Part shown: piece by piece, positions 1-64,000 of the stretch
How positions within the stretch are numbered: position 1 is the stretch's first letter
How the letters are laid out: every line of letters begins with the position of its first letter
Notes under the pieces: model-generated
What the model was told of the DNA's origin: nothing
Database searches by the model: none
Seen by the model: only the letters and a program-made list of their open reading frames with translations
NCBI GenBank assembly: GCA_003388505.1
Contig: QQVO01000046.1
Coordinates: forward strand, 1-64,000
Origin: Planctomycetota bacterium
GTDB taxonomy: Bacteria > Planctomycetota > Planctomycetia > Planctomycetales > Planctomycetaceae
Reading direction: 5' to 3'
DNA length: 64,000 nucleotides
Translations under genes and position numbers: made by a program

Positions 1-370
1 TTGCGAGCCACTTCGAGCCTCCCTGCTCGTATGAGATGGTGGTACACCTCATAGGAATCACAGGCTCGAAGTCTTTCAACCCCAAAGCGTTAGATACAAC
101 TCGTGTGCGATATCGTGAACGGCGTTGCATGCCATCCGTAACTGCATTGGCGTCGAACCGGGCCAGTTCTGGCGACCGGCCCGCGGCAAGACCTTCCTTT
201 CGCTCCCCCCGTGCCTCATCCAGTTGCCGCTGCCGTTTGACTGATCGAGAATGGCGTTCTGAAGTTCTTCGTTGTCCGGCAAGGCTGCGCGCGTAGAATG
301 ACAACGGCTGCCAACAGCGGACTATAGGTACACACACCACCTGTCGTCCGCTTTTTTCGTTGGTGACGCC
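1..370. other. Left edge, no gene recognised
   Basis: No reading frame here resembles a family I know, and no tRNA, T-run hairpin or clear promoter stands out. It precedes the excisionase-like gene and may be the outer part of the same integrated element. The far boundary of that element is not visible. Confidence 0.4.
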
Positions 371-703
371 ATGCCCGAACCGGATTCACAATCCCAACAC
401 GAAAACCCCGTCCTGAATCGCCTCGACGAGTTATGCCGGCGTCTCGACCGCATCGAGGCGGCCCTGGAGACGCTGCTCAGTCAACAGTTGCAGAAGGACT
501 GGTACACGACCGACGAGGTTGCCGAGATTCTCGACAAGGCGCCGTTCACCGTCCGCGAATGGTGCCGGCTGGGCCGTGTCGACGCCGACAAGCGCGCATC
601 GGGCCGGGGCAGCACTCAGGAATGGATCATCTCGCACGAAGAACTACAGCGCATCCGCAACCACGGTCTGCTCCCCCTTCCGACGCTTCGATGCTTTGAC
701 TGA
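371..703 (+). CDS. Helix-turn-helix DNA-binding protein, excisionase-like
   Basis: A 110-aa protein. Residues about 14-40 form a heptad-like Leu/Arg/Glu helix that could dimerise. Residues about 44-72 contain a MerR/excisionase-type helix-turn-helix (WYTTDEVAEIL followed by TVREWCRLGRV), with a wing-like segment behind it. Small HTH proteins of this type sit beside tyrosine recombinases and act as recombination directionality factors or repressors. Here the 3' end runs 60 bp into the 3' end of the convergent integrase, so the two genes form a convergent overlapping pair. The excisionase role is inferred from this context; a plain transcriptional regulator is the alternative. Confidence 0.75.
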   Translation: MPEPDSQSQHENPVLNRLDELCRRLDRIEAALETLLSQQLQKDWYTTDEVAEILDKAPFTVREWCRLGRVDADKRASGRGSTQEWIISHEELQRIRNHGLLPLPTLRCFD

Positions 704-1972
704 ACTGCGAGGTTTCGGTGCCGCGCCGAAGACTTGCTGAATCGCAGCCTGCTGCTGATCCGGAAACAGATGGCGATAGCGCCGCACCATGTCTTCCGTC
801 TGATGGCCGACCCAAGCGTTGATGAGTCGCTGGTCAACGCCTTTCGCGGCGCAGTTCGAGCAGAATGAGTGCCGGAAGACATGCCAGCCGCGAATCACGG
901 CCCAGTTGCTTCCGGCGAGTGCCCGCGTGAAGTGGTCATGAGCTTCATCGCGTGTGACCGGACAGACCGACTCTCGGTGCGTCTTGCTGCGTGCAACATC
1001 CGGAGGCTGACAGAACGTGTTCAGCGAACCGGGATGGTTGTCGAGCCACGTCCGCAGAACCCCGTCCAGGAATGGCGAAATCGGGACACGGCGGGTTGTC
1101 GTCCGCTCATGGTTCCGCTTGCGTTCCCGAATCGTGACGACTCCCCCGTCCAGATCAATGTCACTGAGCCGTGACCGCAGGAGTTCGCTGCGACGGGCTC
1201 CGGTATGGGCCGCCATGCAGACGGCGGGATAAACCCAGGGCTGTCGAGCGTGCTGCTCAACGTGCCGAAGGACGCCGTCGATGTCACGAAGTGTCAGGAA
1301 CAGGCAGTCCCATAGGTCAGCCTCTTCGGCCTCCGTCAACCCGCCGCGTGAGATCTGCTGTTCAATCTCGCTCCAGGTCTGAAACGGTGGCTTTTCGCTG
1401 GTCTTCGCATAGCGGAGACCGCGCCCGGGAAATGTGCCGGAGACGAGATTGTGTTCAACGCCCCAGTTCCAGGCCGTCCGCAGCGTGACGATGGCCTTCC
1501 TGACCGTCGTGGGCGTCACCTTGCGGCCTCGTTGGCCCGGTTCCTTCGACCGCTTTTCGATATAGCGCTGCAGATCGGCGGTCGACAGTTCACTCACAAT
1601 GAACGACCTGCCGAGAATCCGGTAGAGGTGGCGCTCATGAATACGCATCCCCTCGATCGTGGTTTGCTCCAGGCTTCCCTCCGGGAGGCTGCCGAAATAG
1701 GCGGCGAACAGATCATCCAACCGGAGTGATTGCGGCAAAGTCGGCGCTTCGCACAGCCGTCCGCCGCTCAGGAGAAACCGGCCGACGTCCACGCCGGGCG
1801 GAATTGAGACCCAGCCACGTTCGACGGCCCGGATCGTGTCATCAACGACCGCCAGGGCGTCGTTGGCCTCGTCGGGATCGCTCGTCTTGAGCGACCGTTT
1901 GAGCTTTCGATCGCCGAGGCGGAAACCGATTTTGAAGTGCCCCGTTCGCTTGTCACGTTCCAGCCATGCCAT
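644..1972 (-). CDS. Tyrosine recombinase / phage-type integrase
   Basis: A 442-aa site-specific recombinase when started at the ATG giving MAWLERDK. The N-terminal half (about 1-240) has a basic arm-type segment and a SAM-like core-binding domain. The C-terminal catalytic domain shows the full active-site set: Arg260 in HTGARRSE, His364 and Arg367 in HVFRH, His390 in WVGHQ and the nucleophile Tyr399 in MVRRYR. It looks intact. Its N-terminal end points toward the tRNA-Leu gene at 2165, a typical integration target, so it probably belongs to an element inserted there. A decayed relative lies just beyond that tRNA. Confidence 0.92.
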   Translation of the reverse strand: MAWLERDKRTGHFKIGFRLGDRKLKRSLKTSDPDEANDALAVVDDTIRAVERGWVSIPPGVDVGRFLLSGGRLCEAPTLPQSLRLDDLFAAYFGSLPEGSLEQTTIEGMRIHERHLYRILGRSFIVSELSTADLQRYIEKRSKEPGQRGRKVTPTTVRKAIVTLRTAWNWGVEHNLVSGTFPGRGLRYAKTSEKPPFQTWSEIEQQISRGGLTEAEEADLWDCLFLTLRDIDGVLRHVEQHARQPWVYPAVCMAAHTGARRSELLRSRLSDIDLDGGVVTIRERKRNHERTTTRRVPISPFLDGVLRTWLDNHPGSLNTFCQPPDVARSKTHRESVCPVTRDEAHDHFTRALAGSNWAVIRGWHVFRHSFCSNCAAKGVDQRLINAWVGHQTEDMVRRYRHLFPDQQQAAIQQVFGAAPKPRSSVKASKRRKGEQTVVADAL

Positions 1973-2164
1973 GAGATTGCTCTCGTCAACGGTACGCGGA
2001 ACTGCTTCCGCGGGCCATCGACACAATCTCAACGCACAACCAACCGCGCCCCCCCATTGCCCCCCGGTGAACCCCCACTCATCCCTGTCGGTCTAACCGT
2101 CTGGAGGCCTTATCATGGCGAAACTGATTGAAATCAGCGGAATAGCCGGATAGCTTACCCCACA

Positions 2165-2249
2165 GCCGAAGTGGCGGAATTGGCAGACGCGCTGGATTCA
2201 AAATCCAGTGTCCGTAAAGGACGTGAGGGTTCGAGTCCCTCCTTCGGCA
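2165..2249 (+). tRNA. tRNA-Leu(CAA)
   Basis: Perfect acceptor stem GCCGAAG/CTTCGGC, anticodon stem CTGGA/TCCAG with loop TTCAAAA (anticodon CAA), long class II variable arm, T-loop TTCGAGT and discriminator A. The CCA end is not fully encoded (ACCT follows). It is flanked by an intact integrase on one side and an integrase fragment on the other, which marks it as an integration hotspot. Confidence 0.97.
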
Positions 2250-2315
2250 CCTTGTGAGTCCTCGACTTACGGCAATTTGTTCAAAGTCCTCCGCGAGTGG
2301 CGAGAGCACTCCGGG

Positions 2316-2406
2316 GGGCAGGCGGGGGGTGAGCGAAGCGCCGACGCTTTTTCGGTCACTCCGGTTGGATGATCTGTTCACTGCCTGTTTCGGCAGCCTT
2401 CCAGCC
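2316..2406 (+). pseudogene. Integrase fragment, relic of an older integration
   Basis: The + strand here encodes SEAPTLFRSLRLDDLF then FGSLP, matching CEAPTLPQSLRLDDLF and FGSLP in the intact integrase (residues about 74-97). DNA similarity covers about 75 bp (2331-2406 against the complement of 1680-1756), including a 24-bp identical run. No catalytic part remains. The fragment reads away from the tRNA, opposite to the intact gene, so it is a separate remnant and not a tandem copy. Visible in sequence; its history is inferred. Confidence 0.75.
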
Positions 2407-2449
2407 CTGCCATCTCCCGCTCCGCCGTCTTTCACGAATCCGATCACGC

Positions 2450-2992
2450 ATGGAATTTCTTCCCACGTCGATCCCCGGCGCCTTTGTCATCGAGCCCCGC
2501 GTCTTCGACGACGACCGGGGCTTTTTCCTGGAGACTTACCACGCCGGGAAGTTCGCCCAGGCCGGCGTTGACGCGGCGTTTGTGCAGGACAACCACTCCC
2601 ACTCACGCAAGGGAGTCCTCCGCGGGTTGCACTATCAGATCGAGCAACCGCAGGGAAAACTGATCCGGGTCGTCGCCGGCGAAATCTACGACGTGGCCGT
2701 CGATCTCCGCCGTTCCAGCGATGCGTTCGGACGGTGGACCGGCGTGGTTCTGTCGGCGGAGAACCGCCGCATGTTGTACGTCCCGCCCGGCTGCGCGCAT
2801 GGCTTCTATGTCACCTCCGACCGGGCCGACGTCAACTACAAGTGTACAGACCTCTACGCGCCGCAGCACGAACGGACGCTGCGCTGGAACGACCCCGACA
2901 TCGGCATCGAATGGCCGCTCGATGGGGAACCGGTGCTCTCGCAGAACGACCGTGAGGGAGTGCCGTTTGCCGATGCGGAGCGTTACCCATGA
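2450..2992 (+). CDS. rfbC: dTDP-4-dehydrorhamnose 3,5-epimerase
   Basis: A 180-aa cupin of normal family length. It epimerises C3 and C5 of dTDP-4-keto-6-deoxyglucose in the dTDP-L-rhamnose pathway. Family motifs are in place: FDDDRGFF near the start, the catalytic-His region VLRGLHYQ, then GEIYDVAVDLR, YVPPGCAHGFY and NYKCTDLY. The ATG at 2450 gives the usual N-terminus and removes an upstream extension that overlaps the integrase relic. The stop overlaps the pdxA start (ATGA), so the two are co-transcribed. No rfbA, rfbB or rfbD is nearby, so rhamnose synthesis must be completed elsewhere. Confidence 0.95.
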   Translation: MEFLPTSIPGAFVIEPRVFDDDRGFFLETYHAGKFAQAGVDAAFVQDNHSHSRKGVLRGLHYQIEQPQGKLIRVVAGEIYDVAVDLRRSSDAFGRWTGVVLSAENRRMLYVPPGCAHGFYVTSDRADVNYKCTDLYAPQHERTLRWNDPDIGIEWPLDGEPVLSQNDREGVPFADAERYP

Positions 2993-4035
2993 GCGCGCGC
3001 CTGCCGCGAATCGGCATCACCCTGGGGGACGTGGCGGGCGTCGGCCCGGAAACGGTCGCCGGAGCGCTCGCGACGCCGGAAATCCGCCGAATCTGTAATC
3101 CGGTGGTTTTCGGCCATCCGGAGATTTTTCGACGGGCCGCGAAACTGGTCGGCGTGCCGGTCGAACTTGTGGAAGTGGACTCACCCGAGGAGCTTAGCGT
3201 CGATGCGGAATCGGCGCCCTGCATCAATCCGTCGGATGACTCCCTGCTGTCAGTTCCTCCCGGTCAGGTCGACGCCCGTGCCGGGGGGGCCGCCTACGAC
3301 AGTCTCATCGCAGCGATCCGCGCCGCACAGAACGGGACGATTGATGCCATCGTCACAGCGCCGCTCAACAAGCTCGCCTTGCATCGGGCCGGCCACGATT
3401 ACCCCGGCCACACCGAAATCCTCAAGCACGAATGCGGCGTGCCGGAGTGCGCAATGATGCTCTACCTGCCGCCGGGAGAGATCGTCGCATCTCCGCGCGG
3501 ACTCGGCGTCGCGCACGTTACGCTGCACACGTCGCTTGCCAGCGTTCCGTCTTTGTTGTCGGCAGCAGCCGTTTCCGACACAACCCGCCTCATCGACCGC
3601 TTCATGCGGCGCGTCGGCTGCGAGAGCCCGCGGATTGGTGTTTGCGCCCTCAACCCCCACGCCGGAGAAGGAGGCCTGTTCGGGGACGAAGAATCCCGCG
3701 TCATTGCACCGGCGGTTGAGACGTGCCGGAAAGAGGCAATCCAGGCAGCCGGACCGTTTCCCGCGGATACTCTGCTCAAACGGGCCGTTGAAGGAGAGTT
3801 CGACGGCGTCTGCGCGATGTACCACGATCAGGGCCACATTGCCCTGAAACTCCTCGCATTTCACCAAGCGGTCAATGTGACGCTCGGGCTGCCGATCATC
3901 CGCACGAGTCCCACGCAGGGCACGGCCTTTGATATCGCCTGGCAGGGCAAGGCCGATCCCACCGGCATGATCGAAGCCATACGCGTTGCCGTACAACTGG
4001 CAGAGGGCCGGATGACGGGCGAGCCAGGGACGTAA
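2989..4035 (+). CDS. pdxA: 4-hydroxythreonine-4-phosphate dehydrogenase
   Basis: A 348-aa cytoplasmic enzyme of pyridoxal 5'-phosphate synthesis (DXP-dependent route) that oxidises 4-phosphohydroxy-L-threonine with NAD. Recognisable segments are GDVAGVGPETV at the N-terminus, the metal-binding histidines in PGHTEIL and MYHDQGHIALK, NPHAGEGG, and the C-terminal SPTQGTAFDIA. Length and motifs are those of the complete family. It overlaps rfbC by 4 bp, implying translational coupling of an epimerase and a vitamin B6 gene with no obvious metabolic link. Confidence 0.96.
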   Translation: MSARLPRIGITLGDVAGVGPETVAGALATPEIRRICNPVVFGHPEIFRRAAKLVGVPVELVEVDSPEELSVDAESAPCINPSDDSLLSVPPGQVDARAGGAAYDSLIAAIRAAQNGTIDAIVTAPLNKLALHRAGHDYPGHTEILKHECGVPECAMMLYLPPGEIVASPRGLGVAHVTLHTSLASVPSLLSAAAVSDTTRLIDRFMRRVGCESPRIGVCALNPHAGEGGLFGDEESRVIAPAVETCRKEAIQAAGPFPADTLLKRAVEGEFDGVCAMYHDQGHIALKLLAFHQAVNVTLGLPIIRTSPTQGTAFDIAWQGKADPTGMIEAIRVAVQLAEGRMTGEPGT

Positions 4036-4071
4036 GTCTCCGGTTGGCTGCGATCAACGGCAGCGGACGAA

Positions 4072-4356
4072 TCACTCCACGACGTCCTCCAGCGCCGAGA
4101 TGCTTACGACGTCCGCGCGGCGGACGAGCACGCGCCGCCGATTGCGGCCGATTCCATGCCGCTTGCAGTCGAGAACGTACAACTCGCGCGTCGTCGCGCT
4201 GTCGCGGAGGTCGTGGACGTCGGCCTCCTCCATAATGAGGTAACGGTGATCCGCACCGGCCAGCGTTCCGATGATCACGTAGGGCGTCGCCAGATCCAGC
4301 ACCACCTCGCGCTGGGAGTAGTCCGCCAGAGCGTCGGCGGCGTCAGACTCGGTCAT
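4072..4356 (-). CDS. Small conserved hypothetical protein (94 aa)
   Basis: A 94-aa acidic protein, convergent with pdxA. It has a beta-rich central part (VVLDLATPYVIIGTL, then YLIMEEADVHDL) and a basic stretch (GIGRNRRRVLVRR), with no signal peptide or membrane helix. The fold looks like a small barrel, but I do not recognise a named family. The reading frame keeps the strong third-position GC of neighbouring genes, which supports it being real. The ATG at 4356 is the first in frame. Confidence 0.65.
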   Translation of the reverse strand: MTESDAADALADYSQREVVLDLATPYVIIGTLAGADHRYLIMEEADVHDLRDSATTRELYVLDCKRHGIGRNRRRVLVRRADVVSISALEDVVE

Positions 4357-4497
4357 GCCAGTCCCGTCGTGCGTGTCGGTGTCGCGATGATGCGCAGTTC
4401 GTTCCCGATTTCGGGCCGATGTCGATCATCGTCTGTGCGACGCTCCGCCTCAACAGCACAGCAGACAATTCAGGACTCCAGTCGTCTCGTTGCGCCC

Positions 4498-4663
4498 TAA
4501 CCCGGATTATTCATGACGAGGGCCCGGTTCACTATAAGTGTTTGCCAAACAGCAGGTTATCAAGAAGTTGCCCAAAGCGCCGCGCTTTTCGAACGCATTG
4601 CACGCCGACGCCAAGTCAACGGAGACGCACGCTGGCAGCGTGCGCTACGAATAATCCGGGCTA
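4498..4663. repeat. Small inverted-repeat element, MITE-like
   Basis: The 12-bp sequence CCCGGATTATTC at 4501-4512 is repeated as its exact complement at 4649-4660, and the match extends imperfectly to about 17 bp on each side (TAA/TAG outside, AT/GT inside). The 166-bp interior has no credible gene. This is the form of a non-autonomous transposable element or of an IS deleted to its ends. Its right end overlaps the left end of the neighbouring IS remnant. Confidence 0.6.
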
Positions 4664-5384
4664 ACCCAAGTTCGCCAGTAGATCTGCCAATCGGAGAAAT
4701 CTGGGATTTTTCGAGCCGATTTTTTGGCGCAAGTCGTTGAGTGGTGGTGCGACGGGCGTCCCGACGGGTCGAGACGGCTGCCAGTCGCGTTGTCGTGGAA
4801 AAAACTGCTCTCGACGATGGTTGTTCAGAGCATACAAAACGCTCATGTTTCTGCGGCCCCACTTTCGCACGGTTGACGGCAAACGCCACGCGTATTGGGC
4901 GTTGGTCGAGTCGGTTCGCACCGAGCGCGGGCCGCGTCAGAGAGTCGTGGCTTATCTGGGCGACATCAAAGAGGCCGAGCGGCTGGGAGTCCGGCAGGCG
5001 GCGGAGCCCAGAGACACGCGTGAACGTCAGCAGTCTTTGTTCGATGAGCAGACGCTTCCACGATACGCCGAAGTCGATCTCTCGAAGGTCCGGACTGGCG
5101 GCCCTGTGCCAGCAGGCCGCTCTCGGCCACGAACCCCGCCGCGTGTTGGAAGAACTCTCACAAATCCGCAGCATCGACGTGATCCTGCCGACAAAGTCCG
5201 GCGTCGAGATCCGCAAACGCTGCGTGACCAAACCAACCGACCACCAGGCCATCCTCCTGCACCACCTCGGCCTGACCCTGCCGTCCTCGCTGCAACAAAC
5301 CGAAACCTGATGTAGTGGAAAAATCCACCCACCAAACGCTGCGCCGCAACAACTTACGTCGACAACTGGCGAACTTGGGCTAGC
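4660..5384 (+). mobile_element. Deleted IS with both terminal repeats, IS1634-like
   Basis: A 19-bp inverted repeat bounds this 725-bp unit: GCTAACCCAAGTTCGCCAG at 4660-4678 and its complement at 5366-5384, one mismatch. The interior carries only the two ends of a transposase gene, so the element is non-autonomous but could be moved in trans. A target duplication is not obvious; the bases CTAA and CTAG at the outer edges are the only candidate. The family is assigned from the transposase remnants. Confidence 0.72.
4845..5310 (+). pseudogene. Transposase remnant, internally deleted and frameshifted
   Basis: The ATG at 4845 opens with MFLRPHFRTVDGKRHAYWAL and continues with RGPRQRVVAYLGDI, the usual N-terminus of IS1634-type DDE transposases, up to about 5093. 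The frame then shifts, and the segment RVLEELSQIRSIDVILPT to HLGLTLP, ending at 5310, is the usual C-terminus of the same family. More than a kilobase of catalytic core found in full-length relatives is missing, so no active enzyme can be made. Assignment rests on recognising these conserved ends. Confidence 0.8.
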
Positions 5385-5825
5385 GACCGAGGAGATGATC
5401 GACAGTCGGCCGTTACCAGCCGACGCGGATCTCAACGTTGCTGGAAAAATGACGAGAATGTCGTGAACCACTTTCGGTGTTCTGCGTCTAACCGGTGGGC
5501 GGCATGAACGCCGCCCTGAAAATCGCACACTGGACTGAGAGCAAACAAGTTCAACCATGACTTTCCTACTGCCAGATTTCATCAGCCGCTGTTCGGGCAA
5601 AGGGCGTTACGCCGATCGTGCGGCGAATGCGCCGACCGAACAGATTCTGCGCTTGTGACACCGGCCGTATTCGGAGATCCCCTCCAGCCCGGTGTCATCA
5701 GGCACCGGGTTTTTTTCGTTTCAATCCCCCTGAGTGGGGGTCGGTCGCTGAGAAGCAACTGAGGCCGCCGAGCGATCAGCGAGGAGGAAGGCCGAGGGCG
5801 GTCGTGCGCGCATCGCGAGAGAACT
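5385..5825. other. Intergenic region before the tRNA array
   Basis: No protein gene is seen. It holds a GC hairpin (GGGCGGC/GCCGCCC, 5497-5516), a terminator with an overlapping competing stem (5656-5716), and a small CCCCC/GGGGG hairpin at 5726-5740. A purine-rich GAGGAGGAAGG near 5779-5790 resembles a ribosome-binding site but leads to no convincing reading frame before tRNA-Phe. Confidence 0.5.
5656..5716 (+). terminator. Intrinsic terminator with competing antiterminator stem
   Basis: CCCGGTG (5688-5694) pairs with CACCGGG (5703-5709), followed by seven T: a standard intrinsic terminator. The upstream strand of this stem lies within CCGGTGTCA (5689-5697), which is also perfectly complementary to TGACACCGG at 5656-5664. 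The two stems are mutually exclusive, as in attenuators. It lies about 110 bp before the first tRNA of the array. Confidence 0.65.
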
Positions 5826-5897
5826 GGAGCGGTAGCTTAGACGGCAAAGCGCCCGGCTGAAGACCGGGAGAGATGGGTTCGAGCACCATCTGCTCCA
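5826..5897 (+). tRNA. tRNA-Phe(GAA)
   Basis: Acceptor GGAGCGG pairs with CTGCTCC with one G-U pair. The anticodon stem CCCGG/CCGGG holds loop CTGAAGA (anticodon GAA). The T stem is GATGG/CCATC and the discriminator A. First member of the array and fully canonical. Confidence 0.95.
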
Positions 5898-5907
5898 CTG
5901 ACAACAC

Positions 5908-5979
5908 GGCTCGTTCGTCTATCGGCGAGGATACTGCCCTTTCAAGGCGGAGAGACGGGTTCGATTCCCGTACGGGTCA
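5908..5979 (+). tRNA. tRNA-Glu(TTC)
   Basis: Acceptor GGCTCGT/ACGGGTC, anticodon stem CTGCC/GGCGG with loop CTTTCAA (anticodon TTC), T stem ACGGG/CCCGT, discriminator A. It lies 10 nt after tRNA-Phe. Confidence 0.95.
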
Positions 5980-5992
5980 CTCGATCGCAGAT

Positions 5993-6087
5993 CAGAACTT
6001 AGGGAAGTCTGGCATCGCGCCTGGCTGGGGGTCAGGAGCGACGAACGTTTCGCGTCGGCGCCCGCGGTTCAAATCCGGCCGTTCTGA
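5993..6087 (+). tRNA. tRNA-Pro(GGG)-like, long variable arm, T-stem insertion
   Basis: Acceptor CAGAACT/CGTTCTG pairs at six of seven positions. The anticodon stem CCTGG/TCAGG carries loop CTGGGGG (anticodon GGG, Pro). A hairpin-forming extra arm (CGACG...CGTCG) makes it class II, which is not expected for proline. The T stem reads GCC-CGC-GG before TTCAAAT and CCGGC after it; removing the central three bases restores a perfect GCCGG/CCGGC stem. It is either decayed or structurally unusual. Confidence 0.65.
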
Positions 6088-6096
6088 TTGACATTC

Positions 6097-6168
6097 AGGG
6101 GTGTGGGGCAGTGGCAGCCCGCGTGGCCTGGAACCACGAGGTCGTCGGTTCGATTCCGACCATCCCGA
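6097..6168 (+). tRNA. tRNA-Pro(TGG)-like with C33
   Basis: The cloverleaf is canonical: acceptor AGGGGTG/CATCCCG (first pair A-G mismatched), D stem GGGC/GCCC, anticodon stem CGTGG/CCACG, T stem GTCGG/CCGAC, discriminator A. The seven-base loop CCTGGAA gives anticodon TGG by position, but base 33 is C where U is almost invariant. If the loop register slips by one, it would read GGA (Ser), but there is no long variable arm to support serine. Confidence 0.7.
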
Positions 6169-6188
6169 CTTCGATCACAGAAACACAC

Positions 6189-6261
6189 AGTCCGGTCGTT
6201 CAACGGTTGAGGACGCCGTCCTGATAAGGCGGAAACGAAGGTTCGACTCCTTGCGAATTGG
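6189..6261 (+). tRNA. tRNA-Ile(GAT)-like, acceptor stem lost
   Basis: D stem GTTC/GGAC, anticodon stem CCGTC/GGCGG with loop CTGATAA (anticodon GAT), and T-loop TTCGACT are good. The 5' AGTCCGG and the 3' CGAATTG do not pair, and the T stem has a mismatch at its base. The array repeat (GTCGAGGG) begins exactly where the 3' end stops, so the acceptor strand was probably replaced or cut there. Likely a pseudogene. Confidence 0.55.
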
Positions 6262-6311
6262 TCGAGGGACGAGGGACGATGGTCGAGAGTCGATGGTCCA
6301 GTGTCGAGAGA
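6261..6311. repeat. GTCGAG-type array spacer repeat
   Basis: A run of degenerate units built on GTCGAGGGAC and GTCGAGAGTC, abutting the truncated end of the tRNA-Ile-like gene. The same units recur at six more places listed here. Confidence 0.6.
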
Positions 6312-6339
6312 CTGCAACTGTGAACCTGACGTTGGAGGC

Positions 6340-6357
6340 TGTGTCTATCGAGACACA
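6340..6357 (+). other. Hairpin before tRNA-Gln
   Basis: TGTGTCT/AGACACA with loop ATCG, ending 5 nt before tRNA-Gln. It may be a processing or spacer structure; no T-run follows. Confidence 0.4.
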
Positions 6358-6362
6358 AACCC

Positions 6363-6433
6363 TGCGGGATCGTCTAAAGGTAGGATGCGACGCTCTGAAC
6401 GTCGTGATGTTGGTTCGAGCCCAACTCCCGCAA
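6363..6433 (+). tRNA. tRNA-Gln(CTG)
   Basis: Perfect acceptor TGCGGGA/TCCCGCA, anticodon stem CGACG/CGTCG with loop CTCTGAA (anticodon CTG), T stem GTTGG/CCAAC, discriminator A. Confidence 0.95.
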
Positions 6434-6502
6434 CTCCGCCACAGGCGGTCTATGGCTGCGGCAGCAGACAGCCGAACACGTTCCTACGGTTTCGGCCTGG
6501 CG

Positions 6503-6573
6503 GGGCTCATCGTCCAACAGGAAGACACCGGCGTCGCAAGCCGGAGATCCGGGTGCAATTCCCGGTGAGTCCA
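6503..6573 (+). tRNA. tRNA-Ala(CGC)
   Basis: Acceptor GGGCTCA/TGAGTCC contains the G3-U70 wobble pair that marks alanine tRNAs. Anticodon stem CCGGC/GCCGG with loop GTCGCAA (anticodon CGC), T stem CCGGG/CCCGG, discriminator A. The T-loop reads TGCAATT where TTC is usual. The D stem is short (3 bp). Confidence 0.85.
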
Positions 6574-6585
6574 CTCAAGCAATGC

Positions 6586-6658
6586 GGTCCTGTGGCCTAG
6601 CGGCAAAGGCAACTCCCTTACAAGGAGACGACCGGTGGTTCGAGTCCACCCAGGATCA
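6586..6658 (+). tRNA. tRNA-Val(TAC)
   Basis: Acceptor GGTCCTG/CAGGATC, anticodon loop CTTACAA (anticodon TAC) on a CTCC/GGAG stem, T stem GGTGG/CCACC, discriminator A. Confidence 0.93.
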
Positions 6659-6748
6659 TTCCGGCTTAGCCGGTTTGTGCTGGTCATTCCACAGAGCGAT
6701 CAGCGCCATCCCACGGATTGATGACACAAGACAAACCGCCCAAGGCAG

Positions 6749-6822
6749 GCCCAGATACGCCAACTGGCAGAGCGACTCGGCTTAAACCCGAGTGTTTACG
6801 GGTTCGAATCCCATTCTGGGTA
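6749..6822 (+). tRNA. Class I tRNA with Leu anticodon (TAA)
   Basis: Acceptor GCCCAGA/TCTGGGT, anticodon stem CTCGG/CCGAG with loop CTTAAAC (anticodon TAA), T-loop TTCGAAT, discriminator A. The variable region is only five bases, whereas bacterial leucine tRNAs carry a long arm. Its D arm (CGCCAACTGGCAGAGCG) closely matches that of the other class I Leu-anticodon tRNA at 7753, so the two form a subfamily. Confidence 0.8.
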
Positions 6823-6836
6823 GTGGGGAAACTATC

Positions 6837-6904
6837 GCCCTCGGCCTTCATCTGGCCTCATCGGCCAGCGGCCTCGGTTGATGGTTCGACTCCTGTTCTG
6901 GGCA
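6837..6904 (+). tRNA. Degenerate tRNA-like sequence (CAT loop)
   Basis: A perfect CTGGC/GCCAG stem carries loop CTCATCG (anticodon CAT), followed by a T-loop-like TTCGACT. GCCC at the start pairs with GGGC at the end. The D arm is missing and the T stem pairs poorly. Probably a tRNA-Met-like pseudogene. Confidence 0.35.
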
Positions 6905-6921
6905 AATGAAGACACAGACAC

Positions 6922-7013
6922 GGCTCGGTAGGCAACTGGCAGACCACGTTGTTTCAGACACAGCGATGCGACCACCCTGCGGGCGGTGCCCGGTTCGACT
7001 CCCACCTGAGCCA
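6922..7013 (+). tRNA. tRNA-Leu(CAG), T-stem insertion
   Basis: Acceptor GGCTCGG/CTGAGCC, anticodon stem GTTGT/ACAGC with loop TTCAGAC (anticodon CAG), long variable arm as expected for leucine, discriminator A. The 5' T strand is GTG-CCC-GG before TTCGACT and CCCAC after it. Deleting the central CCC gives a perfect GTGGG/CCCAC stem, the same position and size of insertion as in the tRNA at 5993. Confidence 0.75.
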
Positions 7014-7020
7014 CTAGAGC

Positions 7021-7050
7021 GTCGAGAGTCGAGTGTCCAGAGTCGAGAGG
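7021..7050. repeat. GTCGAG-type array spacer repeat
   Basis: GTCGAGAGTCGAGTGTCCAG followed by AGTCGAGAGG, between tRNA-Leu and tRNA-Asp. Nearly identical to the copy at 7539. Confidence 0.6.
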
Positions 7051-7100
7051 TCGTTCACTCAAGAGTAATGCCCTGCCGGAGGCACAATCCGGCACTGCCG

Positions 7101-7175
7101 GTCCTCGCGGAGCAGCCTGGAGTGCTCGCCACCCTGTCACGGTGGAGATCGTGGGTTCAAATCCCATCGGGGACG
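7101..7175 (+). tRNA. tRNA-Asp(GTC)
   Basis: Acceptor GTCCTCG/CGGGGAC, anticodon stem CCACC/GGTGG with loop CTGTCAC (anticodon GTC), T stem GTGGG/CCCAT, discriminator G as required for aspartate. Confidence 0.95.
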
Positions 7176-7184
7176 CTTGGGATG

Positions 7185-7268
7185 GTCGAGGGTCGAGGGA
7201 CTAGAGTCGAGGGCGACGTTGAAGCCAACGATGCGGCTTAGCGCGACCTAGACCCTCGTCCCTCGACC
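7185..7268. repeat. Inverted pair of GTCGAG-type repeats
   Basis: A forward copy (7185-7213) faces an inverted copy (7251-7268, GACCCTCGTCCCTCGACC), so the transcript could fold into a long imperfect stem between tRNA-Asp and tRNA-Tyr. Confidence 0.6.
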
Positions 7269-7273
7269 AACTT

Positions 7274-7354
7274 GCGTCGGCTGGGCATTGGCGAGCCCAC
7301 GGGGCCGTAACCCCCACGCCTCTGGCTGTACAGGTTCAACTCCTGTCCGATGCA
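7274..7354 (+). tRNA. tRNA-Tyr(GTA) with C33
   Basis: Acceptor GCGTCGG/CCGATGC, D stem GGGC/GCCC, anticodon loop CCGTAAC (anticodon GTA), a class II variable arm as expected for bacterial tyrosine, T stem ACAGG/CCTGT, discriminator A. The base before the anticodon is C where U33 is normal. Confidence 0.85.
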
Positions 7355-7365
7355 CTCGACAACAC

Positions 7366-7438
7366 GGCCCGTTCTTCTAGCGGCTCAGGATGCTGGACTC
7401 TCGATCCGGTGACACGGGTTCAAATCCCGTACGGGCTA
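7366..7438 (+). tRNA. tRNA-Glu(CTC)
   Basis: Acceptor GGCCCGT/ACGGGCT, anticodon stem CTGGA/TCCGG with loop CTCTCGA (anticodon CTC), T stem ACGGG/CCCGT, discriminator A. Second glutamate isoacceptor of the array. Confidence 0.95.
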
Positions 7439-7446
7439 CTCAACAT

Positions 7447-7529
7447 GGCCAGGTGGTGGAACTGGTAGACACGCGACGCTCAGACCGTCGTGCCATCACG
7501 GCGTGGGAGTTCGAATCTCCCCCTGGTCA
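7447..7529 (+). tRNA. tRNA-Leu(CAG), canonical
   Basis: Acceptor GGCCAGG/CCTGGTC, anticodon stem CGACG/CGTCG with loop CTCAGAC (anticodon CAG), long variable arm, T stem GGGAG/CTCCC, discriminator A. It has the same anticodon as the unusual copy at 6922 but a normal T stem. Confidence 0.95.
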
Positions 7530-7538
7530 CTGGGAAGC

Positions 7539-7569
7539 GTCGAGAGTCGAGGGTCCAGAGTCGAGAGGT
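7539..7569. repeat. GTCGAG-type array spacer repeat
   Basis: GTCGAGAGTCGAGGGTCCAG plus AGTCGAGAGG, nearly the same as the copy at 7021, after tRNA-Leu. Confidence 0.6.
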
Positions 7570-7601
7570 AAGACCGCGGTCGCGGAGAACTACCGCGCTG
7601 C

Positions 7602-7627
7602 GCACGCGACACGCCTGTGTCGCGTGC
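7602..7627. other. Perfect 11-bp stem-loop in a tRNA spacer
   Basis: GCACGCGACAC pairs perfectly with GTGTCGCGTGC around loop GCCT. No T-run follows. It lies in the longest tRNA-free spacer of the first half of the array (7530-7752), where no gene is credible. Confidence 0.55.
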
Positions 7628-7752
7628 CCGGTTGCTGGTGCGACGCCCGGACCCGCTATTTGGAATGTCGAAATTCAAATGACGAAGGAATGACGAAATC
7701 CGAATGTCGAACTTGCACGCGCGTCGTTCGTCATTCGAGATTCGTAGAGTTC

Positions 7753-7828
7753 GACCGGGTACGCAAACTGGCAAAGCGGTCACGTTGAGGGCGTGGCGAT
7801 TTTGTGGGTTCGACTCCCACCCCGGTCA
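7753..7828 (+). tRNA. Class I tRNA with Leu anticodon (GAG)
   Basis: Perfect acceptor GACCGGG/CCCGGTC, anticodon stem TCACG/CGTGG with loop TTGAGGG (anticodon GAG), T stem GTGGG/CCCAC, discriminator A. The variable region is seven bases, too short for a bacterial leucine tRNA. The D arm resembles that of the TAA tRNA at 6749. Confidence 0.8.
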
Positions 7829-7832
7829 TTGG

Positions 7833-7870
7833 AGAGTCGAGAGACAAGAGTCCCGGGTCGAGAGACAGAA
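7833..7870. repeat. GTCGAG-type array spacer repeat
   Basis: Degenerate units AGTCGAGAGACAAGAGTC and GGTCGAGAGACAGA between the class I tRNA and the 124-aa gene. Confidence 0.55.
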
Positions 7871-7975
7871 GTTGATCGTGGAAGCGGAGCAGTTCCGCCC
7901 TGCGCTCGACTGACGCCTGGTCAGCCGTGCTCGGTTGGATCCCGTGGTCCAACGGCGACGATGCCTGCGCGACTT

Positions 7976-8350
7976 ATGAAAACGAACCTGCAAACCACTG
8001 CCGAGACTTCAGTCGCGAAGACGATCGCGCCGGAGGACCTGCGTCCCGGGATCTTCGTCGCCGTCCTGAATGAAGTCGTCGAGTATCCGTCGCTCCTGTG
8101 GTGCGACGACGTGATCGGCGAACGGGACGAGACGGTCCGCGTCCGATTGCGGGCGTCCGACGGGGGTGCGCCGCTGAAAGTCAAAGCGGTTTGCCTGCCG
8201 TTCGTCTGCGTCAAGACGGCCTGTGGGCATGTCCGGACGATCGACGTGAGGCAGGTTGAACTGGTTCGTCTCAAGAGGCGTTACGCAAAGTTCGTCTGGA
8301 AGCAAGTTCCTGCACGGCGAAGAAAAAAGTTGCGACGACAGGGAAGGTAG
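7976..8350 (+). CDS. Hypothetical protein embedded in the tRNA array (124 aa)
   Basis: A 124-aa protein with a small beta-barrel look: APEDLRPGIFVAVLNEV, a Trp/Cys pair (SLLWCDDV), LKVKAVCLPFVCVK with THE Cys pair of the middle strand, then a strongly basic tail (RYAKFVWKQ...RRRKKLRRQ) able to bind nucleic acid. No signal peptide or membrane helix. I do not recognise a named family. The ATG at 7976 has no clear Shine-Dalgarno site; an in-frame ATG at 7961 is the alternative. The last nine bases, stop included, are also the first bases of tRNA-Ser, so mRNA and tRNA compete for that end. Confidence 0.75.
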   Translation: MKTNLQTTAETSVAKTIAPEDLRPGIFVAVLNEVVEYPSLLWCDDVIGERDETVRVRLRASDGGAPLKVKAVCLPFVCVKTACGHVRTIDVRQVELVRLKRRYAKFVWKQVPARRRKKLRRQGR

Positions 8351-8430
8351 CCGGATACGGGTGGCCGGGCCGGTTTGCTAAACCGGTTTTCCTCATCGAG
8401 GGAATGCGAGTTCGAATCTCGCACCTTCCG
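8342..8430 (+). tRNA. tRNA-Ser(GCT), overlapping the upstream stop codon
   Basis: Acceptor GGAAGGT/ACCTTCC, anticodon stem CCGGT/ACCGG with loop TTGCTAA (anticodon GCT), long variable arm, T stem GCGAG/CTCGC, discriminator G as for serine. Its 5' end begins inside the 124-aa reading frame, and that frame's TAG stop is bases 8348-8350 of the tRNA. Confidence 0.95.
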
Positions 8431-8459
8431 CTGGAGCAGGTGTTTCAAAGGAGAGAATT

Positions 8460-8600
8460 ATGTCTACGGAACTGAAGCAGGCGTTCGGCGACATCGGTGC
8501 GTTGCTGGTGGAGAACACGTTCGGTCGGGGATTCGAAATCGACATCGTCGAACTCGAACAGGGCGAATCGTACCAGATGCAGCATCCGCGGTTCGATTGA
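8460..8600 (+). CDS. 46-aa mini-protein in the tRNA array
   Basis: The ATG at 8460 follows a strong Shine-Dalgarno site (AAAGGAGAG, spacing about 6) and opens a 46-codon frame: MSTELKQAFGDIGALLVENT, then an amphipathic acidic stretch (FEIDIVELEQGESYQM), ending HPRFD. It is acidic, soluble and Cys-free. I recognise no family. The ribosome-binding site is better than that of most genes here. It lies between tRNA-Ser and a GC hairpin, so it could be released by tRNA processing. Confidence 0.68.
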   Translation: MSTELKQAFGDIGALLVENTFGRGFEIDIVELEQGESYQMQHPRFD

Positions 8601-8611
8601 ACTTTTTCACG

Positions 8612-8640
8612 GGGTCGTGTGTCCGTTTCCCACACGACCC
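8612..8640 (+). terminator. Stem-loop after the mini-gene
   Basis: GGGTCGTGTG/CACACGACCC (10 bp) with a nine-base loop, starting 11 nt after the stop of the 46-aa gene. There is no U tract, so it may stabilise or process the RNA and may not terminate. Confidence 0.45.
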
Positions 8641-8645
8641 GACAT

Positions 8646-8720
8646 GGTGCCCGTGGTGTAGAGGTCTCTGCACATCGGTCTGTGACTCCGAAGGTGGCGG
8701 TTCAATTCCGCTCGGGCACC
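8646..8720 (+). tRNA. tRNA-His(GTG)
   Basis: Acceptor GTGCCCG/CGGGCAC, loop CTGTGAC (anticodon GTG), T-loop TTCAATT, discriminator C. An extra G at 8646 faces C73 and supplies the G-1 characteristic of histidine tRNAs. Confidence 0.95.
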
Positions 8721-8817
8721 CTCCAAACCAGGCGTTTGGATCGTGTGCCGTGGAGTGCGTGACGTGTGATCGATCGCGTTTCGCGGCGAGATCGTCAGTT
8801 TGAAAGGGGCCGAAACA

Positions 8818-9414
8818 ATGGTTGCCGCAGTTCTCGATCGACCGACGCTGGTCCTGAACCGGAACTGGCAGCCGGTGGGTGTCGCCACCGTCGCCCGCTC
8901 GCTGGTGAAGGTCTGGAACGAGACGGCGCGGATCGTCGATCCGGCCGACTACCAGCAGTACGACTGGAGCGACTGGGCGTTGCTGCAGCCGGAGGACGGA
9001 GATCCGTTCATCCGAACGCAGCGGCTGCGGCTGCGCGTGCCGGAAGTCATCACGCTGACGAACTACGACCGGTTGCCGACCAATTCGGTCACGTTCAGCC
9101 GGCGGAACGTTTTCAAGCGTGACCGGTTCACGTGTCAGTATTGTCACCAGCAGCCGGGGAGCGAGGAGTTGACGATCGACCACGTCATCCCGCGGTCTCA
9201 GGGTGGTGCGTCCACCTGGGAGAACTGCGTGCTGGCTTGCATCGAGTGCAACGCCCGCAAGGCCGACCGGACGCCGGAGCAGGCGCGAATGCCTCTGCGG
9301 CATCAGCCGACGCGGCCGGTGTGGCGCCCGCTATACGGTTCGCACGGTGTGCGGATCAACAGCTGGTCGAAGTTTGTGAGTGAAGCGTACTGGAACGTGG
9401 AACTCGAGAGTTGA
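8818..9414 (+). CDS. HNH endonuclease within the tRNA array
   Basis: A 198-aa protein when started at the ATG at 8818, which has AAAGGGG about nine bases upstream. The N-terminal half (LVLNRNWQPVGV, then SLVKVWNE) is the domain that precedes HNH motifs in a widespread bacterial family. The nuclease motif follows: CQYC (zinc ligand pair), DHVIPRSQGG (catalytic His), WENCVLACIECN and a closing Lys. It is predicted to cut DNA, as in homing-type or housekeeping HNH proteins. It sits between tRNA-His and tRNA-Trp in the same orientation. Its last codons lie in the spacer repeat, so the C-terminus may have been reshaped by that repeat. Confidence 0.9.
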   Translation: MVAAVLDRPTLVLNRNWQPVGVATVARSLVKVWNETARIVDPADYQQYDWSDWALLQPEDGDPFIRTQRLRLRVPEVITLTNYDRLPTNSVTFSRRNVFKRDRFTCQYCHQQPGSEELTIDHVIPRSQGGASTWENCVLACIECNARKADRTPEQARMPLRHQPTRPVWRPLYGSHGVRINSWSKFVSEAYWNVELES

Positions 9415-9490
9415 GGGACAAGAGTCCAGAGACGAGAGTCGAGGGAGGCGGTTCAAGGATTCCTGGACTCTCGACTCTTGTCTCTCGACC
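9404..9490. repeat. Inverted pair of GTCGAG-type repeats
   Basis: Direct units (GAGGGACAAGAGTCCAGAG, 9413-9431) face inverted units (TGGACTCTCGACTCTTGTC, 9464-9482), forming an imperfect palindrome from the end of the HNH gene to just before tRNA-Trp. Confidence 0.6.
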
Positions 9491-9495
9491 AACCG

Positions 9496-9565
9496 ACGAG
9501 TGTGCTCCTGGGAGAGCAGTCAGCCTCCAAAACTGACGTACAGGGTTCAACTCCTTGCACTCGTG
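9496..9565 (+). tRNA. tRNA-Trp(CCA)
   Basis: Perfect acceptor ACGAGTG/CACTCGT, anticodon loop CTCCAAA (anticodon CCA) on a TCAG/CTGA stem, T stem CAGGG/CCTTG, discriminator G as for bacterial tryptophan. The D arm is short. Confidence 0.9.
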
Positions 9566-9574
9566 CTGCAGTGA

Positions 9575-9681
9575 GTAGGCCGGATCAAGGAGCGGAGCGA
9601 CGCAGTTCCGGCAACCGGATGGACGGCGTCACCGACCAATCCTGATGCTGCCGGAACGGCACTGCGCTTGGTCCGGCCTAC
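9575..9681. repeat. 107-bp imperfect palindromic element
   Basis: GTAGGCCGGA (9575-9584) is exactly inverted as TCCGGCCTAC (9672-9681). Inner segments also match: ATCAAG against CTTGGT, and CAGTTCCGGCA against TGCCGGAACGGCACTG. This is the architecture of a REP- or MITE-like element dispersed between genes. It separates tRNA-Trp from tRNA-Thr. Confidence 0.7.
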
Positions 9682-9693
9682 ATCACAGCGTCT

Positions 9694-9767
9694 GCCGACG
9701 TGGCTCGATTGAGAAAGGCGCCCGTCCCGTAAACGGGTTCATGCTGGTGCAAATCCAGTCGTCGGCT
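9694..9767 (+). tRNA. tRNA-Thr(CGT) with C33
   Basis: Perfect acceptor GCCGACG/CGTCGGC, anticodon stem CCCGT/ACGGG with loop CCCGTAA (anticodon CGT by position), T stem CTGG/CCAG with loop TGCAAAT, discriminator T. Base 33 is C and the T-loop lacks the usual TTC, so its function is less certain. Confidence 0.78.
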
Positions 9768-9831
9768 CTCACGTGGTTCGACGTGGAACGATGGGCATGG
9801 AGGCAGGCGGAGCGAGGTCGCAAAACGACAC

Positions 9832-9903
9832 GGCTTGTGAGTGTGACGGACAGCACGGCGGTCTTCGGAACCGCAAGACGGGGTTCGACTCCTCGACGAG
9901 CTA
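9832..9903 (+). tRNA. tRNA-Arg(TCG)
   Basis: Acceptor GGCTTGT/ACGAGCT, anticodon stem GCGGT/ACCGC with loop CTTCGGA (anticodon TCG), T stem CGGGG/CCTCG, discriminator A. Confidence 0.92.
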
Positions 9904-9907
9904 CTGA

Positions 9908-9980
9908 GTTCTCGGAGTGTGGTGGATTCGCACGCGACTCTGCGAAGGTCGAAGACCAGGTTCGATTCCTGGCGAGAACA
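9908..9980 (+). tRNA. tRNA-Arg(GCG)
   Basis: Perfect acceptor GTTCTCG/CGAGAAC, anticodon stem CGACT/GGTCG with loop CTGCGAA (anticodon GCG), T stem CCAGG/CCTGG, discriminator A. Bacteria normally read CGN with an inosine-modified ACG anticodon; a G34 form is rare. It lies 4 nt after tRNA-Arg(TCG). Confidence 0.9.
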
Positions 9981-9993
9981 CTTCTTACAGAGC

Positions 9994-10080
9994 ATCAGAT
10001 TGACTTATTCGCCCTTACAAAGCCCACGGGCCGCGGCCCGTGGGTCAAGAAAAACTGTGTGACGCATTCCTCAATCTGAT
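9994..10080. repeat. Nested inverted repeats around a 22-bp palindrome
   Basis: ATCAGATTGA (9994-10003) is exactly inverted at 10071-10080. Inside lies a perfect 22-bp palindrome (10023-10044; half-site CCCACGGGCCG). The whole 87-bp unit can form a cruciform. It separates the last two tRNAs of the array. Confidence 0.7.
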
Positions 10081-10092
10081 CCTCTGTAGCCA

Positions 10093-10164
10093 GACGCTGG
10101 AGCCAGACGGCGAGGCGGCTGCCTGCAAAGCAGCTTCAAGTGGGTTCGACTCCCACCGGCGTCT
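10093..10164 (+). tRNA. tRNA-Cys(GCA)
   Basis: Acceptor GACGCTG/CGGCGTC, anticodon stem GCTGC/GCAGC with loop CTGCAAA (anticodon GCA), T stem GTGGG/CCCAC, discriminator T, the cysteine identity base. Last tRNA of the array. Confidence 0.95.
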
Positions 10165-10350
10165 CTGACCTTCCGATTGCCGGTCCGGACGACATCCGAA
10201 AATGCACCACGAGGAGCGATCGTCGAGTCGAGAACCGCATTCGCCGGTCGGGCTTGCGCAATCTTTGGTGCGCCGAAGTATAATCCGCGAGACGCCGAAG
10301 GGTCATGCTGAGTGTTCCAACCTCGGACACCTCGACACGGGTTCGTCAGC

Positions 10351-11319
10351 TCATTCGTTCCGCGCTTGTTTCTCCTCGGCCGCTTCATCCGCTCGCATGG
10401 CGCGAAATTGCTTCCAGGTGATGAGTTCGATGCCCTCCTCGTCGAGCAACTCCCGAATCTTCGGGTCGGTGAAGATCCGCCGGTCTCCGTCGCGCCGCTC
10501 CGCGCTGTTGGTGACCGCCTTGAGTTCGTCGTCGTAGTACCCGCAGTGGATGATGATCTGGCTCACGCCGGGCGGCAGATTTCGGAGCGTCTTTTCGTAG
10601 TTGTCGCGCCGCTCCTCGTGTGTGTCGCCTCCGTAGAATTGCGCCAGTCCGTCGAGGACGGGGAGGTCGGCATCTTCCAGCGCCGCCAGCAGTTGCTCGC
10701 CCGTCTCCTTGAGGGCCGGATATTCTCTCACGAGGCGGGCGTCGATCTCCTTGAGGAATAGTACGGGCAGGTCATAATCGATCCCGACCCGCACGTAGAC
10801 CTCAATCAGGTCCGGCCGGCAGACCAGCGCGCCCATGTGCGTGTCGAGGTGCGAGACCGGAATCTCCAGTTCGAGGGCGCGGTCGATCTGAGCGCGGAGT
10901 TCGATTTCGACTTCTTCGGCCCGCACATTGGCCGCGACCTGCGGCACGTTGTCCCACAGGTAGCCGTCCTTGTCGACGAGACTGGGCACCTTGTCGCGGG
11001 ACGCCACCGGTCCCCAGCGGTAGTACCTCCACTCGGAATTGAGCGTCAGGTGCAGTCCATAATCGTACTCCGGATGCTCCCGCGCGTAGGCCGCGAACTC
11101 CGTGACCCAGGGGCAGGGCATCATGATGCTGCACGAGGAGACGATCCCCGTTTCGAGCGCGTCGATCGTCGCGCGATTCACCGAGTGGCACATGCCGGCG
11201 TCGTCGGAATGGATGATGACGTATCGCTTTGCGGCTTGTGAGTCGTCCCCCGGCGCGGGACGGGAAAGCAGCAGTACGAACAGGACAAACGTCAGTCGGA
11301 ACATCGTTGGCATCTGCAT
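10351..11319 (-). CDS. YdjC/ChbG-family carbohydrate deacetylase, exported
   Basis: A 322-aa protein with an N-terminal signal peptide (FRLTFVLFVLLLSRPAPG), so it acts outside the cytoplasm. The fold is the YdjC/ChbG polysaccharide-deacetylase barrel: HSDDAGMCHSVN holds the metal-binding Asp and His near the start, GLHLTLNSEW supplies further ligands, and SHLDTHMGAL completes the site. Family members remove acetyl groups from N-acetylated sugars. The first in-frame ATG is used; an ATG 15 bases further in (11304) would leave a neater signal peptide. No operon partner is visible, since the tRNA array follows downstream. Confidence 0.88.
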   Translation of the reverse strand: MQMPTMFRLTFVLFVLLLSRPAPGDDSQAAKRYVIIHSDDAGMCHSVNRATIDALETGIVSSCSIMMPCPWVTEFAAYAREHPEYDYGLHLTLNSEWRYYRWGPVASRDKVPSLVDKDGYLWDNVPQVAANVRAEEVEIELRAQIDRALELEIPVSHLDTHMGALVCRPDLIEVYVRVGIDYDLPVLFLKEIDARLVREYPALKETGEQLLAALEDADLPVLDGLAQFYGGDTHEERRDNYEKTLRNLPPGVSQIIIHCGYYDDELKAVTNSAERRDGDRRIFTDPKIRELLDEEGIELITWKQFRAMRADEAAEEKQARNE

Positions 11320-11786
11320 GGCGCGCTTGGAAAACGGATGTGTGATGATCTCAGCGTCGCAAGATCATAGCGCCCCACGCCAACGAATACGAACGAACGG
11401 TCAATTCCAAACGCCATCCGCAGTTCTTGTTCGTCCCGTGTTCTTGGACGGTTGGGGGTGTCGGGCGCACATTGCAATTCTCAACGCAAAGTGCGTCTGT
11501 TACCCAAGGGCCGGCATGCGCAGAAACCCGCATTGACCTGTTTTGATGCTTCCCGCTATAAGCCCGCCCGAAATTTGAACTTACTGTGTCGAGTTGTCTC
11601 CACCGGAACCGCGGGTGCGCCGCCGGCACTGAGCGTGGGCGGCATTCAGGGGAGTGTTTTCCCCGGAAATCGAGGGTTCCCATGTCGCGGAACGGGCGGC
11701 AGCTCTCCTCGCGGTGCGTGAGCGCCGGGGAGTACGGCACGGTTTGCAAAAACTCGGATCCGCAAGCAGCGGGGAGAATGTGTGAC
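11320..11786. other. Intergenic region before the TPR gene
   Basis: 467 bp between divergent genes with no credible coding sequence. A GC stem (GGGGA...TCCCC, near 11649-11663) lies in the presumed leader of the TPR gene. Promoters for both flanking genes must lie here, but no clear consensus is seen. Confidence 0.4.
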
Positions 11787-13337
11787 ATGGACGTCATCAC
11801 CGCGACACGAAGGCAACGGCAGCAGACGTCGATCATTTCCCGGGGGACTTCGGGATCACTGCTGACGGCGATGGCATGTCTGCTGGGATTCGCGGCGGGC
11901 TGCGGAAGCAGCGACGATGCGAACGTAGCAGACAACTCCGCAGCATCGCAGACCACCGCTGCGCAGGGTGAACCGGCCGCCAATGAGGCAGCGGAACCGG
12001 CCCGGCCGATGCCGGGGGGAGAGACCGGAGACCTTGAATCGGTCGTCGCCGACGGGGAGAAAACGGGCGACTCGGTCGATGAACTCGCGAAACGGGCCGA
12101 ACAACTCCTGCAGGCCGGAGACGTCGTCGGCGCCGTGCGGGCCTTGACGCAGGCCATCGGAAAGAATCCCCGCTCGCCCGACGTGTACGTCAAGCGGGCC
12201 CGCATCCTGTCTCAGGCCGGCCTGCATACGAGGGCGATCGCCGACGTCACCAAGGCGATCGAGCTGAACCCGGACGACGCGCGGCTGAGAAACACGCGCG
12301 GGTTCTATTTCCTCTCCCAGCAGAAACACGACCGGGCGGTCCAGGACTTCAACGACGCGATCGCCATCGACCTGAATTATCCGCATCCGTACAACAATCG
12401 CGGCCTGCTGCGGATCGCGCAGGGCGACTATGACACGGCCGTGGCCGACTTCGATGCAGCGCTGCGAATCGATCCCGAGTACCGAGACGCTCTGAATAAT
12501 CGCGGACTGGCTCTCGTGCGGCTCGAACGTTACGCCGAGGCGGCCGAATCGTTCTCGGCGGCGATCGAAATCAGTCCGGAGTTCCCGGGGAGCTGGAACA
12601 ATCGCGCGCTGGCGAATCACAAACTGGGGGAGAACGAAGCGGCTGTTCGCGACCTGACGCAGGCGATCAAGCTGAAGCCCGACCAGTCGAAGTACTACCT
12701 GCAGCGGAGCGAAGCACTGGAGGCGCTCGGCCGCACCGCGGAAGCCGAAGCAGACCTCAACTACGCCGTCTGGTTGCAGCAGGTCGCCGCGATCAATCTC
12801 AAGATCAGCGCCTCCCCCGGCGATCCCGGCTTGTGGGTGCGGCGGGGGCAGTTGCACCTGACGATTGACCGTCCGGCGTCTTTGAATCGCGCGCGGGCCG
12901 ACTTCGTTCACGCCCTGCAACTCGATCCGGATTGTGCCACGGCTTTTTCCGGTCTGGCCGCCATTCACCTCCGGGAAGGGAACGTCGAACAGGCGATTCA
13001 CAACTGCACGCAAGCGATTGAACGCCAGCCGCATCACACGGCCTACTCTCTGCGCGGGGACGCTTACCTCGAGCAGGGCGAATTTGACCTCGCGATCGAG
13101 GACTTCACGGCGGCCCGCCGACTGGACGAGACAGTGGCCCGCGCCTACCTGCTGCGTTCTGAACAGCACCAGGCGGCGGGCAACATCCAGCAGGCGAGTG
13201 CGGACCGGGAAAGAGCGGTCGAACTCGACCCCTCGCTCGATCCAGACGCGCCGCCGCGCGAGAAACCGAAGCCCCAGGCGGCGCCTGCCTTTCCCGATGA
13301 GGCGGTCGACGTGACCGAGAGCGGCGAACCGGAGTAG
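11787..13337 (+). CDS. TPR-repeat lipoprotein
   Basis: A 516-aa protein. The ATG at 11787 is preferred because GGGGAG lies about nine bases upstream; the ATG at 11778 is too close to it. A signal peptide ends in a lipobox (FAAGC), so it is probably lipid-anchored. A low-complexity Ala/Glu linker leads into about nine or ten tetratricopeptide repeats, visible as recurring A-I-x-L-x-P-x-x-x-x-A-x-x-N-R-G-x-A units (NNRGLLRIAQGDYDTAVADF, then NNRGLALVRLERYAEAAESF). The C-terminus is Pro/Lys-rich. TPR arrays are protein-binding scaffolds; the partner is unknown. It is convergent with the FtsK-like gene. Confidence 0.88.
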   Translation: MDVITATRRQRQQTSIISRGTSGSLLTAMACLLGFAAGCGSSDDANVADNSAASQTTAAQGEPAANEAAEPARPMPGGETGDLESVVADGEKTGDSVDELAKRAEQLLQAGDVVGAVRALTQAIGKNPRSPDVYVKRARILSQAGLHTRAIADVTKAIELNPDDARLRNTRGFYFLSQQKHDRAVQDFNDAIAIDLNYPHPYNNRGLLRIAQGDYDTAVADFDAALRIDPEYRDALNNRGLALVRLERYAEAAESFSAAIEISPEFPGSWNNRALANHKLGENEAAVRDLTQAIKLKPDQSKYYLQRSEALEALGRTAEAEADLNYAVWLQQVAAINLKISASPGDPGLWVRRGQLHLTIDRPASLNRARADFVHALQLDPDCATAFSGLAAIHLREGNVEQAIHNCTQAIERQPHHTAYSLRGDAYLEQGEFDLAIEDFTAARRLDETVARAYLLRSEQHQAAGNIQQASADRERAVELDPSLDPDAPPREKPKPQAAPAFPDEAVDVTESGEPE

Positions 13338-13416
13338 CGACCAGCGATGGCGAGCCGCAGGCGCCAGCCTGCGGTTGCGTACGAAGCTTCGGGGACGACC
13401 GCAATCGATCCCGGAG

Positions 13417-16400
13417 CTACAGAATCCGGAATTCGTCGAGCGATTCCGCGCTCCGGAGATCCGGGGCCGCGCCCGACCGGAGGGCCCGGTTGAGCCATGC
13501 GGCCGAAGGCTTGCGATACGGGCGGAACTTCTCGCTGGTTCCGGTCTCTTCCCGGTAGAGCAGGGCCCGATGCACGCCCAATTTCGAGGCGGCCGGGTTG
13601 TCGATGAGGTTGCTCGAATCGGAGGCGTTCATCTGGAAGGCGACGCGCAGTTCCAGTTCCCGCATGGTCTGCCGGGAGAACCAGCGGTCGACGTTGTTGT
13701 AGGAGTCGCTCCAGATGATGGTATGCAGCCCGACGGAGGGGCCTTCCGCCAACAGGTCGGCGAACAGTTGACCTGGTGTCGCCGGCTTGTCATCCGTTCC
13801 GCCTCCGAATGAGCCGAGGCCGAAGTCGTCATCGGCTTTCCGCAGATCCCGGAAGCGGCCCAGGTTCGAGATCAACAGGAACCACGTCGCAGCCGGCGCG
13901 TCGAGATCGGCCGTGCGCCGTTCACGTTCGGCCGCGAATTCCCTGAGAACCTCGCCCGCATGTGCCGGCGGAACCACGAGCAGGCCTCCCCCCAGGTGAG
14001 AGGAAATTTCCGGCCAGTCGTTGCTCGCAGGAGAGTCACCGTGCCCTCCGTCCAGAATGACGATCCGACCCGCCCCATCCGGGATGCCGTTTCTTGCTGA
14101 TCCGATGAGGCCGAGTTGCGCACAAAGCGACACCGCCGCGGTCGTCAGGATGCCGTGCGCCGCGTCGGCATCCTGGCCGACGATCAGCAAGTTGGCGCCG
14201 GACTGTTTCGAGAATGTGGCCGCCGTGGGCTCTCCGATCTCCACGGCATCGCCGAGCCAGACTTTCGGCGCACGCTTCGTCTCGGGTTGGAATTCCGCCG
14301 TTGCGGACAACCGCAGCAGTCGCGTCAACTCGGAGTTCTGCGCCGGATCGGAAGGGACGTTGCCCTCGAAGACGATTGCGGCCGGATCCTGACGCTCCCG
14401 TTTGTCTGCGAGTTCCGCGATTCTCCTGAGCCAGACGTCGCGTTCCTCGTCGGGAAGCCATGCCACCTGAAACGGGTGATTTCCTTCCAGCAGCCCGTTG
14501 GCGTCGTTGTAGATCGCTTCTCCGGGCCTTGTGAGCAGGCGGGCGGCCGTGTTCTCCTCACTCAGGATCAGGTGCGCGTCCGATTCACTGCACTGCAAAG
14601 CCACGCGGACGGCGACCTGTCCGAGCGTGCTGCGGGCGAGCGAATAGGCGCCGCCCAAGGTTTGCGAACCGAGCACCACGTGAACTCCAAATGCACGACC
14701 CTGGCGAACAAGCCGGTCCAGGAGGAGGGACGCCGTCTGGCTCAATTTGTCGTCTTCGACAAAGAACTCCTGGAACTCGTCGATGACGAGCAGGATGCGG
14801 GGCATCGGTGTTTCGGGACGCGCGTCGCGGAACCCGGCGAGGTCCTGCACGCCGTGTTTGCGGAACAATTCGCCCCGTTCCTGGAGGAGCGCGTCCAGTC
14901 GCTGCAGGGCGCTGACGCCGAATTCGCGGTCGCTCTCGATGGCGATCACGTCGGCATGCGGCATTTGTGACGCGGCGTAGGCCTTGAACTCCACGCCCTT
15001 TTTGAAGTCGATGAGGTAGAAGCGGACTTCATCGGGGCTGTAGTGCAGCGCAAGATTCGTGACGAGACAGTGCAGGAAGGTCGACTTGCCCGATCCGGTT
15101 TTGCCGGCGATCAGCATGTGCTGGCTGGTTCCGCGGCCGAGCCGCAGCGACTGCAGTTTGGTCGCTCCGGCGCGGCCGAGCGGAACCTGCAGCCCGTCGC
15201 GGCTGGATGTCTGCCAGAGTTGATCTTCGGCGGGAGCGACGCGACCAAACGAGACTTCCACCCGCCGGGCGTCCTTCGATGCCTCGCCGACGCGTTTCAC
15301 GATCTCGGTAAAGAGTGCGGGGGGAGGGGGATCATCAACGTCGAGAGGCCAGTCGGCGAGCGGTCCGCTGCTCGGAAAGAAGCTGCCATCCCGCCACACC
15401 AAGGTCGGCAGATGTTCTTCGAGCGTGGCGAGCTTGAAGCCGTGCGGCTGGTCGAGCGTGGCGTCCATGCTCATCAGCGTGTACACGCCGCACCGGGGGC
15501 CGCTGGTTACGATGCTGGTGAGACGCCGGGCGGCGATTTCGCTGAACTTGGCGGGGAAGTCGGTCACGACGAGGATGCGGTAGGGTTCCGCAACCTCGCC
15601 GGCGAATTCGTTGTACTCTTCGATGGTCGAGAACTCGTTGCGGAGGTACTTCTGAAGCACTTGCTCCATGTGCTCCGTCAGCGCAGCCAGTTGTTCTTCG
15701 ATCTGTCCCGGCTCGGTCCAGATCCGCTTCGAGACGAGCAACTCGTCGTAGTCCGTCAGATGCATAAAGCCCGCGAAGCTCTCGCCGAGTCCGACCGGAT
15801 CGAGAAACGTGAACCGGAGTTTGCCGGGCGGAATCAGCGTCAGCATCCGCAGCAGGGCCGATTGCAGCAACTTGACGGCGGCCTCCCGTGCTTCACCGCC
15901 GCGGGTCTTCAGCAAGAGGGAGGGAGACTCGGGGAACGGGGCGACCGCCGGCAGGGAATGGCTGGTCGTGCGCGGAGCAAGCCGGATTTCGTCGGGGACG
16001 GCGTGTTCCCATTCTGTCAGCGAAATGGGAAATGAGCCGATTCGAACTCCCGCCGGGATCTCGACCGGGGCGTCCCAACCTGGGCGGGCGATCTGTTCCC
16101 ATTCCGGGAATTGCTCGCGAGCGGTGGTTTGCGCGGCCGCCGAGGCTTTGTCGAACTCGGCCAGGGCGGCTTCCCAGTCCCGTTTGAGTGAGTGAGCCAA
16201 TTCGGATCGTTCCCGCAGGCGCTGCTGACGGCGGTCTTCCAGGGCGGCTGTGAGACGCTGGTTTTCCGCCTCGAAGGCTTCGACGGCCTGAGTCCGCCGG
16301 GCGGCGGCGTGTTCTTCGATCTCGCTGGTCGCCCGTTCGCGGTTTTCCTTCAGTTCGTGCTGTACTTCGGCATAACGTGCGTTTTCTGCAGCGAGTTCTC

Positions 16401-17553
16401 GGGTCCGCCCCTGTTCGATCTCCTTACGACGCGCCTCGTGCGCCTGCTGATAACGGTCCAGGGCGGACTGACGCTGCGACTCGAACTCCGCCTGCTTTTT
16501 GCGAAAGGCGGCCTGTTGATGCTCGATCTCCCGGGCGGCAATCGCCGACCATCGCTGGTGCAGCCAGCCCGCCGTCGAAACGTTCTCCTGAAGCTGACGC
16601 AGCGCCTCGGACTGCTGGATGCTACTGACCATATACACGACGGCCAGCATGACGAGACTGACTCCGGCCGCCGCGCCTGCGGCCGCCGCAATCCAGATCG
16701 GGTCAAACCGTCCTGCGGCATCGATCCATGCCGGCTGGGCGAACAGAAAGATCGGCGCGAAACATGCCGCCATGAGAATCGTGAACAGGATCAGCGGACG
16801 GTAGCCGACAAACAGGCGTGGCGTCTTCAGCCTGCGAACAGACTCGAGGTTTTCGCGTGCGGCCTGTGTGTGCTGGGAGAAGAGTTGTTGGGCCTGCTCG
16901 CTGTTGCGCGGCTGGTAGTCGGGTTCAACGAGCGGGGACTCGCGCCACCGCCGTTCGTCGGCGAGGGCCTGATAGGCCGATTGGAGGCTGTTCCACTCGA
17001 CGGACTGTTGTTCTTCCGTCCGCTCTCGCGACAGTCGAAACCGCTCGAATTGCCGCTTGGGACTGTCTTCGGATTCGTCGTCGAGCACCGAGGAGGCGAC
17101 CCAGGCGCTGTCTTCGTACTTCGCCTGAAGCTCATCCGCCTGCGTGTTGTATCGATTCTCGATTTCACGGACGGTTTGCAGGTGAGCCTGCCGGGCGCGG
17201 TTCTCGTTTTCGTCGAGGTCGGCGTGGAGGGCGGCGGCGGCCTGCTGGTGCGCGGCCTCGTGTTCGGACAGCCAGTCGGCATGCGCCCGATGGAGGAAAC
17301 GGAGCGCGCGTTCGAGTTCCTGCTCCTGCTCGTCGGCGCCCTGCGACGTGAGGGCCTCCAGCCGCTGTTCGGCGTTGACGCGCCTGTCGATGGCCTGCTG
17401 CAGGCGGGCGAGCAGTTCGGCGTACCGGCCGCCGAATTCGCGTGTTGCAGATCGCCGGCCGTTGCCAGGCGTCGACGATCTGGCGGCGACGTGCAGCGCG
17501 CCGTTGAGCATTTCATCGACCGGATTCCCGGCGCTTTCCAGTCGGCTGGTCAT
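13417..17553 (-). CDS. FtsK/EssC-like membrane ATPase of a WXG100 locus
   Basis: A 1378-aa protein. Residues about 40-240 are predicted coiled coil, two membrane helices follow (about 253-272 and 286-309), then another long Glu/Arg/Gln-rich coiled coil (about 320-500). The first FtsK/SpoIIIE ATPase domain has Walker A GKTGSGKST at 817-825 and Walker B ILLVIDEF at about 919-927. A second P-loop domain near 1126 has lost its Lys/Thr (VGQDADAAHG) and is probably inactive, as in the accessory domains of EssC/EccC. This points to a motor for WXG100 export. The start overlaps the preceding stop by 4 bp. A DNA pump is less likely given the neighbours. Confidence 0.88.
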   Translation of the reverse strand: MTSRLESAGNPVDEMLNGALHVAARSSTPGNGRRSATREFGGRYAELLARLQQAIDRRVNAEQRLEALTSQGADEQEQELERALRFLHRAHADWLSEHEAAHQQAAAALHADLDENENRARQAHLQTVREIENRYNTQADELQAKYEDSAWVASSVLDDESEDSPKRQFERFRLSRERTEEQQSVEWNSLQSAYQALADERRWRESPLVEPDYQPRNSEQAQQLFSQHTQAARENLESVRRLKTPRLFVGYRPLILFTILMAACFAPIFLFAQPAWIDAAGRFDPIWIAAAAGAAAGVSLVMLAVVYMVSSIQQSEALRQLQENVSTAGWLHQRWSAIAAREIEHQQAAFRKKQAEFESQRQSALDRYQQAHEARRKEIEQGRTRELAAENARYAEVQHELKENRERATSEIEEHAAARRTQAVEAFEAENQRLTAALEDRRQQRLRERSELAHSLKRDWEAALAEFDKASAAAQTTAREQFPEWEQIARPGWDAPVEIPAGVRIGSFPISLTEWEHAVPDEIRLAPRTTSHSLPAVAPFPESPSLLLKTRGGEAREAAVKLLQSALLRMLTLIPPGKLRFTFLDPVGLGESFAGFMHLTDYDELLVSKRIWTEPGQIEEQLAALTEHMEQVLQKYLRNEFSTIEEYNEFAGEVAEPYRILVVTDFPAKFSEIAARRLTSIVTSGPRCGVYTLMSMDATLDQPHGFKLATLEEHLPTLVWRDGSFFPSSGPLADWPLDVDDPPPPALFTEIVKRVGEASKDARRVEVSFGRVAPAEDQLWQTSSRDGLQVPLGRAGATKLQSLRLGRGTSQHMLIAGKTGSGKSTFLHCLVTNLALHYSPDEVRFYLIDFKKGVEFKAYAASQMPHADVIAIESDREFGVSALQRLDALLQERGELFRKHGVQDLAGFRDARPETPMPRILLVIDEFQEFFVEDDKLSQTASLLLDRLVRQGRAFGVHVVLGSQTLGGAYSLARSTLGQVAVRVALQCSESDAHLILSEENTAARLLTRPGEAIYNDANGLLEGNHPFQVAWLPDEERDVWLRRIAELADKRERQDPAAIVFEGNVPSDPAQNSELTRLLRLSATAEFQPETKRAPKVWLGDAVEIGEPTAATFSKQSGANLLIVGQDADAAHGILTTAAVSLCAQLGLIGSARNGIPDGAGRIVILDGGHGDSPASNDWPEISSHLGGGLLVVPPAHAGEVLREFAAERERRTADLDAPAATWFLLISNLGRFRDLRKADDDFGLGSFGGGTDDKPATPGQLFADLLAEGPSVGLHTIIWSDSYNNVDRWFSRQTMRELELRVAFQMNASDSSNLIDNPAASKLGVHRALLYREETGTSEKFRPYRKPSAAWLNRALRSGAAPDLRSAESLDEFRIL

Positions 17554-17777
17554 CGTTCCTCCAACTCGCGCTGCGCGGACTGCAACAGTTGCGACAGGTG
17601 CGAGATCGCCGGGATCGCGGCGGACGCCTCCTCGACGATGATGCGCATGTGCTCTTCTTCGAATGCGCGACTGTTCGCGTCGTCCCATTCGTCGGCCGTC
17701 GACGCCCAGACGACCTGGAGTTGTTCCAGCGCCTCCTGCAAACGTCCCTTGGCGGCTTGAAGATTACCGACGTTCAT
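17550..17777 (-). CDS. WXG-like small protein (75 aa)
   Basis: A 75-aa all-helical protein. The turn EWDDANSRAFEEEH (Trp31) aligns with TWRDQENKKFSEEF of the WXG100 protein two genes upstream, so it is probably a second, diverged WXG100-fold protein. Two helices flank this turn. No signal peptide or membrane segment. It is translationally coupled to the ATPase gene (ATGA overlap), so it may be a substrate or adaptor of that ATPase. Confidence 0.78.
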   Translation of the reverse strand: MNVGNLQAAKGRLQEALEQLQVVWASTADEWDDANSRAFEEEHMRIIVEEASAAIPAISHLSQLLQSAQRELEER

Positions 17778-17835
17778 GTTTCGTGCTCACGATGGGTTTT
17801 CCGAGCAATCATCGAACCGCGGCGAAGGTGAGGGC

Positions 17836-18381
17836 TCAGCTCTCGACCTCGTCTTCCCCCCCGCTTTCTGCGGTGGGCTGCTGATTGAGTTCCGCGGGCG
17901 ACGACGTGCCGGCGTAGGCTTCCAGGGCGAGGAGTTGCTTTTCCAGAATCGCGCAAATGCGAGGAATGTCTCCTTCGAGCATCCGTTGCGGGCCGCCCAA
18001 CCGGCCTCGAAACTCGTCCAGTTCGTGATGGATCTTGGCCGCCCAGCGTTTCACATTGTGGACCTGCGACTCACAGTGTTCGAGACGAAGCTTGGCTTTC
18101 TTGTAGTTCTGTTTCTCTTCGATGCATGAGGGCCGCCGGCCGACGACGGACCGCATCTGGCAGGTCTGCAGTGCGGATCGGGCCTCCGCCACCTGATCGA
18201 ACGCGCGCCGGATCTGTGATTGCCAGTAGGCGGGCCGGTCGTGTTCAATCCACTGGACGACGCGCTGGACTTCCGTCGCGAGCGCGTCGAGACACGACTT
18301 GCCTTCATGTTGGAACTTGATCAGGGCGGCCCGCAGGTCGCGGACGGCGTCGATCGAATGGACGTTTGCGGAATACGCCAT
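17836..18381 (-). CDS. Coiled-coil protein of the WXG100 locus
   Basis: A 181-aa protein, mostly amphipathic helix, with repeated Gln/Arg/Glu heptads (VRDLRAALIKFQHEGKSC, then FDQVAEARSALQTCQM, then KLRLEHCESQVHNVKRWAAK) and a disordered acidic tail ending EDEVES. The N-terminal helix resembles the beginning of LXG-type substrates, but no toxin domain follows. It may be a chaperone, structural part or substrate of the system. It lies 54-58 bp from the genes on each side in one transcription unit. Confidence 0.72.
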   Translation of the reverse strand: MAYSANVHSIDAVRDLRAALIKFQHEGKSCLDALATEVQRVVQWIEHDRPAYWQSQIRRAFDQVAEARSALQTCQMRSVVGRRPSCIEEKQNYKKAKLRLEHCESQVHNVKRWAAKIHHELDEFRGRLGGPQRMLEGDIPRICAILEKQLLALEAYAGTSSPAELNQQPTAESGGEDEVES

Positions 18382-18435
18382 AGCCGTTCGAACTTTCTCT
18401 GCCTAATCGCATTCGGCGCACGACCGGGGGACGTC

Positions 18436-18708
18436 TCACCGCTGTTGCAGGTATTCGTCGATTCGCTCGGCCTTGCGGAGCAGGTAAGGAATGTGCTGGT
18501 TGTTTGCTTCGACAAACTGGGCGAGGAGGCGGAGATGTTCGCGGAACTCCTCGCTGAACTTCTTGTTCTCCTGGTCTCGCCAGGTCGTGCTCAACGTGTC
18601 GACCTGGTTGGCCAGCATGCCGGCCTGGTCCGAGAGCATCGTATTGAACTGCTTGAGCTTCTGCGCGAAGGAACGCAGTTCTTCAGGATTGACGATCGCT
18701 TGAGCCAT
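18436..18708 (-). CDS. WXG100-family protein (ESAT-6-like)
   Basis: A 90-aa helical hairpin protein of normal WXG100 size when started at the ATG giving MAQAIVNPEEL. The turn reads TTWRDQENKKF, with Trp43 in place but Arg-Asp in place of x-Gly. Helices flank it on both sides. A C-terminal YxxxD/E export signal is not evident. In Gram-positive bacteria such proteins are secreted as dimers by the EssC/EccC motor; a motor of that type is encoded three genes downstream. The longer upstream reading frame has no family resemblance and is rejected. Confidence 0.87.
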   Translation of the reverse strand: MAQAIVNPEELRSFAQKLKQFNTMLSDQAGMLANQVDTLSTTWRDQENKKFSEEFREHLRLLAQFVEANNQHIPYLLRKAERIDEYLQQR

Positions 18709-19049
18709 GAGGCGGGCCCCGCGGGAATGCGATGGTGGTTGGATGATCGAGGCTTGAGCGCCGCTCACGGTGAGAATTTCCGCGTGGTGCGCGAATTTCG
18801 CGTGCAGCAAGCTCCTCGTCATGGACATCCGACTCGACGGAGCGAGTCGGTTACATTGGTTGCGGCCGGAGGCCGCGCTGTGTGCGGCCACATCATTATA
18901 TACGTTCGCGCCCGCCGTATCTCCACAGGTCGTTTCGCTCGCTGGTGAGCGGCGGCCCGGCGATTGTCGTGCGCAGTGTGACGACTCCCGCTCGACGGAG
19001 CGCCGCAAGCTGTCGCTCCTTGCCGGCTCCTTGCCGCCCGCAGTTCTGC
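18709..19049. promoter_or_regulatory. Upstream region of the WXG100 locus
   Basis: 340 bp with no credible gene. On the minus strand TATATAAT (18896-18903) is a plausible -10 box about 190 bp before the WXG100 start, without a good -35 match. A GCGGCC/GGCCGC stem lies just downstream of it, in the presumed leader. Confidence 0.4.
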
Positions 19050-20222
19050 TCAGCCGGCGGCAGCAACCAGATTCTGATGCGCTTCCGCGACGGCGCCGGG
19101 AAGCTGGTCAAGGCATTCGGCGGGAGTGTCTCCCCGCGTAAAGAGCGTGCAGATCGGGTTGCCGATCGAGAAACGTTGTCCGGCGGGCGGGATGTCGGCG
19201 ATGGAAAGCGCGCGGCTCCAGGATGTGCTGTCCGGCTGCAACTCGGGTGGCAGCCAACTCTCGGGAGACGGCGCCTGAAAAGACCGATCGCTGTAGAGCA
19301 CAAACTTACCCAGCGCGTGGGGAGGCGTCTGTATGCACGGGCGCGGCATGGGGACGTCCAATCCGAAGGCCGCACAATGATCGCTCAGGAGATTGACCTC
19401 GAGCACCTGTTCAAGCACTTCCGCCGAGGCGGGATAGCGGGGATTGACTTCCGTCAGACGTGGGACGTCATCCGCGTCGAGAATAAAGTCGCAGCCGAAC
19501 AGTCCGCACAACCCGAACTTCCACGACAGGACGTTTCCAATCCGGCGAATGAGATGTTCGGCCTCGACGGAGAGAGTGACCGGACCGACCGAACCGCACC
19601 AGGCAAATGATGGAGCGTGCAACAGCGGATCGCCGATCAACTGCCGCGTGACGCCGACGAACCGGACGTTTCCGCGACCGCTCGGGCCGACGAACACAGC
19701 GGAATAGGACTCGCCATCGGCCCGCTGCTGGAAGAAATACGGCTCGTCCAGCGGCTTGCTGTCGGGCTGCCACACGGAAATATCCCGTCCGCCGGCGGAA
19801 CGAATCGGCTTGATCATCCAGCGTCCATCCTGAGGCGGTGGGTCGGTCGCCGGTCGGACTTTGAGGAGAGGCAATCCTAATTCTGCGAACCCCTTGGCGA
19901 GTTGCACCGGGTCTCGCACGACCTCGACGATGTTCGCCGGATTGCCGATCAAGGGGCCGCGCTGTTCCAGCAGCCGCAGCAGATCGGGGGAATTCTCCAG
20001 GGGGCCTGTGTAGAGGCAGGGAAGTTGCGGGACGGCGCCCAGCGCGTCGGCGATTCCCGACGGGAAATTCTGAACCTTGATGGATTGCACCGGCGGCTGC
20101 AGGTCGGCATCGGCGTAACGGTCGAGACACACCGGCCGGAATCCTGCGCGGAGGGCAGAGAACACCGCCGATCGGCAACTGGCGCCGATGATGAGCAATG
20201 ACGCGTTGATGAGAGAGACCAA
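19050..20222 (-). CDS. ATP-grasp enzyme next to H4MPT genes
   Basis: An ATP-grasp ligase of about 390 aa. The N-terminal segment SLLIIGASCRSAVFSALRAG is a pre-ATP-grasp fold. The ATP-grasp core has MIKPIRSAGGRDI (nucleotide-binding Lys), FFQQRADGESYSAVFVG, and the metal-binding end LFGCDFILDADDVPRLTEVNPRYP. Proteins of this type (COG2232-like) accompany bacterial tetrahydromethanopterin genes and may act in making that cofactor; here fae is divergently adjacent. The start is uncertain: the frame is open to 20357, but that leaves 20 bp before fae, so the TTG at 20222, just before the conserved region, is preferred. Confidence 0.8.
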   Translation of the reverse strand: MVSLINASLLIIGASCRSAVFSALRAGFRPVCLDRYADADLQPPVQSIKVQNFPSGIADALGAVPQLPCLYTGPLENSPDLLRLLEQRGPLIGNPANIVEVVRDPVQLAKGFAELGLPLLKVRPATDPPPQDGRWMIKPIRSAGGRDISVWQPDSKPLDEPYFFQQRADGESYSAVFVGPSGRGNVRFVGVTRQLIGDPLLHAPSFAWCGSVGPVTLSVEAEHLIRRIGNVLSWKFGLCGLFGCDFILDADDVPRLTEVNPRYPASAEVLEQVLEVNLLSDHCAAFGLDVPMPRPCIQTPPHALGKFVLYSDRSFQAPSPESWLPPELQPDSTSWSRALSIADIPPAGQRFSIGNPICTLFTRGDTPAECLDQLPGAVAEAHQNLVAAAG

Positions 20223-20376
20223 CCAGATCCAGAAAAGCCTGTCGCCGCCGACTTCGTGAACGCCGCAGTCGGTGGATTTCGTGAGAATGACGTGGTATGA
20301 CTTGTGCCGTGAAACCGGTCCGGTAACGGCAAACTTCAGATCATAACCGCTCGGCACATGTGAAGGGAGAGAAAAG

Positions 20377-20874
20377 ATGTCGTTTCATGTTGGAGAAGCA
20401 CTGGTCGGCGAAGGCAATGAGGTGGCTCACATCGATCTGATGATCGGTGACAAAGGCGGACCGGTGGGCGTCGCATTCGCGAATGCACTCGCCACGCAGT
20501 CGAAGGGGCACAGCAGTCTGCTGGCGGTGCTGGAGCCGAATCTTGCGACGAAACCGTCGACTGTGATGATCACGAAGGTCACGATTAAGGGCGCCAAGCA
20601 GGCCGTGCAGATGTTCGGTCCGGCACAGCACGCTGTGGCGAAAGCGGTCGCCGATTGTGTCGCGGCGGGCACGATTCCGAAGGACCAGGCCGAAAACCTG
20701 TGCATCGTCTGCGGCGTGTTCATTCACTGGGATGCCGACGACGACAAGAAGATCTTTGAATACAACTACGAAGCGACCAAGCTCTCCATCGAGCGCGCCA
20801 TGAAGAACGAGCCGACCGCCGACGAAATGGTCAGCAAGAAGGACTCGGCGAAGCATCCGTTCTCCGGCGTTTAG
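20377..20874 (+). CDS. fae: Formaldehyde-activating enzyme
   Basis: A 165-aa enzyme that condenses formaldehyde with tetrahydromethanopterin to methylene-H4MPT. The sequence is full length and highly conserved: [19 protein letters not shown] near the N-terminus carries the catalytic His (residue 18 counting Met), followed by [19 protein letters not shown] and [20 protein letters not shown] Shine-Dalgarno site lies nine bases before the ATG. The next gene on this strand uses its product. In planctomycetes this pathway is thought to detoxify or oxidise C1 compounds and not to support methylotrophy. Confidence 0.97.
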
Positions 20875-20947
20875 AGCACTTTACAGAACTGTGGTTGTGC
20901 TGAGGGGGCAGGTTGGCTGGGGTTCGTCATCTCCGGCGAAGCGGCGG

Positions 20948-21035
20948 GTCGAGAGGCGAGGGTCAAGGGGCAAGGGACACAAATCGCTGACGCGTCGTTG
21001 GTCAGGTCTCTGGACTCTTGACTCTCAGCCCTCAG
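20948..21035. repeat. GTCGAG-type repeat pair outside the tRNA array
   Basis: GTCGAGAGGCGAGGGTCAAG (20948-20967) faces CTGGACTCTTGACTCTCAG (21010-21028). It has the same unit and inverted layout as at 7185 and 9404, showing that the family is not confined to tRNA spacers. Confidence 0.55.
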
Positions 21036-21145
21036 CTCATTCGCGATCTTGCATCCGCGAATCAATAACGGATCGCTCCCGGGACCACAGACCGAATCGT
21101 AAAGCACTCCAGTCGCCGCTCTCCGACGACCCGAAAACGCGGCAG

Positions 21146-21170
21146 CCCCCGGCTCACAGGCCGGGGGTTT
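21146..21170 (+). terminator. Terminator-like hairpin before mtdB
   Basis: CCCCCGGC (21146-21153) pairs with GCCGGGGG (21160-21167), followed by TTT. It could terminate the fae transcript, or attenuate read-through into mtdB, whose start is 26 bp away. Confidence 0.6.
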
Positions 21171-21195
21171 CGCCATTTGAGTGCCGGAACGATCG

Positions 21196-22053
21196 ATGAA
21201 GACCATCCTGATTCAACTCGACACCGACGCGCAGCCGAGCACCTTCGATCGCGTGGTGGCCGTCGACGCGGGAACCGATCATCTCTTCAGCTACGGGGGC
21301 GTCACACCGGACAACCTGACGCCGCTGGTCCACGGCGCGATCTTCACACGCGGTCCGCAGGATCTCTCGCAGACCGCGATCTTCATCGGCGGCAGCGACG
21401 TCGCTGCTGGGGAGAAACTCCTGGAGAACGTGCAATCCACATTCTTCGGACCGATGCGGGTGTCGGTGATGATGGATTCCAACGGTTGCAACACGACGGC
21501 GGCCGCCGCTGTGCTCGCTGCGGCGCGGCACGTCTCTCTCTCCGGCGCGCGGGCGCTCGTGCTGGGAGGCACCGGGCCGGTGGGTCAGCGCGCGGGCCTG
21601 TTGCTGGCCCGGCAGGGGGCGTGTGTGAGCATCGCCTCGCGGTCGGCCGATCGCGCGGAAGCCGTTTGTGAACGTCTCCGTGAACAGTGCGCGGGCGCGG
21701 AGATCACGGCGTGCGAGTCGGCCGGGGACTCGCTGGCGAGTGAACTCTCTCAGGCCGACATCCTGATTTCGGCCGGCGCGGCGGGCGTTCAGTTTCTTTC
21801 GACGGACCAGTGGCAATCCGCCGGATCGCTGAAGGTGGCGGTCGATTTGAATGCCGTGCCTCCCGTCGGCCTGGAGGGCATAGAAGTCACCGAAAAGGCG
21901 AAGCAGCACGGAGACGTCGTCTGTTACGGAGCCGTCGGCGTCGGCGGGACCAAGATGAAAGTGCACAAGGCCGCCGTCCAGCGTCTCTTCGAAGCCAACG
22001 ATCGCGTCCTCAACACCGCAGAAATCTACTCGCTGGCGGAAGAGATCGGTTGA
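21196..22053 (+). CDS. mtdB: NAD(P)-dependent methylene-H4MPT dehydrogenase
   Basis: A 285-aa enzyme oxidising methylene-tetrahydromethanopterin, the step after Fae. The substrate-binding part contains SNGCNTTAAAAVLAAARH, and the Rossmann fold follows (ALVLGGTGPVGQRAGLLLAR, then SRSADRAE). The ATG at 21196 has GGAAC eight bases upstream and gives the usual N-terminus; an in-frame GTG at 21181 is possible. MtdB and MtdC cannot be told apart reliably by eye, so the symbol names the family. The 3' end overlaps the convergent kinase gene by 28 bp. Confidence 0.9.
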   Translation: MKTILIQLDTDAQPSTFDRVVAVDAGTDHLFSYGGVTPDNLTPLVHGAIFTRGPQDLSQTAIFIGGSDVAAGEKLLENVQSTFFGPMRVSVMMDSNGCNTTAAAAVLAAARHVSLSGARALVLGGTGPVGQRAGLLLARQGACVSIASRSADRAEAVCERLREQCAGAEITACESAGDSLASELSQADILISAGAAGVQFLSTDQWQSAGSLKVAVDLNAVPPVGLEGIEVTEKAKQHGDVVCYGAVGVGGTKMKVHKAAVQRLFEANDRVLNTAEIYSLAEEIG

Positions 22054-23765
22054 GCAGTGATTCGGCGGCTGTCCTCGGCCCGGAGTCGCTGCCGGTGAAA
22101 CTTCCAACCGGGAATGAGAAACGTTCCTGCGGCGACGATCCCGAACAGGACGAGGCTGTAATCCCAGCCCTCGTGTTGCAGCCATGCCATGGGGATGCTC
22201 GTGAGGTACAGCACGGCCGCATGCACGTAGAATTCGCCCGACAGGATTCCGGCTTTTGCGACAAAGACGGAGGCTGCGATGACAGCCAGCACTGGTGAGA
22301 GCGAGAGCACCGGCAAATCGAGCGTGGCTTCGACCGCAAAGAGCGTTGTCGACGATGCGATGCTGGCCGCCCAGACATGAGCGATCTGCCGCTCGACGAA
22401 GGTCACCGGTCCGGCCCGCCGGCGCAGGTTCCAGAAAATTACACCCCACGTGCTGAGTCCCGCCGTCCAGAGCCCGACGTACGGCCAACGGGAGTCGATC
22501 GCCATCAACTGCATCCCGTTTGTGGTCAGGCAGAGAATCAGCAGCACCACGGCATGCCACATCCAGAGCAGACCCCAGTTCTGCAACACGCTGACGTAAT
22601 GCGTCGGACGAAAGGCGCGGCTGATCACCTGAAACAGATGCGACGACCGCGCGCTGATCGGTTCGTTGCGCAGATACGCTTGCAGATCGTCCGCGAGACT
22701 GTCTGCCGACGCGTAGCGCAAGTCCGAGGGCTTCTGCAATGCTTTCATCGCGATCAGTTCGAGATCGGGATCGGCCTTCGGGTTGATCAGCCGCGGCGGC
22801 GGCGGGTCCTGCTCGAGGACCAGCAGAACTGTGTCGATTGGCGAAGCGGCGTGAAACGGCGCGCGGCCTGTGAGCATGGCGTACAGAATCGCGCCGAGGC
22901 TGAAGATGTCGGTCGCCGGGCTGACAGTCCCCCGTTGTCCCGCCGCCTGCTCGGGAGCAATGTAGCCGGGAGTGCCGAGGATCGCGCCGCTGCGGGTAAT
23001 GTCAGTGACCGTCGGCGCGTTCGCCTGGTCTCTTTCATTCGCGCTGGGAAGGTGTTTGGCGAGTCCAAAATCCGTCACGAGGGGACGATTGTTGTTGTCG
23101 AGCAGAATGTTGGACGGTTTCAGGTCGCGGTGCAGGATGCCGGCCCGGTGTGCGGCGGCGATCGCCCGACAGACCGGAATCAGGAGTTCCGCCGCCTCTC
23201 GCGCCGGCACAGGGCCTTGAGCAATCCGGTCGGCGAGCGTCGAACCTTCCACAAACTGCATACTGAAGAAGGGCTGGTCCTGGTATCGGCCCACCTCGTA
23301 GACCGAAACGATATGTGGGTGCTCAAGCCGGGCGGCCGCCAGTGCCTCCTTCGAGAAGCGCTCAATGTCGTCCGTCGAGGCGAATTCGCCGCGAAGAATC
23401 ATCTTCAGCGCCACAACTCGATTCAGCGGAAGATGACGCGCCTTGTAGACAATGCCCATCCCGCCCCGACCGAGTTCCGAGAGCAGCTCATAGTCGCCCA
23501 GCCTGCGAGGGAGGGGACCGCCCGATGAACCCGGTGAAATCGTCCCGCCGCTTTCCGAATCCAGCCCGTTCGCGGAGTCTTCGAGTTGCGCAGCGCCCGC
23601 GAGGTCTTCGAAAACGTCGGCAGTCGTCCAGAGCGCCCGGAGTTCGTCGGCAAGTTCCGGATGCCGGCGGGCGACCGATTCGACGTCCGGCTGCGCGCCC
23701 GACCGGACGGACTGCAGCAACTCGTCCAGCAGATGTGCCAGCAATTCATCGGAATCGGTCTGCAT
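22026..23765 (-). CDS. Membrane serine/threonine protein kinase
   Basis: A 579-aa Hanks-type kinase. Residues 1-85 are a helical region common in planctomycete kinases (ELLAHLLDELLQSVRSG). The kinase domain has the Gly loop GRGGMGIVYKARH, the ATP-binding Lys in VALKMIL, the catalytic loop HRDLKPSNILLD, DFGLAK and GTPGYIAPEQ. About six hydrophobic helices follow from residue 385 on, with no extracellular sensor domain, so the signal may be perceived within the membrane. The ATG giving MQTDSDELL is chosen; the longer upstream frame lacks family resemblance. Confidence 0.92.
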   Translation of the reverse strand: MQTDSDELLAHLLDELLQSVRSGAQPDVESVARRHPELADELRALWTTADVFEDLAGAAQLEDSANGLDSESGGTISPGSSGGPLPRRLGDYELLSELGRGGMGIVYKARHLPLNRVVALKMILRGEFASTDDIERFSKEALAAARLEHPHIVSVYEVGRYQDQPFFSMQFVEGSTLADRIAQGPVPAREAAELLIPVCRAIAAAHRAGILHRDLKPSNILLDNNNRPLVTDFGLAKHLPSANERDQANAPTVTDITRSGAILGTPGYIAPEQAAGQRGTVSPATDIFSLGAILYAMLTGRAPFHAASPIDTVLLVLEQDPPPPRLINPKADPDLELIAMKALQKPSDLRYASADSLADDLQAYLRNEPISARSSHLFQVISRAFRPTHYVSVLQNWGLLWMWHAVVLLILCLTTNGMQLMAIDSRWPYVGLWTAGLSTWGVIFWNLRRRAGPVTFVERQIAHVWAASIASSTTLFAVEATLDLPVLSLSPVLAVIAASVFVAKAGILSGEFYVHAAVLYLTSIPMAWLQHEGWDYSLVLFGIVAAGTFLIPGWKFHRQRLRAEDSRRITAQPISSASE

Positions 23766-24192
23766 TGTCGAGAGGTTTCGGGTGGACGGGCTGTTGGCCC
23801 GGAGGGCATCGCGACGGTCGTCGCCCGATTGCCATTGAGATCGTTGCACGTTGTTTTGACGTTTGCCAGCAGGGGCCGCACGCGGCCCGCGAGATTTCGG
23901 GGGCGCCCGTGCTGTGTTGCTGCCCCGCGCGGTGCGCACTTGTGCAGCGGTTCCCGCGGGGGGAATCCCGAGTGACGCTGGTTGATGGTCGCAACATACC
24001 GTTGTATCATGGGTTAGGTGAGGCGATTTACAGAGTTTCCTCACCGCTTTTTTGTCGAACACTCGGCGATCAGATGCGGTAAGATTGTAGAGGCGTGTCC
24101 CTGTGCGGTGCTGCACAGGGGAACCTTCTCTCTTAACTCCTGTCTCTTCAACAGGATAAGACGACTTCGAGCGAGGTGTGTGGGGTGAATCC
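23766..24192. promoter_or_regulatory. Divergent region, hairpin leader of the DUF1549 gene
   Basis: 427 bp without a gene. In the presumed leader of the DUF1549 gene a perfect 8-bp stem CCCTGTGC/GCACAGGG (24099-24120) is followed by a weaker CCTGT/ACAGG stem (24137-24156). No T-run follows either. Promoters for the divergent kinase and DUF1549 genes must lie here. Confidence 0.45.
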
Positions 24193-25848
24193 ATGACGAT
24201 GACGCGCGATCGACAATGCCTGACATTCGGAATGACGGCGGCGATTCTCGCGATTTCCGTGGCGTCCGGCCAAGCGGCCGACGACCGGTTCTCGACCGGA
24301 TCTTCCGATCCACTGATTGAATACATCGACGGTCAGATTCGCACGGGCTGGGTCGACAATGAGATCGAACCGAGTGCGGTGGCGGACGACTCAGAATGGC
24401 TGAGGCGGGTCTACCTGGACCTGGTCGGCCACATCCCGGACGTCGAGACGATCACGGCGTTTCTGGAGGACAAGGATCCTGCCAAGCGGTCGAAGATGGT
24501 CGATCGGTTGCTCGACGACCCCGATTACGTCCGCAACATGACCACGGTCTGGGCCAATCTGCTTCTGGGGCGCAACACGCCGGACCGAACCAGTCGGCCC
24601 GGAATGGAGAAGTTTCTGCGCGAGAGCTTCGCCCGCAACCGGCCGTGGAATGAAATCGTTTTCGATCTCCTCACGGCGGAAGGTCACTACGAAGAGAACG
24701 GGGCCGTCAACTTCCTGTTGGGTCAACTGGACGGCAACCCGAACCGGGAAGACTACACCGTTGAGGCGACCGCCCGCGCCACGAGACTGCTGCTCGGCAT
24801 GCAGGTGCAGTGCACGCAGTGTCACAATCATCCGTTCAACGACTGGCAACAGGCGCAGTTCTGGGAGTTCGACAGCTTCTTCAAGCAGATCGTCCGCAAC
24901 GACGTCGATCGCTACGATCCGGAGTCGGGACGGATGGTCGACGATTACTCCGAACTGGTCTGGCGCGATTTTGAAGGGCCTGTGTTCTACGAGACGCGGG
25001 CCGCCGAGATGAAAGTCTCCTATCCGGCCTATTTCGGCACCGAGGTCGCGTTCGACAGCGGGACCAACCGGCGGCTTGAGTTCGCCCGGCTGGTGTGCCG
25101 GGAAGATCCGAACAACCAGTTGGCCAGGGCGTTCGTCAACCGGATGTGGGGTCACTTCTTCGGGTACGGGTTCACCCGGCCTGTCGACGACATGGGACCG
25201 CACAACGCGCCGAGTCATCCGGAATTGCTCGACCGCCTGGCGGAAGAGTTCACCGAGAGCGGCTACGACATCAAGCAGTTGGCCCGCTGGATCTGCAATA
25301 CCGAGGCCTACAACCTGACGAGCCGTTTCAACGCCAACAATGAGATCGACAAGCCGTCGGCCGGCGAAGTGCCGCTGTTCAGCCACATGTACGTCAAGAC
25401 GCTGACAGCCGAACAACTCTACGACTCGTTGATTATCGCGACCGGCGCGCACCAGGCGGGTCAGTCCGGTTACGAACAGGCTCAGGAGCAGCGTGAACGC
25501 TGGCTGCAGGAATTTCTCCGCATCTTCGGGGGCAACGATGAGGACGAGCCGACGCTCTTCAGCGGTTCGATTCCTCAAGCCCTGATGATGATGAACGGCG
25601 AACTGGTCCAGAAAGCGGTCAGCGCCGAAAAGGGCAGCTACCTGAACACCATCCTGACGAACAAGCAGCTCAGGAGTGACAACGCCCGGCTGCAGCAGAT
25701 TTACCTTGCCGCCCTGGGACGGATTCCCACCCGGTCCGAAATCGGCCCGCTCAGCCAGTTCGTGCGCAGGCATCCGGACAAGCTGGCGGCCTACCAGGAC
25801 ATCTACTGGGCGCTGCTGAACTCCAACGAATTCGTCGTCAACCACTAG
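24193..25848 (+). CDS. DUF1549/DUF1553 protein with CxxCH motif
   Basis: A 551-aa exported protein with a signal peptide (AAILAISVASGQA). The DUF1549 domain (about 35-235) shows DDSEWLRRVYLDLVGHIPD and MQVQCTQCHNHPF, whose CTQCH is a potential heme c or metal site. The DUF1553 domain (about 290-530) contains FVNRMWGHFFGYGFTRPVDD, a family signature, then NAPSHPELL. These proteins are abundant in planctomycetes and usually paired with DUF1501, which follows 89 bp downstream; the biochemical role is not established. A paralogous domain pair occurs in the fusion protein starting at 27987. Confidence 0.92.
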   Translation: MTMTRDRQCLTFGMTAAILAISVASGQAADDRFSTGSSDPLIEYIDGQIRTGWVDNEIEPSAVADDSEWLRRVYLDLVGHIPDVETITAFLEDKDPAKRSKMVDRLLDDPDYVRNMTTVWANLLLGRNTPDRTSRPGMEKFLRESFARNRPWNEIVFDLLTAEGHYEENGAVNFLLGQLDGNPNREDYTVEATARATRLLLGMQVQCTQCHNHPFNDWQQAQFWEFDSFFKQIVRNDVDRYDPESGRMVDDYSELVWRDFEGPVFYETRAAEMKVSYPAYFGTEVAFDSGTNRRLEFARLVCREDPNNQLARAFVNRMWGHFFGYGFTRPVDDMGPHNAPSHPELLDRLAEEFTESGYDIKQLARWICNTEAYNLTSRFNANNEIDKPSAGEVPLFSHMYVKTLTAEQLYDSLIIATGAHQAGQSGYEQAQEQRERWLQEFLRIFGGNDEDEPTLFSGSIPQALMMMNGELVQKAVSAEKGSYLNTILTNKQLRSDNARLQQIYLAALGRIPTRSEIGPLSQFVRRHPDKLAAYQDIYWALLNSNEFVVNH

Positions 25849-25937
25849 TCGTCAACCACTAACGCCGCCGTGAGCCGCTCCGGTTCGGGCGACTACTGAA
25901 ACAGTCCACTTACTTCCGACTTACGAGGGTATCTCCG

Positions 25938-27212
25938 ATGAAGCGTCACACACTTTCCGGCATGACTCGCCGCCACTTTCTGAATCACGTCGCCGTGGGC
26001 GGCGCGACGACGCTTGGTGCGACGCAATTCCTGGCCCACCTCGAGGCGAACGCCGCCGAAGTGCAGCGGAACCGCAAAGCCTGCATCCTGATCTGGCTGG
26101 GCGGCGGGGCGCCGACGATCGACATGTGGGATCTGAAGCCGAATTCCAAGAACGGCGGTGAATTCAAGCCGATCAGCACGCGAGGCGATCTGCAGATTTC
26201 CGAGCACCTGCCCAAGGTCGCTCAGCAGATGGACAGCCTCTCGGTCGTCCGCTCGATGGCCACCCGCGAGGCCGATCACATGCGGGGCACCTACTACATG
26301 CATACGGCCTACGTGCCGAATCCAACCGTCGTGCATCCGACGTTCGGCTCGGTCGTCAGCTACGAACTCGGGACCAAGCGGCCCGACCTCGAGATTCCGG
26401 CGTTTGTTTCGATCGGCGGCGGCAGCATGAGTCCCGGTTTTCTCGGGATGACCCATGCACCGTTCGTGGTCGATTCCCGCGGGAACATCCGTAACGCCAA
26501 CATGGAGGGCATGGACAGAAACCGCCTGGGTCAGCGGTTGGAAGTCCTGAGCGCGATTGAAGACGGATTCATTCGTTCAAATCGCGGCGACGTCGGCCAG
26601 GCTCACAAGGAGGTCTACGAGAAGGCCGTCAACCTGATGACTTCCTCGCAGATGCAGGCCTTCCGCGCCGAAATGGAAGACCCCGCAACGCTCGACGCCT
26701 ACGGGGGAACGCCGTTCGGCAACAGCCTGGTCATGGCCCGGCGCCTCGTGGAGACCGGCGTGCCGTTCATCGAGGTTCGCAACACCAACGGGTGGGACCT
26801 CCACCAGAATGTCTTCGCGACCCTGCGAGACACCAACCTGCCCACGCTGGACTCCGGCATCGCCGGACTCGTGCAGGATCTCAAGGATCGGGGGATGTTC
26901 GAGGACACGGTCGTCGTCTGCATGGGCGAATTCGGCCGGACACCGCGGATCAACGCCAACGTCGGCCGCGACCACTGGGCAACGAGCTGGTCGGTGATGA
27001 TCGGCGGCGGAGGGCTGCAGGGCGGCTTGGCCGTCGGCGCGACAGATGCGGACGGCATCCGCATCGAGAGCGAGAGTTACCAGCCCGGCGACCTGTGGGC
27101 GACGGTGGCGCACGCTCTGCGAATTCCGCTGAACACGGTCCATACGTCGAAGCGCGGCCGGCCGATGAAACTGGCCAACGGCGGCAACCCGATCAAGCCG
27201 CTGCTGACGTAA
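25938..27212 (+). CDS. DUF1501 family protein, Tat-exported
   Basis: A 424-aa protein related to the alkaline phosphatase/sulfatase fold. The N-terminus has a twin-arginine signal ([14 protein letters not shown]), so it is exported folded. Conserved stretches are [47 protein letters not shown] and [20 protein letters not shown], which include likely metal ligands but not the sulfatase Cys/Ser nucleophile. It follows the DUF1549/1553 gene, its usual partner, and is probably co-transcribed with it. The function of the pair is unknown. Confidence 0.93.
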
Positions 27213-27314
27213 TCGGCCTCCCGATTCACCCGAATCGAACAGCGGGGGGCGCGGATGCCCCCCGCTTTTCTTCGCCAGGACGACAGATTTCCAGTGATGT
27301 CGACGAAATCGAGT

Positions 27315-27390
27315 TAGAGCAAATTGCTCTACCAGGTGTCCGCGTCGAGCAGTGTTCGGACTGTCGAGGACGAGAATCCGCGAGACAGAT
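27315..27390 (+). repeat. Conserved intergenic element, copy 1
   Basis: About 75 bp starting with the near-palindrome GAGCAAATTGCTC and TACCA, closely matching 43771-43846 (about 80 % identity by eye, best at both ends). It ends about 28 bp before the GTG start of the sigma factor. It may be a leader RNA, an operator or a dispersed repeat. Confidence 0.65.
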
Positions 27391-27417
27391 CGCCACAGTG
27401 ACTTGCAAGGCGCTATC

Positions 27418-27990
27418 GTGGCTCAAGACGCAACAGAATCGGCGAGCGACTCGGCGGTGGGACAGGCGGCGCCTCCTCCCACGGAGGAATTCGTGCAACT
27501 GTTCACAGCCAATCAGCGACGGCTTTACCTGTTCATTTTGCCGCAGGTGGCGACCACTCAGGACGCGGACGAGGTGTTGCAGGAGACGAACCTGGTTATC
27601 TGGAACAAGTATCAACAGTTTAGCGTAGGAACCAATTTCTTCGCGTGGGCGGCGCAGATTGCCACTTACGAAGTCCTCAAGCACCGCCAGCGCCGTTATC
27701 GCGAAAAACTGCAATTCAACGACGAATTCGTCAACCTGGTGGCCGCCGAAGCTGCCGAACGGGGAGACGAGTTGGAACAACGCCGGCGGGCGCTGCAGCA
27801 CTGTCTGTCGCGGCTGCGGGCGAAAGACCGAAAACTGATTCAGATGCGTTATCGACCGGGTGAATCCGGGAAAGCACTGGCGGCCGAACTGGGCCGTCCT
27901 GCGAACTCGGTCTACCAGTCGCTGGGCCGCATTCGTCGCAGCCTGCTGGAATGCATCAACCGCCGTCTTGCCGCAGAGGCAGGAGCATGA
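27418..27990 (+). CDS. ECF-type sigma-70 factor
   Basis: A 190-aa sigma factor. Region 2 spans LYLFILPQVATTQDADEVLQ and NLVIWNKYQQF to FFAWAAQIATYEVLKHRQRR (promoter melting and -10 recognition). Region 4 has LIQMRYRPGESGKALAAELG and the helix-turn-helix SVYQSLGRIRRSLLECI (-35 recognition). The GTG at 27418 is preferred, with AAGG about seven bases upstream; the frame continues further upstream without family resemblance. The stop overlaps the next gene's start (ATGA), whose N-terminus looks like an anti-sigma module. It is therefore probably held at the membrane by its neighbour. Confidence 0.9.
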   Translation: MAQDATESASDSAVGQAAPPPTEEFVQLFTANQRRLYLFILPQVATTQDADEVLQETNLVIWNKYQQFSVGTNFFAWAAQIATYEVLKHRQRRYREKLQFNDEFVNLVAAEAAERGDELEQRRRALQHCLSRLRAKDRKLIQMRYRPGESGKALAAELGRPANSVYQSLGRIRRSLLECINRRLAAEAGA

Positions 27991-30092
27991 ACACATCCAC
28001 CGCCGCAGAACTGACGGAACTGCTGGAAGCGTTGTGCGAGGATCGCATGACGGCGCAGCAGCACGCGCGGCTGGAGGAGGCGGTCGTCAAGGATCCGCAG
28101 GCGCGTCGGATGTATCTGGATTACATCGACCTGCACGGCATGCTGCACTGGGATGCAGCCGCCAACCCGGACGTCATGAGCGCCGTGGCGGCGACTGCGT
28201 CTCCGTCGGCCGCGCTCGAGACAGCGGCGGTCTCTCGCCGGAGCCGGCTGCTCTGGGCGGGCGGAGGATTCGCCGCCGCCGCCGTACTTGTCGCTCTGTT
28301 TCTGCTCTCGCGGCCGACGGTCGGTCCCGACCATGCTCCGCAGAACTCCATCATCACCGAGACCGAAGAAAACGGACGGCCAGCCGGCCCCGAATCCAAC
28401 GCCATTCACGAACCGGTTGTCATCGGGGAAGTGCGGGAACCGGCGCCGAATGGGGTTCCCGAGGAAGCCATTGCAGACATCGAGCCCGGAGGGATTCGGA
28501 ACGACATCGCCGCCGACAGTTCGGCGTCGCGACTGGGAATTGTCGCCGTGATCGACGAACAGATCGCTGCGTCCTGGGAAGAAGCCGGAATCCAACCCTC
28601 TGAAACGGCGGACGACGCCGAATGGATCCGGCGGATTTACCTCGACCTGGCCGGCCATATTCCACCACCGGAAACGGTGGTCGCGTTTCTCGATGACGAT
28701 GAGGCCGACAAGCGGCAGCGATTGATCGACGACCTGCTCAGTCACGCCGACACATCGCGGCATTTCGCGACCGTGTGGACCAACCTGCTGATCGGCCGGC
28801 GGACCAGTGCCGAGATTGACCGCGAAGGATTGCACCGGTTTCTGGAACGGCAGTTCCGGGTCAATGACCCCTGGAACGAAACAGTCGCTGAACTGGTTGC
28901 GGCCGAGGGATCGAGCACCGAAAACGGCGCGGCCAACTTTCTGCTCGCTCACATGAACAACCAGGCCGTTCCAGCGACGGCAGTGACCGCCCGCTGTTTT
29001 CTCGGCATGCAGGTGCAGTGCACGCAGTGCCACAAGCATCCGTTTTACCAGGAATGGGGGCAGGAACAGTTCTGGGAGTTCAACAGCTTCTTCCAGCAGA
29101 CGCAGGTCGTCCGGCATACGGTCGAAGACCCCGAAACGGGGGCGCAGCAGTTCTCCCACCTCGAACTCGTTTCGCAGGACGTCGGAGGGCCGACATGGTA
29201 CGAGACCCGCGCCGGCGAGATGAAAGTGGCGTACCCGCGGTTTAACGGCGTGGACGTCGATTTCGAACCGGAGACGAACCGCCGCCGCGAACTGGCGAAA
29301 CTGCTCGCCTCCGGCGACAACCCTCAACTGGCGCGGGCGTTTGTGAACCGCATGTGGGCTCACTTCTTCGGGTACGGGTTCACCAATCCCGTCGACGACA
29401 TGGGACCGCATAACGAGCCGAGTCATCCGGAACTGCTCGAGCGTCTCTCGGACGAATTCGTGAAGAGCGGCTACGATGTGAAGCAGCTCTGCCGCGTCAT
29501 CTGCAGTTCGCGCCCCTATCAACTGAGCAGCCGGATTGCGGAAGAGAACAGCGTCGACAACCCGTCGCTCGGCGATCCCCCCTACTTCAGCCGGATGTAC
29601 GTCAAGCCTCTCACGGCGGAGCAGGTCTTCGATTCCCTGCTGGTCGCGACGCAGGCGGACCGGGCCGAGCGGTATTTTACCGGCGAAGCAGACGAGCGAC
29701 GCCAGGCCTGGCTGGCCCAGTTCTTTACGGCCGAGCAGACCGAAGAGAATTGCGAGTCGTCGACCTTCGACGGCGCCGTGCCGCAGGCGTTGACGCTGAT
29801 GAACGGCGAACTGGTGCAGCAGGCCGTGAGCGGCGCGCCGGGAACCCGTCTGGGAGAGGTTCTCGCCCGGCCGATTGACGAAAAAGAGAAGATTCGCGCC
29901 CTCTCGCTGGCCGCATTGTCGCGGTATCCGACCGCCGGCGAAATGCAGGCGATTCGCGAACTGCTCCGGAGAATCGTCCGCTCGCAGACACTCGCAGGGA
30001 ACGGCGTCGATTCCCGCACGGCCGTCAACGACGCCCTCCGCGATGTCTTCTGGGCCTATCTCAACTCCAGTGAGTTCGTTGTGAATCACTGA
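27987..30092 (+). CDS. Anti-sigma-like membrane module fused to DUF1549/DUF1553
   Basis: A 701-aa protein. Residues 1-56 (ELTELLEALCEDRMTAQQHA, then RRMYLDYIDLHGMLHW) match the cytoplasmic N-terminus of planctomycete anti-sigma/FecR-like proteins. One membrane helix follows (about 88-108, RLLWAGGGFAAAAVLVALF), then a linker, then DUF1549 (about 180-390; IRRIYLDLAGHIP and CTQCHKHPF) and DUF1553 (about 440-690; FVNRMWAHFFGYGFTNPVDD). The periplasmic part is a clear paralogue of the product of 24193-25848. Coupled to the sigma gene by a 4-bp overlap, it looks like a one-protein sensor. Signalling is inferred; domains are seen. Confidence 0.88.
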   Translation: MNTSTAAELTELLEALCEDRMTAQQHARLEEAVVKDPQARRMYLDYIDLHGMLHWDAAANPDVMSAVAATASPSAALETAAVSRRSRLLWAGGGFAAAAVLVALFLLSRPTVGPDHAPQNSIITETEENGRPAGPESNAIHEPVVIGEVREPAPNGVPEEAIADIEPGGIRNDIAADSSASRLGIVAVIDEQIAASWEEAGIQPSETADDAEWIRRIYLDLAGHIPPPETVVAFLDDDEADKRQRLIDDLLSHADTSRHFATVWTNLLIGRRTSAEIDREGLHRFLERQFRVNDPWNETVAELVAAEGSSTENGAANFLLAHMNNQAVPATAVTARCFLGMQVQCTQCHKHPFYQEWGQEQFWEFNSFFQQTQVVRHTVEDPETGAQQFSHLELVSQDVGGPTWYETRAGEMKVAYPRFNGVDVDFEPETNRRRELAKLLASGDNPQLARAFVNRMWAHFFGYGFTNPVDDMGPHNEPSHPELLERLSDEFVKSGYDVKQLCRVICSSRPYQLSSRIAEENSVDNPSLGDPPYFSRMYVKPLTAEQVFDSLLVATQADRAERYFTGEADERRQAWLAQFFTAEQTEENCESSTFDGAVPQALTLMNGELVQQAVSGAPGTRLGEVLARPIDEKEKIRALSLAALSRYPTAGEMQAIRELLRRIVRSQTLAGNGVDSRTAVNDALRDVFWAYLNSSEFVVNH

Positions 30093-30258
30093 CGCGCAGG
30101 CGGGCCCCTGTGCGGACGAGGGGTTCCCTGCGATCTGCTGTTGCCAATTCGCTGCGTTGGCGGGTACGGTCTTCAGTCCGACCGAAATCGTGGCCGCGCG
30201 AGAGGCGGGACATCACGCACGGACGCAGACCGCTGTTTCATCCGGGAGGGAACCGCCA

Positions 30259-31233
30259 ATGCAGGTGTTCAGAAGTTATCGAAGGGTGCGCCGCTCTGTC
30301 TGGATGATTCGCACAGCGGTCGCCGCGCTGCTGCTCGCGCTGCCAGGCGCCGCAACTGCGGCAGATGCCTTTCCCAAACCCGACGCCGAGCGGGCATTCA
30401 GCTATTTGAAGCAAATCTGTGAGATCGGACCGCGGATCAGCGGGACGGAGGGGATGATCCGCCAGCGGGAACTCTTGCAGAAACACTTTGCTGAACTCGG
30501 CGCGGAGGTCGGTCTTCAGGAGTTTGACGTTTCGCATCCCGAAACCGGAGCGCCGGTGCGGATGGCGAACCTCATTGTCACCTGGCATCCGGAAGCGAAG
30601 CAGCGGGTGCTGCTCTGCTGCCATTACGATACGCGGCCGTTTCCCGACCAGGATCCACTACCGGCGAATCGCACGAAGCCCTTCATCGGCGCGAACGACG
30701 GCGCCAGCGGCGTGGCCCTCTACATGGAACTTGCCCACCATCTCCCGAAGATTCAGCCGACCTACGGGGTCGACTTCGTCTTTTTCGACGGCGAAGAACT
30801 CGTCTACGACAATTCGCGGGACAAGTATTTTCTCGGTTCGGAGCATTTCGCGACCGAGTACCGTGACAACCCTCCGGAGCACACCTACGTTTGCGGTGTG
30901 CTGGTGGACATGGTGGCCGACCGCGACTTCCGCGTGTTCTACGAGAAGAACAGCCTGCGCTATGCGCCCGAAGTGACGCGCAGCGTGTGGCGGACGGCGG
31001 CGCGGCTGCGGGTGCGGAGCTTCGTCGCCCGCCGCAAGCACGAGGTTCGAGACGATCACCTGCCGCTCAATCGGATCGCGAAGATCCCGACCACCGACAT
31101 CATCGACTTCGACTTCCCGTACTGGCACACGCGGAATGACATTCCCGCGGCCTGTTCGCCCAAGCCGCTGGGCGAAGTCGCCCGCGTGCTGCTCACCTGG
31201 CTGACTGAAGTCCCTGCGGCGGAAGATCTGTAA
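30259..31233 (+). CDS. M28-family zinc peptidase / glutaminyl-cyclase-like
   Basis: A 324-aa exported protein with a signal peptide (TAVAALLLALPGAATA). Zinc ligands typical of the M28 fold are visible: His and Asp in CCHYDTRPF, Asp in IGANDGASG, Glu in FFDGEELVYD and a late His in PYWHTRNDIP. This arrangement fits aminopeptidases and glutaminyl-peptide cyclotransferases; the full-length match and the WHTRND end favour the cyclotransferase-like subgroup. The ATG at 30259 has GGGAGGG about nine bases upstream. It is 166 bp downstream of the DUF1549 fusion and convergent with glmS. Confidence 0.85.
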   Translation: MQVFRSYRRVRRSVWMIRTAVAALLLALPGAATAADAFPKPDAERAFSYLKQICEIGPRISGTEGMIRQRELLQKHFAELGAEVGLQEFDVSHPETGAPVRMANLIVTWHPEAKQRVLLCCHYDTRPFPDQDPLPANRTKPFIGANDGASGVALYMELAHHLPKIQPTYGVDFVFFDGEELVYDNSRDKYFLGSEHFATEYRDNPPEHTYVCGVLVDMVADRDFRVFYEKNSLRYAPEVTRSVWRTAARLRVRSFVARRKHEVRDDHLPLNRIAKIPTTDIIDFDFPYWHTRNDIPAACSPKPLGEVARVLLTWLTEVPAAEDL

Positions 31234-31245
31234 GGCGCGAAGCGC

Positions 31246-33111
31246 TCACTCGACTGTCACGCTCTTCGCCAGGTTCCGCGGCCGGTCGACGTTGCACCCG
31301 CGGAGCAGCGCGATGTGGTAAGCCAGCATCTGCAGCGGAATCGACGTCACAATCGGCTGCAGGTACTCGTCGACTTCCGGGACGTAAATCACGTCGTCGG
31401 CCACGTCGGCCACTTCCCGATCACCCTCGCAGGCGATCGCGATCACCGGCCCCTTGCGGGCTTTGACCTCTTCCATGTTGCTGATCACCTTGGGATAGAT
31501 TCCGCACCTGGGCACGACGAACACGCTCGGCGTCCGTTCGTCAATCAGCGCGATGGGGCCGTGCTTCATTTCCGCCGCCGGGTAACCCTCGGCGTGGACG
31601 TAGCTGATTTCCTTGAGTTTCAGCGCGCCTTCCAGAGCCACCGGGAAGTTGTACAGCCGGCCGAGGTAGAGGAAGTTGTCCATGCCCAGGTAGCGGGAGG
31701 CGATTTCCTGAACGGCGTCGTGGCACTCGAGCGTTCTGGCGACGACTTCGGGCAGCGCCTTCAGGTTGTTGATCATCCGCTTGCCGGCCTGGTAGGAGAG
31801 ATGCCTCATCCGGCCGAAGTACAGTGCGAGAAGCGTCAACACGGTGACCTGAGAGGTGAACGCCTTCGTGCTGGCGACGCCGATTTCGGGGCCGGCGTGC
31901 AGGTAAACGCCGCCGTCGGCCTCACGGGCGATCGTCGATCCGACCACGTTGCAGATGGCGAGTGACGGCATTCCCTTTCTCTGGCATTCGCGCATCGCCG
32001 CCAGCGTGTCGGCCGTCTCACCGCTCTGAGTGATGGCGAACACCATCGTCTTGTCGGTCAGTGGAGGGTTGCGGTACCGCAGTTCGCTGGCGTACTCGAC
32101 TTCGACCGGAACACGGGCGAACTCCTCAATCAGATACTCGCCGACCAGCGCGGCGTGCCAGCTTGTGCCGCAGGCGGTGAGCACGATCCGGTCGATGTGC
32201 CGAAGCTGCTGTGCGGTGAGATTCAGGCCGCCGAACTTGGCGGTCGCTTCGTCCTCTTCAAACCGTCCCCGCATGGCGTTTTCGATCGTTTGCGGCTGCT
32301 CGAAGATTTCCTTGAGCATGTAATGCTCGAAATCGCCCTTGTCGATGTCGGCCGAGACCTGGTCGAGCGTCTGCACCGAGGGGGAGAGACGTCCCGAGTC
32401 GCGATGCCGGAGGTCGAGCCGGTCGGCCGTCAGGATGGCGATCTCGTGATCGGCCAGATAGACGACCTGTTCGGTGTATCCCAGAAGCGGACTCGGATCG
32501 CTGGCGACGAAATGTTCGCCCGGGCCGACCCCCACCACCAGGGGACTGCCGTTGCGGGCGGCCAGAATCAGGTCCGGCCTGGCGCGAAACAGCACGGCCA
32601 GGCCGTAGGTGCCTTTGAGTTTGCGGAGCGACACTTCGACCGCTTTCAGCAGCGTGTCCTCGCTTTCCGGTTCTCCGCCCAGTTTGATCTGCTCATCGAG
32701 ATGGTGCGCGATCAGGTGGGCGATGACCTCGGTGTCGGTCTCCGTCCGGAAGACGTACCCCAGCGCCTGCAATTGGCCGCGAAGGGAGGCGTAGTTCTCG
32801 ATGACTCCGTTGTGAACGAGAACGACCTCGCCGTTGCCCCCGGTGTGAGGGTGCGCGTTTTCGTCCGTCGCCTTGCCATGAGTGGCCCAGCGGGTGTGGC
32901 CGATGCCGACCGTTCCCTCAACGGGGTCTCGGTCGATTGCCTCGGAGAGTTCGCAGACGCGCCCGGCCCGCTTGCGCAGGCTGATGGCTCCATTGGCGTC
33001 AAAGGTGGCGACGCCGGCGGAATCGTAGCCGCGGTACTCCAGACGGTTCAGTCCCTCGATCAGAAAATCGCTGACATTGCGATGGCCGATATAACCGACA
33101 ATACCGCACAT
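31246..33111 (-). CDS. glmS: Glutamine-fructose-6-phosphate aminotransferase
   Basis: A 621-aa isomerising enzyme that makes glucosamine 6-phosphate for UDP-GlcNAc. The N-terminus MCGIVGYIGHRN exposes Cys2 as glutaminase nucleophile after Met removal. The glutaminase domain also has GHTRWATHGK, and the two SIS isomerase domains contain LTACGTSWHAALVG, ITQSGETADTLAA and LGRLYNFPVALEGALKLKE. The C-terminus NLAKSVTVE is the family ending. It stands alone, convergent with the peptidase gene. No ribozyme-type leader is recognisable upstream. Confidence 0.98.
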   Translation of the reverse strand: MCGIVGYIGHRNVSDFLIEGLNRLEYRGYDSAGVATFDANGAISLRKRAGRVCELSEAIDRDPVEGTVGIGHTRWATHGKATDENAHPHTGGNGEVVLVHNGVIENYASLRGQLQALGYVFRTETDTEVIAHLIAHHLDEQIKLGGEPESEDTLLKAVEVSLRKLKGTYGLAVLFRARPDLILAARNGSPLVVGVGPGEHFVASDPSPLLGYTEQVVYLADHEIAILTADRLDLRHRDSGRLSPSVQTLDQVSADIDKGDFEHYMLKEIFEQPQTIENAMRGRFEEDEATAKFGGLNLTAQQLRHIDRIVLTACGTSWHAALVGEYLIEEFARVPVEVEYASELRYRNPPLTDKTMVFAITQSGETADTLAAMRECQRKGMPSLAICNVVGSTIAREADGGVYLHAGPEIGVASTKAFTSQVTVLTLLALYFGRMRHLSYQAGKRMINNLKALPEVVARTLECHDAVQEIASRYLGMDNFLYLGRLYNFPVALEGALKLKEISYVHAEGYPAAEMKHGPIALIDERTPSVFVVPRCGIYPKVISNMEEVKARKGPVIAIACEGDREVADVADDVIYVPEVDEYLQPIVTSIPLQMLAYHIALLRGCNVDRPRNLAKSVTVE

Positions 33112-33433
33112 GGAATCAGATCCTGATGTTCAGTCGGGAAACGCGCCGCGGCGAGCGGAAACGGCGGATGAGGCAGGTCTGTCGCGTGTCAGACCGCACG
33201 TCAGGTGGGTTCGTTCAACCATATCTCACGCATTCAGCGGCCGCTGCCGATTCACTGAAACCTGCGCCGGTGAGAACGGGTTGTGTTCTTGTTGTTCCGG
33301 ATGAAGCCGAACAGCGCCCGCCCGTCTTCGTCTCGGCGAAAGGGGCGGGAATGTAGGTCAGTTTCCGCCGGCGGGTCAACGTGAGCTTGCCCGGCCTGCT
33401 GTTCCCAAAGCGGACAGAATTGAGGCGCAACCG
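33112..33433. other. Divergent glmS-esterase spacer
   Basis: 322 bp without a gene, known RNA element or T-run hairpin that I can recognise. Promoters of both flanking genes must lie here. Confidence 0.4.
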
Positions 33434-34375
33434 ATGAACTGGTCAGTCGTTACAGCGACCTTCCTGGCCCTGTCACAGGGGGAATTGCCGTCGGGGACCA
33501 GTTGGCAATCGGTCTCTGTGGAGACTGAGGAGAGACGCTATCTGGTTCACGTTCCGCAGGAGAATCCGGCGAATGGTCCGCGACCGGTGATCCTCTGTTT
33601 CCATGGCGGCGGATCGAATCCCGAGCAGATGATGAATTACTGCGGCCTGAACGAGAAAGCCGACGAATCCGGGTTCCTCGTGGTGTATCCCGAGGGATCA
33701 GGCCGACTGGAAGCGATTCGCACATGGAACGCCGGCAACTGCTGCGGTTACGCACAGAGACAACGGGTGGACGACGTGCAGTTCGTGCGCGCCGTTCTGG
33801 ACGACCTGCAGCGTCGTGCGCAGATCGATCCTGATCGCGTCTTCGCCACCGGGATTTCCAACGGCGCCATGATTTCCTACCGCCTGGCTGCGGAGCTGAG
33901 CGACCGGATCGCCGCCATTGCGCCAATCGCCGGGCCGATGGGATTTGAGGACTGTTCGCCCGAGCATCCCGTCTCAATCATCCACTTCCACGGTACCGAC
34001 GACGAGTTCGCGGCGTTTGAAGGAGGCTCCGGCAAGAGGTCGGTTTCGCGGACCGACTTTTTCTCAGTGCGGCATACGATCGACGCCTGGGTTGAAGCGA
34101 ACGGCTGTGATGCCGAGCCTGTCGTCACCGACCTGCCCGACACGGCCGACGACGAGACGACCGTGCGCAGGGAAGTCTACAGCAGCGAGCGCACCGGCGC
34201 AGAGGTTGTGCTGTATGTGATTGAAGGGGGCGGCCACACCTGGCCCGGCCGCGTCCCCCGCGCGTCGCGTTTCCTTGGTCCGTCGACCCGCGACATCTCG
34301 GCCAACGACCTGATGTGGGAGTTCTTCCAGCGACACCCTCGTCGATCGGGATCCGGCGCAAAGCCGCCGGAGTGA
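33434..34375 (+). CDS. PHB-depolymerase/feruloyl-esterase-type hydrolase
   Basis: A 313-aa alpha/beta hydrolase of the LpqC/poly(3-hydroxybutyrate) depolymerase-like esterase group. The oxyanion region is VILCFHGGGSNPEQMM, the nucleophile lies in TGISNGAMISYR (Ser of G-I-S-N-G), and the catalytic His is in IEGGGHTWPGR near the C-terminus. A short hydrophobic N-terminus (WSVVTATFLALSQGELPSG) may be a signal peptide. Members cleave ester bonds in plant cell-wall or polyester substrates; the real substrate is not shown by sequence. The product is probably exported. Confidence 0.85.
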   Translation: MNWSVVTATFLALSQGELPSGTSWQSVSVETEERRYLVHVPQENPANGPRPVILCFHGGGSNPEQMMNYCGLNEKADESGFLVVYPEGSGRLEAIRTWNAGNCCGYAQRQRVDDVQFVRAVLDDLQRRAQIDPDRVFATGISNGAMISYRLAAELSDRIAAIAPIAGPMGFEDCSPEHPVSIIHFHGTDDEFAAFEGGSGKRSVSRTDFFSVRHTIDAWVEANGCDAEPVVTDLPDTADDETTVRREVYSSERTGAEVVLYVIEGGGHTWPGRVPRASRFLGPSTRDISANDLMWEFFQRHPRRSGSGAKPPE

Positions 34376-34390
34376 CGCGCGGTGGCCCGG

Positions 34391-35563
34391 CTATTCGATC
34401 GGGCGCAAACCGGCCTCGCGCAGGTCGTCTCGCATTCTCGGGAGCAGGATCGGTCCGGCGGAACCGGTTTCCGACACCGTTGAATCAGCCTGTTCGTCCG
34501 GCATCTTGCGGTCATCGTCGGACCGATCTGTCGCCGGGGACGCCCACTCGTGTTGCACTTGAATGATCTGGTTGTGCTTCGGACGTTGGTTTCCTTCGTC
34601 CGGGGGAAGCCACTTTGATTCCGCCAGATCCGTATTCCAGCCGTCAGGTTTTGCACCGCCCCGCCGTTCTGCCGGCGTCCAGATGTCGACAGACATGTCG
34701 GCTCGATGTGGGGCTCCCGCAATCTGGGGAGCGGGTTCGCGTGGAACTCGAGACCGATACGTGATCGATTGGCCCGAGCCGAGAGGCGCGCTGTGCGACG
34801 CGTAGACTTGTTTCGCCTGCGTCAGCGACTCCATCAGGCTGATCCGGCGATTGTGGTCCAGCGGGTGACGCGCCTGGTTCGCTGATGATCGGTTGCCGCC
34901 GCCCAGCCAGGCGCTCCGGACGACCTCCGGATCGTAACCCGCCTGCACAAGCATCGAAAGCGCAAGTGAATCGGCCTCTTCTTCCTCGTGGCGCGAGTAC
35001 ACTGTGGGACGCCCTGCGGATGCGTTCGCCTGAGTTCCAGTGCCGTCTGACCCCTCTCCCGAGGCCGCAGGCTCTCCGGCCCCGTTGATCGGCGCAGTGT
35101 GCGAAATCGGATGCCCGGCGAGCATGTGTCCCATTTCGTGAGCCATCGCGGCGGCAAGCTGCGCTTCGCTCCGGCACGCGGCCAGCATGCCGTCGGAAAC
35201 GACGACCTTTCCTCCCGGATAGGCCGACACCCGGACCTCGGGATCGAGCACCAGGACGAACTCCCACGGGAGTTCTTTCCGCCCCGACGCAGCAGCCAGA
35301 CGTTCGCCGACTTCCGCGACGATCGTCGTCCCTGCGGTGTCCTCAGCCGGCGGATAGAGGGACAGGTGATGGTGATAGGCGCGGCTTCCCAGCAATGTCC
35401 GGCGTGCCGGCGATGGAGATTCCGGCCGCATCACGAGCGTCGAGACTGAACTGCAACCGGCAATTCCTGCCGATAGAATCACTGCCAGCAGTGCGAGCCG
35501 GGGGCTGGGATCCTTGCGGACCAGTTTCCGAAAACGATGAGGCAGGGAGTGATTGAACGACAT
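34391..35563 (-). CDS. M48-family metallopeptidase lipoprotein
   Basis: A 390-aa protein with a lipobox (VILSAGIAGC), hence an exported lipoprotein. The peptidase core has the zinc motif HEMGH in AAMAHEMGHMLAGHPISH and the third ligand Glu in HEEEEADSLALSML, as in M48/Oma1-type gluzincins such as BepA. A Ser/Gly-rich insert sits between these, and the C-terminal third is low complexity. Relatives degrade misfolded envelope proteins. The ATG at 35563 puts the signal peptide near the start; the frame upstream has no resemblance to the family. Confidence 0.86.
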   Translation of the reverse strand: MSFNHSLPHRFRKLVRKDPSPRLALLAVILSAGIAGCSSVSTLVMRPESPSPARRTLLGSRAYHHHLSLYPPAEDTAGTTIVAEVGERLAAASGRKELPWEFVLVLDPEVRVSAYPGGKVVVSDGMLAACRSEAQLAAAMAHEMGHMLAGHPISHTAPINGAGEPAASGEGSDGTGTQANASAGRPTVYSRHEEEEADSLALSMLVQAGYDPEVVRSAWLGGGNRSSANQARHPLDHNRRISLMESLTQAKQVYASHSAPLGSGQSITYRSRVPREPAPQIAGAPHRADMSVDIWTPAERRGGAKPDGWNTDLAESKWLPPDEGNQRPKHNQIIQVQHEWASPATDRSDDDRKMPDEQADSTVSETGSAGPILLPRMRDDLREAGLRPIE

Positions 35564-35929
35564 CGGTGTCGCCCTGTCGAAGCTGGGAAGTGAGAAAACG
35601 CGGCGAATGTGCAGCGAAACGACGTTGCGACCGTCGAAACGGTCGGGCCGCCGGTTGCCGCACAGATTGAAATTGAAAAAAGTGAGAGGAGGGGCCAAGG
35701 ACGTTAGTGGAAGGCCGATCGACGAACAAGCCCTTTCTTTCTCCGGATCACAGCGTGAATCGCTCGCTGCACAGCCCTCCGTAGCCGACGGCGAAGCCGG
35801 TCCCTTGAAGCGGACGCGCTCTCGCCCAACAATAAGGAAACGCCGATTCGTTGCGCCTTGCCTGCCATCGACGGCGTTTCTCAGCAAGCTCTGCCCGAAT
35901 TTTCACCCTCTGAATCATCGAGGATTCCC

Positions 35930-36949
35930 ATGCGACCCCCCAGGATTTCTCTCAGCGCCCTCCTTTGCTCAGGCCTGACGTTCGCGTTGCTGGGAGCAGC
36001 CGCGTCTCTCGCGGAGGACGACGTGCCCCTCGGTCTCAAGCCGGTCAAGCATCCCAAGGACAATCCGCCGAGCGAAGCCAAAATCGCGTTGGGAAAGCAG
36101 CTCTACTTCGACCCGAGGCTCTCCGTCGACAAGTCGATCTCCTGCGCGTCGTGTCACGATCCGACGAAGGGGTGGAGCAACGGTGAACAGTTCGCGACAG
36201 GAGTCAACGCACAGTTGGGTGGCCGCAATTCGCCAACCGTGCTCAACTCGGCGTACAACCGGTTCCAGTTCTGGGACGGCCGCGCTCCAAGTCTGGAGCA
36301 CCAGGCGGTCGGTCCGATTCAGAACCCGATCGAAATGGCCATGACGATCGACGACGTGGTCGACCGGTTGAATGAGATCGACGGATATCGCGAGCAGTTC
36401 CAGGAGGTCTTCGGAACCGATGTCACCGAAGAGGGCATCGGCAAGGCGATTGCGGCGTACGAGCGGACAATCCTCACCGGCAACGCACCGTACGATCGTT
36501 ACAAGGCCGGCGACGAATCGGCTCTCTCCGAATCAGCCGATCGAGGTCGTGAATTGTTCTTTGGAAAGGCCCACTGCAGCGCCTGCCACGTCGGGCCGAA
36601 CTTCACGGACAACGCATTCCACAACATCGGGGTGGGCATGGACGCCGACGAACCCGATCTCGGCCGCTATGTGGTCAGTGGACTGGAGGGCGACAAGGGC
36701 GCCTTCAAGACGCCGACCCTGCGCGAGATCGCCCGCACGGCGCCTTACATGCACGACGGCAGCATGAAAACGCTCGAGGAAGTCGTCGAGCACTACAACA
36801 AGGGAGGCGTCAAGAACCCCTACCTGGATGAGGAAATCTTCGAACTGAATCTCACCGAACAGGAGAAAGCCGACCTGGTCACCTTTCTGAAAGAAGGCCT
36901 CAGCGGCGATGACTACCCGCAGCATGAGCCACCGGAGTTGCCGGAGTGA
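35930..36949 (+). CDS. Di-heme cytochrome c peroxidase (MauG/CcpA family)
   Basis: A 339-aa exported protein with signal peptide (LTFALLGAAASLAED). Two heme c sites are visible, CASCH at 72-76 and CSACH at 216-220, spaced as in bacterial cytochrome c peroxidases. Other family segments are LGKQLYFDPRLS, FWDGRAPSLEHQA and KTPTLREIARTAPYMHDGSM, which includes the Met ligand. It reduces hydrogen peroxide in the periplasm or oxidises a substrate as MauG does; the sequence cannot decide which. The ATG at 35930 gives the signal peptide. Confidence 0.93.
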   Translation: MRPPRISLSALLCSGLTFALLGAAASLAEDDVPLGLKPVKHPKDNPPSEAKIALGKQLYFDPRLSVDKSISCASCHDPTKGWSNGEQFATGVNAQLGGRNSPTVLNSAYNRFQFWDGRAPSLEHQAVGPIQNPIEMAMTIDDVVDRLNEIDGYREQFQEVFGTDVTEEGIGKAIAAYERTILTGNAPYDRYKAGDESALSESADRGRELFFGKAHCSACHVGPNFTDNAFHNIGVGMDADEPDLGRYVVSGLEGDKGAFKTPTLREIARTAPYMHDGSMKTLEEVVEHYNKGGVKNPYLDEEIFELNLTEQEKADLVTFLKEGLSGDDYPQHEPPELPE

Positions 36950-37203
36950 GGCTGTTCCCTGGTCGAATCGACCACGCAGTGGGCGGATGAGGCGGGTCGA
37001 TGCGGATTTGAAGCGTCCGTTTCGGTGGACCACGAAGTCACGAAGGCCACGAAGGGGGTTGACCGCCCGTTCCCAGCGTTCTGTTTGAGAGCCAATTCGG
37101 AGTGGACAAGTAGAGTTCCCGTCAGTCGCCGAGACCGACTGCTGTGCATGAACAGAACGCCGGGCAGAAGAACACATAGACGCAGACCACGAAAACTCTC
37201 GCG

Positions 37204-37464
37204 ATGAATGCATGGCAAGAGCGCGGCGGTTGGAGGAGAAATGCCGGCGCACTTTCGCTCATCGGGGTCGGTCTCACTGTGCTACTCTTCTCCGGATTTG
37301 AAACGGCATCGCCTTGGCGAGTTCTTTTGTTCAGCGTGATATTCGGGCTGACTGCCGTTTTTGTGGACATCGCCAGACGCCACGGCGGCACAGTCAACGT
37401 GCTACTCGCCTTCGTATCCGCAGTGGGGCAACTTGGGTTGCTCTATTTGATCTGCATCCTGTAG
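37204..37464 (+). CDS. Small membrane protein (86 aa)
   Basis: An 86-aa hydrophobic protein with three predicted membrane helices (ALSLIGVGLTVLLFSGF; VLLFSVIFGLTAVFVDIA; LLAFVSAVGQLGLLYLICI). No family recognised. Upstream (about 37030-37055) lies the tandem motif ACGAAG (CCACGAAGTCACGAAGGCC), a simple repeat. The base composition is more AT-rich than in its neighbours, suggesting either a recent arrival or a non-coding stretch. Confidence 0.55.
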   Translation: MNAWQERGGWRRNAGALSLIGVGLTVLLFSGFETASPWRVLLFSVIFGLTAVFVDIARRHGGTVNVLLAFVSAVGQLGLLYLICIL

Positions 37465-37535
37465 CGATCAAGGCCGAGTGTGTCGGACGGTATTGCGTCG
37501 CGGGCAGAGCGCGCTTTGGGCGATCCGCTGTCCAC

Positions 37536-39254
37536 TCACTCCGCACACAGGTTCAGCGCCGCCATTTCCACGTGATTGCGGACGTAGGCCACTCCGCGAA
37601 CCAGCGCCGGCGGGTTCCAGGTTTTCGCACCGGGCAAGACTTCAAAACGAGTCAATTCCCTGAGCCCCTCCGGTGACGGTTCAATCAACACGATTTCGCC
37701 CCGTTCAGAGAGCATGAAGATGCGGTCGCCGGTCAGCAGCATCTGGCCGTGTCCGTAGCGGCCATTTTTCCACATCCGTTCGCCGGTCTCGGCGTCGAGG
37801 CAGACCATGATGCCTTCGTCCAGACCGTAGATGTAGCCTTCGTGGGCGACCGGACTGCTGAATTTGCTGCGGAGATGACGGCTGTCCCACAACATGTCGA
37901 CCGACCAGCCGGAGTCCGAGTTTTCGACTTGCAACATCGCCGAGCCGCGGCCGTAGCTGGCGGAAATCAGAACGCGGTCTCCCTCGAACAGCAGCGGCTG
38001 GGCAACATTGATGACGCCCGGGTCGCCACCTGCTTCGTCGAACTGGTAAAACCAGAGTTGATCGCCCGTCGTCGGATCGCAGCCTCGCAGCCCGACTCCG
38101 TCGAAGATGATGATCTGCCGCACACCGGCAAGCTCCACCAGCATCGGCGAACTGTAGCTGGCGCGATTCCTGGAGCCCGGAGTGATTTCGGGAGAGCGCA
38201 AGCCCTCGCCCTGCCAGACGCGCTCGCCGGACTGCAAATCATAGGCGACCAGACCATTGCCTTCCGGCCCGCCCGCATTGACGACGACCATGTCGTCCAC
38301 GATGAGCGGAGAACCCGTCATGGCCCAGTCGGCGTTGATCAGTTCGTCGACCGCACCGGGCGACGTCAATCCGTTGTCTCTCAGTATGTTGACGTCCCAC
38401 ACCGGGTCGCCGTCGGCGAGCGTCAGGCAGTAGAGGTCGCCCAGGGCGCCGAGCGCATAGACTTTCCCGTCGTGGATGGTCGGCGTCGAGCGCGGTCCCG
38501 GACCGCCCATGGCTTCTTCAAAACGTCCGGGCCAGTCATGCAGCCAACGCTCGGCGCCCGTCGCAGCGTCATAGCAGACGATCGCCTCCCGGTCTCCGCG
38601 TTGTTCAATTGTGACCAGGTAATCGCCCAGCACGGCGAACGACGAATAACCCTCGCCGCACGGCCGCCTCCACAGTTCCCGCTCAGCGCCGTCCTCCCAG
38701 TTCTCCGAGAGCTGCGGCCCTGTGATCACCCCGTCGCGGGCAGCTCCGCGAAAATTCAGCATGTCCTCCGGAGACGGTTCCAGCGGCGTTTCGAAAGTTT
38801 CCGGCGCTTGGACTTCTGAGGCATTGTCGGTGCGATACGCGGCGAGACGTTCCTCCAGGGTCGGTTCCCACCGGAAACGGACCACGGCCTCCATGTCTCC
38901 GGTCCAGTGAATCGACTCGATCGAGGCCGCCAGAGCTGCGCCGGGCAGAATGAAGAAGACGGTCGCCAGCGCCCAGGCAACTTTCCGCGGCAAGGGCGAC
39001 AACACGGCGACCCAGATCAGCAACACGAAAAACGTCACCAGCAGCATCGAGTAGGTGACGAGATTCTGCACGGAGGGGCCCATGACAGGGTCCAGAATGT
39101 TCCACGTGTAGAACAGTCCTCCGACCACGAAGATCAGCCATGCTGCAACCAGCATGTTGCCGATGGTTTTCCAGCGTTCGCGGTGCGGCGCTGCTGCCTC
39201 AGCAACCTCTCCAGATGATTCAATGTGCGAAGCGGGCTCGGTTGGATCGTTCAT
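37536..39254 (-). CDS. PQQ-like beta-propeller membrane protein
   Basis: A 572-aa protein. Three membrane helices lie at the N-terminus (about 32-52, 62-84, 90-112), and the rest is an exported propeller with PQQ-enzyme-like repeats: VCYDAATGAERWLHDWPGRF, VAYDLQSGERVWQGEG, GCDPTTGDQLWFY and VCLDAETGERMWKNG. No dehydrogenase active-site signature is seen, so it is probably a binding or scaffold protein resembling BamB. It may bind cell-envelope partners. The ATG at 39254 places the helices in order. Confidence 0.85.
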   Translation of the reverse strand: MNDPTEPASHIESSGEVAEAAAPHRERWKTIGNMLVAAWLIFVVGGLFYTWNILDPVMGPSVQNLVTYSMLLVTFFVLLIWVAVLSPLPRKVAWALATVFFILPGAALAASIESIHWTGDMEAVVRFRWEPTLEERLAAYRTDNASEVQAPETFETPLEPSPEDMLNFRGAARDGVITGPQLSENWEDGAERELWRRPCGEGYSSFAVLGDYLVTIEQRGDREAIVCYDAATGAERWLHDWPGRFEEAMGGPGPRSTPTIHDGKVYALGALGDLYCLTLADGDPVWDVNILRDNGLTSPGAVDELINADWAMTGSPLIVDDMVVVNAGGPEGNGLVAYDLQSGERVWQGEGLRSPEITPGSRNRASYSSPMLVELAGVRQIIIFDGVGLRGCDPTTGDQLWFYQFDEAGGDPGVINVAQPLLFEGDRVLISASYGRGSAMLQVENSDSGWSVDMLWDSRHLRSKFSSPVAHEGYIYGLDEGIMVCLDAETGERMWKNGRYGHGQMLLTGDRIFMLSERGEIVLIEPSPEGLRELTRFEVLPGAKTWNPPALVRGVAYVRNHVEMAALNLCAE

Positions 39255-39581
39255 CGATGGCAAGTTTGAAAAGCGCGTTGTGTGGGGTGTGTGGGGCAAG
39301 CACCTCGGGGCGTCAATCATAGGGATGATACGCGCAGCGCTCAGCCAAGAGTACCCGGAATTCCTCGGCACGGGTGTCAGGAAACTCGATCGACGACTGA
39401 GAACTGCCCGGCACGGAGGCACTCTGTCATCTTCTGCTCGATCCGCTATCCTGATTGGAACGGCGTCTGTCCCGCTGACGGGCGGCCTGTGATCGCGACG
39501 CGAATCAGGAAGGTTCGCCGAGCACGTCGAGGTTCAATCGAACGCACATTGTCCGTTCAATCATCACCGCACGGAGCAGCC
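39255..39581. other. Divergent spacer before the ROK kinase
   Basis: 327 bp without a recognisable gene, RNA or strong hairpin. It should contain the promoter of the ROK-Ppx-ApgM run. Confidence 0.35.
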
Positions 39582-40598
39582 ATGAGCGACGGCAGCCGTA
39601 GAGACCATTGGATCGGTTTCGACCTGGGCGGCACGAAGATGCTGGCCCAGGTGTACGACGCCGATCTGAAGCCGATTGGTCGCGAACGAAAGCGGACGAA
39701 GGCCTCGGCCGGAATCGACAGCGGACTGGACCGCATCGTGGAGTCGATCCGCGACGCCGTCGAGGATGCCGGAATCGATCCTGGCCGACTGGCCGGGATC
39801 GGCATCGGGTGTCCCGGTCCCGTCGACATGGAAGGCGGGCTGTTGCTGAACCCGCCCAATCTCGGCTGGAGCCGCGTCCCGATCGGAGAGCGGCTGGCGG
39901 AAGAGTTTTCCGTTCCGGTCCGGGTGCTTAATGACGTCGACGCGGGGCTCTATGCGGAGTATCGATACGGGGCGGCAAAGGACACCCGCTGCGCCATCGG
40001 AGTCTTCCCCGGCACCGGGATCGGCGGAGGCTGCATTTACAAAGGCGAAATCCTGCACGGCAGCCATTGCACGTGCATGGAGATCGGCCATATCCAGATC
40101 ATGCCCGAGGGACCGCTCTGCGGCTGCGGGCGCCGCGGTTGCCTGGAGGCGGTGGCCAGCCGGCTGGCGATCGCCGCCAATGCCGCCAAGGCCGCCTATC
40201 GCGGCGAAGCGCCTCACCTGAACGACGCCGCCGGGACCGACATCAGCTCAATTCGCAGCGGGGTTCTCTCGGCCGCGATCGAGGCGGACGACAAGACCGT
40301 GCGAGACATCGTCCGGGAGGCCGCGCGGCATATCGGAATCGCGGTCGCCGGCGTGATTCACATTCTCAGTCCGGACGTGGTCGTCCTGGGAGGCGGCCTG
40401 GTTGAGGCGATGCCCGACCTCTTCATCGACCAGGTCTCCCGCAGCGCCAGGAAACGCGTGATGAGCGCATTCAAGGACACATTCGAAGTCGTCAGGTCAC
40501 AGTTGGAGGATGACGCCGTCACCAAAGGGGCCGCCGCCTGGGCGCAACACAAGATCCCCCAGCCGGACGCGACGGTGGCCGACGCCGTCGGAGTCTGA
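39582..40598 (+). CDS. ROK-family sugar kinase (glucokinase-like)
   Basis: A 338-aa kinase. The N-terminal phosphate loop GFDLGGTKMLAQ binds ATP, and GIGCPGPVD and NDVDAGLYAEYRYG are the sugar-binding segments. The ROK zinc signature is complete: GHIQIMPEGPLCGCGRRGCLE. It most likely phosphorylates glucose or a related hexose. The longer upstream reading frame has no family match; the ATG at 39582 gives the expected start. It is followed after 28 bp by the Ppx/GppA gene, then by ApgM, a run linked to sugar and phosphate metabolism. Confidence 0.92.
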   Translation: MSDGSRRDHWIGFDLGGTKMLAQVYDADLKPIGRERKRTKASAGIDSGLDRIVESIRDAVEDAGIDPGRLAGIGIGCPGPVDMEGGLLLNPPNLGWSRVPIGERLAEEFSVPVRVLNDVDAGLYAEYRYGAAKDTRCAIGVFPGTGIGGGCIYKGEILHGSHCTCMEIGHIQIMPEGPLCGCGRRGCLEAVASRLAIAANAAKAAYRGEAPHLNDAAGTDISSIRSGVLSAAIEADDKTVRDIVREAARHIGIAVAGVIHILSPDVVVLGGGLVEAMPDLFIDQVSRSARKRVMSAFKDTFEVVRSQLEDDAVTKGAAAWAQHKIPQPDATVADAVGV

Positions 40599-40626
40599 GC
40601 GGTCGATCCGATCGAAGGTGAATCTC

Positions 40627-42243
40627 GTGTCCGGGACCATCATACCTCCTGAAAAGCCCGTGTCGGCGGCGGAAAGCGTCCGGCCGGTTGCCGTTGTTGA
40701 CGTGGGCACCAGTTCGATTCGGATGGCGATCGCCGAAGTCGACGATTCCGGACGGGTGCGCCCGCTGGAAACGCTCTCCCAGGGAGTCAGTCTCGGAAAA
40801 GACACCTTTACGAAGGGCTCGATCGAGAGCGAGACGATCGAAGAATGCGTGCGGGTTCTGCAAGCCTACCGTGACAAATTGGTGGAGTACGCGATCGACC
40901 GGCCGGAACAGATTCGCGTGGTGGCGACGAGCGCCGTGCGCGAAGCGGCCAACCAGCTTGCGTTTCTCGACCGCATCTACATCGCCACCGGCCTGACGGT
41001 GCAGCCGGTCGATGAGGCCGAAGTGCATCGCATCACGTATCGCAGCATTCAGCCGCTGCTGAAGGCCGAACCGCAGTTCGCGAACGCCACCACGATCATC
41101 TGCGAGGTCGGAGGCGGGAGCACGGAACTGCTTGTCGTCGAGCGGGGAAACGTGAAGTACTCGCATTCGTTCCGGCTCGGATCGCTGAGGCTGCGGCAAA
41201 CGCTGCAGGCGCTCCGCGCGTCGCAGGCGAAGCTCCGCGAGATCATGGAGCTGGAAATCCAGCAGACGCTGGAAGACCTGCCGCATCACGTTTCCTCGGA
41301 CCTGCCGGTGCGGTTGCTGGCGCTCGGCGGCGACATCCGCTTCGCCGCCGATCGGCTCGTTCCACACTGGGAAGAGGAAAATCTGGGGACGATCAGCCTG
41401 CCTGACCTGGAGCGGCTGTGCGACGACGTGATTCCCCTCTCCGACGACGCGATCGTCCGCGAGTTTCATCTCACGCTCCCCGAGGCGGAGACGCTGGGAC
41501 CGGCGCTGCTGGTGTACGTCGGACTGGCGCGGATCCTTGGCCTGGACGAGGTGAAAGTCACCGGGGCCAATCTCCGCGACGGCCTGCTCCGCGAGATGGG
41601 GGACGAGTCGATCTGGACTGAAGATTTTCGCAACCAGATTATTCGGTCCGCGCTGGAGTTGGGGCGCAAATGCCAGTTCGACGAGGCCCACGCCGTTCAT
41701 GTGGCCAACCTCAGCCGCGACCTGTTCATCGCGCTTCGTGAGGAACACGGTCTCGATGAACGGGCCGAACTGATTCTCTATCTCGCGGCCCTGCTGCACG
41801 AGATCGGGAATTTCGTAAGCCACACGAGCATGCACAAACACTCGATGTATCTGATCCAGAACAGTGAACTGTTCGGACTCAGCCCCTCCGACGTATTGCT
41901 GGTGGCGCTGGTGGCCCGCTATCACCGTCGCGCTTCGCCGAAGCCGACGCACCAGGGGTTCAATACCCTCGACCGCGATCAGCGCGTGGCCGTTTCCAAG
42001 CTGGCGGCGATGCTGCGGATCGCCATCGCGCTCGATGCGTCGCGAAACCAGCGGATCAACGGCATCGAATGCACGCGGGAACGGAAACGGCTGATTATCA
42101 CGGTTCCCCACCGTGACGACGTCTCAGTGGAACAGTTGGCTCTGCGGAACGGACGCTCGCTCTTCGAGGAAATCTACGGGAGGGAAGTGATGCTTCGCAC
42201 CCGCATCGGGGAGGGCTTGAAGGGACCCAGTTCCCAGTTGTAA
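40627..42243 (+). CDS. Ppx/GppA phosphatase with HD domain
   Basis: A 538-aa enzyme. The actin-like ATPase-fold part has VVDVGTSSIRMAIAEV, ATSAVREAANQLAF and EVGGGSTELLVVE, the signature of exopolyphosphatase/guanosine pentaphosphatase. The C-terminal part (about 340-538) carries an HD-type segment (LHEIGNFVSHTSMHKHSMYL). It cleaves polyphosphate or pppGpp, so it may link phosphate storage and stress. A GTG start at 40627 with AAGGTG six bases upstream is preferred over the GTG at 40618. It follows the ROK kinase in the same run. Confidence 0.92.
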   Translation: MSGTIIPPEKPVSAAESVRPVAVVDVGTSSIRMAIAEVDDSGRVRPLETLSQGVSLGKDTFTKGSIESETIEECVRVLQAYRDKLVEYAIDRPEQIRVVATSAVREAANQLAFLDRIYIATGLTVQPVDEAEVHRITYRSIQPLLKAEPQFANATTIICEVGGGSTELLVVERGNVKYSHSFRLGSLRLRQTLQALRASQAKLREIMELEIQQTLEDLPHHVSSDLPVRLLALGGDIRFAADRLVPHWEEENLGTISLPDLERLCDDVIPLSDDAIVREFHLTLPEAETLGPALLVYVGLARILGLDEVKVTGANLRDGLLREMGDESIWTEDFRNQIIRSALELGRKCQFDEAHAVHVANLSRDLFIALREEHGLDERAELILYLAALLHEIGNFVSHTSMHKHSMYLIQNSELFGLSPSDVLLVALVARYHRRASPKPTHQGFNTLDRDQRVAVSKLAAMLRIAIALDASRNQRINGIECTRERKRLIITVPHRDDVSVEQLALRNGRSLFEEIYGREVMLRTRIGEGLKGPSSQL

Positions 42244-42419
42244 GCTGACCGCCGCGCACCGCAGGCGCCTCACGGTTCGGCTGCCAACCTCTCGTCTGCA
42301 TGAATCTCGGCCCCAACTCGCCGTCCGGGGCGCGTTTGCGATCAAAGTACGGAAGTCGACGGCTGCTGGTTCGCCGGCGTCCGGCCGCAATTCACCCCAG
42401 ACTCTCACCCAACCTCGCC

Positions 42420-43628
42420 ATGACCGACCTCCACGATCTCACGCGGCGGCTGCAGAAATCGAACGATTCAAGAATCGTGCTCCTGGTTGCGGACGGATTG
42501 GGAGGGTTGCCCCTTGAGCCGGGCGGGAAGACCGAACTTGAAACAGCCCGCACACCGCACCTCGACGCGTTGGCCGCCCGCGGCTCGCTCGGGTTAAGCA
42601 TTCCGGTCCTGCCGGGCATTACACCTGGAAGCGGGCCCGGCCATTTGGGACTGTTTGGCTACGACCCGCTCAGATATCAGATCGGACGCGGCGTGCTCGA
42701 GGGTCTGGGCATCGACTTCGATCTCGGACCGGACGACGTTGCGATCCGCGGAAACTTCTGCACGCTCGACGAATCCGGCAACATCGCCGATCGCCGCGCC
42801 GGTCGCATTTCCACCGAGATCGCCAGACCGCTGTGCGAGAAGCTGGATCAGATTGAAATCCCGGGCGTCGAAGTGTTCGTCCGTTGCGTCAAGGAATACC
42901 GGCTCGTGGTCGTCTTCCGCGCCCCGGACCTCGGCGGCGAGGTCGACGACACCGATCCGCAGCGCACAGGCGTGCCTCCACTCGATCCGCATCCGCGCGA
43001 CGATGCGTCGAAACGAACAGCCGAAGTGGCGGCTGAGTTCTTGCGACAGGCCCGCGAACGGCTGGCGGAAGACGCCCCGGCGAATTTCCTGACAATGCGG
43101 GGAATCGCCAAACGGCCGGCGATCCCGACCTGCGAAGAGGTCTACGGCCTCCGTTCCGCCGCGATCGCCGTGTATCCCATGTATCGAGGGCTCGCCCGCC
43201 TGGTCGGGATGGACGTCCTGGACGCGGGGCAGACGCTGGACGATCAATGCGCACGGCTCAAAGCCGCCTGGAACGACCACGACTTCTTCTTCATGCACTT
43301 CAAGTACACCGATTCCACCGGGGAGGACGGGAACTTCGAGAAGAAGGTGCAGAAGATCGAAGAAGTCGATGCGGCTCTGCCGCAGATCACGAATCTGAAC
43401 CCGACCGTCTTGATCGTCACCGGTGACCACAGCACCCCGGCGAAGATGCGCTCGCACAGTTGGCATCCGGTTCCCACGCTGCTCGCGGCCGAGAATTGCC
43501 GGTTCGACCGCGTTGACGCGTTTGGAGAGGCGCAATGTAAGACCGGGAGCCTCGGGCGATTCGAAGCCAAGTACCTCATGTCGCTCGCGTTGGCCCACGC
43601 CGGCCGGCTCGAGAAATTCGGAGCGTAA
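42420..43628 (+). CDS. apgM: Cofactor-independent phosphoglycerate mutase, archaeal type
   Basis: A 402-aa glycolytic enzyme of the alkaline-phosphatase superfamily interconverting 3- and 2-phosphoglycerate. Signatures are LLVADGLGGLP (metal site), TPGSGPGHLGLFGYDPLRYQ with the Ser nucleophile, FFFMHFKYTDSTGEDG and VTGDHSTPAKMRSHSWHPVP with the second metal site. This is the ApgM form and not the GpmI form. The ATG at 42420 gives the family start. It is the third gene of the ROK-Ppx run, 176 bp after it. Confidence 0.94.
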   Translation: MTDLHDLTRRLQKSNDSRIVLLVADGLGGLPLEPGGKTELETARTPHLDALAARGSLGLSIPVLPGITPGSGPGHLGLFGYDPLRYQIGRGVLEGLGIDFDLGPDDVAIRGNFCTLDESGNIADRRAGRISTEIARPLCEKLDQIEIPGVEVFVRCVKEYRLVVVFRAPDLGGEVDDTDPQRTGVPPLDPHPRDDASKRTAEVAAEFLRQARERLAEDAPANFLTMRGIAKRPAIPTCEEVYGLRSAAIAVYPMYRGLARLVGMDVLDAGQTLDDQCARLKAAWNDHDFFFMHFKYTDSTGEDGNFEKKVQKIEEVDAALPQITNLNPTVLIVTGDHSTPAKMRSHSWHPVPTLLAAENCRFDRVDAFGEAQCKTGSLGRFEAKYLMSLALAHAGRLEKFGA

Positions 43629-43948
43629 ACAGGTGACCCGAATATCGGCGTGATCCAACAACGCAACCTCGGCGTTTCAGGTGGCAACGGGCGTCGGGGA
43701 GCGGCGCGGCGTGAGCCCGCCGATTCGTCCTCCCACCGGAAAGCTCGCACGGTCCGAAGCACTGCCTCGTTCGAGCAAATTGCTCTACCATGTGTCCGCA
43801 TCGAGCGGTTTTCGGACTGCAATCGCCGAGATTCCGCGAGACAGGACGTCAACACTCATTCGCAAACCGCCCAATCCATGTGACACAAATCGCGACGGCC
43901 TCAGTCGCTGGTCGTGAATCAGGCCGGATCACCCGGAAGGAATTTCCC
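43629..43948. other. Spacer holding the second conserved element
   Basis: 320 bp without a gene. Its middle carries the copy of the element also found before the sigma factor (27315). Confidence 0.55.
43771..43846 (+). repeat. Conserved intergenic element, copy 2
   Basis: About 75 bp beginning TCGAGCAAATTGCTCTACCA and ending TCCGCGAGACAG, closely matching 27315-27390 in the same orientation relative to the gene that follows. The palindromic head and the tail are the best conserved. The gene start is 103 bp away here, compared with about 28 bp for copy 1. Confidence 0.65.
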
Positions 43949-44749
43949 ATGTCCGAAGCAGCGCCCTCTCCAACGGAAGACGCCCCGGTCGCGCCGGGGC
44001 AGGAAACAGACCGCGTGATTCTGATTTCCTATCCCAAGATCGTGTTCTTGTGGCCGTCGTTTCTAACGGGCTTGATTGCCGGCGTCTTCATGCTCTTCGC
44101 GGGTGAGAGTCCTTCCGCCGACTCGGCCCCGGCCGCTCAGGTCGCCGCCGACGTCGCCGAAGAGGCCGCCGACCCGGAGCCGCGGCCGACGATGGAGGGA
44201 CGCGCGGTTGTCGGCTGGCTGTTCCTCGTTGTGCTGACCGTGAATCTCGTTGTCCTGTCTTTCGACTTTCCCCGCGCCACGTCGCTGATCATTTTCTTCG
44301 TCATTGTGGCGATCGTGCTCGGCGTCTGGCTGATGGCCGTCAAATTCCCCAATGTCCTTCCGGCCCTGGGAAGCTTCATCTCGGCCATCAAACCGATTGC
44401 CAACGCAACGTTCTATTTCTTCTTTGCGATCGTCCTCGGGCTGATCTATCTGGGCGTCTGGATCAACACGCGGTTCGATTACTGGGAGGTTCGTCCCAAC
44501 GAACTGCTGCATCATCACGGCGTGTTGAGCGATCTGGAGCGGTTCTCTGCGCCGCACCTGCGGATCGACAAGGAAATCAACGACATTTTCGAGTACATCC
44601 TCCTCGGTTCGGGGCGTCTGATTCTGCATCCGAGCAACGAGCGTCGATCGATCGTGCTCGACAACGTGTTCTGGATCAGTCAAAAAGAGAAAGCGATCAC
44701 CAAGATGCTCGGCGCGCTCCAGGTCCAGGTCCGCACGGACGGCAATTGA
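43949..44749 (+). CDS. Membrane protein with PH-like domain
   Basis: A 266-aa inner-membrane protein. Four hydrophobic helices are visible (about 33-50, 86-107, 112-133, 155-178), the first two separated by a Pro/Ala/Glu-rich loop. The C-terminal part (about 180-262) has the beta pattern of a bacterial PH domain: NTRFDYWEVRPNELLHHHGV, RLILHPSNERRSIVLDNVFW. A GGAAGGAA Shine-Dalgarno site lies about seven bases before the ATG. The role is unknown; such proteins often sense or stabilise the membrane. Confidence 0.75.
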   Translation: MSEAAPSPTEDAPVAPGQETDRVILISYPKIVFLWPSFLTGLIAGVFMLFAGESPSADSAPAAQVAADVAEEAADPEPRPTMEGRAVVGWLFLVVLTVNLVVLSFDFPRATSLIIFFVIVAIVLGVWLMAVKFPNVLPALGSFISAIKPIANATFYFFFAIVLGLIYLGVWINTRFDYWEVRPNELLHHHGVLSDLERFSAPHLRIDKEINDIFEYILLGSGRLILHPSNERRSIVLDNVFWISQKEKAITKMLGALQVQVRTDGN

Positions 44750-44816
44750 GCGGAGCGGCCGCCCGGCGAGCAGGCGCTACGAGTCCGTCGCCGAAGCGAT
44801 CAATGGGCGTCGCGCA

Positions 44817-44850
44817 AAGAAAAACGGCCTCCGGGTTTCCCCGAAGGCCG
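44817..44850 (-). terminator. Intrinsic terminator of the Cys-rich gene
   Basis: Read on the minus strand, CGGCCTTCGGG (44850-44840) pairs with CCCGGAGGCCG (44835-44825) around a GAAA loop, followed by TTTTTCTTT. It is about 57 bp after the stop codon of the Cys-rich gene. Confidence 0.85.
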
Positions 44851-44906
44851 CGAATCAGTCACTTAGTGTCTTCCGGACGGACGCATCCTTCCGGAGGATG
44901 CCACGC

Positions 44907-45965
44907 TCAGTTGATGAGGCTGAACAGACCACGCAGGCTGAACTTCCTGGACGTCTGCTGCGGGAGCTGACGGGGGAAGTAGGCCTTGGTGTCTTTCGGC
45001 GGGACCGGGGCCGGAGCCTCGCCCTCACCGCTGTCCATCTGCATCGGATCGGCGCTGGGGCTGTAGGGAGCACAACCGGGGGCACAGCCGGGAGCGCAAC
45101 CGACGTCGCAGCACTCGAGTTCGCAGCAGTCGACGATTTCGTATCCGCACTCTTCGATCGCTTCTTCGGCTTGATCAACCACGCCGTCGTCGCAATCGGC
45201 CAGGGCGCAGGTCAGGGCGTCGAGGACGCACTGGTTGCACAGGCAGGGATGGTCTTCCAGGGCGTCGCCGATTTCGTCAGCCGCCTGTTCGCGGACTTCG
45301 GGATCGGCGTCGTTGAGGGCGTACAGGAAGGCCGCCATGATCTCGGGGTAACAGACGGCGCTGTAGCTGCCGAGTTCATCGATGGCGTCTTCGCGATCGC
45401 CGGGGTCGCAGGCGGTCTGCGACTCGTAAATCAGGTGCGCGACCTCGCAGGCCTGCTCGCACATCTCCGGGCAGCAGTCGCAGCCCATGTCGCAGCAGCC
45501 GGTCGGGCAGCAGGCGTTGCCCGGGCAGCAAACGCCGTCCTGACCGCAGGCATTGTCCTGGCAGCAGGCGTTGTCCTGCACGCAGTTGCACGAGCCGTTG
45601 CAGTTGCACGGGTTCGGGCAGCAGGCGCCCGGTCCGCACTGGGCGTCACAGCACGCGCTGTCATCGGTGCAGCAGGACGGGCTGCAGTAACCGTCGCACC
45701 AGGCGGTGTCCGGATCGCACATCGGCGGCTTCAGGCAGGAAATCTGCCGCTGGTACGTGTAGACGTTCTTGTGGCAGGGCCGGACGATGACCGGCTGGCA
45801 GCACTCTGGTTCGCAGGTCGGCGCACAATCACAGCATTTGGATGCATCGCATCCACCGCAACCGCCGGCCGACTTGCCGGTAAAGCAGTCGAACAGGCCG
45901 GCTTGAGCGTAGCTGCTCATGCCGAACACCACGACCACGGTCGCAAGAGTTCGAATGGACTTCAT
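44907..45965 (-). CDS. Very cysteine-rich exported protein with HEAT segment
   Basis: A 352-aa protein with a signal peptide (TLATVVVVFGMSSYAQA). About 54 Cys (15 %) fall mostly in CC pairs within a Gly/Asp/Asn-rich region of residues 28-185 (CCQDNACGQDGVCCPGNACC). A short HEAT-like part follows (DAIDELGSYSAVCYPEIM, DADPEVREQAADEIGDAL), then a second Cys-rich stretch and a basic tail. Such composition suits a disulfide-rich structural or metal-binding protein of the envelope; planctomycete cell walls are known to be protein-rich in cystine. The ATG at 45965 yields the signal peptide. Mature function is unknown. Confidence 0.82.
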   Translation of the reverse strand: MKSIRTLATVVVVFGMSSYAQAGLFDCFTGKSAGGCGGCDASKCCDCAPTCEPECCQPVIVRPCHKNVYTYQRQISCLKPPMCDPDTAWCDGYCSPSCCTDDSACCDAQCGPGACCPNPCNCNGSCNCVQDNACCQDNACGQDGVCCPGNACCPTGCCDMGCDCCPEMCEQACEVAHLIYESQTACDPGDREDAIDELGSYSAVCYPEIMAAFLYALNDADPEVREQAADEIGDALEDHPCLCNQCVLDALTCALADCDDGVVDQAEEAIEECGYEIVDCCELECCDVGCAPGCAPGCAPYSPSADPMQMDSGEGEAPAPVPPKDTKAYFPRQLPQQTSRKFSLRGLFSLIN

Positions 45966-46569
45966 AGCGCAGCGTCTCCTTCCCTTGGGGACTGAATCTG
46001 GGCCGTCTGCACCGCTTGGTCGACGGAGTTTCCTCCGTCCTGAGCCTGGCATCGCGGTGACTGATTCTGGGGACCGTTCCGCGGCAACGCGCTGCAGAAG
46101 CGTTCCAGTGACGGCTGTACCGTGTCAATGTTTCTTGTGACTCATTCGTGAGTCGCCTCCCGGATTCGGCGACGGCTGTGAAGGCCACCTGACCCAGCGC
46201 ATCCGAGGATTCCGCAGGGCCCTCTTTCCGGGACTGGAGAGATTCATCGACCTGCTTCCGACCGGCCCTTGAATCTCTCAAGTCGTTATCAGCGATATTA
46301 CTTGCGTCGAATTCCGGCCCGGTCGTAACGCGCATTCCGGTTAGCTAAGATGCGGCCGACTCTCCGGCGTCCTCCCGCCTCCGGACGCGGTTGATCCGCG
46401 ATAAGATGGGAAGGCTGCAGCGTCTTCGAGAAGACAGACGCAACGTTCCGACCTGTGTCAATTCTGCCGTTGGTTCCCCGCAGTGAACCGGTTCGCACGA
46501 TGCCGGCGACTCTTTCCACACGGCTTTGACGTTTCAACAGACCTCCAAATCGCCGGCTGAGACAGCGCC
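45966..46569. other. Divergent spacer, hairpin, no gene seen
   Basis: 604 bp between divergent genes. GAGAGATTCA (46237-46246) is exactly inverted as TGAATCTCTC (46270-46279). A minus-strand frame at 46298-46612 has no protein-like composition or ribosome-binding site and is not accepted. The length suggests control of the highly expressed-looking Cys-rich gene. Confidence 0.45.
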
Positions 46570-47688
46570 ATGAGAATTCGCGAGATTCGCATCCACCGGC
46601 TGATTGGCGCAACCGTCGATGGCGGTTGGCCCGACGGGCATATCCCGGAAGACGACTTGCACGCGCTGCTGGAGGTCGTCTCCGATCAGGGCCTGTCGGG
46701 ATGGGGCAGCGTGTTTACTTCGTCCGGTTTGACCGCCGCAGGTGTCGAACAGTTACGGCCGCACTGGGAAGGCGAATCGGCGCTGGAACCCGAACGGGTC
46801 TCTGAGAGATTGCGTCAGTCATCCTTCTGGCAGGGTCGGGGCGGGACGCTCGAACACGTCATCTCCGGAATCGATATCGCCCTCTGGGATCTGTTCGGAA
46901 AAGTATGCGGTCAGCCAGTTTCCCGGCTGCTCGGAGGCTGTTACCGGTCGCAGATCAAGCCTTATGCGTCGCTCCTCTTTGACGAGCCCGACGTGCTTCG
47001 TGATCGGCTGCAACAGACGGTCAGCAAAGGCTTTCGCGCCATCAAACTCGGTTGGCGGCCGTTCGGCCGCCGCAGCCACACGTTTGATGAAACGCTCGTC
47101 CGCACCGCCAGAGAGACGCTCGGGCCTGACGTCGACTTGCTCGTTGACGCCGGGGGAAGCGAACAGTTCTGGCCGCACGGCTACAAGTGGGCTTTGCGCA
47201 CGTCACAGATGCTGGCGGAATACGATGTCGGCTGGTTTGAGGAAGCGCTCCCCCCGGACGACATCGAGGGCTTCATCCGCCTCCGGGAGCATTCACCCGT
47301 GCCCGTCACGGGAGGAGAAGTCCTCACGCGACGTCAATCGTTCCTGCCGTGGATTGAGCGCGGCGCGCTCGACATCGTGCAACCGGACGCAACCAAGTGT
47401 GGAGGAATCTCAGAGGCGCGAAGGATCGCCTGGGCGGCCTATGACCACAACATCGGGTTCGTCAGCCACGGCTGGAATACCGCCATCGGACTCGCCGCCG
47501 ACCTCCACCTCGCCGCGGCCCTTCCCGTCGCGAAGTACGTCGAGTATCTGACGCCCGCGGCTTACATCGACGAGATTCTCACCACTCCGTTCCAACTCGA
47601 TGACCAGGGCCTGCTGACGGTCCCCGACGGTCCCGGACTTGGGGTGGAAGTCGAACCGGACGCCCTGGCGCGTTTCTCCGGGCGCTGA
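46570..47688 (+). CDS. Enolase-superfamily enzyme (mandelate racemase group)
   Basis: A 372-aa enzyme. The capping domain is N-terminal (MRIREIRIHRLIG...). The barrel domain shows the catalytic Lys region FRAIKLGWRPFG, metal ligands Asp in LLVDAGG, Glu in WFEEALPPDD and Glu in VTGGEVLT, and a late His in FVSHGWNTAIG. This set fits the mandelate-racemase subgroup, mostly acid-sugar dehydratases. The substrate cannot be read from the sequence. It stands alone, so it may act in sugar catabolism together with genes elsewhere. Confidence 0.9.
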   Translation: MRIREIRIHRLIGATVDGGWPDGHIPEDDLHALLEVVSDQGLSGWGSVFTSSGLTAAGVEQLRPHWEGESALEPERVSERLRQSSFWQGRGGTLEHVISGIDIALWDLFGKVCGQPVSRLLGGCYRSQIKPYASLLFDEPDVLRDRLQQTVSKGFRAIKLGWRPFGRRSHTFDETLVRTARETLGPDVDLLVDAGGSEQFWPHGYKWALRTSQMLAEYDVGWFEEALPPDDIEGFIRLREHSPVPVTGGEVLTRRQSFLPWIERGALDIVQPDATKCGGISEARRIAWAAYDHNIGFVSHGWNTAIGLAADLHLAAALPVAKYVEYLTPAAYIDEILTTPFQLDDQGLLTVPDGPGLGVEVEPDALARFSGR

Positions 47689-47832
47689 ATCAGCTCGCGT
47701 TCCGAGTGCCCATCTGCCGCCTGGTTGGCTCTGCGAGGCAGTGTCGATGGCGAAGCGGGGCGTCACCCTTTATTGTGAAAGCCGCATCGCATTCCCCCCG
47801 AGTTCGCTCAGGCCCGGTAAGGAACAGACTCC

Positions 47833-48573
47833 ATGTGCAATCAAAGGCTGACCCGCTCGTTTTCCGCAGTAGTGCTCCTGTTTTTCCCCGTTATGGCGGC
47901 CCAGGCCCATTACTTGTGGGTGGACGTCGACCCCGACGACGGCAAACACGGCACGGCCAACCTCTACTTTGAAGAAGGCCCGGCGCCGGGTGACGGGGGG
48001 TATCTGGACCCGTTCGTGGAACGAGGACGGATGTGGGTCCGCACACTCGAGACCGGCGACCCGGCAGATCTCGAGATGACCGAAGCCACTGCGCCGAAGA
48101 AAAGATGGCTGCAAGCGCCGCTGCCGCAGTCCACCTCCCGCAGCGTTGAAAGCTACGGAAAGTTCGGAGTCTATCGATACGGCGAGACCGACGTGTTGCT
48201 GCACTACTACGCCAAGTGCCTGCAGGTCGCCGATCATGATGAACTGCACGAATTGGGACGCGCTGAGGAACTCGAACTCGACATCGTCCCGCACGACGTG
48301 TCCGGAGGAGTGGAACTGACCGTGCTCTGGCGGGGCGAACCGGCGCCCGATCGGCCGGTGTCGGTCCGGGGGCCTGGCGGGTTGAAACAGAATCTCAAGA
48401 CGGACGAAGACGGCCGCGTCGAGATCGCCGTCGAGAAACCGGGCCGGTATACGTTTCGCACCAGCGTGGAAGAGCCGGACAAATCGGGCGTCGACGACGA
48501 CGGCAAGGAATACGATCTCACGCGGCATCACTCGACGCTCGTGATCGAACTTCCGCTGGGCGCGATCGAATGA
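47833..48573 (+). CDS. DUF4198-like exported protein
   Basis: A 246-aa exported protein with a signal peptide ending AAQAHYLWV, so the mature protein starts near a His as in many metal-binding proteins of this type. Two beta-sandwich parts follow, the second with an Ig/carboxypeptidase-regulatory-like profile (LTVLWRGEPAPDRPVSVRGP, then KTDEDGRVEIAVEKPGRYTF). DUF4198 proteins are thought to be periplasmic metal-handling or binding proteins; that role is inferred. It overlaps the next gene by 4 bp. Confidence 0.8.
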   Translation: MCNQRLTRSFSAVVLLFFPVMAAQAHYLWVDVDPDDGKHGTANLYFEEGPAPGDGGYLDPFVERGRMWVRTLETGDPADLEMTEATAPKKRWLQAPLPQSTSRSVESYGKFGVYRYGETDVLLHYYAKCLQVADHDELHELGRAEELELDIVPHDVSGGVELTVLWRGEPAPDRPVSVRGPGGLKQNLKTDEDGRVEIAVEKPGRYTFRTSVEEPDKSGVDDDGKEYDLTRHHSTLVIELPLGAIE

Positions 48574-49241
48574 GGCGAGCCGCCGTCGATCATCTGAGGT
48601 TCCTGCGCGAGTACTTCAAAACGTTCGAGACGACCGGCGCCATCGCTCCCAGCAGTCGTTTCGTGGCGCGGGCGCTCACCCGGCCGCTTCGCGAGCGGAC
48701 CGGTCCGGTCCGGGTGCTCGAAGCCGGTCCCGGAACGGGCGCGGTGACGCGGGAGATCATCCGGCACATCAAGCCGGAGGACCGGCTGGACGTCGTCGAG
48801 ATCAACAGCCGCTTCGCTGCTGCGCTCCAGCAGCGATTCGAGTCCGATCCGAACTACAGAGCGGTCGCGGATCGATCCGAAGTACACGTCTGTCCGCTGC
48901 AGGAATTCAAAGCCGACGCACCGTATGATGCGATCATCTGCGGCCTGCCGTTCAATAACTTTCCATCGCAGCTCGTCGAAGAGCTGTTCGACACCTGCCT
49001 GGGGCTGCTGCACGCGGGCGGGACAATGTCTTTTTTCGAATACATGTATGTTCGCCCCGTACGAGGGCTCGTCGGCGGGTCGCGCGAGCGAACCAGACTG
49101 CGCGAGATATCTCGCGTCATGGAGCAACGGTTCACCGACCATCACTTCCGGACCGACTGGATTCTCGTCAATCTCCCGCCTGCCTGGGTGCAGCACCTGC
49201 GTCTTTATGGGGAAACGGCTCGTTCAACCCCGTCGAGCTGA
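48570..49241 (+). CDS. Phospholipid-methyltransferase-like SAM enzyme
   Basis: A 223-aa class I SAM methyltransferase. Helical N-terminus (FLREYFKTFETTGAIAPSSR), SAM motif I (VLEAGPGTGAVTREI), acidic motif (DVVEINSRFAAAL), then DAIICGLPFNNFP where an NPPY/DPP motif would be, and a hydrophobic C-terminus. The order resembles COG3963-type phospholipid N-methyltransferases and KsgA relatives. It overlaps the DUF4198-like gene (ATGA), an unusual pairing of a periplasmic protein and a cytoplasmic methyltransferase. Confidence 0.82.
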   Translation: MRRAAVDHLRFLREYFKTFETTGAIAPSSRFVARALTRPLRERTGPVRVLEAGPGTGAVTREIIRHIKPEDRLDVVEINSRFAAALQQRFESDPNYRAVADRSEVHVCPLQEFKADAPYDAIICGLPFNNFPSQLVEELFDTCLGLLHAGGTMSFFEYMYVRPVRGLVGGSRERTRLREISRVMEQRFTDHHFRTDWILVNLPPAWVQHLRLYGETARSTPSS

Positions 49242-49328
49242 GATCGTGACTCCAGCACCGCTGCTTTGCATCATCAGTGTGCAATCGATCGCCGCCGCAC
49301 CGGAGAGCAGTCCGGGCCGAGTCAGCAA

Positions 49329-51422
49329 TCACTCCACGTTCAGGGTGCCCGTCACATTCCCGGACGCATCGAACAGAAGAATCTGGGGGTCTTCGCTTGA
49401 GCCGCACGCAATCGTCCCGCCGTCCTGGCTGACAGCGATCGAATCGACCCGTTCCAGATCCACCGGAAAGGAGACAACCTCCTCCGCCGCGACATTCCAC
49501 AAGTCAACGCCCATTTTCCGAATACCGACCAACCGGCCCGATGCCGTGTATCGCACCTCCTTCAAAAACCCCGGTTCGGGATTTTCGAGCGTGATGCCGG
49601 GCTGGGGCTGGTCGCCTTCCCAGATCAGGATTGGCCCGTTTCGCGTGGCAACCACGAGTTGGACGCCCCCCGGGTCGTAGGCCAGCGACGTGACCGGCGA
49701 CCCGCCTGGAACCACTATCTCGCGGAGCATTTCAGGCGACGCCGATGACAGGCCGACTTCGTACACTTCTCCCGCTCCCGCCGCGACGGCCAGACGCGCG
49801 CCGTCGTTGCTCACCGCGATCGCTGAAATGTCGTCTCGATCAAAACTGAAACTCCCTTCGACCGCGCCGGATTCGAGATTCCACACCAGCAGCCGGCCGT
49901 CGGCGCTGCTCGCCACGACGTGGGATCCGGCGCTGCTTGCGGAAAGCGCCCGGCTCCCGGCTTCCTCGGCGAGAATCGTCTCTGTTTCGAGATCGTACAG
50001 GACGGTTCGCTGGTTGGTGGCCGCCAGCATGCGTGTTCCCGCCGGATTCAAGACGATCCTTTCGCCCGCGATCTGTGTGATCTGATCGTCCAGTTCCTGA
50101 TCCGCGACGTCCCACAACTCGACCAGGCCGAAAGATCGGCCGGCTGCGAGCTTCCCGCCGTCGTCGCTGAAGGACAGGCTGGTCACGGTCCCACGCACAA
50201 TCGCGTGGTCGCCGGCCATCATCCCCGGAATGGCCCACACTCCCACGCCGCCGGCAATCACCGACACGATGAGCACGGCCGCTGCGATCGTTTGGGCTTG
50301 CGATGGGAGACCAAGCAGAAAAGACGGCATCAGGTCGTAGCGCGAAAACTCCGTATTCCGCAAACGGGTCAGCGGCGAAGACGCCTTCACCCGCGGCCGC
50401 TTCGGCTTCTTCGGTTTTTCCGGCTTCGGTTCAACCCTGGCTTGCGGCTGGGGAGACTCCGGAACGTCCGCCTCTTCGTCGTCCGCTGGAATGGTTTCCG
50501 CCTTCGACTTTTCCGGCGCCTCCAACTGCGCCTGTTTTCGCGTCCGGCGCCACCATCGTTTCTGCTTCGGCCCCTCGGAGACGGCAGGCGGCTTCGACAG
50601 TTCCTCTTCACTGCGCGTGTCTCCCAGGTCGCGCAGCGCCTTGAGAGCGCTCCGTTTGACGATCGGTTCTCCGGAACGGAACATCGTTTCCAGAAACGGG
50701 ATCATCGCCGCGTCTTCGGTTCGCGCGAACGCCTGCGCGACGTAGCAACGGTCCAGCGGGGACTCGCTTGTCATCTGCCGGATCAGCAATTCCCGCGCGT
50801 GCGTGCCCGGGATGCCGCCCAGTGCGAGGATCGCTTTCAGACGCAGCGGCTCCGGTTGGTCCAGCGCGTAAGCGATCGCCATCAACACCGACGCATCCTT
50901 GAACCGCGACATCGCGGTCACCATGACGATCCGGACCTCCTCCGACGATTCCTCTCGCAGCCGGCGATAGAGCGGACCCACCGAGATCGGGTCCGTCAGA
51001 CGTCCCAACGCCTGCACAGCCAGCTTCCGCACCCGCTCGTCTTCGTGTTCCAGCAGGGGAAGGAGCGGTGCGGCGTCCCCATCAGCCAACGCCTGATGGA
51101 CCTGTTCGACGACCGCCGGCCGCTGACCGGCCACCGAACGAACCTCAAGTCCCGCCTCCTGCGCCTCCTGCAGCACTTCGTTCAACAGGTCACGACCCCG
51201 CGGACTGTTCGTCAGCGGTGCAGCCGGCCTAGGCGGCTGAGAGGCATGCCCGGACGAAGCGTGCCCGGATGACGCAGAGGTCATCGTCCCATTCGGCCGC
51301 TTCGGCGCAGGAGTGGCCGCCGCGTCGTCCCGCTTGAGGACCGCTCCGCACGTTCGGCAGCGCGCCATCGCAGCCCGCACCTCGACCCCGCATTCCGGAC
51401 AGTGCACTGTTGTCAGCATCAT
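49329..51422 (-). CDS. Zinc-ribbon, HEAT and WD40 fusion membrane protein
   Basis: A 697-aa protein. A Cys4 zinc ribbon opens it (CPECG...CRTCG, residues about 8-26). HEAT repeats follow (about 90-270; KLAVQALGRLTDPISVGPLY, then LRLKAILALGG), then a charged Lys/Glu/Pro linker, one membrane helix (about 376-398, IAAAVLIVSVIAGGVGVW) and a WD40 propeller at the C-terminus (about 405-697; GTVTSLSFSDDGGKLAAGRS, then HVVASSADGRLLVWN). A cytoplasmic zinc/HEAT part is thus joined across the membrane to a propeller, suggesting a scaffold or sensor. No catalytic motif seen. Confidence 0.83.
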   Translation of the reverse strand: MMLTTVHCPECGVEVRAAMARCRTCGAVLKRDDAAATPAPKRPNGTMTSASSGHASSGHASQPPRPAAPLTNSPRGRDLLNEVLQEAQEAGLEVRSVAGQRPAVVEQVHQALADGDAAPLLPLLEHEDERVRKLAVQALGRLTDPISVGPLYRRLREESSEEVRIVMVTAMSRFKDASVLMAIAYALDQPEPLRLKAILALGGIPGTHARELLIRQMTSESPLDRCYVAQAFARTEDAAMIPFLETMFRSGEPIVKRSALKALRDLGDTRSEEELSKPPAVSEGPKQKRWWRRTRKQAQLEAPEKSKAETIPADDEEADVPESPQPQARVEPKPEKPKKPKRPRVKASSPLTRLRNTEFSRYDLMPSFLLGLPSQAQTIAAAVLIVSVIAGGVGVWAIPGMMAGDHAIVRGTVTSLSFSDDGGKLAAGRSFGLVELWDVADQELDDQITQIAGERIVLNPAGTRMLAATNQRTVLYDLETETILAEEAGSRALSASSAGSHVVASSADGRLLVWNLESGAVEGSFSFDRDDISAIAVSNDGARLAVAAGAGEVYEVGLSSASPEMLREIVVPGGSPVTSLAYDPGGVQLVVATRNGPILIWEGDQPQPGITLENPEPGFLKEVRYTASGRLVGIRKMGVDLWNVAAEEVVSFPVDLERVDSIAVSQDGGTIACGSSEDPQILLFDASGNVTGTLNVE

Positions 51423-51498
51423 TCGGCGACTCCCACAAACGGGCTCCGCAATCCGAACTCATTATGACTGCGCGTCCCGGTGACCCGCTGATACAGAA

Positions 51499-51527
51499 AG
51501 CCGGACGGGCGTGTTCCCCGTCCGGCT
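51499..51527 (-). terminator. Terminator-like hairpin after the DUF1559 gene
   Basis: AGCCGGACGGG (51499-51509) is exactly inverted at 51517-51527 (11-bp stem); on the minus strand it is followed by TTTCTGT, a weak T-run. It is about 74 bp after the stop. Confidence 0.65.
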
Positions 51528-51600
51528 CCTGAACTCAATACGTCAGGTCGTCACTCTCACTCTGCCTGACGTCGCCTCCTCGCGGAGGCGGATCCGACCA

Positions 51601-52878
<1,278 letters not shown>

Positions 52879-53425
52879 AGGGTGGTCTCCTGAAAGTCTT
52901 CGGGTAGGGCCGGCGGACCGGCCGGGAACAACAAGGCAACCGATTCCGGACCGCAGAGCCGGCCCTTCGATCGCCGCTTCGCGCCAACTGCGACGCATAC
53001 GACAACTGCGATTCGTCTAACGCTTGACTGGTAACTCCCCCCTTCCTTCGTTTTCCTGGATTCCCGCGTACTCCGACTCCCACACACCGACATCGGACGG
53101 ACGAGTCGATTGACCGCCCCGAACGAGAACGACCCAATGCTACGGCCGGAATGTGAAGGAATCGTGAATGAGGTTTGAATTGCGGCCGAATCTCGAAGTG
53201 CAATCTCCCGCGCAACCAGTTCCCTCGTTCCGACGTCCGCAAGACACGCTTCGTACGTCTTGACCGGCCCGGTAGCCGAAGCCGTGAGACTTCTGACGAC
53301 CCCGTGCTGGCCCGTCTGCGGTCCTGGGTTGCGTGCGCAGTCCGCCCCGGAAAAGATGGGCGCACCGCGCACGGCAGTCGGGCCCGCTGCGCGGACCCCG
53401 TACATGAAGCAGCCGCGATCCTGAC
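52879..53425. other. Divergent spacer, no gene seen
   Basis: 547 bp between the DUF1559 and isomerase genes. A short GC stem (GGCCGGCGGACCGGCC, 52909-52924) lies near the DUF1559 leader. No clear promoter consensus or gene. Long reading frames here look like shadows. Confidence 0.4.
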
Positions 53426-54244
53426 ATGCACCCCTTCCGATACAGCCTGAATTCCAGCACGATCAAACCCACCCCGATTCTGGAGAAGATCCGCATCGCG
53501 GCGGAGGTCGGCTACGAGGCGATCGAACTCTGGCACGACGACGTCGAACTCCATCTCTCCGGCGGCGGAACAGTCGAAGAAATCCGCGCTGCCGTAGACG
53601 ACCACGGCCTCGCCGTTCCGACCACGATCTACCTCAAGGGATGGTGGGATCCGAACGCGCCCGATTACGCCCAGGCCATGGACGAAATCCGCCGCAGGCT
53701 GGACCAGGCCGCCGCCCTCGGCGCGCCGTTCTCGGTGGCCAGCCCCCCGCCCTGGAAAGACGTCGACTACGATCTGACCGCACAGCAGTACCGCGACCTG
53801 ATCGAACTCGGGCTGGCGCGAGGCGTGCGGCCGGCCTTCGAGTACCTCGGCTTCGCCGACGAAGTGAACAGCATCGCCAAGGCGCTGCGCGTCATCGCAG
53901 GATCGGAGCATCCGCAGGCCGCGATCGTGATCGATCCGTTCCACGATTTTCGCGGCGGCGCCGGGCACGACGACATCGCCCGGCTCAGGGCCGATCAGAT
54001 CGCCGTCAGCCACTTCAACGACGCCCCGGCCTCTCCGCCCTGGAACGAACAGCACGACCCCGACCGCGTGATGCCGGGGGACGGCATCATCGACTTGCCG
54101 CACTATCTGTCGCTGCTGGCTGCGACGGGCTACGACCGGTTCCTCTCACTGGAACTCTTCCGGGAAGACCTCTGGGCCCGCGACCCGGAGGAAGTCGCCC
54201 GCGAAGGCCTCGAAAAGGTGAAAGCGGTCTGCGAAGCAGCCTGA
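53426..54244 (+). CDS. Sugar phosphate isomerase/epimerase, TIM barrel
   Basis: A 272-aa xylose-isomerase-like TIM-barrel protein: SLNSSTIKPTPILEKIRIAA at the start, GYEAIELWHDDVELHL, then metal-binding residues in AFEYLGF, VIDPFHDFRGG and SHFNDAP, and LSLELFREDLW at the end. These Glu/Asp/His positions are those of divalent-metal sugar isomerases and epimerases (AP endonuclease 2 superfamily). The substrate is unknown. It is convergent with the pectate-lyase-like gene. A second family member lies at 58922. Confidence 0.88.
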   Translation: MHPFRYSLNSSTIKPTPILEKIRIAAEVGYEAIELWHDDVELHLSGGGTVEEIRAAVDDHGLAVPTTIYLKGWWDPNAPDYAQAMDEIRRRLDQAAALGAPFSVASPPPWKDVDYDLTAQQYRDLIELGLARGVRPAFEYLGFADEVNSIAKALRVIAGSEHPQAAIVIDPFHDFRGGAGHDDIARLRADQIAVSHFNDAPASPPWNEQHDPDRVMPGDGIIDLPHYLSLLAATGYDRFLSLELFREDLWARDPEEVAREGLEKVKAVCEAA

Positions 54245-54271
54245 ATCAACGATGTCGGGCACATCGACGCG

Positions 54272-55726
54272 TCACTCGCTCGCCGCAACGAATTCCGCCA
54301 GCGTGAGAATGTTGCGAATGAACGTTTGTGACTCGATCACCTCGCGCGTCGGATCGTCGTCGCCGTGGTAACGCAGCCGACCCGGTTCCACCCACGCCCC
54401 GCGAGCGTCAAGCGCATGGATCACCGCTGAGGCTTGCTTGCGAAGTTGCGCGGTCATTCTCGGTCTTCGGCGTGCTGGTTTGTCACGCCGGTCCGGACCG
54501 TCCGCGACCAGTCGTCCGTACTCCGCCTCAATCCGGTCCAACTGCGACCCGACGATAAACCCATAGTGCGTCGGCATGTCGCCATCGTCATAGGTCAGCG
54601 TGTAATCGCGCGTGAAGTAGAGCGGCCGGTTGGTGTGCAGTTCGTAGAACCGGGCCAGTCGGCCGTCTTCGCGAAGCGACGCCCTGTAATAGTCGAGCGC
54701 TTTCGGGATCGGCGTCAGGTATTTGTCCTGGCCGGTTCGCCGATAGAGCAGCAGCAGCGCTCGCATCACGCCCTGCGATTCCCCGCCCGTGATTGATGCG
54801 GGCTCGAACTTTCGTGCCCAGGCGGGGTGCATCTCCCGGTTGTACTGCTGGGCCCACCCCGGTTGCGGGTCGGGCATTTGTGCCAGCAGAAAAAAGTCTC
54901 CGCCCTTCATGGCCGCATCCAGATATCGCTGATCGCCGTACACATCGTAAGCGTCCAGCAGCGTGACAATCAGGTCTCGGATCGTGTTGTCATTCAGCGT
55001 GTAGTACTCCCGGTAGTCCTCGTCCGGCCAACTCCGGGGCCACGATTCCGGGTACGCCGCCGCCATCACGGGGAACTCGTCCGGATCGGGAAATTCACTG
55101 TACCGCTGAGGCCACGCCCCATTGGGATACTGTGACTCCAGCACCGCATTCAGAGCGAACTGGGCCGACTCGTGGAGGGCGCGATTCTTGAACTCCAGCG
55201 CCTCGTCCAGCCTCACCAGAAACCGGATCGCCGACTGGGACTTGTCGTCGTCGAAGGTGGTCGTGTTTCTCAGTCGATCCGGTGATTCGCGGCGGTCGAC
55301 CCGGTAGGCGTAACGCATCCGCTCCTGCGGATCAAATGTGATGTGATTGTCCCACCCGCCGGACTCGAGTTGACCGTTGACCAGCGCCATTGCGGTTTCC
55401 ACAGCCGCGTCGAGCAGTTCTTTGCTCCCCGTCAGTTCGTAGGCGTCGAGATACGCCTCCCCGACGCTCGGGGTTCCCGGCGGCTGCAGCCAGGCGGTCA
55501 TCTCGTCGACGCGGCCTTCCCCCTCACGTTTGGTCAGGTCGCCGCTCCAGCGATAGACATACCCACCACCCGCAGCGCACTCATTGCGGAAGAATGCCGT
55601 CGAGCGATGCAGCGCCCGGATCGCGTCGCGACGATCCGGCGCGTCGTCCGCTCGTGACTCCGTCGCGCTCGCCAGCAGAAGAAGCGCAACGACCGTCGCC
55701 CGCACTCGGCTACGTCGGATCAACAT
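54272..55726 (-). CDS. PL10-like pectate lyase, exported
   Basis: A 484-aa protein with signal peptide (VVALLLLASATESRA). The alpha/alpha-toroid fold of polysaccharide lyase family 10 is suggested by FQ-type repeats: TTTFDDDKSQSAIRFLVRLD, YPNGAWPQRYSEFPD and YYTLNDNTIRDLIVTLLDAY (catalytic-Asp region, normally YTFNDN), then MHPAWARKFEPASITGGES. It probably cleaves pectate or a related polygalacturonate outside the cell by beta-elimination. The neighbouring cytochrome/WD40 gene on the same strand lies upstream of it. Family assignment is good; the exact polymer is inferred. Confidence 0.85.
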   Translation of the reverse strand: MLIRRSRVRATVVALLLLASATESRADDAPDRRDAIRALHRSTAFFRNECAAGGGYVYRWSGDLTKREGEGRVDEMTAWLQPPGTPSVGEAYLDAYELTGSKELLDAAVETAMALVNGQLESGGWDNHITFDPQERMRYAYRVDRRESPDRLRNTTTFDDDKSQSAIRFLVRLDEALEFKNRALHESAQFALNAVLESQYPNGAWPQRYSEFPDPDEFPVMAAAYPESWPRSWPDEDYREYYTLNDNTIRDLIVTLLDAYDVYGDQRYLDAAMKGGDFFLLAQMPDPQPGWAQQYNREMHPAWARKFEPASITGGESQGVMRALLLLYRRTGQDKYLTPIPKALDYYRASLREDGRLARFYELHTNRPLYFTRDYTLTYDDGDMPTHYGFIVGSQLDRIEAEYGRLVADGPDRRDKPARRRPRMTAQLRKQASAVIHALDARGAWVEPGRLRYHGDDDPTREVIESQTFIRNILTLAEFVAASE

Positions 55727-55784
55727 CAGGTCGCCTTCCGTGCCGCGACTTCACCGCCAAACCACTGCGGCACTGCTCGTTGTG

Positions 55785-57731
55785 TCAGTTGGCCGCAGCC
55801 TGTCCCGCATCCAGTCCCGGCGCCGCCACCCAGTTCAGAATCGTCTGCGCGTCCTCGATGTTCCAGATGCGAATCTCGCCGTCGTAACTTCCGCTGGCAA
55901 GCCGCCCCGATTCCGCATGAACGGTGAGCGAATAGACCCAGTCGGTGTGTCCGGAGAAGGTCTTCACCGCGGCGCCGTCGGCAGCGTTATGCAGTCGCGC
56001 TGTCTTGTCGGCGCTGCAACTGAAGAGCCGGTTGTCCGCGAGCACTTCGACTTGCAGCACCTCATTGCCGAATCCGCCGATTTTCCGCACCTCTTTCGCA
56101 TCGGCGGTCTGCCAGATGCGAACCTGTTTGTCCCGTCCGCCGGTGGCGATCTGGTTTCCGTCCGCCAGAAACGCCGCGCTATAGACCGGTTCTCCGTGAC
56201 CGTTAAACGTCGTCAACGCGTCGCCGGTGGAGGCGTCAAACACCTTGGCCGTCTTGTCGCGGCTGGCAGTGACGAGTCTTGTTCCGTCAGGCGACCAGGC
56301 GACGTCCATCACCCAGTCTGCATGGTCTTCAACGTGAATCTGTTCCTCACCCGTCGCCACGTCGAACACGCGCAGCGAGCGGTCCGCCCCGCACGCAGCC
56401 AGCCGCGCGCCGTCGGGACTGAAGGCCACACCGAACATGGCGTCCTCGACCGTCACCAGGTCGGCCAGCAACGCCCCGTCGGCGATGTTGAAGATCTTGA
56501 CCTCTCCCGTCTGCCCCGGCGTCCCCGACGCAATCGCGATACGCTGCCCGTCCCCGTGAAACTCCACATCGTAGACGCGTTCCGCCACGTTCCAGATTCG
56601 CCGGATCACCTGATGGTCGGCCGGATTCCACAGAATCAATTCATGATAGCCGGAACTGGCCAGCACCTGTCCGTCCGGGCTGAAATCCAGCGCCGTAACC
56701 GGAATCGCCACCGGGTAGGCTTCCGGCGGGTCCGGCTGCGGAAACTTCGGCATGATCTCCAGCAGCGGAGCTTCGGGCGAAACTCCGGCGTCCAGCTTCG
56801 CACCGAGCGCGACCCACTTCTTGATCACAGCGATCTGTTCCGCCGTAAGCGGGTCGGCGTCCTTCGGCATCGAACCGTCCTCGATCTGCAGGCACAGATT
56901 GGAGAATTCCCCGTCTCCCGGTTCGACGGCCGGGCCCGACTCGCCCCCCTTCATGATCGCGGCGTAGGACTCCATGTTGAACCGGCCCTTCGCCATCCGG
57001 GCGTTATGACACGCCAGGCATCGGTCGTAGAAAATCGGGGCCACTTCTCTGCGGAACGACACCCACAGCCCCCCCTGTTGCAAGGTCTCTTCGACGGCCC
57101 GCGCTTTGGCCAACCAGTCGGCCGTAACAGCCGCGAGTGCCTCACTGGCCTGGTTCAGTTCGGTCTGCACTGCAGCGACCTGCTCATTGGCCTGAGTCAT
57201 GCCGGCTTCAGTCTCGGTAATCGTCTGCCTGGCGGCGGCGATCGCCTCCTGCGTGGTTTTGACTTCAGCGGCTGCGGTGTCCGCGGCCTTGGTCGCGGTT
57301 TCGGCGTTCGCCTTCGCCTCGTCAGCCTTCTTCTGGGCTTCGGCCAGTGCTTTCGCCGCGTCTTCTGCCGCCTTATCGGCGGCCTGTTTGTCGGCCGCGG
57401 CCTTCTGCGCCGCCTCCTGCTGCTTCGGAAGGGCCTCTTCCGATTGTTTCAGCTGGTTTTGCGCCTGCTGCAAGTCCCGTTGCAGTTTGAGCAGCATCTG
57501 CTGCAACTCGGTGACCTTGGATTCGGCGCTCTGGACCCGCTCCTCCGCCTGTTGCTTCGCGGCGGCGGCCTGATCGGCCGTGGTCTTCAGTTCAGCCGCC
57601 TTTTGCGTCGCCTCCTCCGGTGTCAATGCCGGCGTCGCGGCCGGGTCTTCGGGAGTCTCCTGGGCACTGACTGGCATCGCCGAGAGAGAGATCAGAGCAA
57701 CCGCGATGACCAGGATCGAAGCGCGTTTCAT
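55785..57731 (-). CDS. c-type cytochrome, coiled-coil and WD40 fusion
   Basis: A 648-aa exported protein with signal peptide (SILVIAVALISLSAMPVSAQ). Residues about 30-190 are an Ala/Lys/Gln-rich coiled coil (KAADKQAADKAAEDAAKALA). A planctomycete cytochrome c domain follows: FYDRCLACHNARMAKGRF carries CxxCH, and GSMPKDADPLT has the Met ligand. The C-terminal half is a WD40 propeller (VTALDFSPDGQVLASSGYHE, then HADWVMDVAWSPDGTRLVTA). Such proteins are typical of this phylum and may be periplasmic electron-transfer scaffolds. A candidate promoter lies at 57878-57906. Confidence 0.9.
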   Translation of the reverse strand: MKRASILVIAVALISLSAMPVSAQETPEDPAATPALTPEEATQKAAELKTTADQAAAAKQQAEERVQSAESKVTELQQMLLKLQRDLQQAQNQLKQSEEALPKQQEAAQKAAADKQAADKAAEDAAKALAEAQKKADEAKANAETATKAADTAAAEVKTTQEAIAAARQTITETEAGMTQANEQVAAVQTELNQASEALAAVTADWLAKARAVEETLQQGGLWVSFRREVAPIFYDRCLACHNARMAKGRFNMESYAAIMKGGESGPAVEPGDGEFSNLCLQIEDGSMPKDADPLTAEQIAVIKKWVALGAKLDAGVSPEAPLLEIMPKFPQPDPPEAYPVAIPVTALDFSPDGQVLASSGYHELILWNPADHQVIRRIWNVAERVYDVEFHGDGQRIAIASGTPGQTGEVKIFNIADGALLADLVTVEDAMFGVAFSPDGARLAACGADRSLRVFDVATGEEQIHVEDHADWVMDVAWSPDGTRLVTASRDKTAKVFDASTGDALTTFNGHGEPVYSAAFLADGNQIATGGRDKQVRIWQTADAKEVRKIGGFGNEVLQVEVLADNRLFSCSADKTARLHNAADGAAVKTFSGHTDWVYSLTVHAESGRLASGSYDGEIRIWNIEDAQTILNWVAAPGLDAGQAAAN

Positions 57732-58090
57732 GGCGGACCTTGAGTGAAACTGAGATTCTTGAGGCAGGTGACGCTTCGTCCCGGCTCATCCGGGGAAGCC
57801 GTCGTTCAGGGCGCCGAACCGCAGGGGAACGGGCCTCGGGAGGGAAACTGGCGACGCATCCATGCCCGCTGATGTCCAGCATCACTGACGATCACGCAAG
57901 TGTCAAGAGGCACGTGAGTTTCGCTCCACTCGAACAACGTTCCAACGACCTTACCAGCCGTGTCCATCCTCGGTCGGCAGACTTGCGAGACCCGCGACGA
58001 ACCGGAATCATGCGGTCTTGAGCAGGGTGAGTCCGCCCGCTGCGGATTCTCGCCCGTTTCCGAACTCGGTCAGGAGGGGGAATCTCCGTA
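57732..58090. other. Divergent spacer with candidate promoter
   Basis: 359 bp with no gene. The minus-strand promoter candidate at 57878-57906 is its only notable feature. Confidence 0.45.
57878..57906 (-). promoter_or_regulatory. Candidate sigma-70-type promoter
   Basis: On the minus strand TTGACA (57906-57901), a 17-bp spacer and GATGCT (57883-57878). The -35 box is perfect and the -10 is weak. It is oriented toward the cytochrome/WD40 gene, whose start is 147 bp away. Confidence 0.5.
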
Positions 58091-58855
58091 ATGCTCGCAA
58101 TCCGCCGCGCCGTCTTGATGGCGGCCATCCCGTTATGCGCGCTCCCATCGCAACGGCTCCGCGCCGCTCCCCCCAGGTCGGATTCCGGCGAGCCGCCACG
58201 GCCGCCGGCGGTTCGGTTCGATCCGGTGGAACGCGAGATCGAGGGCTGGAAGGTTCACATCGAACCGTCGCTGATCGAAGACGACGCTTCGGGAGCAGGG
58301 AGCCGGGCGTTGCGCATGCTGGCCGATCATCTCAACCGGATCGCCATCCTGATGCCTGAAGAGCGCCTGCAGGAACTCCGTACGCTCGAAATCTGGATCG
58401 AGCGCGATCATCCCGTCCTTAAGGCGATGCAGTACCATCCCAGCCGCGCCTGGCTCGAACAGCACGGACACGATCCGCGACTGGCCCGGAAAGTCCACAT
58501 TCCGCAAGCGGCCGCGTTGCTCGACCGACGGCAGTTGCTCAAACACCCCATGGTCGTCCTGCACGAACTGGCACACAGTTATCACGACCAGTTCCTCAGC
58601 TTTGACAATCCCCGGATCATCGAGGTGTACGAGGCCGCCCGCGACACCGGGTCGTACGACGAAGTCTTGCTCTTCACCGGCGATTACGTACGGCATTACG
58701 CCATGACGAATCACAAGGAATACTTTGCGGAAGCGACCGAAGCTTACTTCTATCGCAACGATTTCTACCCGTTCGTCCGCGCGGAACTCGCCGAGCACGA
58801 TCCCGCGCTGCACGATCTGCTCGTCGAAATCTGGGGGCCCCTGCAGTCGCAATGA
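58091..58855 (+). CDS. HExxH metallopeptidase-like exported protein
   Basis: A 254-aa protein with a probable signal peptide (AVLMAAIPLCALPSQRLRA). The zinc motif HELAHSYHD (158-166) is followed by NHKEYFAEATEAYF (207-220), whose Glu214 would be the third ligand. This spacing resembles gluzincin folds such as the anthrax lethal-factor-like family, but no toxin domain is present. A catalytic Glu159 is in place. The neighbours do not hint at a substrate. Confidence 0.8.
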   Translation: MLAIRRAVLMAAIPLCALPSQRLRAAPPRSDSGEPPRPPAVRFDPVEREIEGWKVHIEPSLIEDDASGAGSRALRMLADHLNRIAILMPEERLQELRTLEIWIERDHPVLKAMQYHPSRAWLEQHGHDPRLARKVHIPQAAALLDRRQLLKHPMVVLHELAHSYHDQFLSFDNPRIIEVYEAARDTGSYDEVLLFTGDYVRHYAMTNHKEYFAEATEAYFYRNDFYPFVRAELAEHDPALHDLLVEIWGPLQSQ

Positions 58856-58921
58856 TCGGATGCATCGGCGGAATCCGGTTGGGTGGTTCGTCGCCGTGGT
58901 CCAATCAGCGTCGATGCGGCG

Positions 58922-59674
58922 TCACAGCAGTGATTCCAGCAGCATCCGCATCTTTCGCAGTTCGAGCTGTCGGTCCACTCCTCCCATCAGATCGGGAAAC
59001 AACTCGATCGAGAGCGCGCGGTTGTAATTGTGCCGCGACAGTTGGGAAACCAGCCGGCCGTATTCGACCTCGCCGAGGCCGACCTGCACCTGGACCGAGT
59101 CCGCCGTCGAGTCCCGCAGCAGCACGTGGATCGCGTGTGGAATCATCAGATCCATCGAACGTTCCGGCGCCTCGTCCTGCAGGACATACGTTGGATCGAG
59201 AGCCAGCCCGAGTCCCGACACCGCCTGGCAGAGTTCGACCGCAGTATGCGGGTCGGCTGTCAGCGCGCCCGTTGCGTTGCGAATCGCAAGCCTGACCCCG
59301 TCGGCGCTCGCCCGCCGCGCCAGCTCCTGCAGCCGTTCAATCTCTGCGTTGAACGGAGTTCCAATCTCCGAGGCCGGCAGGGTGATCTGTGTGATCTTGA
59401 GATTCTTTGCCGCCGTGACCAGACGAGAGAAGACGTCCGGCGGCACGTCGTGGGCGAGTGTGATCGCGGTGGGAAGCAGCCGCGTCCGGTCCCGGAAACG
59501 CGCGGCAAAACCGTCGGGGTCTGCGGCAATCTCTGCGGTCTTCAGCAGCGTCCCCTGATCATCGACCCAGAGATCAACGCGGTCGAATCCAAGATCGGTG
59601 ATTTGTGCCAGAGCCTCTTCAAACGGCAAATCGGAGAGACTCCGGGTCGAGATCGCGACAAACACTCCGCGCAC
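58922..59674 (-). CDS. Sugar phosphate isomerase/epimerase-like protein
   Basis: A 250-aa TIM-barrel protein, shorter than the family member at 53426. It has MRGVFVAISTRSLSDLPFEE, LGFDRVDLWVDD, LALDPTYVLQDE, and the C-terminal ALSIELFPDLMGG, giving only part of the usual metal-ligand set: the His in the HFND position is replaced by LLRDS. It may be a divergent or inactive isomerase. An 18-bp perfect palindrome lies 22 bp upstream of the start and may control it. Confidence 0.82.
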   Translation of the reverse strand: MRGVFVAISTRSLSDLPFEEALAQITDLGFDRVDLWVDDQGTLLKTAEIAADPDGFAARFRDRTRLLPTAITLAHDVPPDVFSRLVTAAKNLKITQITLPASEIGTPFNAEIERLQELARRASADGVRLAIRNATGALTADPHTAVELCQAVSGLGLALDPTYVLQDEAPERSMDLMIPHAIHVLLRDSTADSVQVQVGLGEVEYGRLVSQLSRHNYNRALSIELFPDLMGGVDRQLELRKMRMLLESLL

Positions 59675-60007
59675 TCCATTGTCAGCCAGTCAACAGGCGC
59701 AACATGTTGCGCCAGAGCAGATTCCGCTCACCGGGTGAACGGGCGGCTCCTCAAAACCGTCCTGTAATTTACGTGGGTTGCATCGCTCGTGCAAGATCGG
59801 TCGAGTCTGCGGCCGGGACGGGATGTACGTTTCTCAAGGATTGTTCGCGTTTTGCCGCTCTCCGTGCCGATACACAGTTTGAGCGGCCGATGTCATCGCC
59901 CGCCGATTGCCCGTCTCCATCGACGGAAATCGGCAAGCATGTCGTCACTCACTGGCCGACACCATGCGCACACGGTCTGAAACAACACAGCGGATCATTG
60001 GGGTTTC
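59675..60007. other. Divergent spacer with palindrome
   Basis: 333 bp between divergent genes, with no gene. It contains the palindrome at 59696-59713; the rest shows no recognisable element. Confidence 0.45.
59696..59713. promoter_or_regulatory. Perfect 18-bp palindrome, possible operator
   Basis: GGCGCAACATGTTGCGCC is self-complementary over its whole length and begins 22 bp before the isomerase start codon, a position where a dimeric repressor could block transcription or initiation. Confidence 0.6.
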
Positions 60008-60568
60008 ATGATGAACACACGCGTTCACATCACGATGGTGGCCGCCGGATGCCTGGCCGCGACAATGACCGGCTGCGGCACGGCGCCGACAGTCTTTCGC
60101 GCCCAGGAACCTGCTCCAGAACCGCTGGTGGAACAAACCGCATTCGGCACACAGCCAAAGCCCGCCGAGGCGATCCACGACCACTACAAGTACAACGAAG
60201 TGCTCCACTACGGCAACGCGAACGGCGAAACCGCCGCCGAAATCCGGGCCCGGAACGCCGCCGCCAAGAGCCACTACACCTCGCACTCGCACCACGCCGC
60301 CGCCTGCCCGGCCTGCGAAGACTGCCCGCACTGCAAAGGCTGTCCGCCACAAGGCCAGTCTTGTCCGTTCTGCCAACAGGGACTCGGCGGCGACCATGAC
60401 CACGACTCCGGCCATCGGACGCTCAACAAGTACCCCGACCACCACTTCACCTATTCCTATCACCGGCCGAAGAACCTCCTCTATCCGCCGCCGCAGGTGC
60501 CCGGTGGCGCAGTCGTCTGGCCCTACTACACGCTCAAAGGCCCCAGCGACTTCTTCCGCACAGAGTAA
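60008..60568 (+). CDS. Cys/His-rich lipoprotein
   Basis: A 186-aa protein with a lipoprotein signal ending in TMTGC. Its middle has a regular CxxC cluster (CPACEDCPHCKGC, then CPFC) after a His-rich stretch (HSHH) and before another (DHDHDSGH). The C-terminus is Pro/Tyr-rich (KYPDHHFTYSYH, PPPQVPGG). The spacing suggests metal binding or disulfide cross-linking at the membrane surface. No family recognised. A second ATG three bases downstream is an equally possible start. A strong terminator follows. Confidence 0.75.
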   Translation: MMNTRVHITMVAAGCLAATMTGCGTAPTVFRAQEPAPEPLVEQTAFGTQPKPAEAIHDHYKYNEVLHYGNANGETAAEIRARNAAAKSHYTSHSHHAAACPACEDCPHCKGCPPQGQSCPFCQQGLGGDHDHDSGHRTLNKYPDHHFTYSYHRPKNLLYPPPQVPGGAVVWPYYTLKGPSDFFRTE

Positions 60569-60619
60569 ACGAACGTCCGGCGCGTACAGAGATCCTCCAG
60601 CAGTCCTTCCTCGTTCCTT

Positions 60620-60664
60620 GCAACGACCCGATTGCCGCAACCGGCAATCGGGTCGTTGCGTTTT
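60620..60664 (+). terminator. Strong intrinsic terminator
   Basis: An exact 18-bp inverted repeat (60620-60637 and 60642-60659) with loop CAAC is followed by GTTTTGC. It ends transcription of the Cys/His-rich lipoprotein gene and shields the convergent RluA-type gene. Confidence 0.9.
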
Positions 60665-60752
60665 GCGCGTGCAGTCGAAGCCGCAAACACTCCCGAAGTC
60701 TGTAGGGCGTCCCGCCCGGTCTTGCATGCCCGAGGTTCGCCCGCGACGACCA

Positions 60753-61798
60753 TTACTCCCGATTCCGGGCGCTGCGTAATCGCTTCACGAAGCGGGCCAA
60801 ATCGTCCGGAAGGTCGGTCTCAAACGTGAGCCGCTCCCCGCTCTGCGGGTGATCGAAGGCCAGTCGCGCGGCGTGCAACGCCAGCCGAGGCGCGCCGCTG
60901 GTGTCTTTGATCGGCGATTGCTTCATTCGCTTGCGGTAGAGCGGATCGCCGCACACGAGGTGCCCGCGTTCCGCCAGGTGCACCCGGATCTGATGCGTGC
61001 GTCCCGTTTCCAGCCGGCACTCCACCCGGGAATAGTCGCCGAGCGACTCCAGCACGCGGACGTGGGTCACGGCGCGCTGCCCCGCATTCGGATCGGTCGT
61101 GCTCCCCCGCAGGCCGTCGCCCCGGTCGCGGATGATCCTCGTTTCAATCGTGCCGTCCTCCGGGCGGCCCAGAACGATCGCCTGATAGACGCGATCGTTC
61201 GTATGCCGCTTGAACTGGCGGATCAAGTCCTGACTCGCGGGCGGCGTGCGGGCGAACACCATCACTCCGCTCGTATCCCGGTCAAGCCGGTGGACTGCAT
61301 AGACCTGCGGCATCCTTGAGTGACGAGAACGCCCGCGCCGCCCGCTCCTGTTTGCCTTTCGTCGGCGGCCGTGTGCGGACGACCCGCCGGCTGAAACAGA
61401 CCCCTGTAGGATCTCCGGCAGCACTTCTTCGAGCGTCGGTTGCCGGTTTCTGCGGGACTTCGACCAGTTCCGCTCTTCGCGGTGGCGTTGGGTCGTCATC
61501 AGCGCCGGCTTGACGACGACCACGACGCTGGCGTCGCTGTAGAGCACTTCGACGTCGGCTGCGGTCGGTTGCGGCGTTCGCGGAGTCTCGAAGACATGCA
61601 CGACGTCGCCCGCACCGACCCGCCGCGCCGCGTCGAGACACATCGCGCCGTTGATCGAGACGCGCCGCGCCGCCAGCAACTTCTTTCCGGCCGACCACGT
61701 CAAGTCGGAATGCCAGCATCGGAGCGCCGCGACGATTGACTGGCCGTCGATCGCTGCATCGACGTGGAACACTCGTCTGTCCCCGCCTCCCGCCGTCA

Positions 61799-61799
<1 letters not shown>
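60753..61799 (-). CDS. RluA-family pseudouridine synthase
   Basis: A 348-aa RNA-modifying enzyme. An S4-like RNA-binding domain (about 20-75; AGKKLLAARRVSINGA) precedes the catalytic domain with AVHRLDRDTSGVMVFAR (catalytic Asp) and the family segments YSRVECRLETGRTHQIRVH and CGDPLYRKR. A basic Ser/Arg/Gly-rich insert of about 35 residues (about 130-165) separates them, which is longer than usual. It converts uridine to pseudouridine in rRNA or tRNA; the target site is unknown. It overlaps the sulfatase stop by one base (TAATG). Confidence 0.93.
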
Positions 61800-63153
<1,354 letters not shown>

Positions 63154-63157
<4 letters not shown>

Positions 63158-63501
63158 GTCGCGGCCTGCAACTCGCTCCGAGACCCGCTGCCGGCGTCAT
63201 CCGGGGTTTCGGACTTGAGCAGCTCAAATCGGCTGCGATATCGCCGCCGTTCCCACCAGTTTGCCTTCCGCAGGTTCGGGTCGGCTTGCGAGACGGTATG
63301 CGTCTTCCCGCGACGGGTCTTCAACACCAGCCGCCCGCCTGGAAGAACTCCCGTGACGATCCAGAACTTGTCGACTGTGTAACAGTAATCGTCGCCGTGT
63401 TCGGCCGGGAGCACGTTCTCGGCGCGCGGGCCGGGAACCGGACTGTGTTTCGTCTTTCGATAGATGACCCAGTCACCAACGGCGAATGTCACGGCTGTCA
63501 T
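63154..63501 (-). CDS. Small hypothetical protein coupled to the sulfatase
   Basis: A 115-aa protein whose stop overlaps the sulfatase ATG (ATGA). It looks like a small beta-barrel (TFAVGDWVIYRKTKHSP, then VDKFWIVTGVLPGGRLVLKT RRGK), with a basic C-terminal part (WWERRRYRSRFELL). No signal peptide, so it is cytoplasmic and unlikely to share the sulfatase's compartment. No named family recognised; composition suggests nucleic-acid binding. Confidence 0.7.
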
Positions 63502-63746
63502 TGTTCGATCCCTCGCGAAAATCGATTCGAAGACCTGCCCCTTGGAATCCCTTCTGCCGTTCAGGCACGATAAGATAGCGAACCCTGCCTCACCAACGCA
63601 TCCTCAGCTTCTAAGAACGAACAAGTGCCCTGTCAGGGCTGTTCTTTCGGAGTTGGCCGGACTGCAGATCCGCACGAAACCCTGCGGGGTTCGTGCTCCG
63701 GTGAGAACCCCTCAATCCAAGAACCTGAATTGACGAACCACAAGTA

Positions 63747-64000
63747 ATGGACACCGACAGTCTAGCAAAACTGGTATTCGGGATCATCGGCGGTCTTGGA
63801 ATTTTCCTGCTCGGCATGAAGAACATGTCGGAGGGCATGCAGGCCGTCGCAGGCGCCGGCCTGCGACGGATGATCGGTCTTGCGACAGACAATCGCTTTC
63901 TCGCCGCGGGAGTCGGCACGATCGTCACAACGGTGATTCAGTCGAGTTCGATCACGACGGTCATGGTCGTCGGTTTTGTCAACAGCGGAGTCATGACGCT
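63747..64000 (+). CDS. Na/Pi cotransporter family protein, truncated by the window
   Basis: The first 84 codons of a membrane transporter: LVFGIIGGLGIFLLGMKNMS, then AGVGTIVTTVIQSSSITTVM and VGFVNSGVM. The QSSS repeat motif is the substrate signature of the NptA/PNaS sodium-phosphate cotransporters, which have it twice. The window cuts the gene, so a C-terminal PhoU-like domain cannot be checked. Phosphate uptake is the likely role. Confidence 0.92.
   Translation, partial: MDTDSLAKLVFGIIGGLGIFLLGMKNMSEGMQAVAGAGLRRMIGLATDNRFLAAGVGTIVTTVIQSSSITTVMVVGFVNSGVMT

What the first reader, a model, noticed from the sequence alone, without database searches (positions are those of the whole stretch)
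13417..18708. Minimal type VII-like secretion locus in a planctomycete
A WXG100 protein, a coiled-coil protein, a second WXG-like protein and a membrane-anchored FtsK/EssC-type ATPase form one tightly packed unit. The usual partners (EccB/D/E or EssA/B, FHA and YukD) are absent. One ATPase domain is intact and one is degenerate, as in EssC. Type VII systems are known for Gram-positive bacteria, so a four-gene version in a planctomycete, with two membranes to cross, raises the question of what it exports.
Basis: partly seen in the sequence, partly recalled or inferred. Interest (0 to 1): 0.75.

Follow-up and report, generated by a model that had tools for sequence, protein, structure and literature searches.

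The report
Membrane-anchored mini type VII-like machine
Four adjacent genes in this planctomycete appear to make a small membrane-bound protein pump related to the type VII secretion systems of Gram-positive bacteria; the kind has been briefly noted before, but this version sits in the membrane, shows no toxin, and its four parts are kept together in a genome even when their genes have drifted apart.

Summary
Four minus-strand genes (18708-13417) encode a 90-aa WXG100-family hairpin (WRD, not WXG), a 181-aa coiled-coil hairpin, a 75-aa WxD hairpin, and a 1378-aa ATPase with a transmembrane hairpin and three FtsK/EssC-like domains, only the middle one intact. Of 294 sampled genomes of the phylum (90% or more complete), 54 have the ATPase. 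The 90-aa hairpin is in 53 of those 54 and none of the other 240; the coiled coil and small hairpin are in 54 of 54. In 17 of 54 the genes are split (14 clearly); 16 of the 17 still have all four. This looks like one obligate machine. It is not wholly new: a 2012 table footnote (PMC3482391) names planctomycetes among lineages with solo WXG domains and a three-domain ATPase active only in the middle, 'mobile versions of T7SS'. The nearest ATPases found outside the phylum, on plasmids, lack a clear membrane segment; the tree does not decide between T7SS and FtsK ancestry. Differences here: membrane anchor, no toxin domain found, no EssB, no WXG-fused effector over cut-off. Most likely function: export of the hairpin complex across the inner membrane (about 50%). 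Cargo and outer-membrane step are unknown.

The parts
18436..18708 (-). WxD hairpin 1 (90 aa), WXG100 superfamily, WRD motif, conserved C-terminal tail RKAERI(D/E)EYLQQR
   Evidence: PF06013 35.1 bits; 36-row family with invariant W43, D45, F51, K79, A80, Y86; profile's best PDB hit is H. pylori HP0062, E 1.9e-11, then EsxB entries
17836..18381 (-). Coiled-coil hairpin protein (181 aa) with a low-confidence tail after residue 159; no toxin domain found
   Evidence: Structure prediction, two helices of about 70 residues, mean pLDDT 89.7; no family over a cut-off in Pfam, none listed in NCBIfam or PADLOC; 54 of 54 ATPase-positive genomes, one match each
17550..17777 (-). WxD hairpin 2 (75 aa)
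   Evidence: Below the Pfam cut-off (18.5 bits); family profile hits S. aureus EsxA; invariant W31 and D33 in 46 rows; 54 of 54 genomes
13417..17553 (-). Membrane-anchored three-domain FtsK/EssC-like ATPase (1378 aa); start overlaps the preceding stop by 4 bp
   Evidence: FtsK_SpoIIIE 115.7 bits; NCBIfam EccCa 110.2, EccCb 104.5, EssC 91.9, FtsK 23.1 bits, all below the equivalog cut-offs; model of residues 491-1378 matches EccC 4nh0 along its length, with differing domain placement (TM 0.38)
16636..16794 (-). Transmembrane hairpin of the ATPase (about residues 254-306)
   Evidence: Kyte-Doolittle 19-residue means 2.59 and 2.29; two segments over 1.5 in 75 of 80 assessed rows
14659..15105 (-). 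Motifs of the intact middle ATPase domain: Walker A GKTGSGKST (817-825), Walker B ILLVIDEF (920-927), RQGRAFGxHxxxGSQT block (950-965)
   Evidence: Column counts across 80 relatives

Best explanation
The four genes encode one inner-membrane machine. A hexamer-forming (inferred) EssC/FtsK-like ATPase, anchored by a transmembrane hairpin and with one working ATPase domain between two dead ones, works with two small WxD helical hairpins and one long coiled-coil hairpin. By analogy with type VII systems, the small hairpins pair with each other and/or with the long hairpin (like Lap-LXG or PE-PPE partners), dock on the dead C-terminal ATPase domain through the conserved tail of hairpin 1, and the complex is pushed across the inner membrane. 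Shown: gene content, family- and fold-level homology, conserved active site, predicted membrane segments, obligate co-occurrence, no EssB match in this genome, no WXG-fused effector over the Pfam cut-off in 54 genomes. Inferred: hexamer, pairing, docking, export itself, and that the hairpins are the cargo. How anything crosses the outer membrane is unknown.
For: Co-occurrence in 294 sampled genomes: ATPase in 54 at E<=1e-30; hairpin 1 in 53 of those and 0 of 240 others; coiled coil in 54 of 54 plus 2 weak partial matches elsewhere; hairpin 2 in 54 of 54 (the other 240 not searched). Genes split in 17 of 54, 6 of these within one contig; in G078 all four lie apart on one 6.8-Mb contig. Structural match to EccC along the modelled length (Foldseek E 2e-30; VIA Z 22.8, 704 residues). 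Two transmembrane segments in 75 of 80 rows. In a Helicobacter plasmid relative a WHH/colicin-DNase-type nuclease gene with a SUKH immunity gene lies between the hairpin and the ATPase, as expected of a secretion system. A Caballeronia locus has a long protein between hairpin and ATPase, in the place of the coiled-coil-nuclease fusion described for such loci (PMC11090510).
Against: T7SS export signal YxxxD/E: 0 of 52, 1 of 57 and 3 of 55. No toxin domain found on the coiled coil: none of 48 members scanned matches a toxin family (3 members hit Exonuc_VII_L weakly, best E 0.0036, and the longest-tailed members were not among the 48); of the long ones, L072 and L081 carry an Imm33-like domain only and L035 was not scanned. 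The nearest ATPases found outside the phylum have no clear transmembrane segment, and three of the five sit near stress or defence-type genes, so the ancestral job may not be secretion. The ATPase does not group with EccC/EssC. The EccC structural match is loose: TM-score 0.38, rmsd 14.8, and single-domain FtsK matches rank first by VIA (Z 23.9, against 23.1 and 22.8 for EccC). One planctomycete ATPase, L082, shows no transmembrane segment.
Confidence: 0.5

Rival explanations
1. A membrane-tethered nucleic-acid motor used in defence or stress response: the WxD hairpins and coiled coil are adaptors for a FtsK-type pump that acts on DNA or RNA, as may be the case for its CoCoNuT/TerY-P cousins.
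For: Closest ATPases found outside the phylum (37-44% identical) are plasmid-borne; three of five lie near TerD genes (L088), VWA/kinase/phosphatase/CARF genes (L087) or Hsp70/GrpE genes (L089). The best tree puts the clade on the FtsK/Dnd side, weakly (88/48). PADLOC SspH scores 88.6 and mad8 79.5 bits. Patchy distribution, 54 of 294.
Against: No gene other than the four is conserved beside the planctomycete ATPase in more than 12 of 82 loci, shadow frames apart. The NCBIfam FtsK model scores only 23 bits against 110 for EccCa. The hairpins are WXG100-superfamily proteins. ATPase distances follow FtsK distances (Mantel r 0.59, 6 of 5000 permutations, n=10), not as expected of a mobile defence cassette.
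Confidence: 0.27
2. A housekeeping envelope machine: the complex acts at the inner membrane (for example in division or envelope remodelling) without exporting a separate effector.
For: Genes are kept when dispersed (17 of 54); no toxin domain found; inheritance like FtsK.
Against: Absent from most sampled genomes of the phylum, including 16 of 32 of its own family, so it is not essential housekeeping.
Confidence: 0.15
3. A true type VII secretion system with undiscovered remote membrane partners encoded elsewhere.
For: An EccC/EssC ATPase and a WXG100 protein are the common components of T7SSa and T7SSb, and the authors report them for the new subtypes too, though no WXG100 gene was identified for T7SSi (PMC11217815, abstract and passages).
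Against: EssB profile absent from this genome; the EccB search had no working control; ATPase not in the EccC/EssC clade; only one intact ATPase domain; no FHA domain in the Pfam scan.
Confidence: 0.08

Closest known systems
Solo WXG with YueA-like three-domain ATPase, 'mobile versions of T7SS' (Zhang et al. 2012, PMC3482391, table footnote; passage seen)
   Same: Planctomycetes are named; three FtsK/HerA domains with only the middle one active; solo WXG domains
   Different: There called mobile; here no conserved neighbours, ATPase mostly single-copy (two in G056 and G297), distances like those of FtsK. The passage seen does not mention the coiled coil, the second hairpin, a membrane anchor or obligate co-occurrence
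[quoted passage not shown] passages seen), represented here by a Caballeronia sp. SBC2 plasmid (L087; assignment is mine, from the annotated neighbours)
   Same: Three-domain ATPase active only in the centre, N-terminal coiled coil, two WXG100-fold proteins, a coiled-coil partner; ATPase domain 43.6% identical
   Different: Those ATPases lack transmembrane domains, the coiled coil is fused to a D-ExK nuclease domain, and they sit among VWA, kinase and phosphatase genes; none of this was found here
H. pylori HP0062 / HP0066 (PMC3397514, PMC4978471; passages seen)
   Same: HP0062 is the best PDB match to hairpin 1 (E 1.9e-11) and also has a WRD motif; clustered with an FtsK/SpoIIIE-domain gene
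   Different: An HNH/ENDO VII nuclease is in the H. pylori cluster. HP0066 itself was not compared; a Helicobacter plasmid ATPase was (36.8%)
Type VII secretion systems T7SSa-T7SSj (EccC/EssC)
   Same: WXG100-fold small protein plus membrane-bound FtsK-like ATPase; structural match to T. curvata EccC along the modelled length
   Different: Different ATPase clade, one intact ATPase domain, no FHA, no EssB match, hardly any YxxxD/E, W-x-D instead of W-x-G

Membership tests
WXG100 superfamily | Small helical hairpin matching PF06013 | tested here: met
   Hairpin 1: 35.1 bits against cut-off 27.3, 36 of 36 at E<=0.01. Hairpin 2 only 18.5 bits; its homology rests on profiles. Fold not modelled for either
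WXG100 superfamily | W-x-G motif in the turn | tested here: not met
   W-x-G in 0 of 52 and 0 of 57; W-x-D in all. HP0062 has WRD too
Type VII secretion system | WXG100 protein encoded with an FtsK/SpoIIIE ATPase | tested here: met
   co-occurrence
Type VII secretion system | ATPase is an EccC/EssC orthologue (same clade, over the equivalog cut-off) | tested here: inconclusive
   110 bits against a cut-off of 509 (EccCa), 92 against 778 (EssC); separate clade 99/94; union with EccC/EssC D1 not rejected, p-AU 0.268
Type VII secretion system | Membrane anchor in the ATPase | tested here: met
   Two segments over 1.5 in 75 of 80 assessed rows; 4 of the other 5 have one, L082 has none. Hydropathy only
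Type VII secretion system | EssB (T7SSb) | tested here: not met
   PF10140 absent from the window's genome; three control genomes ring, one over the cut-off, B. subtilis among the three
Type VII secretion system | EccB (T7SSa) | tested here: inconclusive
   PF05108 absent, but no control genome rang
Type VII secretion system | YukD/EsaB, EccD, EccE, EssA | not tested
   Not searched genome-wide; the four-gene unit has no further gene
Type VII secretion system | YxxxD/E export motif on substrates | tested here: not met
   0 of 52, 1 of 57, 3 of 55; found in only 3 of 6 mycobacterial control proteins, so a weak test
Type VII secretion system | Export of the WXG100 protein | not testable with these tools
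   Needs a mutant and fractionation
Solo-WXG / three-domain ATPase 'mobile T7SS' (Zhang 2012) | Three FtsK/HerA domains, only the middle one active | tested here: met
Solo-WXG / three-domain ATPase 'mobile T7SS' (Zhang 2012) | WXG protein without fused toxin | tested here: met
   In 54 genomes the PF06013 matches over the cut-off lie at the hairpin 1 or hairpin 2 loci
Solo-WXG / three-domain ATPase 'mobile T7SS' (Zhang 2012) | Mobility | tested here: inconclusive
   No conserved neighbours, Mantel against FtsK r 0.59, n=10; but distribution is patchy and genes move within genomes
CoCoNuT Type III-A FtsK/EssC extension | Same ATPase clade | tested here: met
   Clade with Caballeronia, Helicobacter, two Rhodococcus and Deinococcus ATPases 99/94; that these are CoCoNuT-type is inferred for Caballeronia only
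CoCoNuT Type III-A FtsK/EssC extension | Nuclease domain on the coiled coil and TerY-P/CoCoNuT neighbours | tested here: not met
   No nuclease domain beyond weak Exonuc_VII_L hits in 3 of 48 members; no such conserved neighbours
FtsK/SpoIIIE DNA translocase | Groups with FtsK | tested here: inconclusive
   This genome's own FtsK and 11 other planctomycete FtsK rows form a separate clade (100/99); joining the two sides has 88/48 support

The most novel reading that the evidence does not exclude
A domesticated, toxin-free protein-export machine of diderm bacteria built from only four proteins: a soluble defence-type WXG/FtsK module that gained a membrane hairpin, lost its nuclease cargo, and became a fixed, largely vertically inherited translocon whose hairpin proteins are themselves the exported or surface-building units. 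It would be a candidate for the smallest type VII-like translocon.
Probability: 0.3. Interest if true: 0.75.

Novelty: new variant of a known kind. Interest (0 to 1): 0.52.

Why it matters
The WXG/FtsK modules of Gram-negative bacteria have been noted in print since at least 2012, but a 2023 review passage says they are not confirmed as secretion systems (PMC10765036), and the CoCoNuT authors suspected a different mechanism because their ATPases lack transmembrane domains. The planctomycete version has a predicted anchor, only three partners, and no conserved defence genes beside it. It is therefore a clean minimal system in which to ask whether such modules export proteins, and how a protein could cross a two-membrane envelope with so few parts.

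Tried and rejected
Classic T7SS membership was considered and not adopted: separate ATPase clade, scores far below equivalog cut-offs, no EssB match. A plain FtsK DNA translocase was rejected as a label: the genome has its own FtsK on contig C14 and the two ATPase sets form separate clades. Phages: no match to hairpin 1 in 50,697 phage records by tblastn at E<=0.1.

Orphan effectors: searched for extra coiled-coil copies (one match in each of 54 genomes) and for WXG-domain fusions; none found over the cut-off. Weak WXG hits in longer frames, such as G018 1251 aa, G246 1048 aa, G226 503 aa and G099 201 aa, are under the Pfam cut-off and were not followed. A fold search with the coiled-coil hairpin gave generic coiled coils, none with E<=0.001. 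The conserved-neighbour search in 82 loci gave only the four genes and frames lying inside or antisense to them; other clusters (kinase, DUF1501-type, oxidoreductase and similar) were in 12 or fewer loci at varying distances (cluster identities judged by eye from one member each).

Whether hairpin 1 and the coiled coil are homologous: hhalign probability 10.6, not supported. The link between the planctomycete coiled coil and the middle proteins of the plasmid loci rests on weak profile hits (E 1.6e-5 and 2.7e-5 in a small database, coiled-coil bias possible) and on position. The toxin-like C-termini of the Caballeronia and Rhodococcus middle proteins (D-ExK-like and ParB-like) are my reading by eye; Pfam found nothing in them. 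Only the Helicobacter nuclease and its SUKH partner are supported by Pfam.

L002 (own FtsK) was left out of the counts of related loci. L056 could not be assessed for transmembrane segments. A1, A2, A3 and A4 used 36 of 52, 48 of 55, 46 of 57 and 48 of 81 available sequences; A2 leaves out the longest-tailed members L035, L072 and L081. The tree used 13 of 81 planctomycete ATPases and 11 of 13 newly fetched FtsK loci plus the window genome's own. Hairpin 2 was searched in the 54 positive genomes only. In the Mantel test G297's second ATPase was not used. Of the 17 genomes with split genes, G201 and G056 have genes at contig ends, and G226 has its ATPase on a 6.6-kb contig and no hairpin 1 match; 14 are clear.
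Full report
What is there. Four genes run on the minus strand from 18708 to 13417. In order of transcription: a 90-aa helical hairpin, a 181-aa coiled-coil protein, a 75-aa hairpin, and a 1378-aa ATPase whose start overlaps the previous stop by 4 bp. The first hairpin is a WXG100-superfamily protein by Pfam (35.1 bits, cut-off 27.3). Its family profile matches H. pylori HP0062 best among solved structures (E 1.9e-11) and then EsxB entries. The 75-aa protein scores below the Pfam cut-off, but its profile matches S. aureus EsxA (E 2e-4) and hairpin 1 (hhalign probability 85). Neither has a W-x-G: the motif is W-R/Q-D in 52 of 52 and W-x-D in 57 of 57 sequences. The 181-aa protein is predicted as one long antiparallel two-helix hairpin with a low-confidence tail and resembles no named family. 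The small hairpins themselves were not modelled.

The ATPase. Residues 254-306 form a predicted transmembrane hairpin. Two segments over 1.5 on the Kyte-Doolittle scale are found in 75 of 80 assessed rows, one in 4 more, and none in L082. The C-terminal 888 residues were modelled (mean pLDDT 83.3). Foldseek places T. curvata EccC first along the whole length (E 2e-30, but TM-score 0.38 and rmsd 14.8, so the domains are placed differently), then EssC, then FtsK. VIA-align puts single-domain FtsK matches first (Z 23.9), with EccC at 23.1 (482 residues) and 22.8 (704 residues, rmsd 13.8). Of the three ATPase-like domains only the middle one has Walker motifs; its key residues are invariant in 80 relatives, and the first and third domains are degenerate.

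One machine. The survey covers 294 genomes of the window's phylum, at least 90% complete and drawn evenly from a larger group. They are unnamed; I take the phylum as Planctomycetota because 77 of the 80 related loci carry planctomycete names, 2 are titled only 'bacterium' and 1 Alphaproteobacteria. The ATPase is in 54 at E<=1e-30. Hairpin 1 is in 53, all within those 54; the exception, G226, has its ATPase on a 6.6-kb contig. The coiled coil is in 54 of those 54, plus 2 weak partial matches elsewhere. Hairpin 2 is in 54 of the 54; the other 240 were not searched. The four genes lie together in 37 of 54 and are split in 17: 6 within one contig and 11 over several contigs, of which 3 may be assembly effects. 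In G078 all four lie more than 400 kb apart on one 6.8-Mb contig. In the window's own family 16 of 32 sampled genomes have the set. Relatedness of genomes means that these counts are not independent events, but retention after dispersal is hard to explain unless the four products work together. In 10 genomes with both proteins fetched, ATPase distances follow FtsK distances (Mantel r 0.59; 6 of 5000 permutations as high), as expected from mostly vertical inheritance.

Relatives elsewhere. Outside the phylum I searched plasmid records (and phage records, hairpin 1 only) for relatives; 40 of 488 matching plasmid records were listed. The best matches to the middle ATPase domain are from Rhodococcus (44%), Caballeronia (44%), another Rhodococcus (39%), Deinococcus (37%) and Helicobacter (37%); annotated EccC/EssC in the list are about 28-32% identical. 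The Caballeronia gene sits among VWA, CARF, phosphatase, kinase and AAA genes, which I read as a TerY-P locus. One Rhodococcus gene lies beside TerD genes, the other beside Hsp70/GrpE genes; the Deinococcus gene has no such neighbours annotated. The Helicobacter unit reads hairpin, WHH/colicin-type nuclease, SUKH immunity gene, small protein, ATPase. The hairpin 1 profile finds homologues in four of these five loci (E 1.5e-24 to 2e-7). The five ATPases show no clear transmembrane segment; the one borderline stretch, in Helicobacter (1.71), lies by position in the first ATPase-like domain.

Tree. With 47 domains, the planctomycete ATPases (13 rows, 98/97) fall inside a clade with the five plasmid proteins (99/94). 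This clade is apart from EccC/EssC D1 (94/87) and from FtsK/Dnd/Dpt (100/99). Which of the two is nearer is open: 88/48 for the FtsK side, and the alternative is not rejected (p-AU 0.268). Several EccC, EssC and plasmid rows are long branches, so their places are unsure. By NCBIfam score the domain is much nearer EccCa (110 bits) than FtsK (23 bits).

What is known. A table footnote in Zhang et al. [quoted passage not shown] The CoCoNuT paper (PMC11090510, passages seen) describes the same kind of unit in Type III-A loci: centre-active ATPase with N-terminal coiled coil, two WXG100 proteins, coiled-coil-nuclease fusion, no transmembrane domains, therefore perhaps a different mechanism. PMC3397514 and PMC4978471 (passages seen) describe HP0062 (WRD) and HP0066. 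PMC10765036 (passages seen) says such Gram-negative pairs are not confirmed as secretion systems. PMC4793230 (passages seen) left the ESX system out as absent from diderm-LPS bacteria. PMC11217815 (abstract and passages) describes T7SSc-j, all in Gram-positive phyla. Passages of PMC3796261, PMC4631099 and PMC3935865 were seen and say nothing of WXG100 systems in planctomycetes. My searches for planctomycete WXG100 or type VII papers turned up the 2012 footnote; apart from it I saw no account of the planctomycete system, but most listed papers were seen as listings only. Sutcliffe 2011, Unnikrishnan 2017 and Anantharaman 2012 were seen only as citations.

Most likely working. Shown: composition, homology, one ATPase domain with intact motifs, predicted membrane segments, obligate co-occurrence, no EssB match in this genome, no toxin domain found, and no WXG-fused effector over the Pfam cut-off. 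Inferred: a membrane-anchored hexamer that binds a complex of the WxD hairpins and the long hairpin, probably through the conserved hairpin 1 tail (RKAERI-D/E-EYLQQR), and exports it. Against this: the T7SS signal YxxxD/E is nearly missing, though that motif was present in only 3 of 6 control proteins, and the unanchored cousins may act on nucleic acids. I put export at about 0.5, a nucleic-acid or defence motor at 0.27, and a non-exporting envelope role at 0.15.

Verdict. The points I did not find in the passages seen are the membrane anchor, the toxin-free coiled coil, and the co-occurrence of four genes that persists when they are dispersed.

Noticed in passing
window 19050-22053: Next to the unit lie a formaldehyde-activating enzyme gene (Fae, 256 bits), a methylene-tetrahydromethanopterin dehydrogenase gene and an ATP-grasp gene, i.e. 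a C1-transfer cluster. It did not appear as a conserved neighbour of the unit in relatives.
   Followed up: partly
L072:6569-7630, L081:1486-2517, L112, L120: In some lineages the coiled-coil protein carries a C-terminal Imm33-like domain (PF24719 in L072 and L081; L112 and L120 by a profile made from those two), an immunity-type domain without a visible toxin.
   Followed up: partly
L091:7128-11530: Helicobacter plasmid unit with WHH/colicin-DNase-type nuclease and SUKH immunity gene between the WxD hairpin and the ATPase: a candidate toxin-exporting relative.
   Followed up: partly
L089:5752-11740: Rhodococcus pseudokoreensis plasmid: Hsp70, TPR and GrpE genes directly before the FtsK-like ATPase and small proteins.
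   Followed up: no
L004, L006, L010, L019, L020, L055, L061: Planctomycete ATPases of the same family with no detectable small partner genes beside them (upstream frames read for L004, L019, L055 and L061); consistent with the dispersed arrangement.
   Followed up: partly
L080: A contig labelled Alphaproteobacteria (MAG SP218) carries the full unit; its ATPase branches within the planctomycetes, so probably mis-binned or a transfer.
   Followed up: no
G265, G150, G201 ATPase matches: Matches contain one or two in-frame TGA codons; cause not examined.
   Followed up: no
G056 contigs C138 and C126; G297 contigs C121 and C126: Two ATPase copies in one genome; G056 has a single hairpin 1 match.
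   Followed up: no
window 22026-24326: A large serine/threonine protein kinase (Pkinase 153 bits) lies a few kb upstream of the unit on the same strand; a cluster whose inspected member is a kinase occurs in 12 of 82 loci at varying distance.
   Followed up: partly
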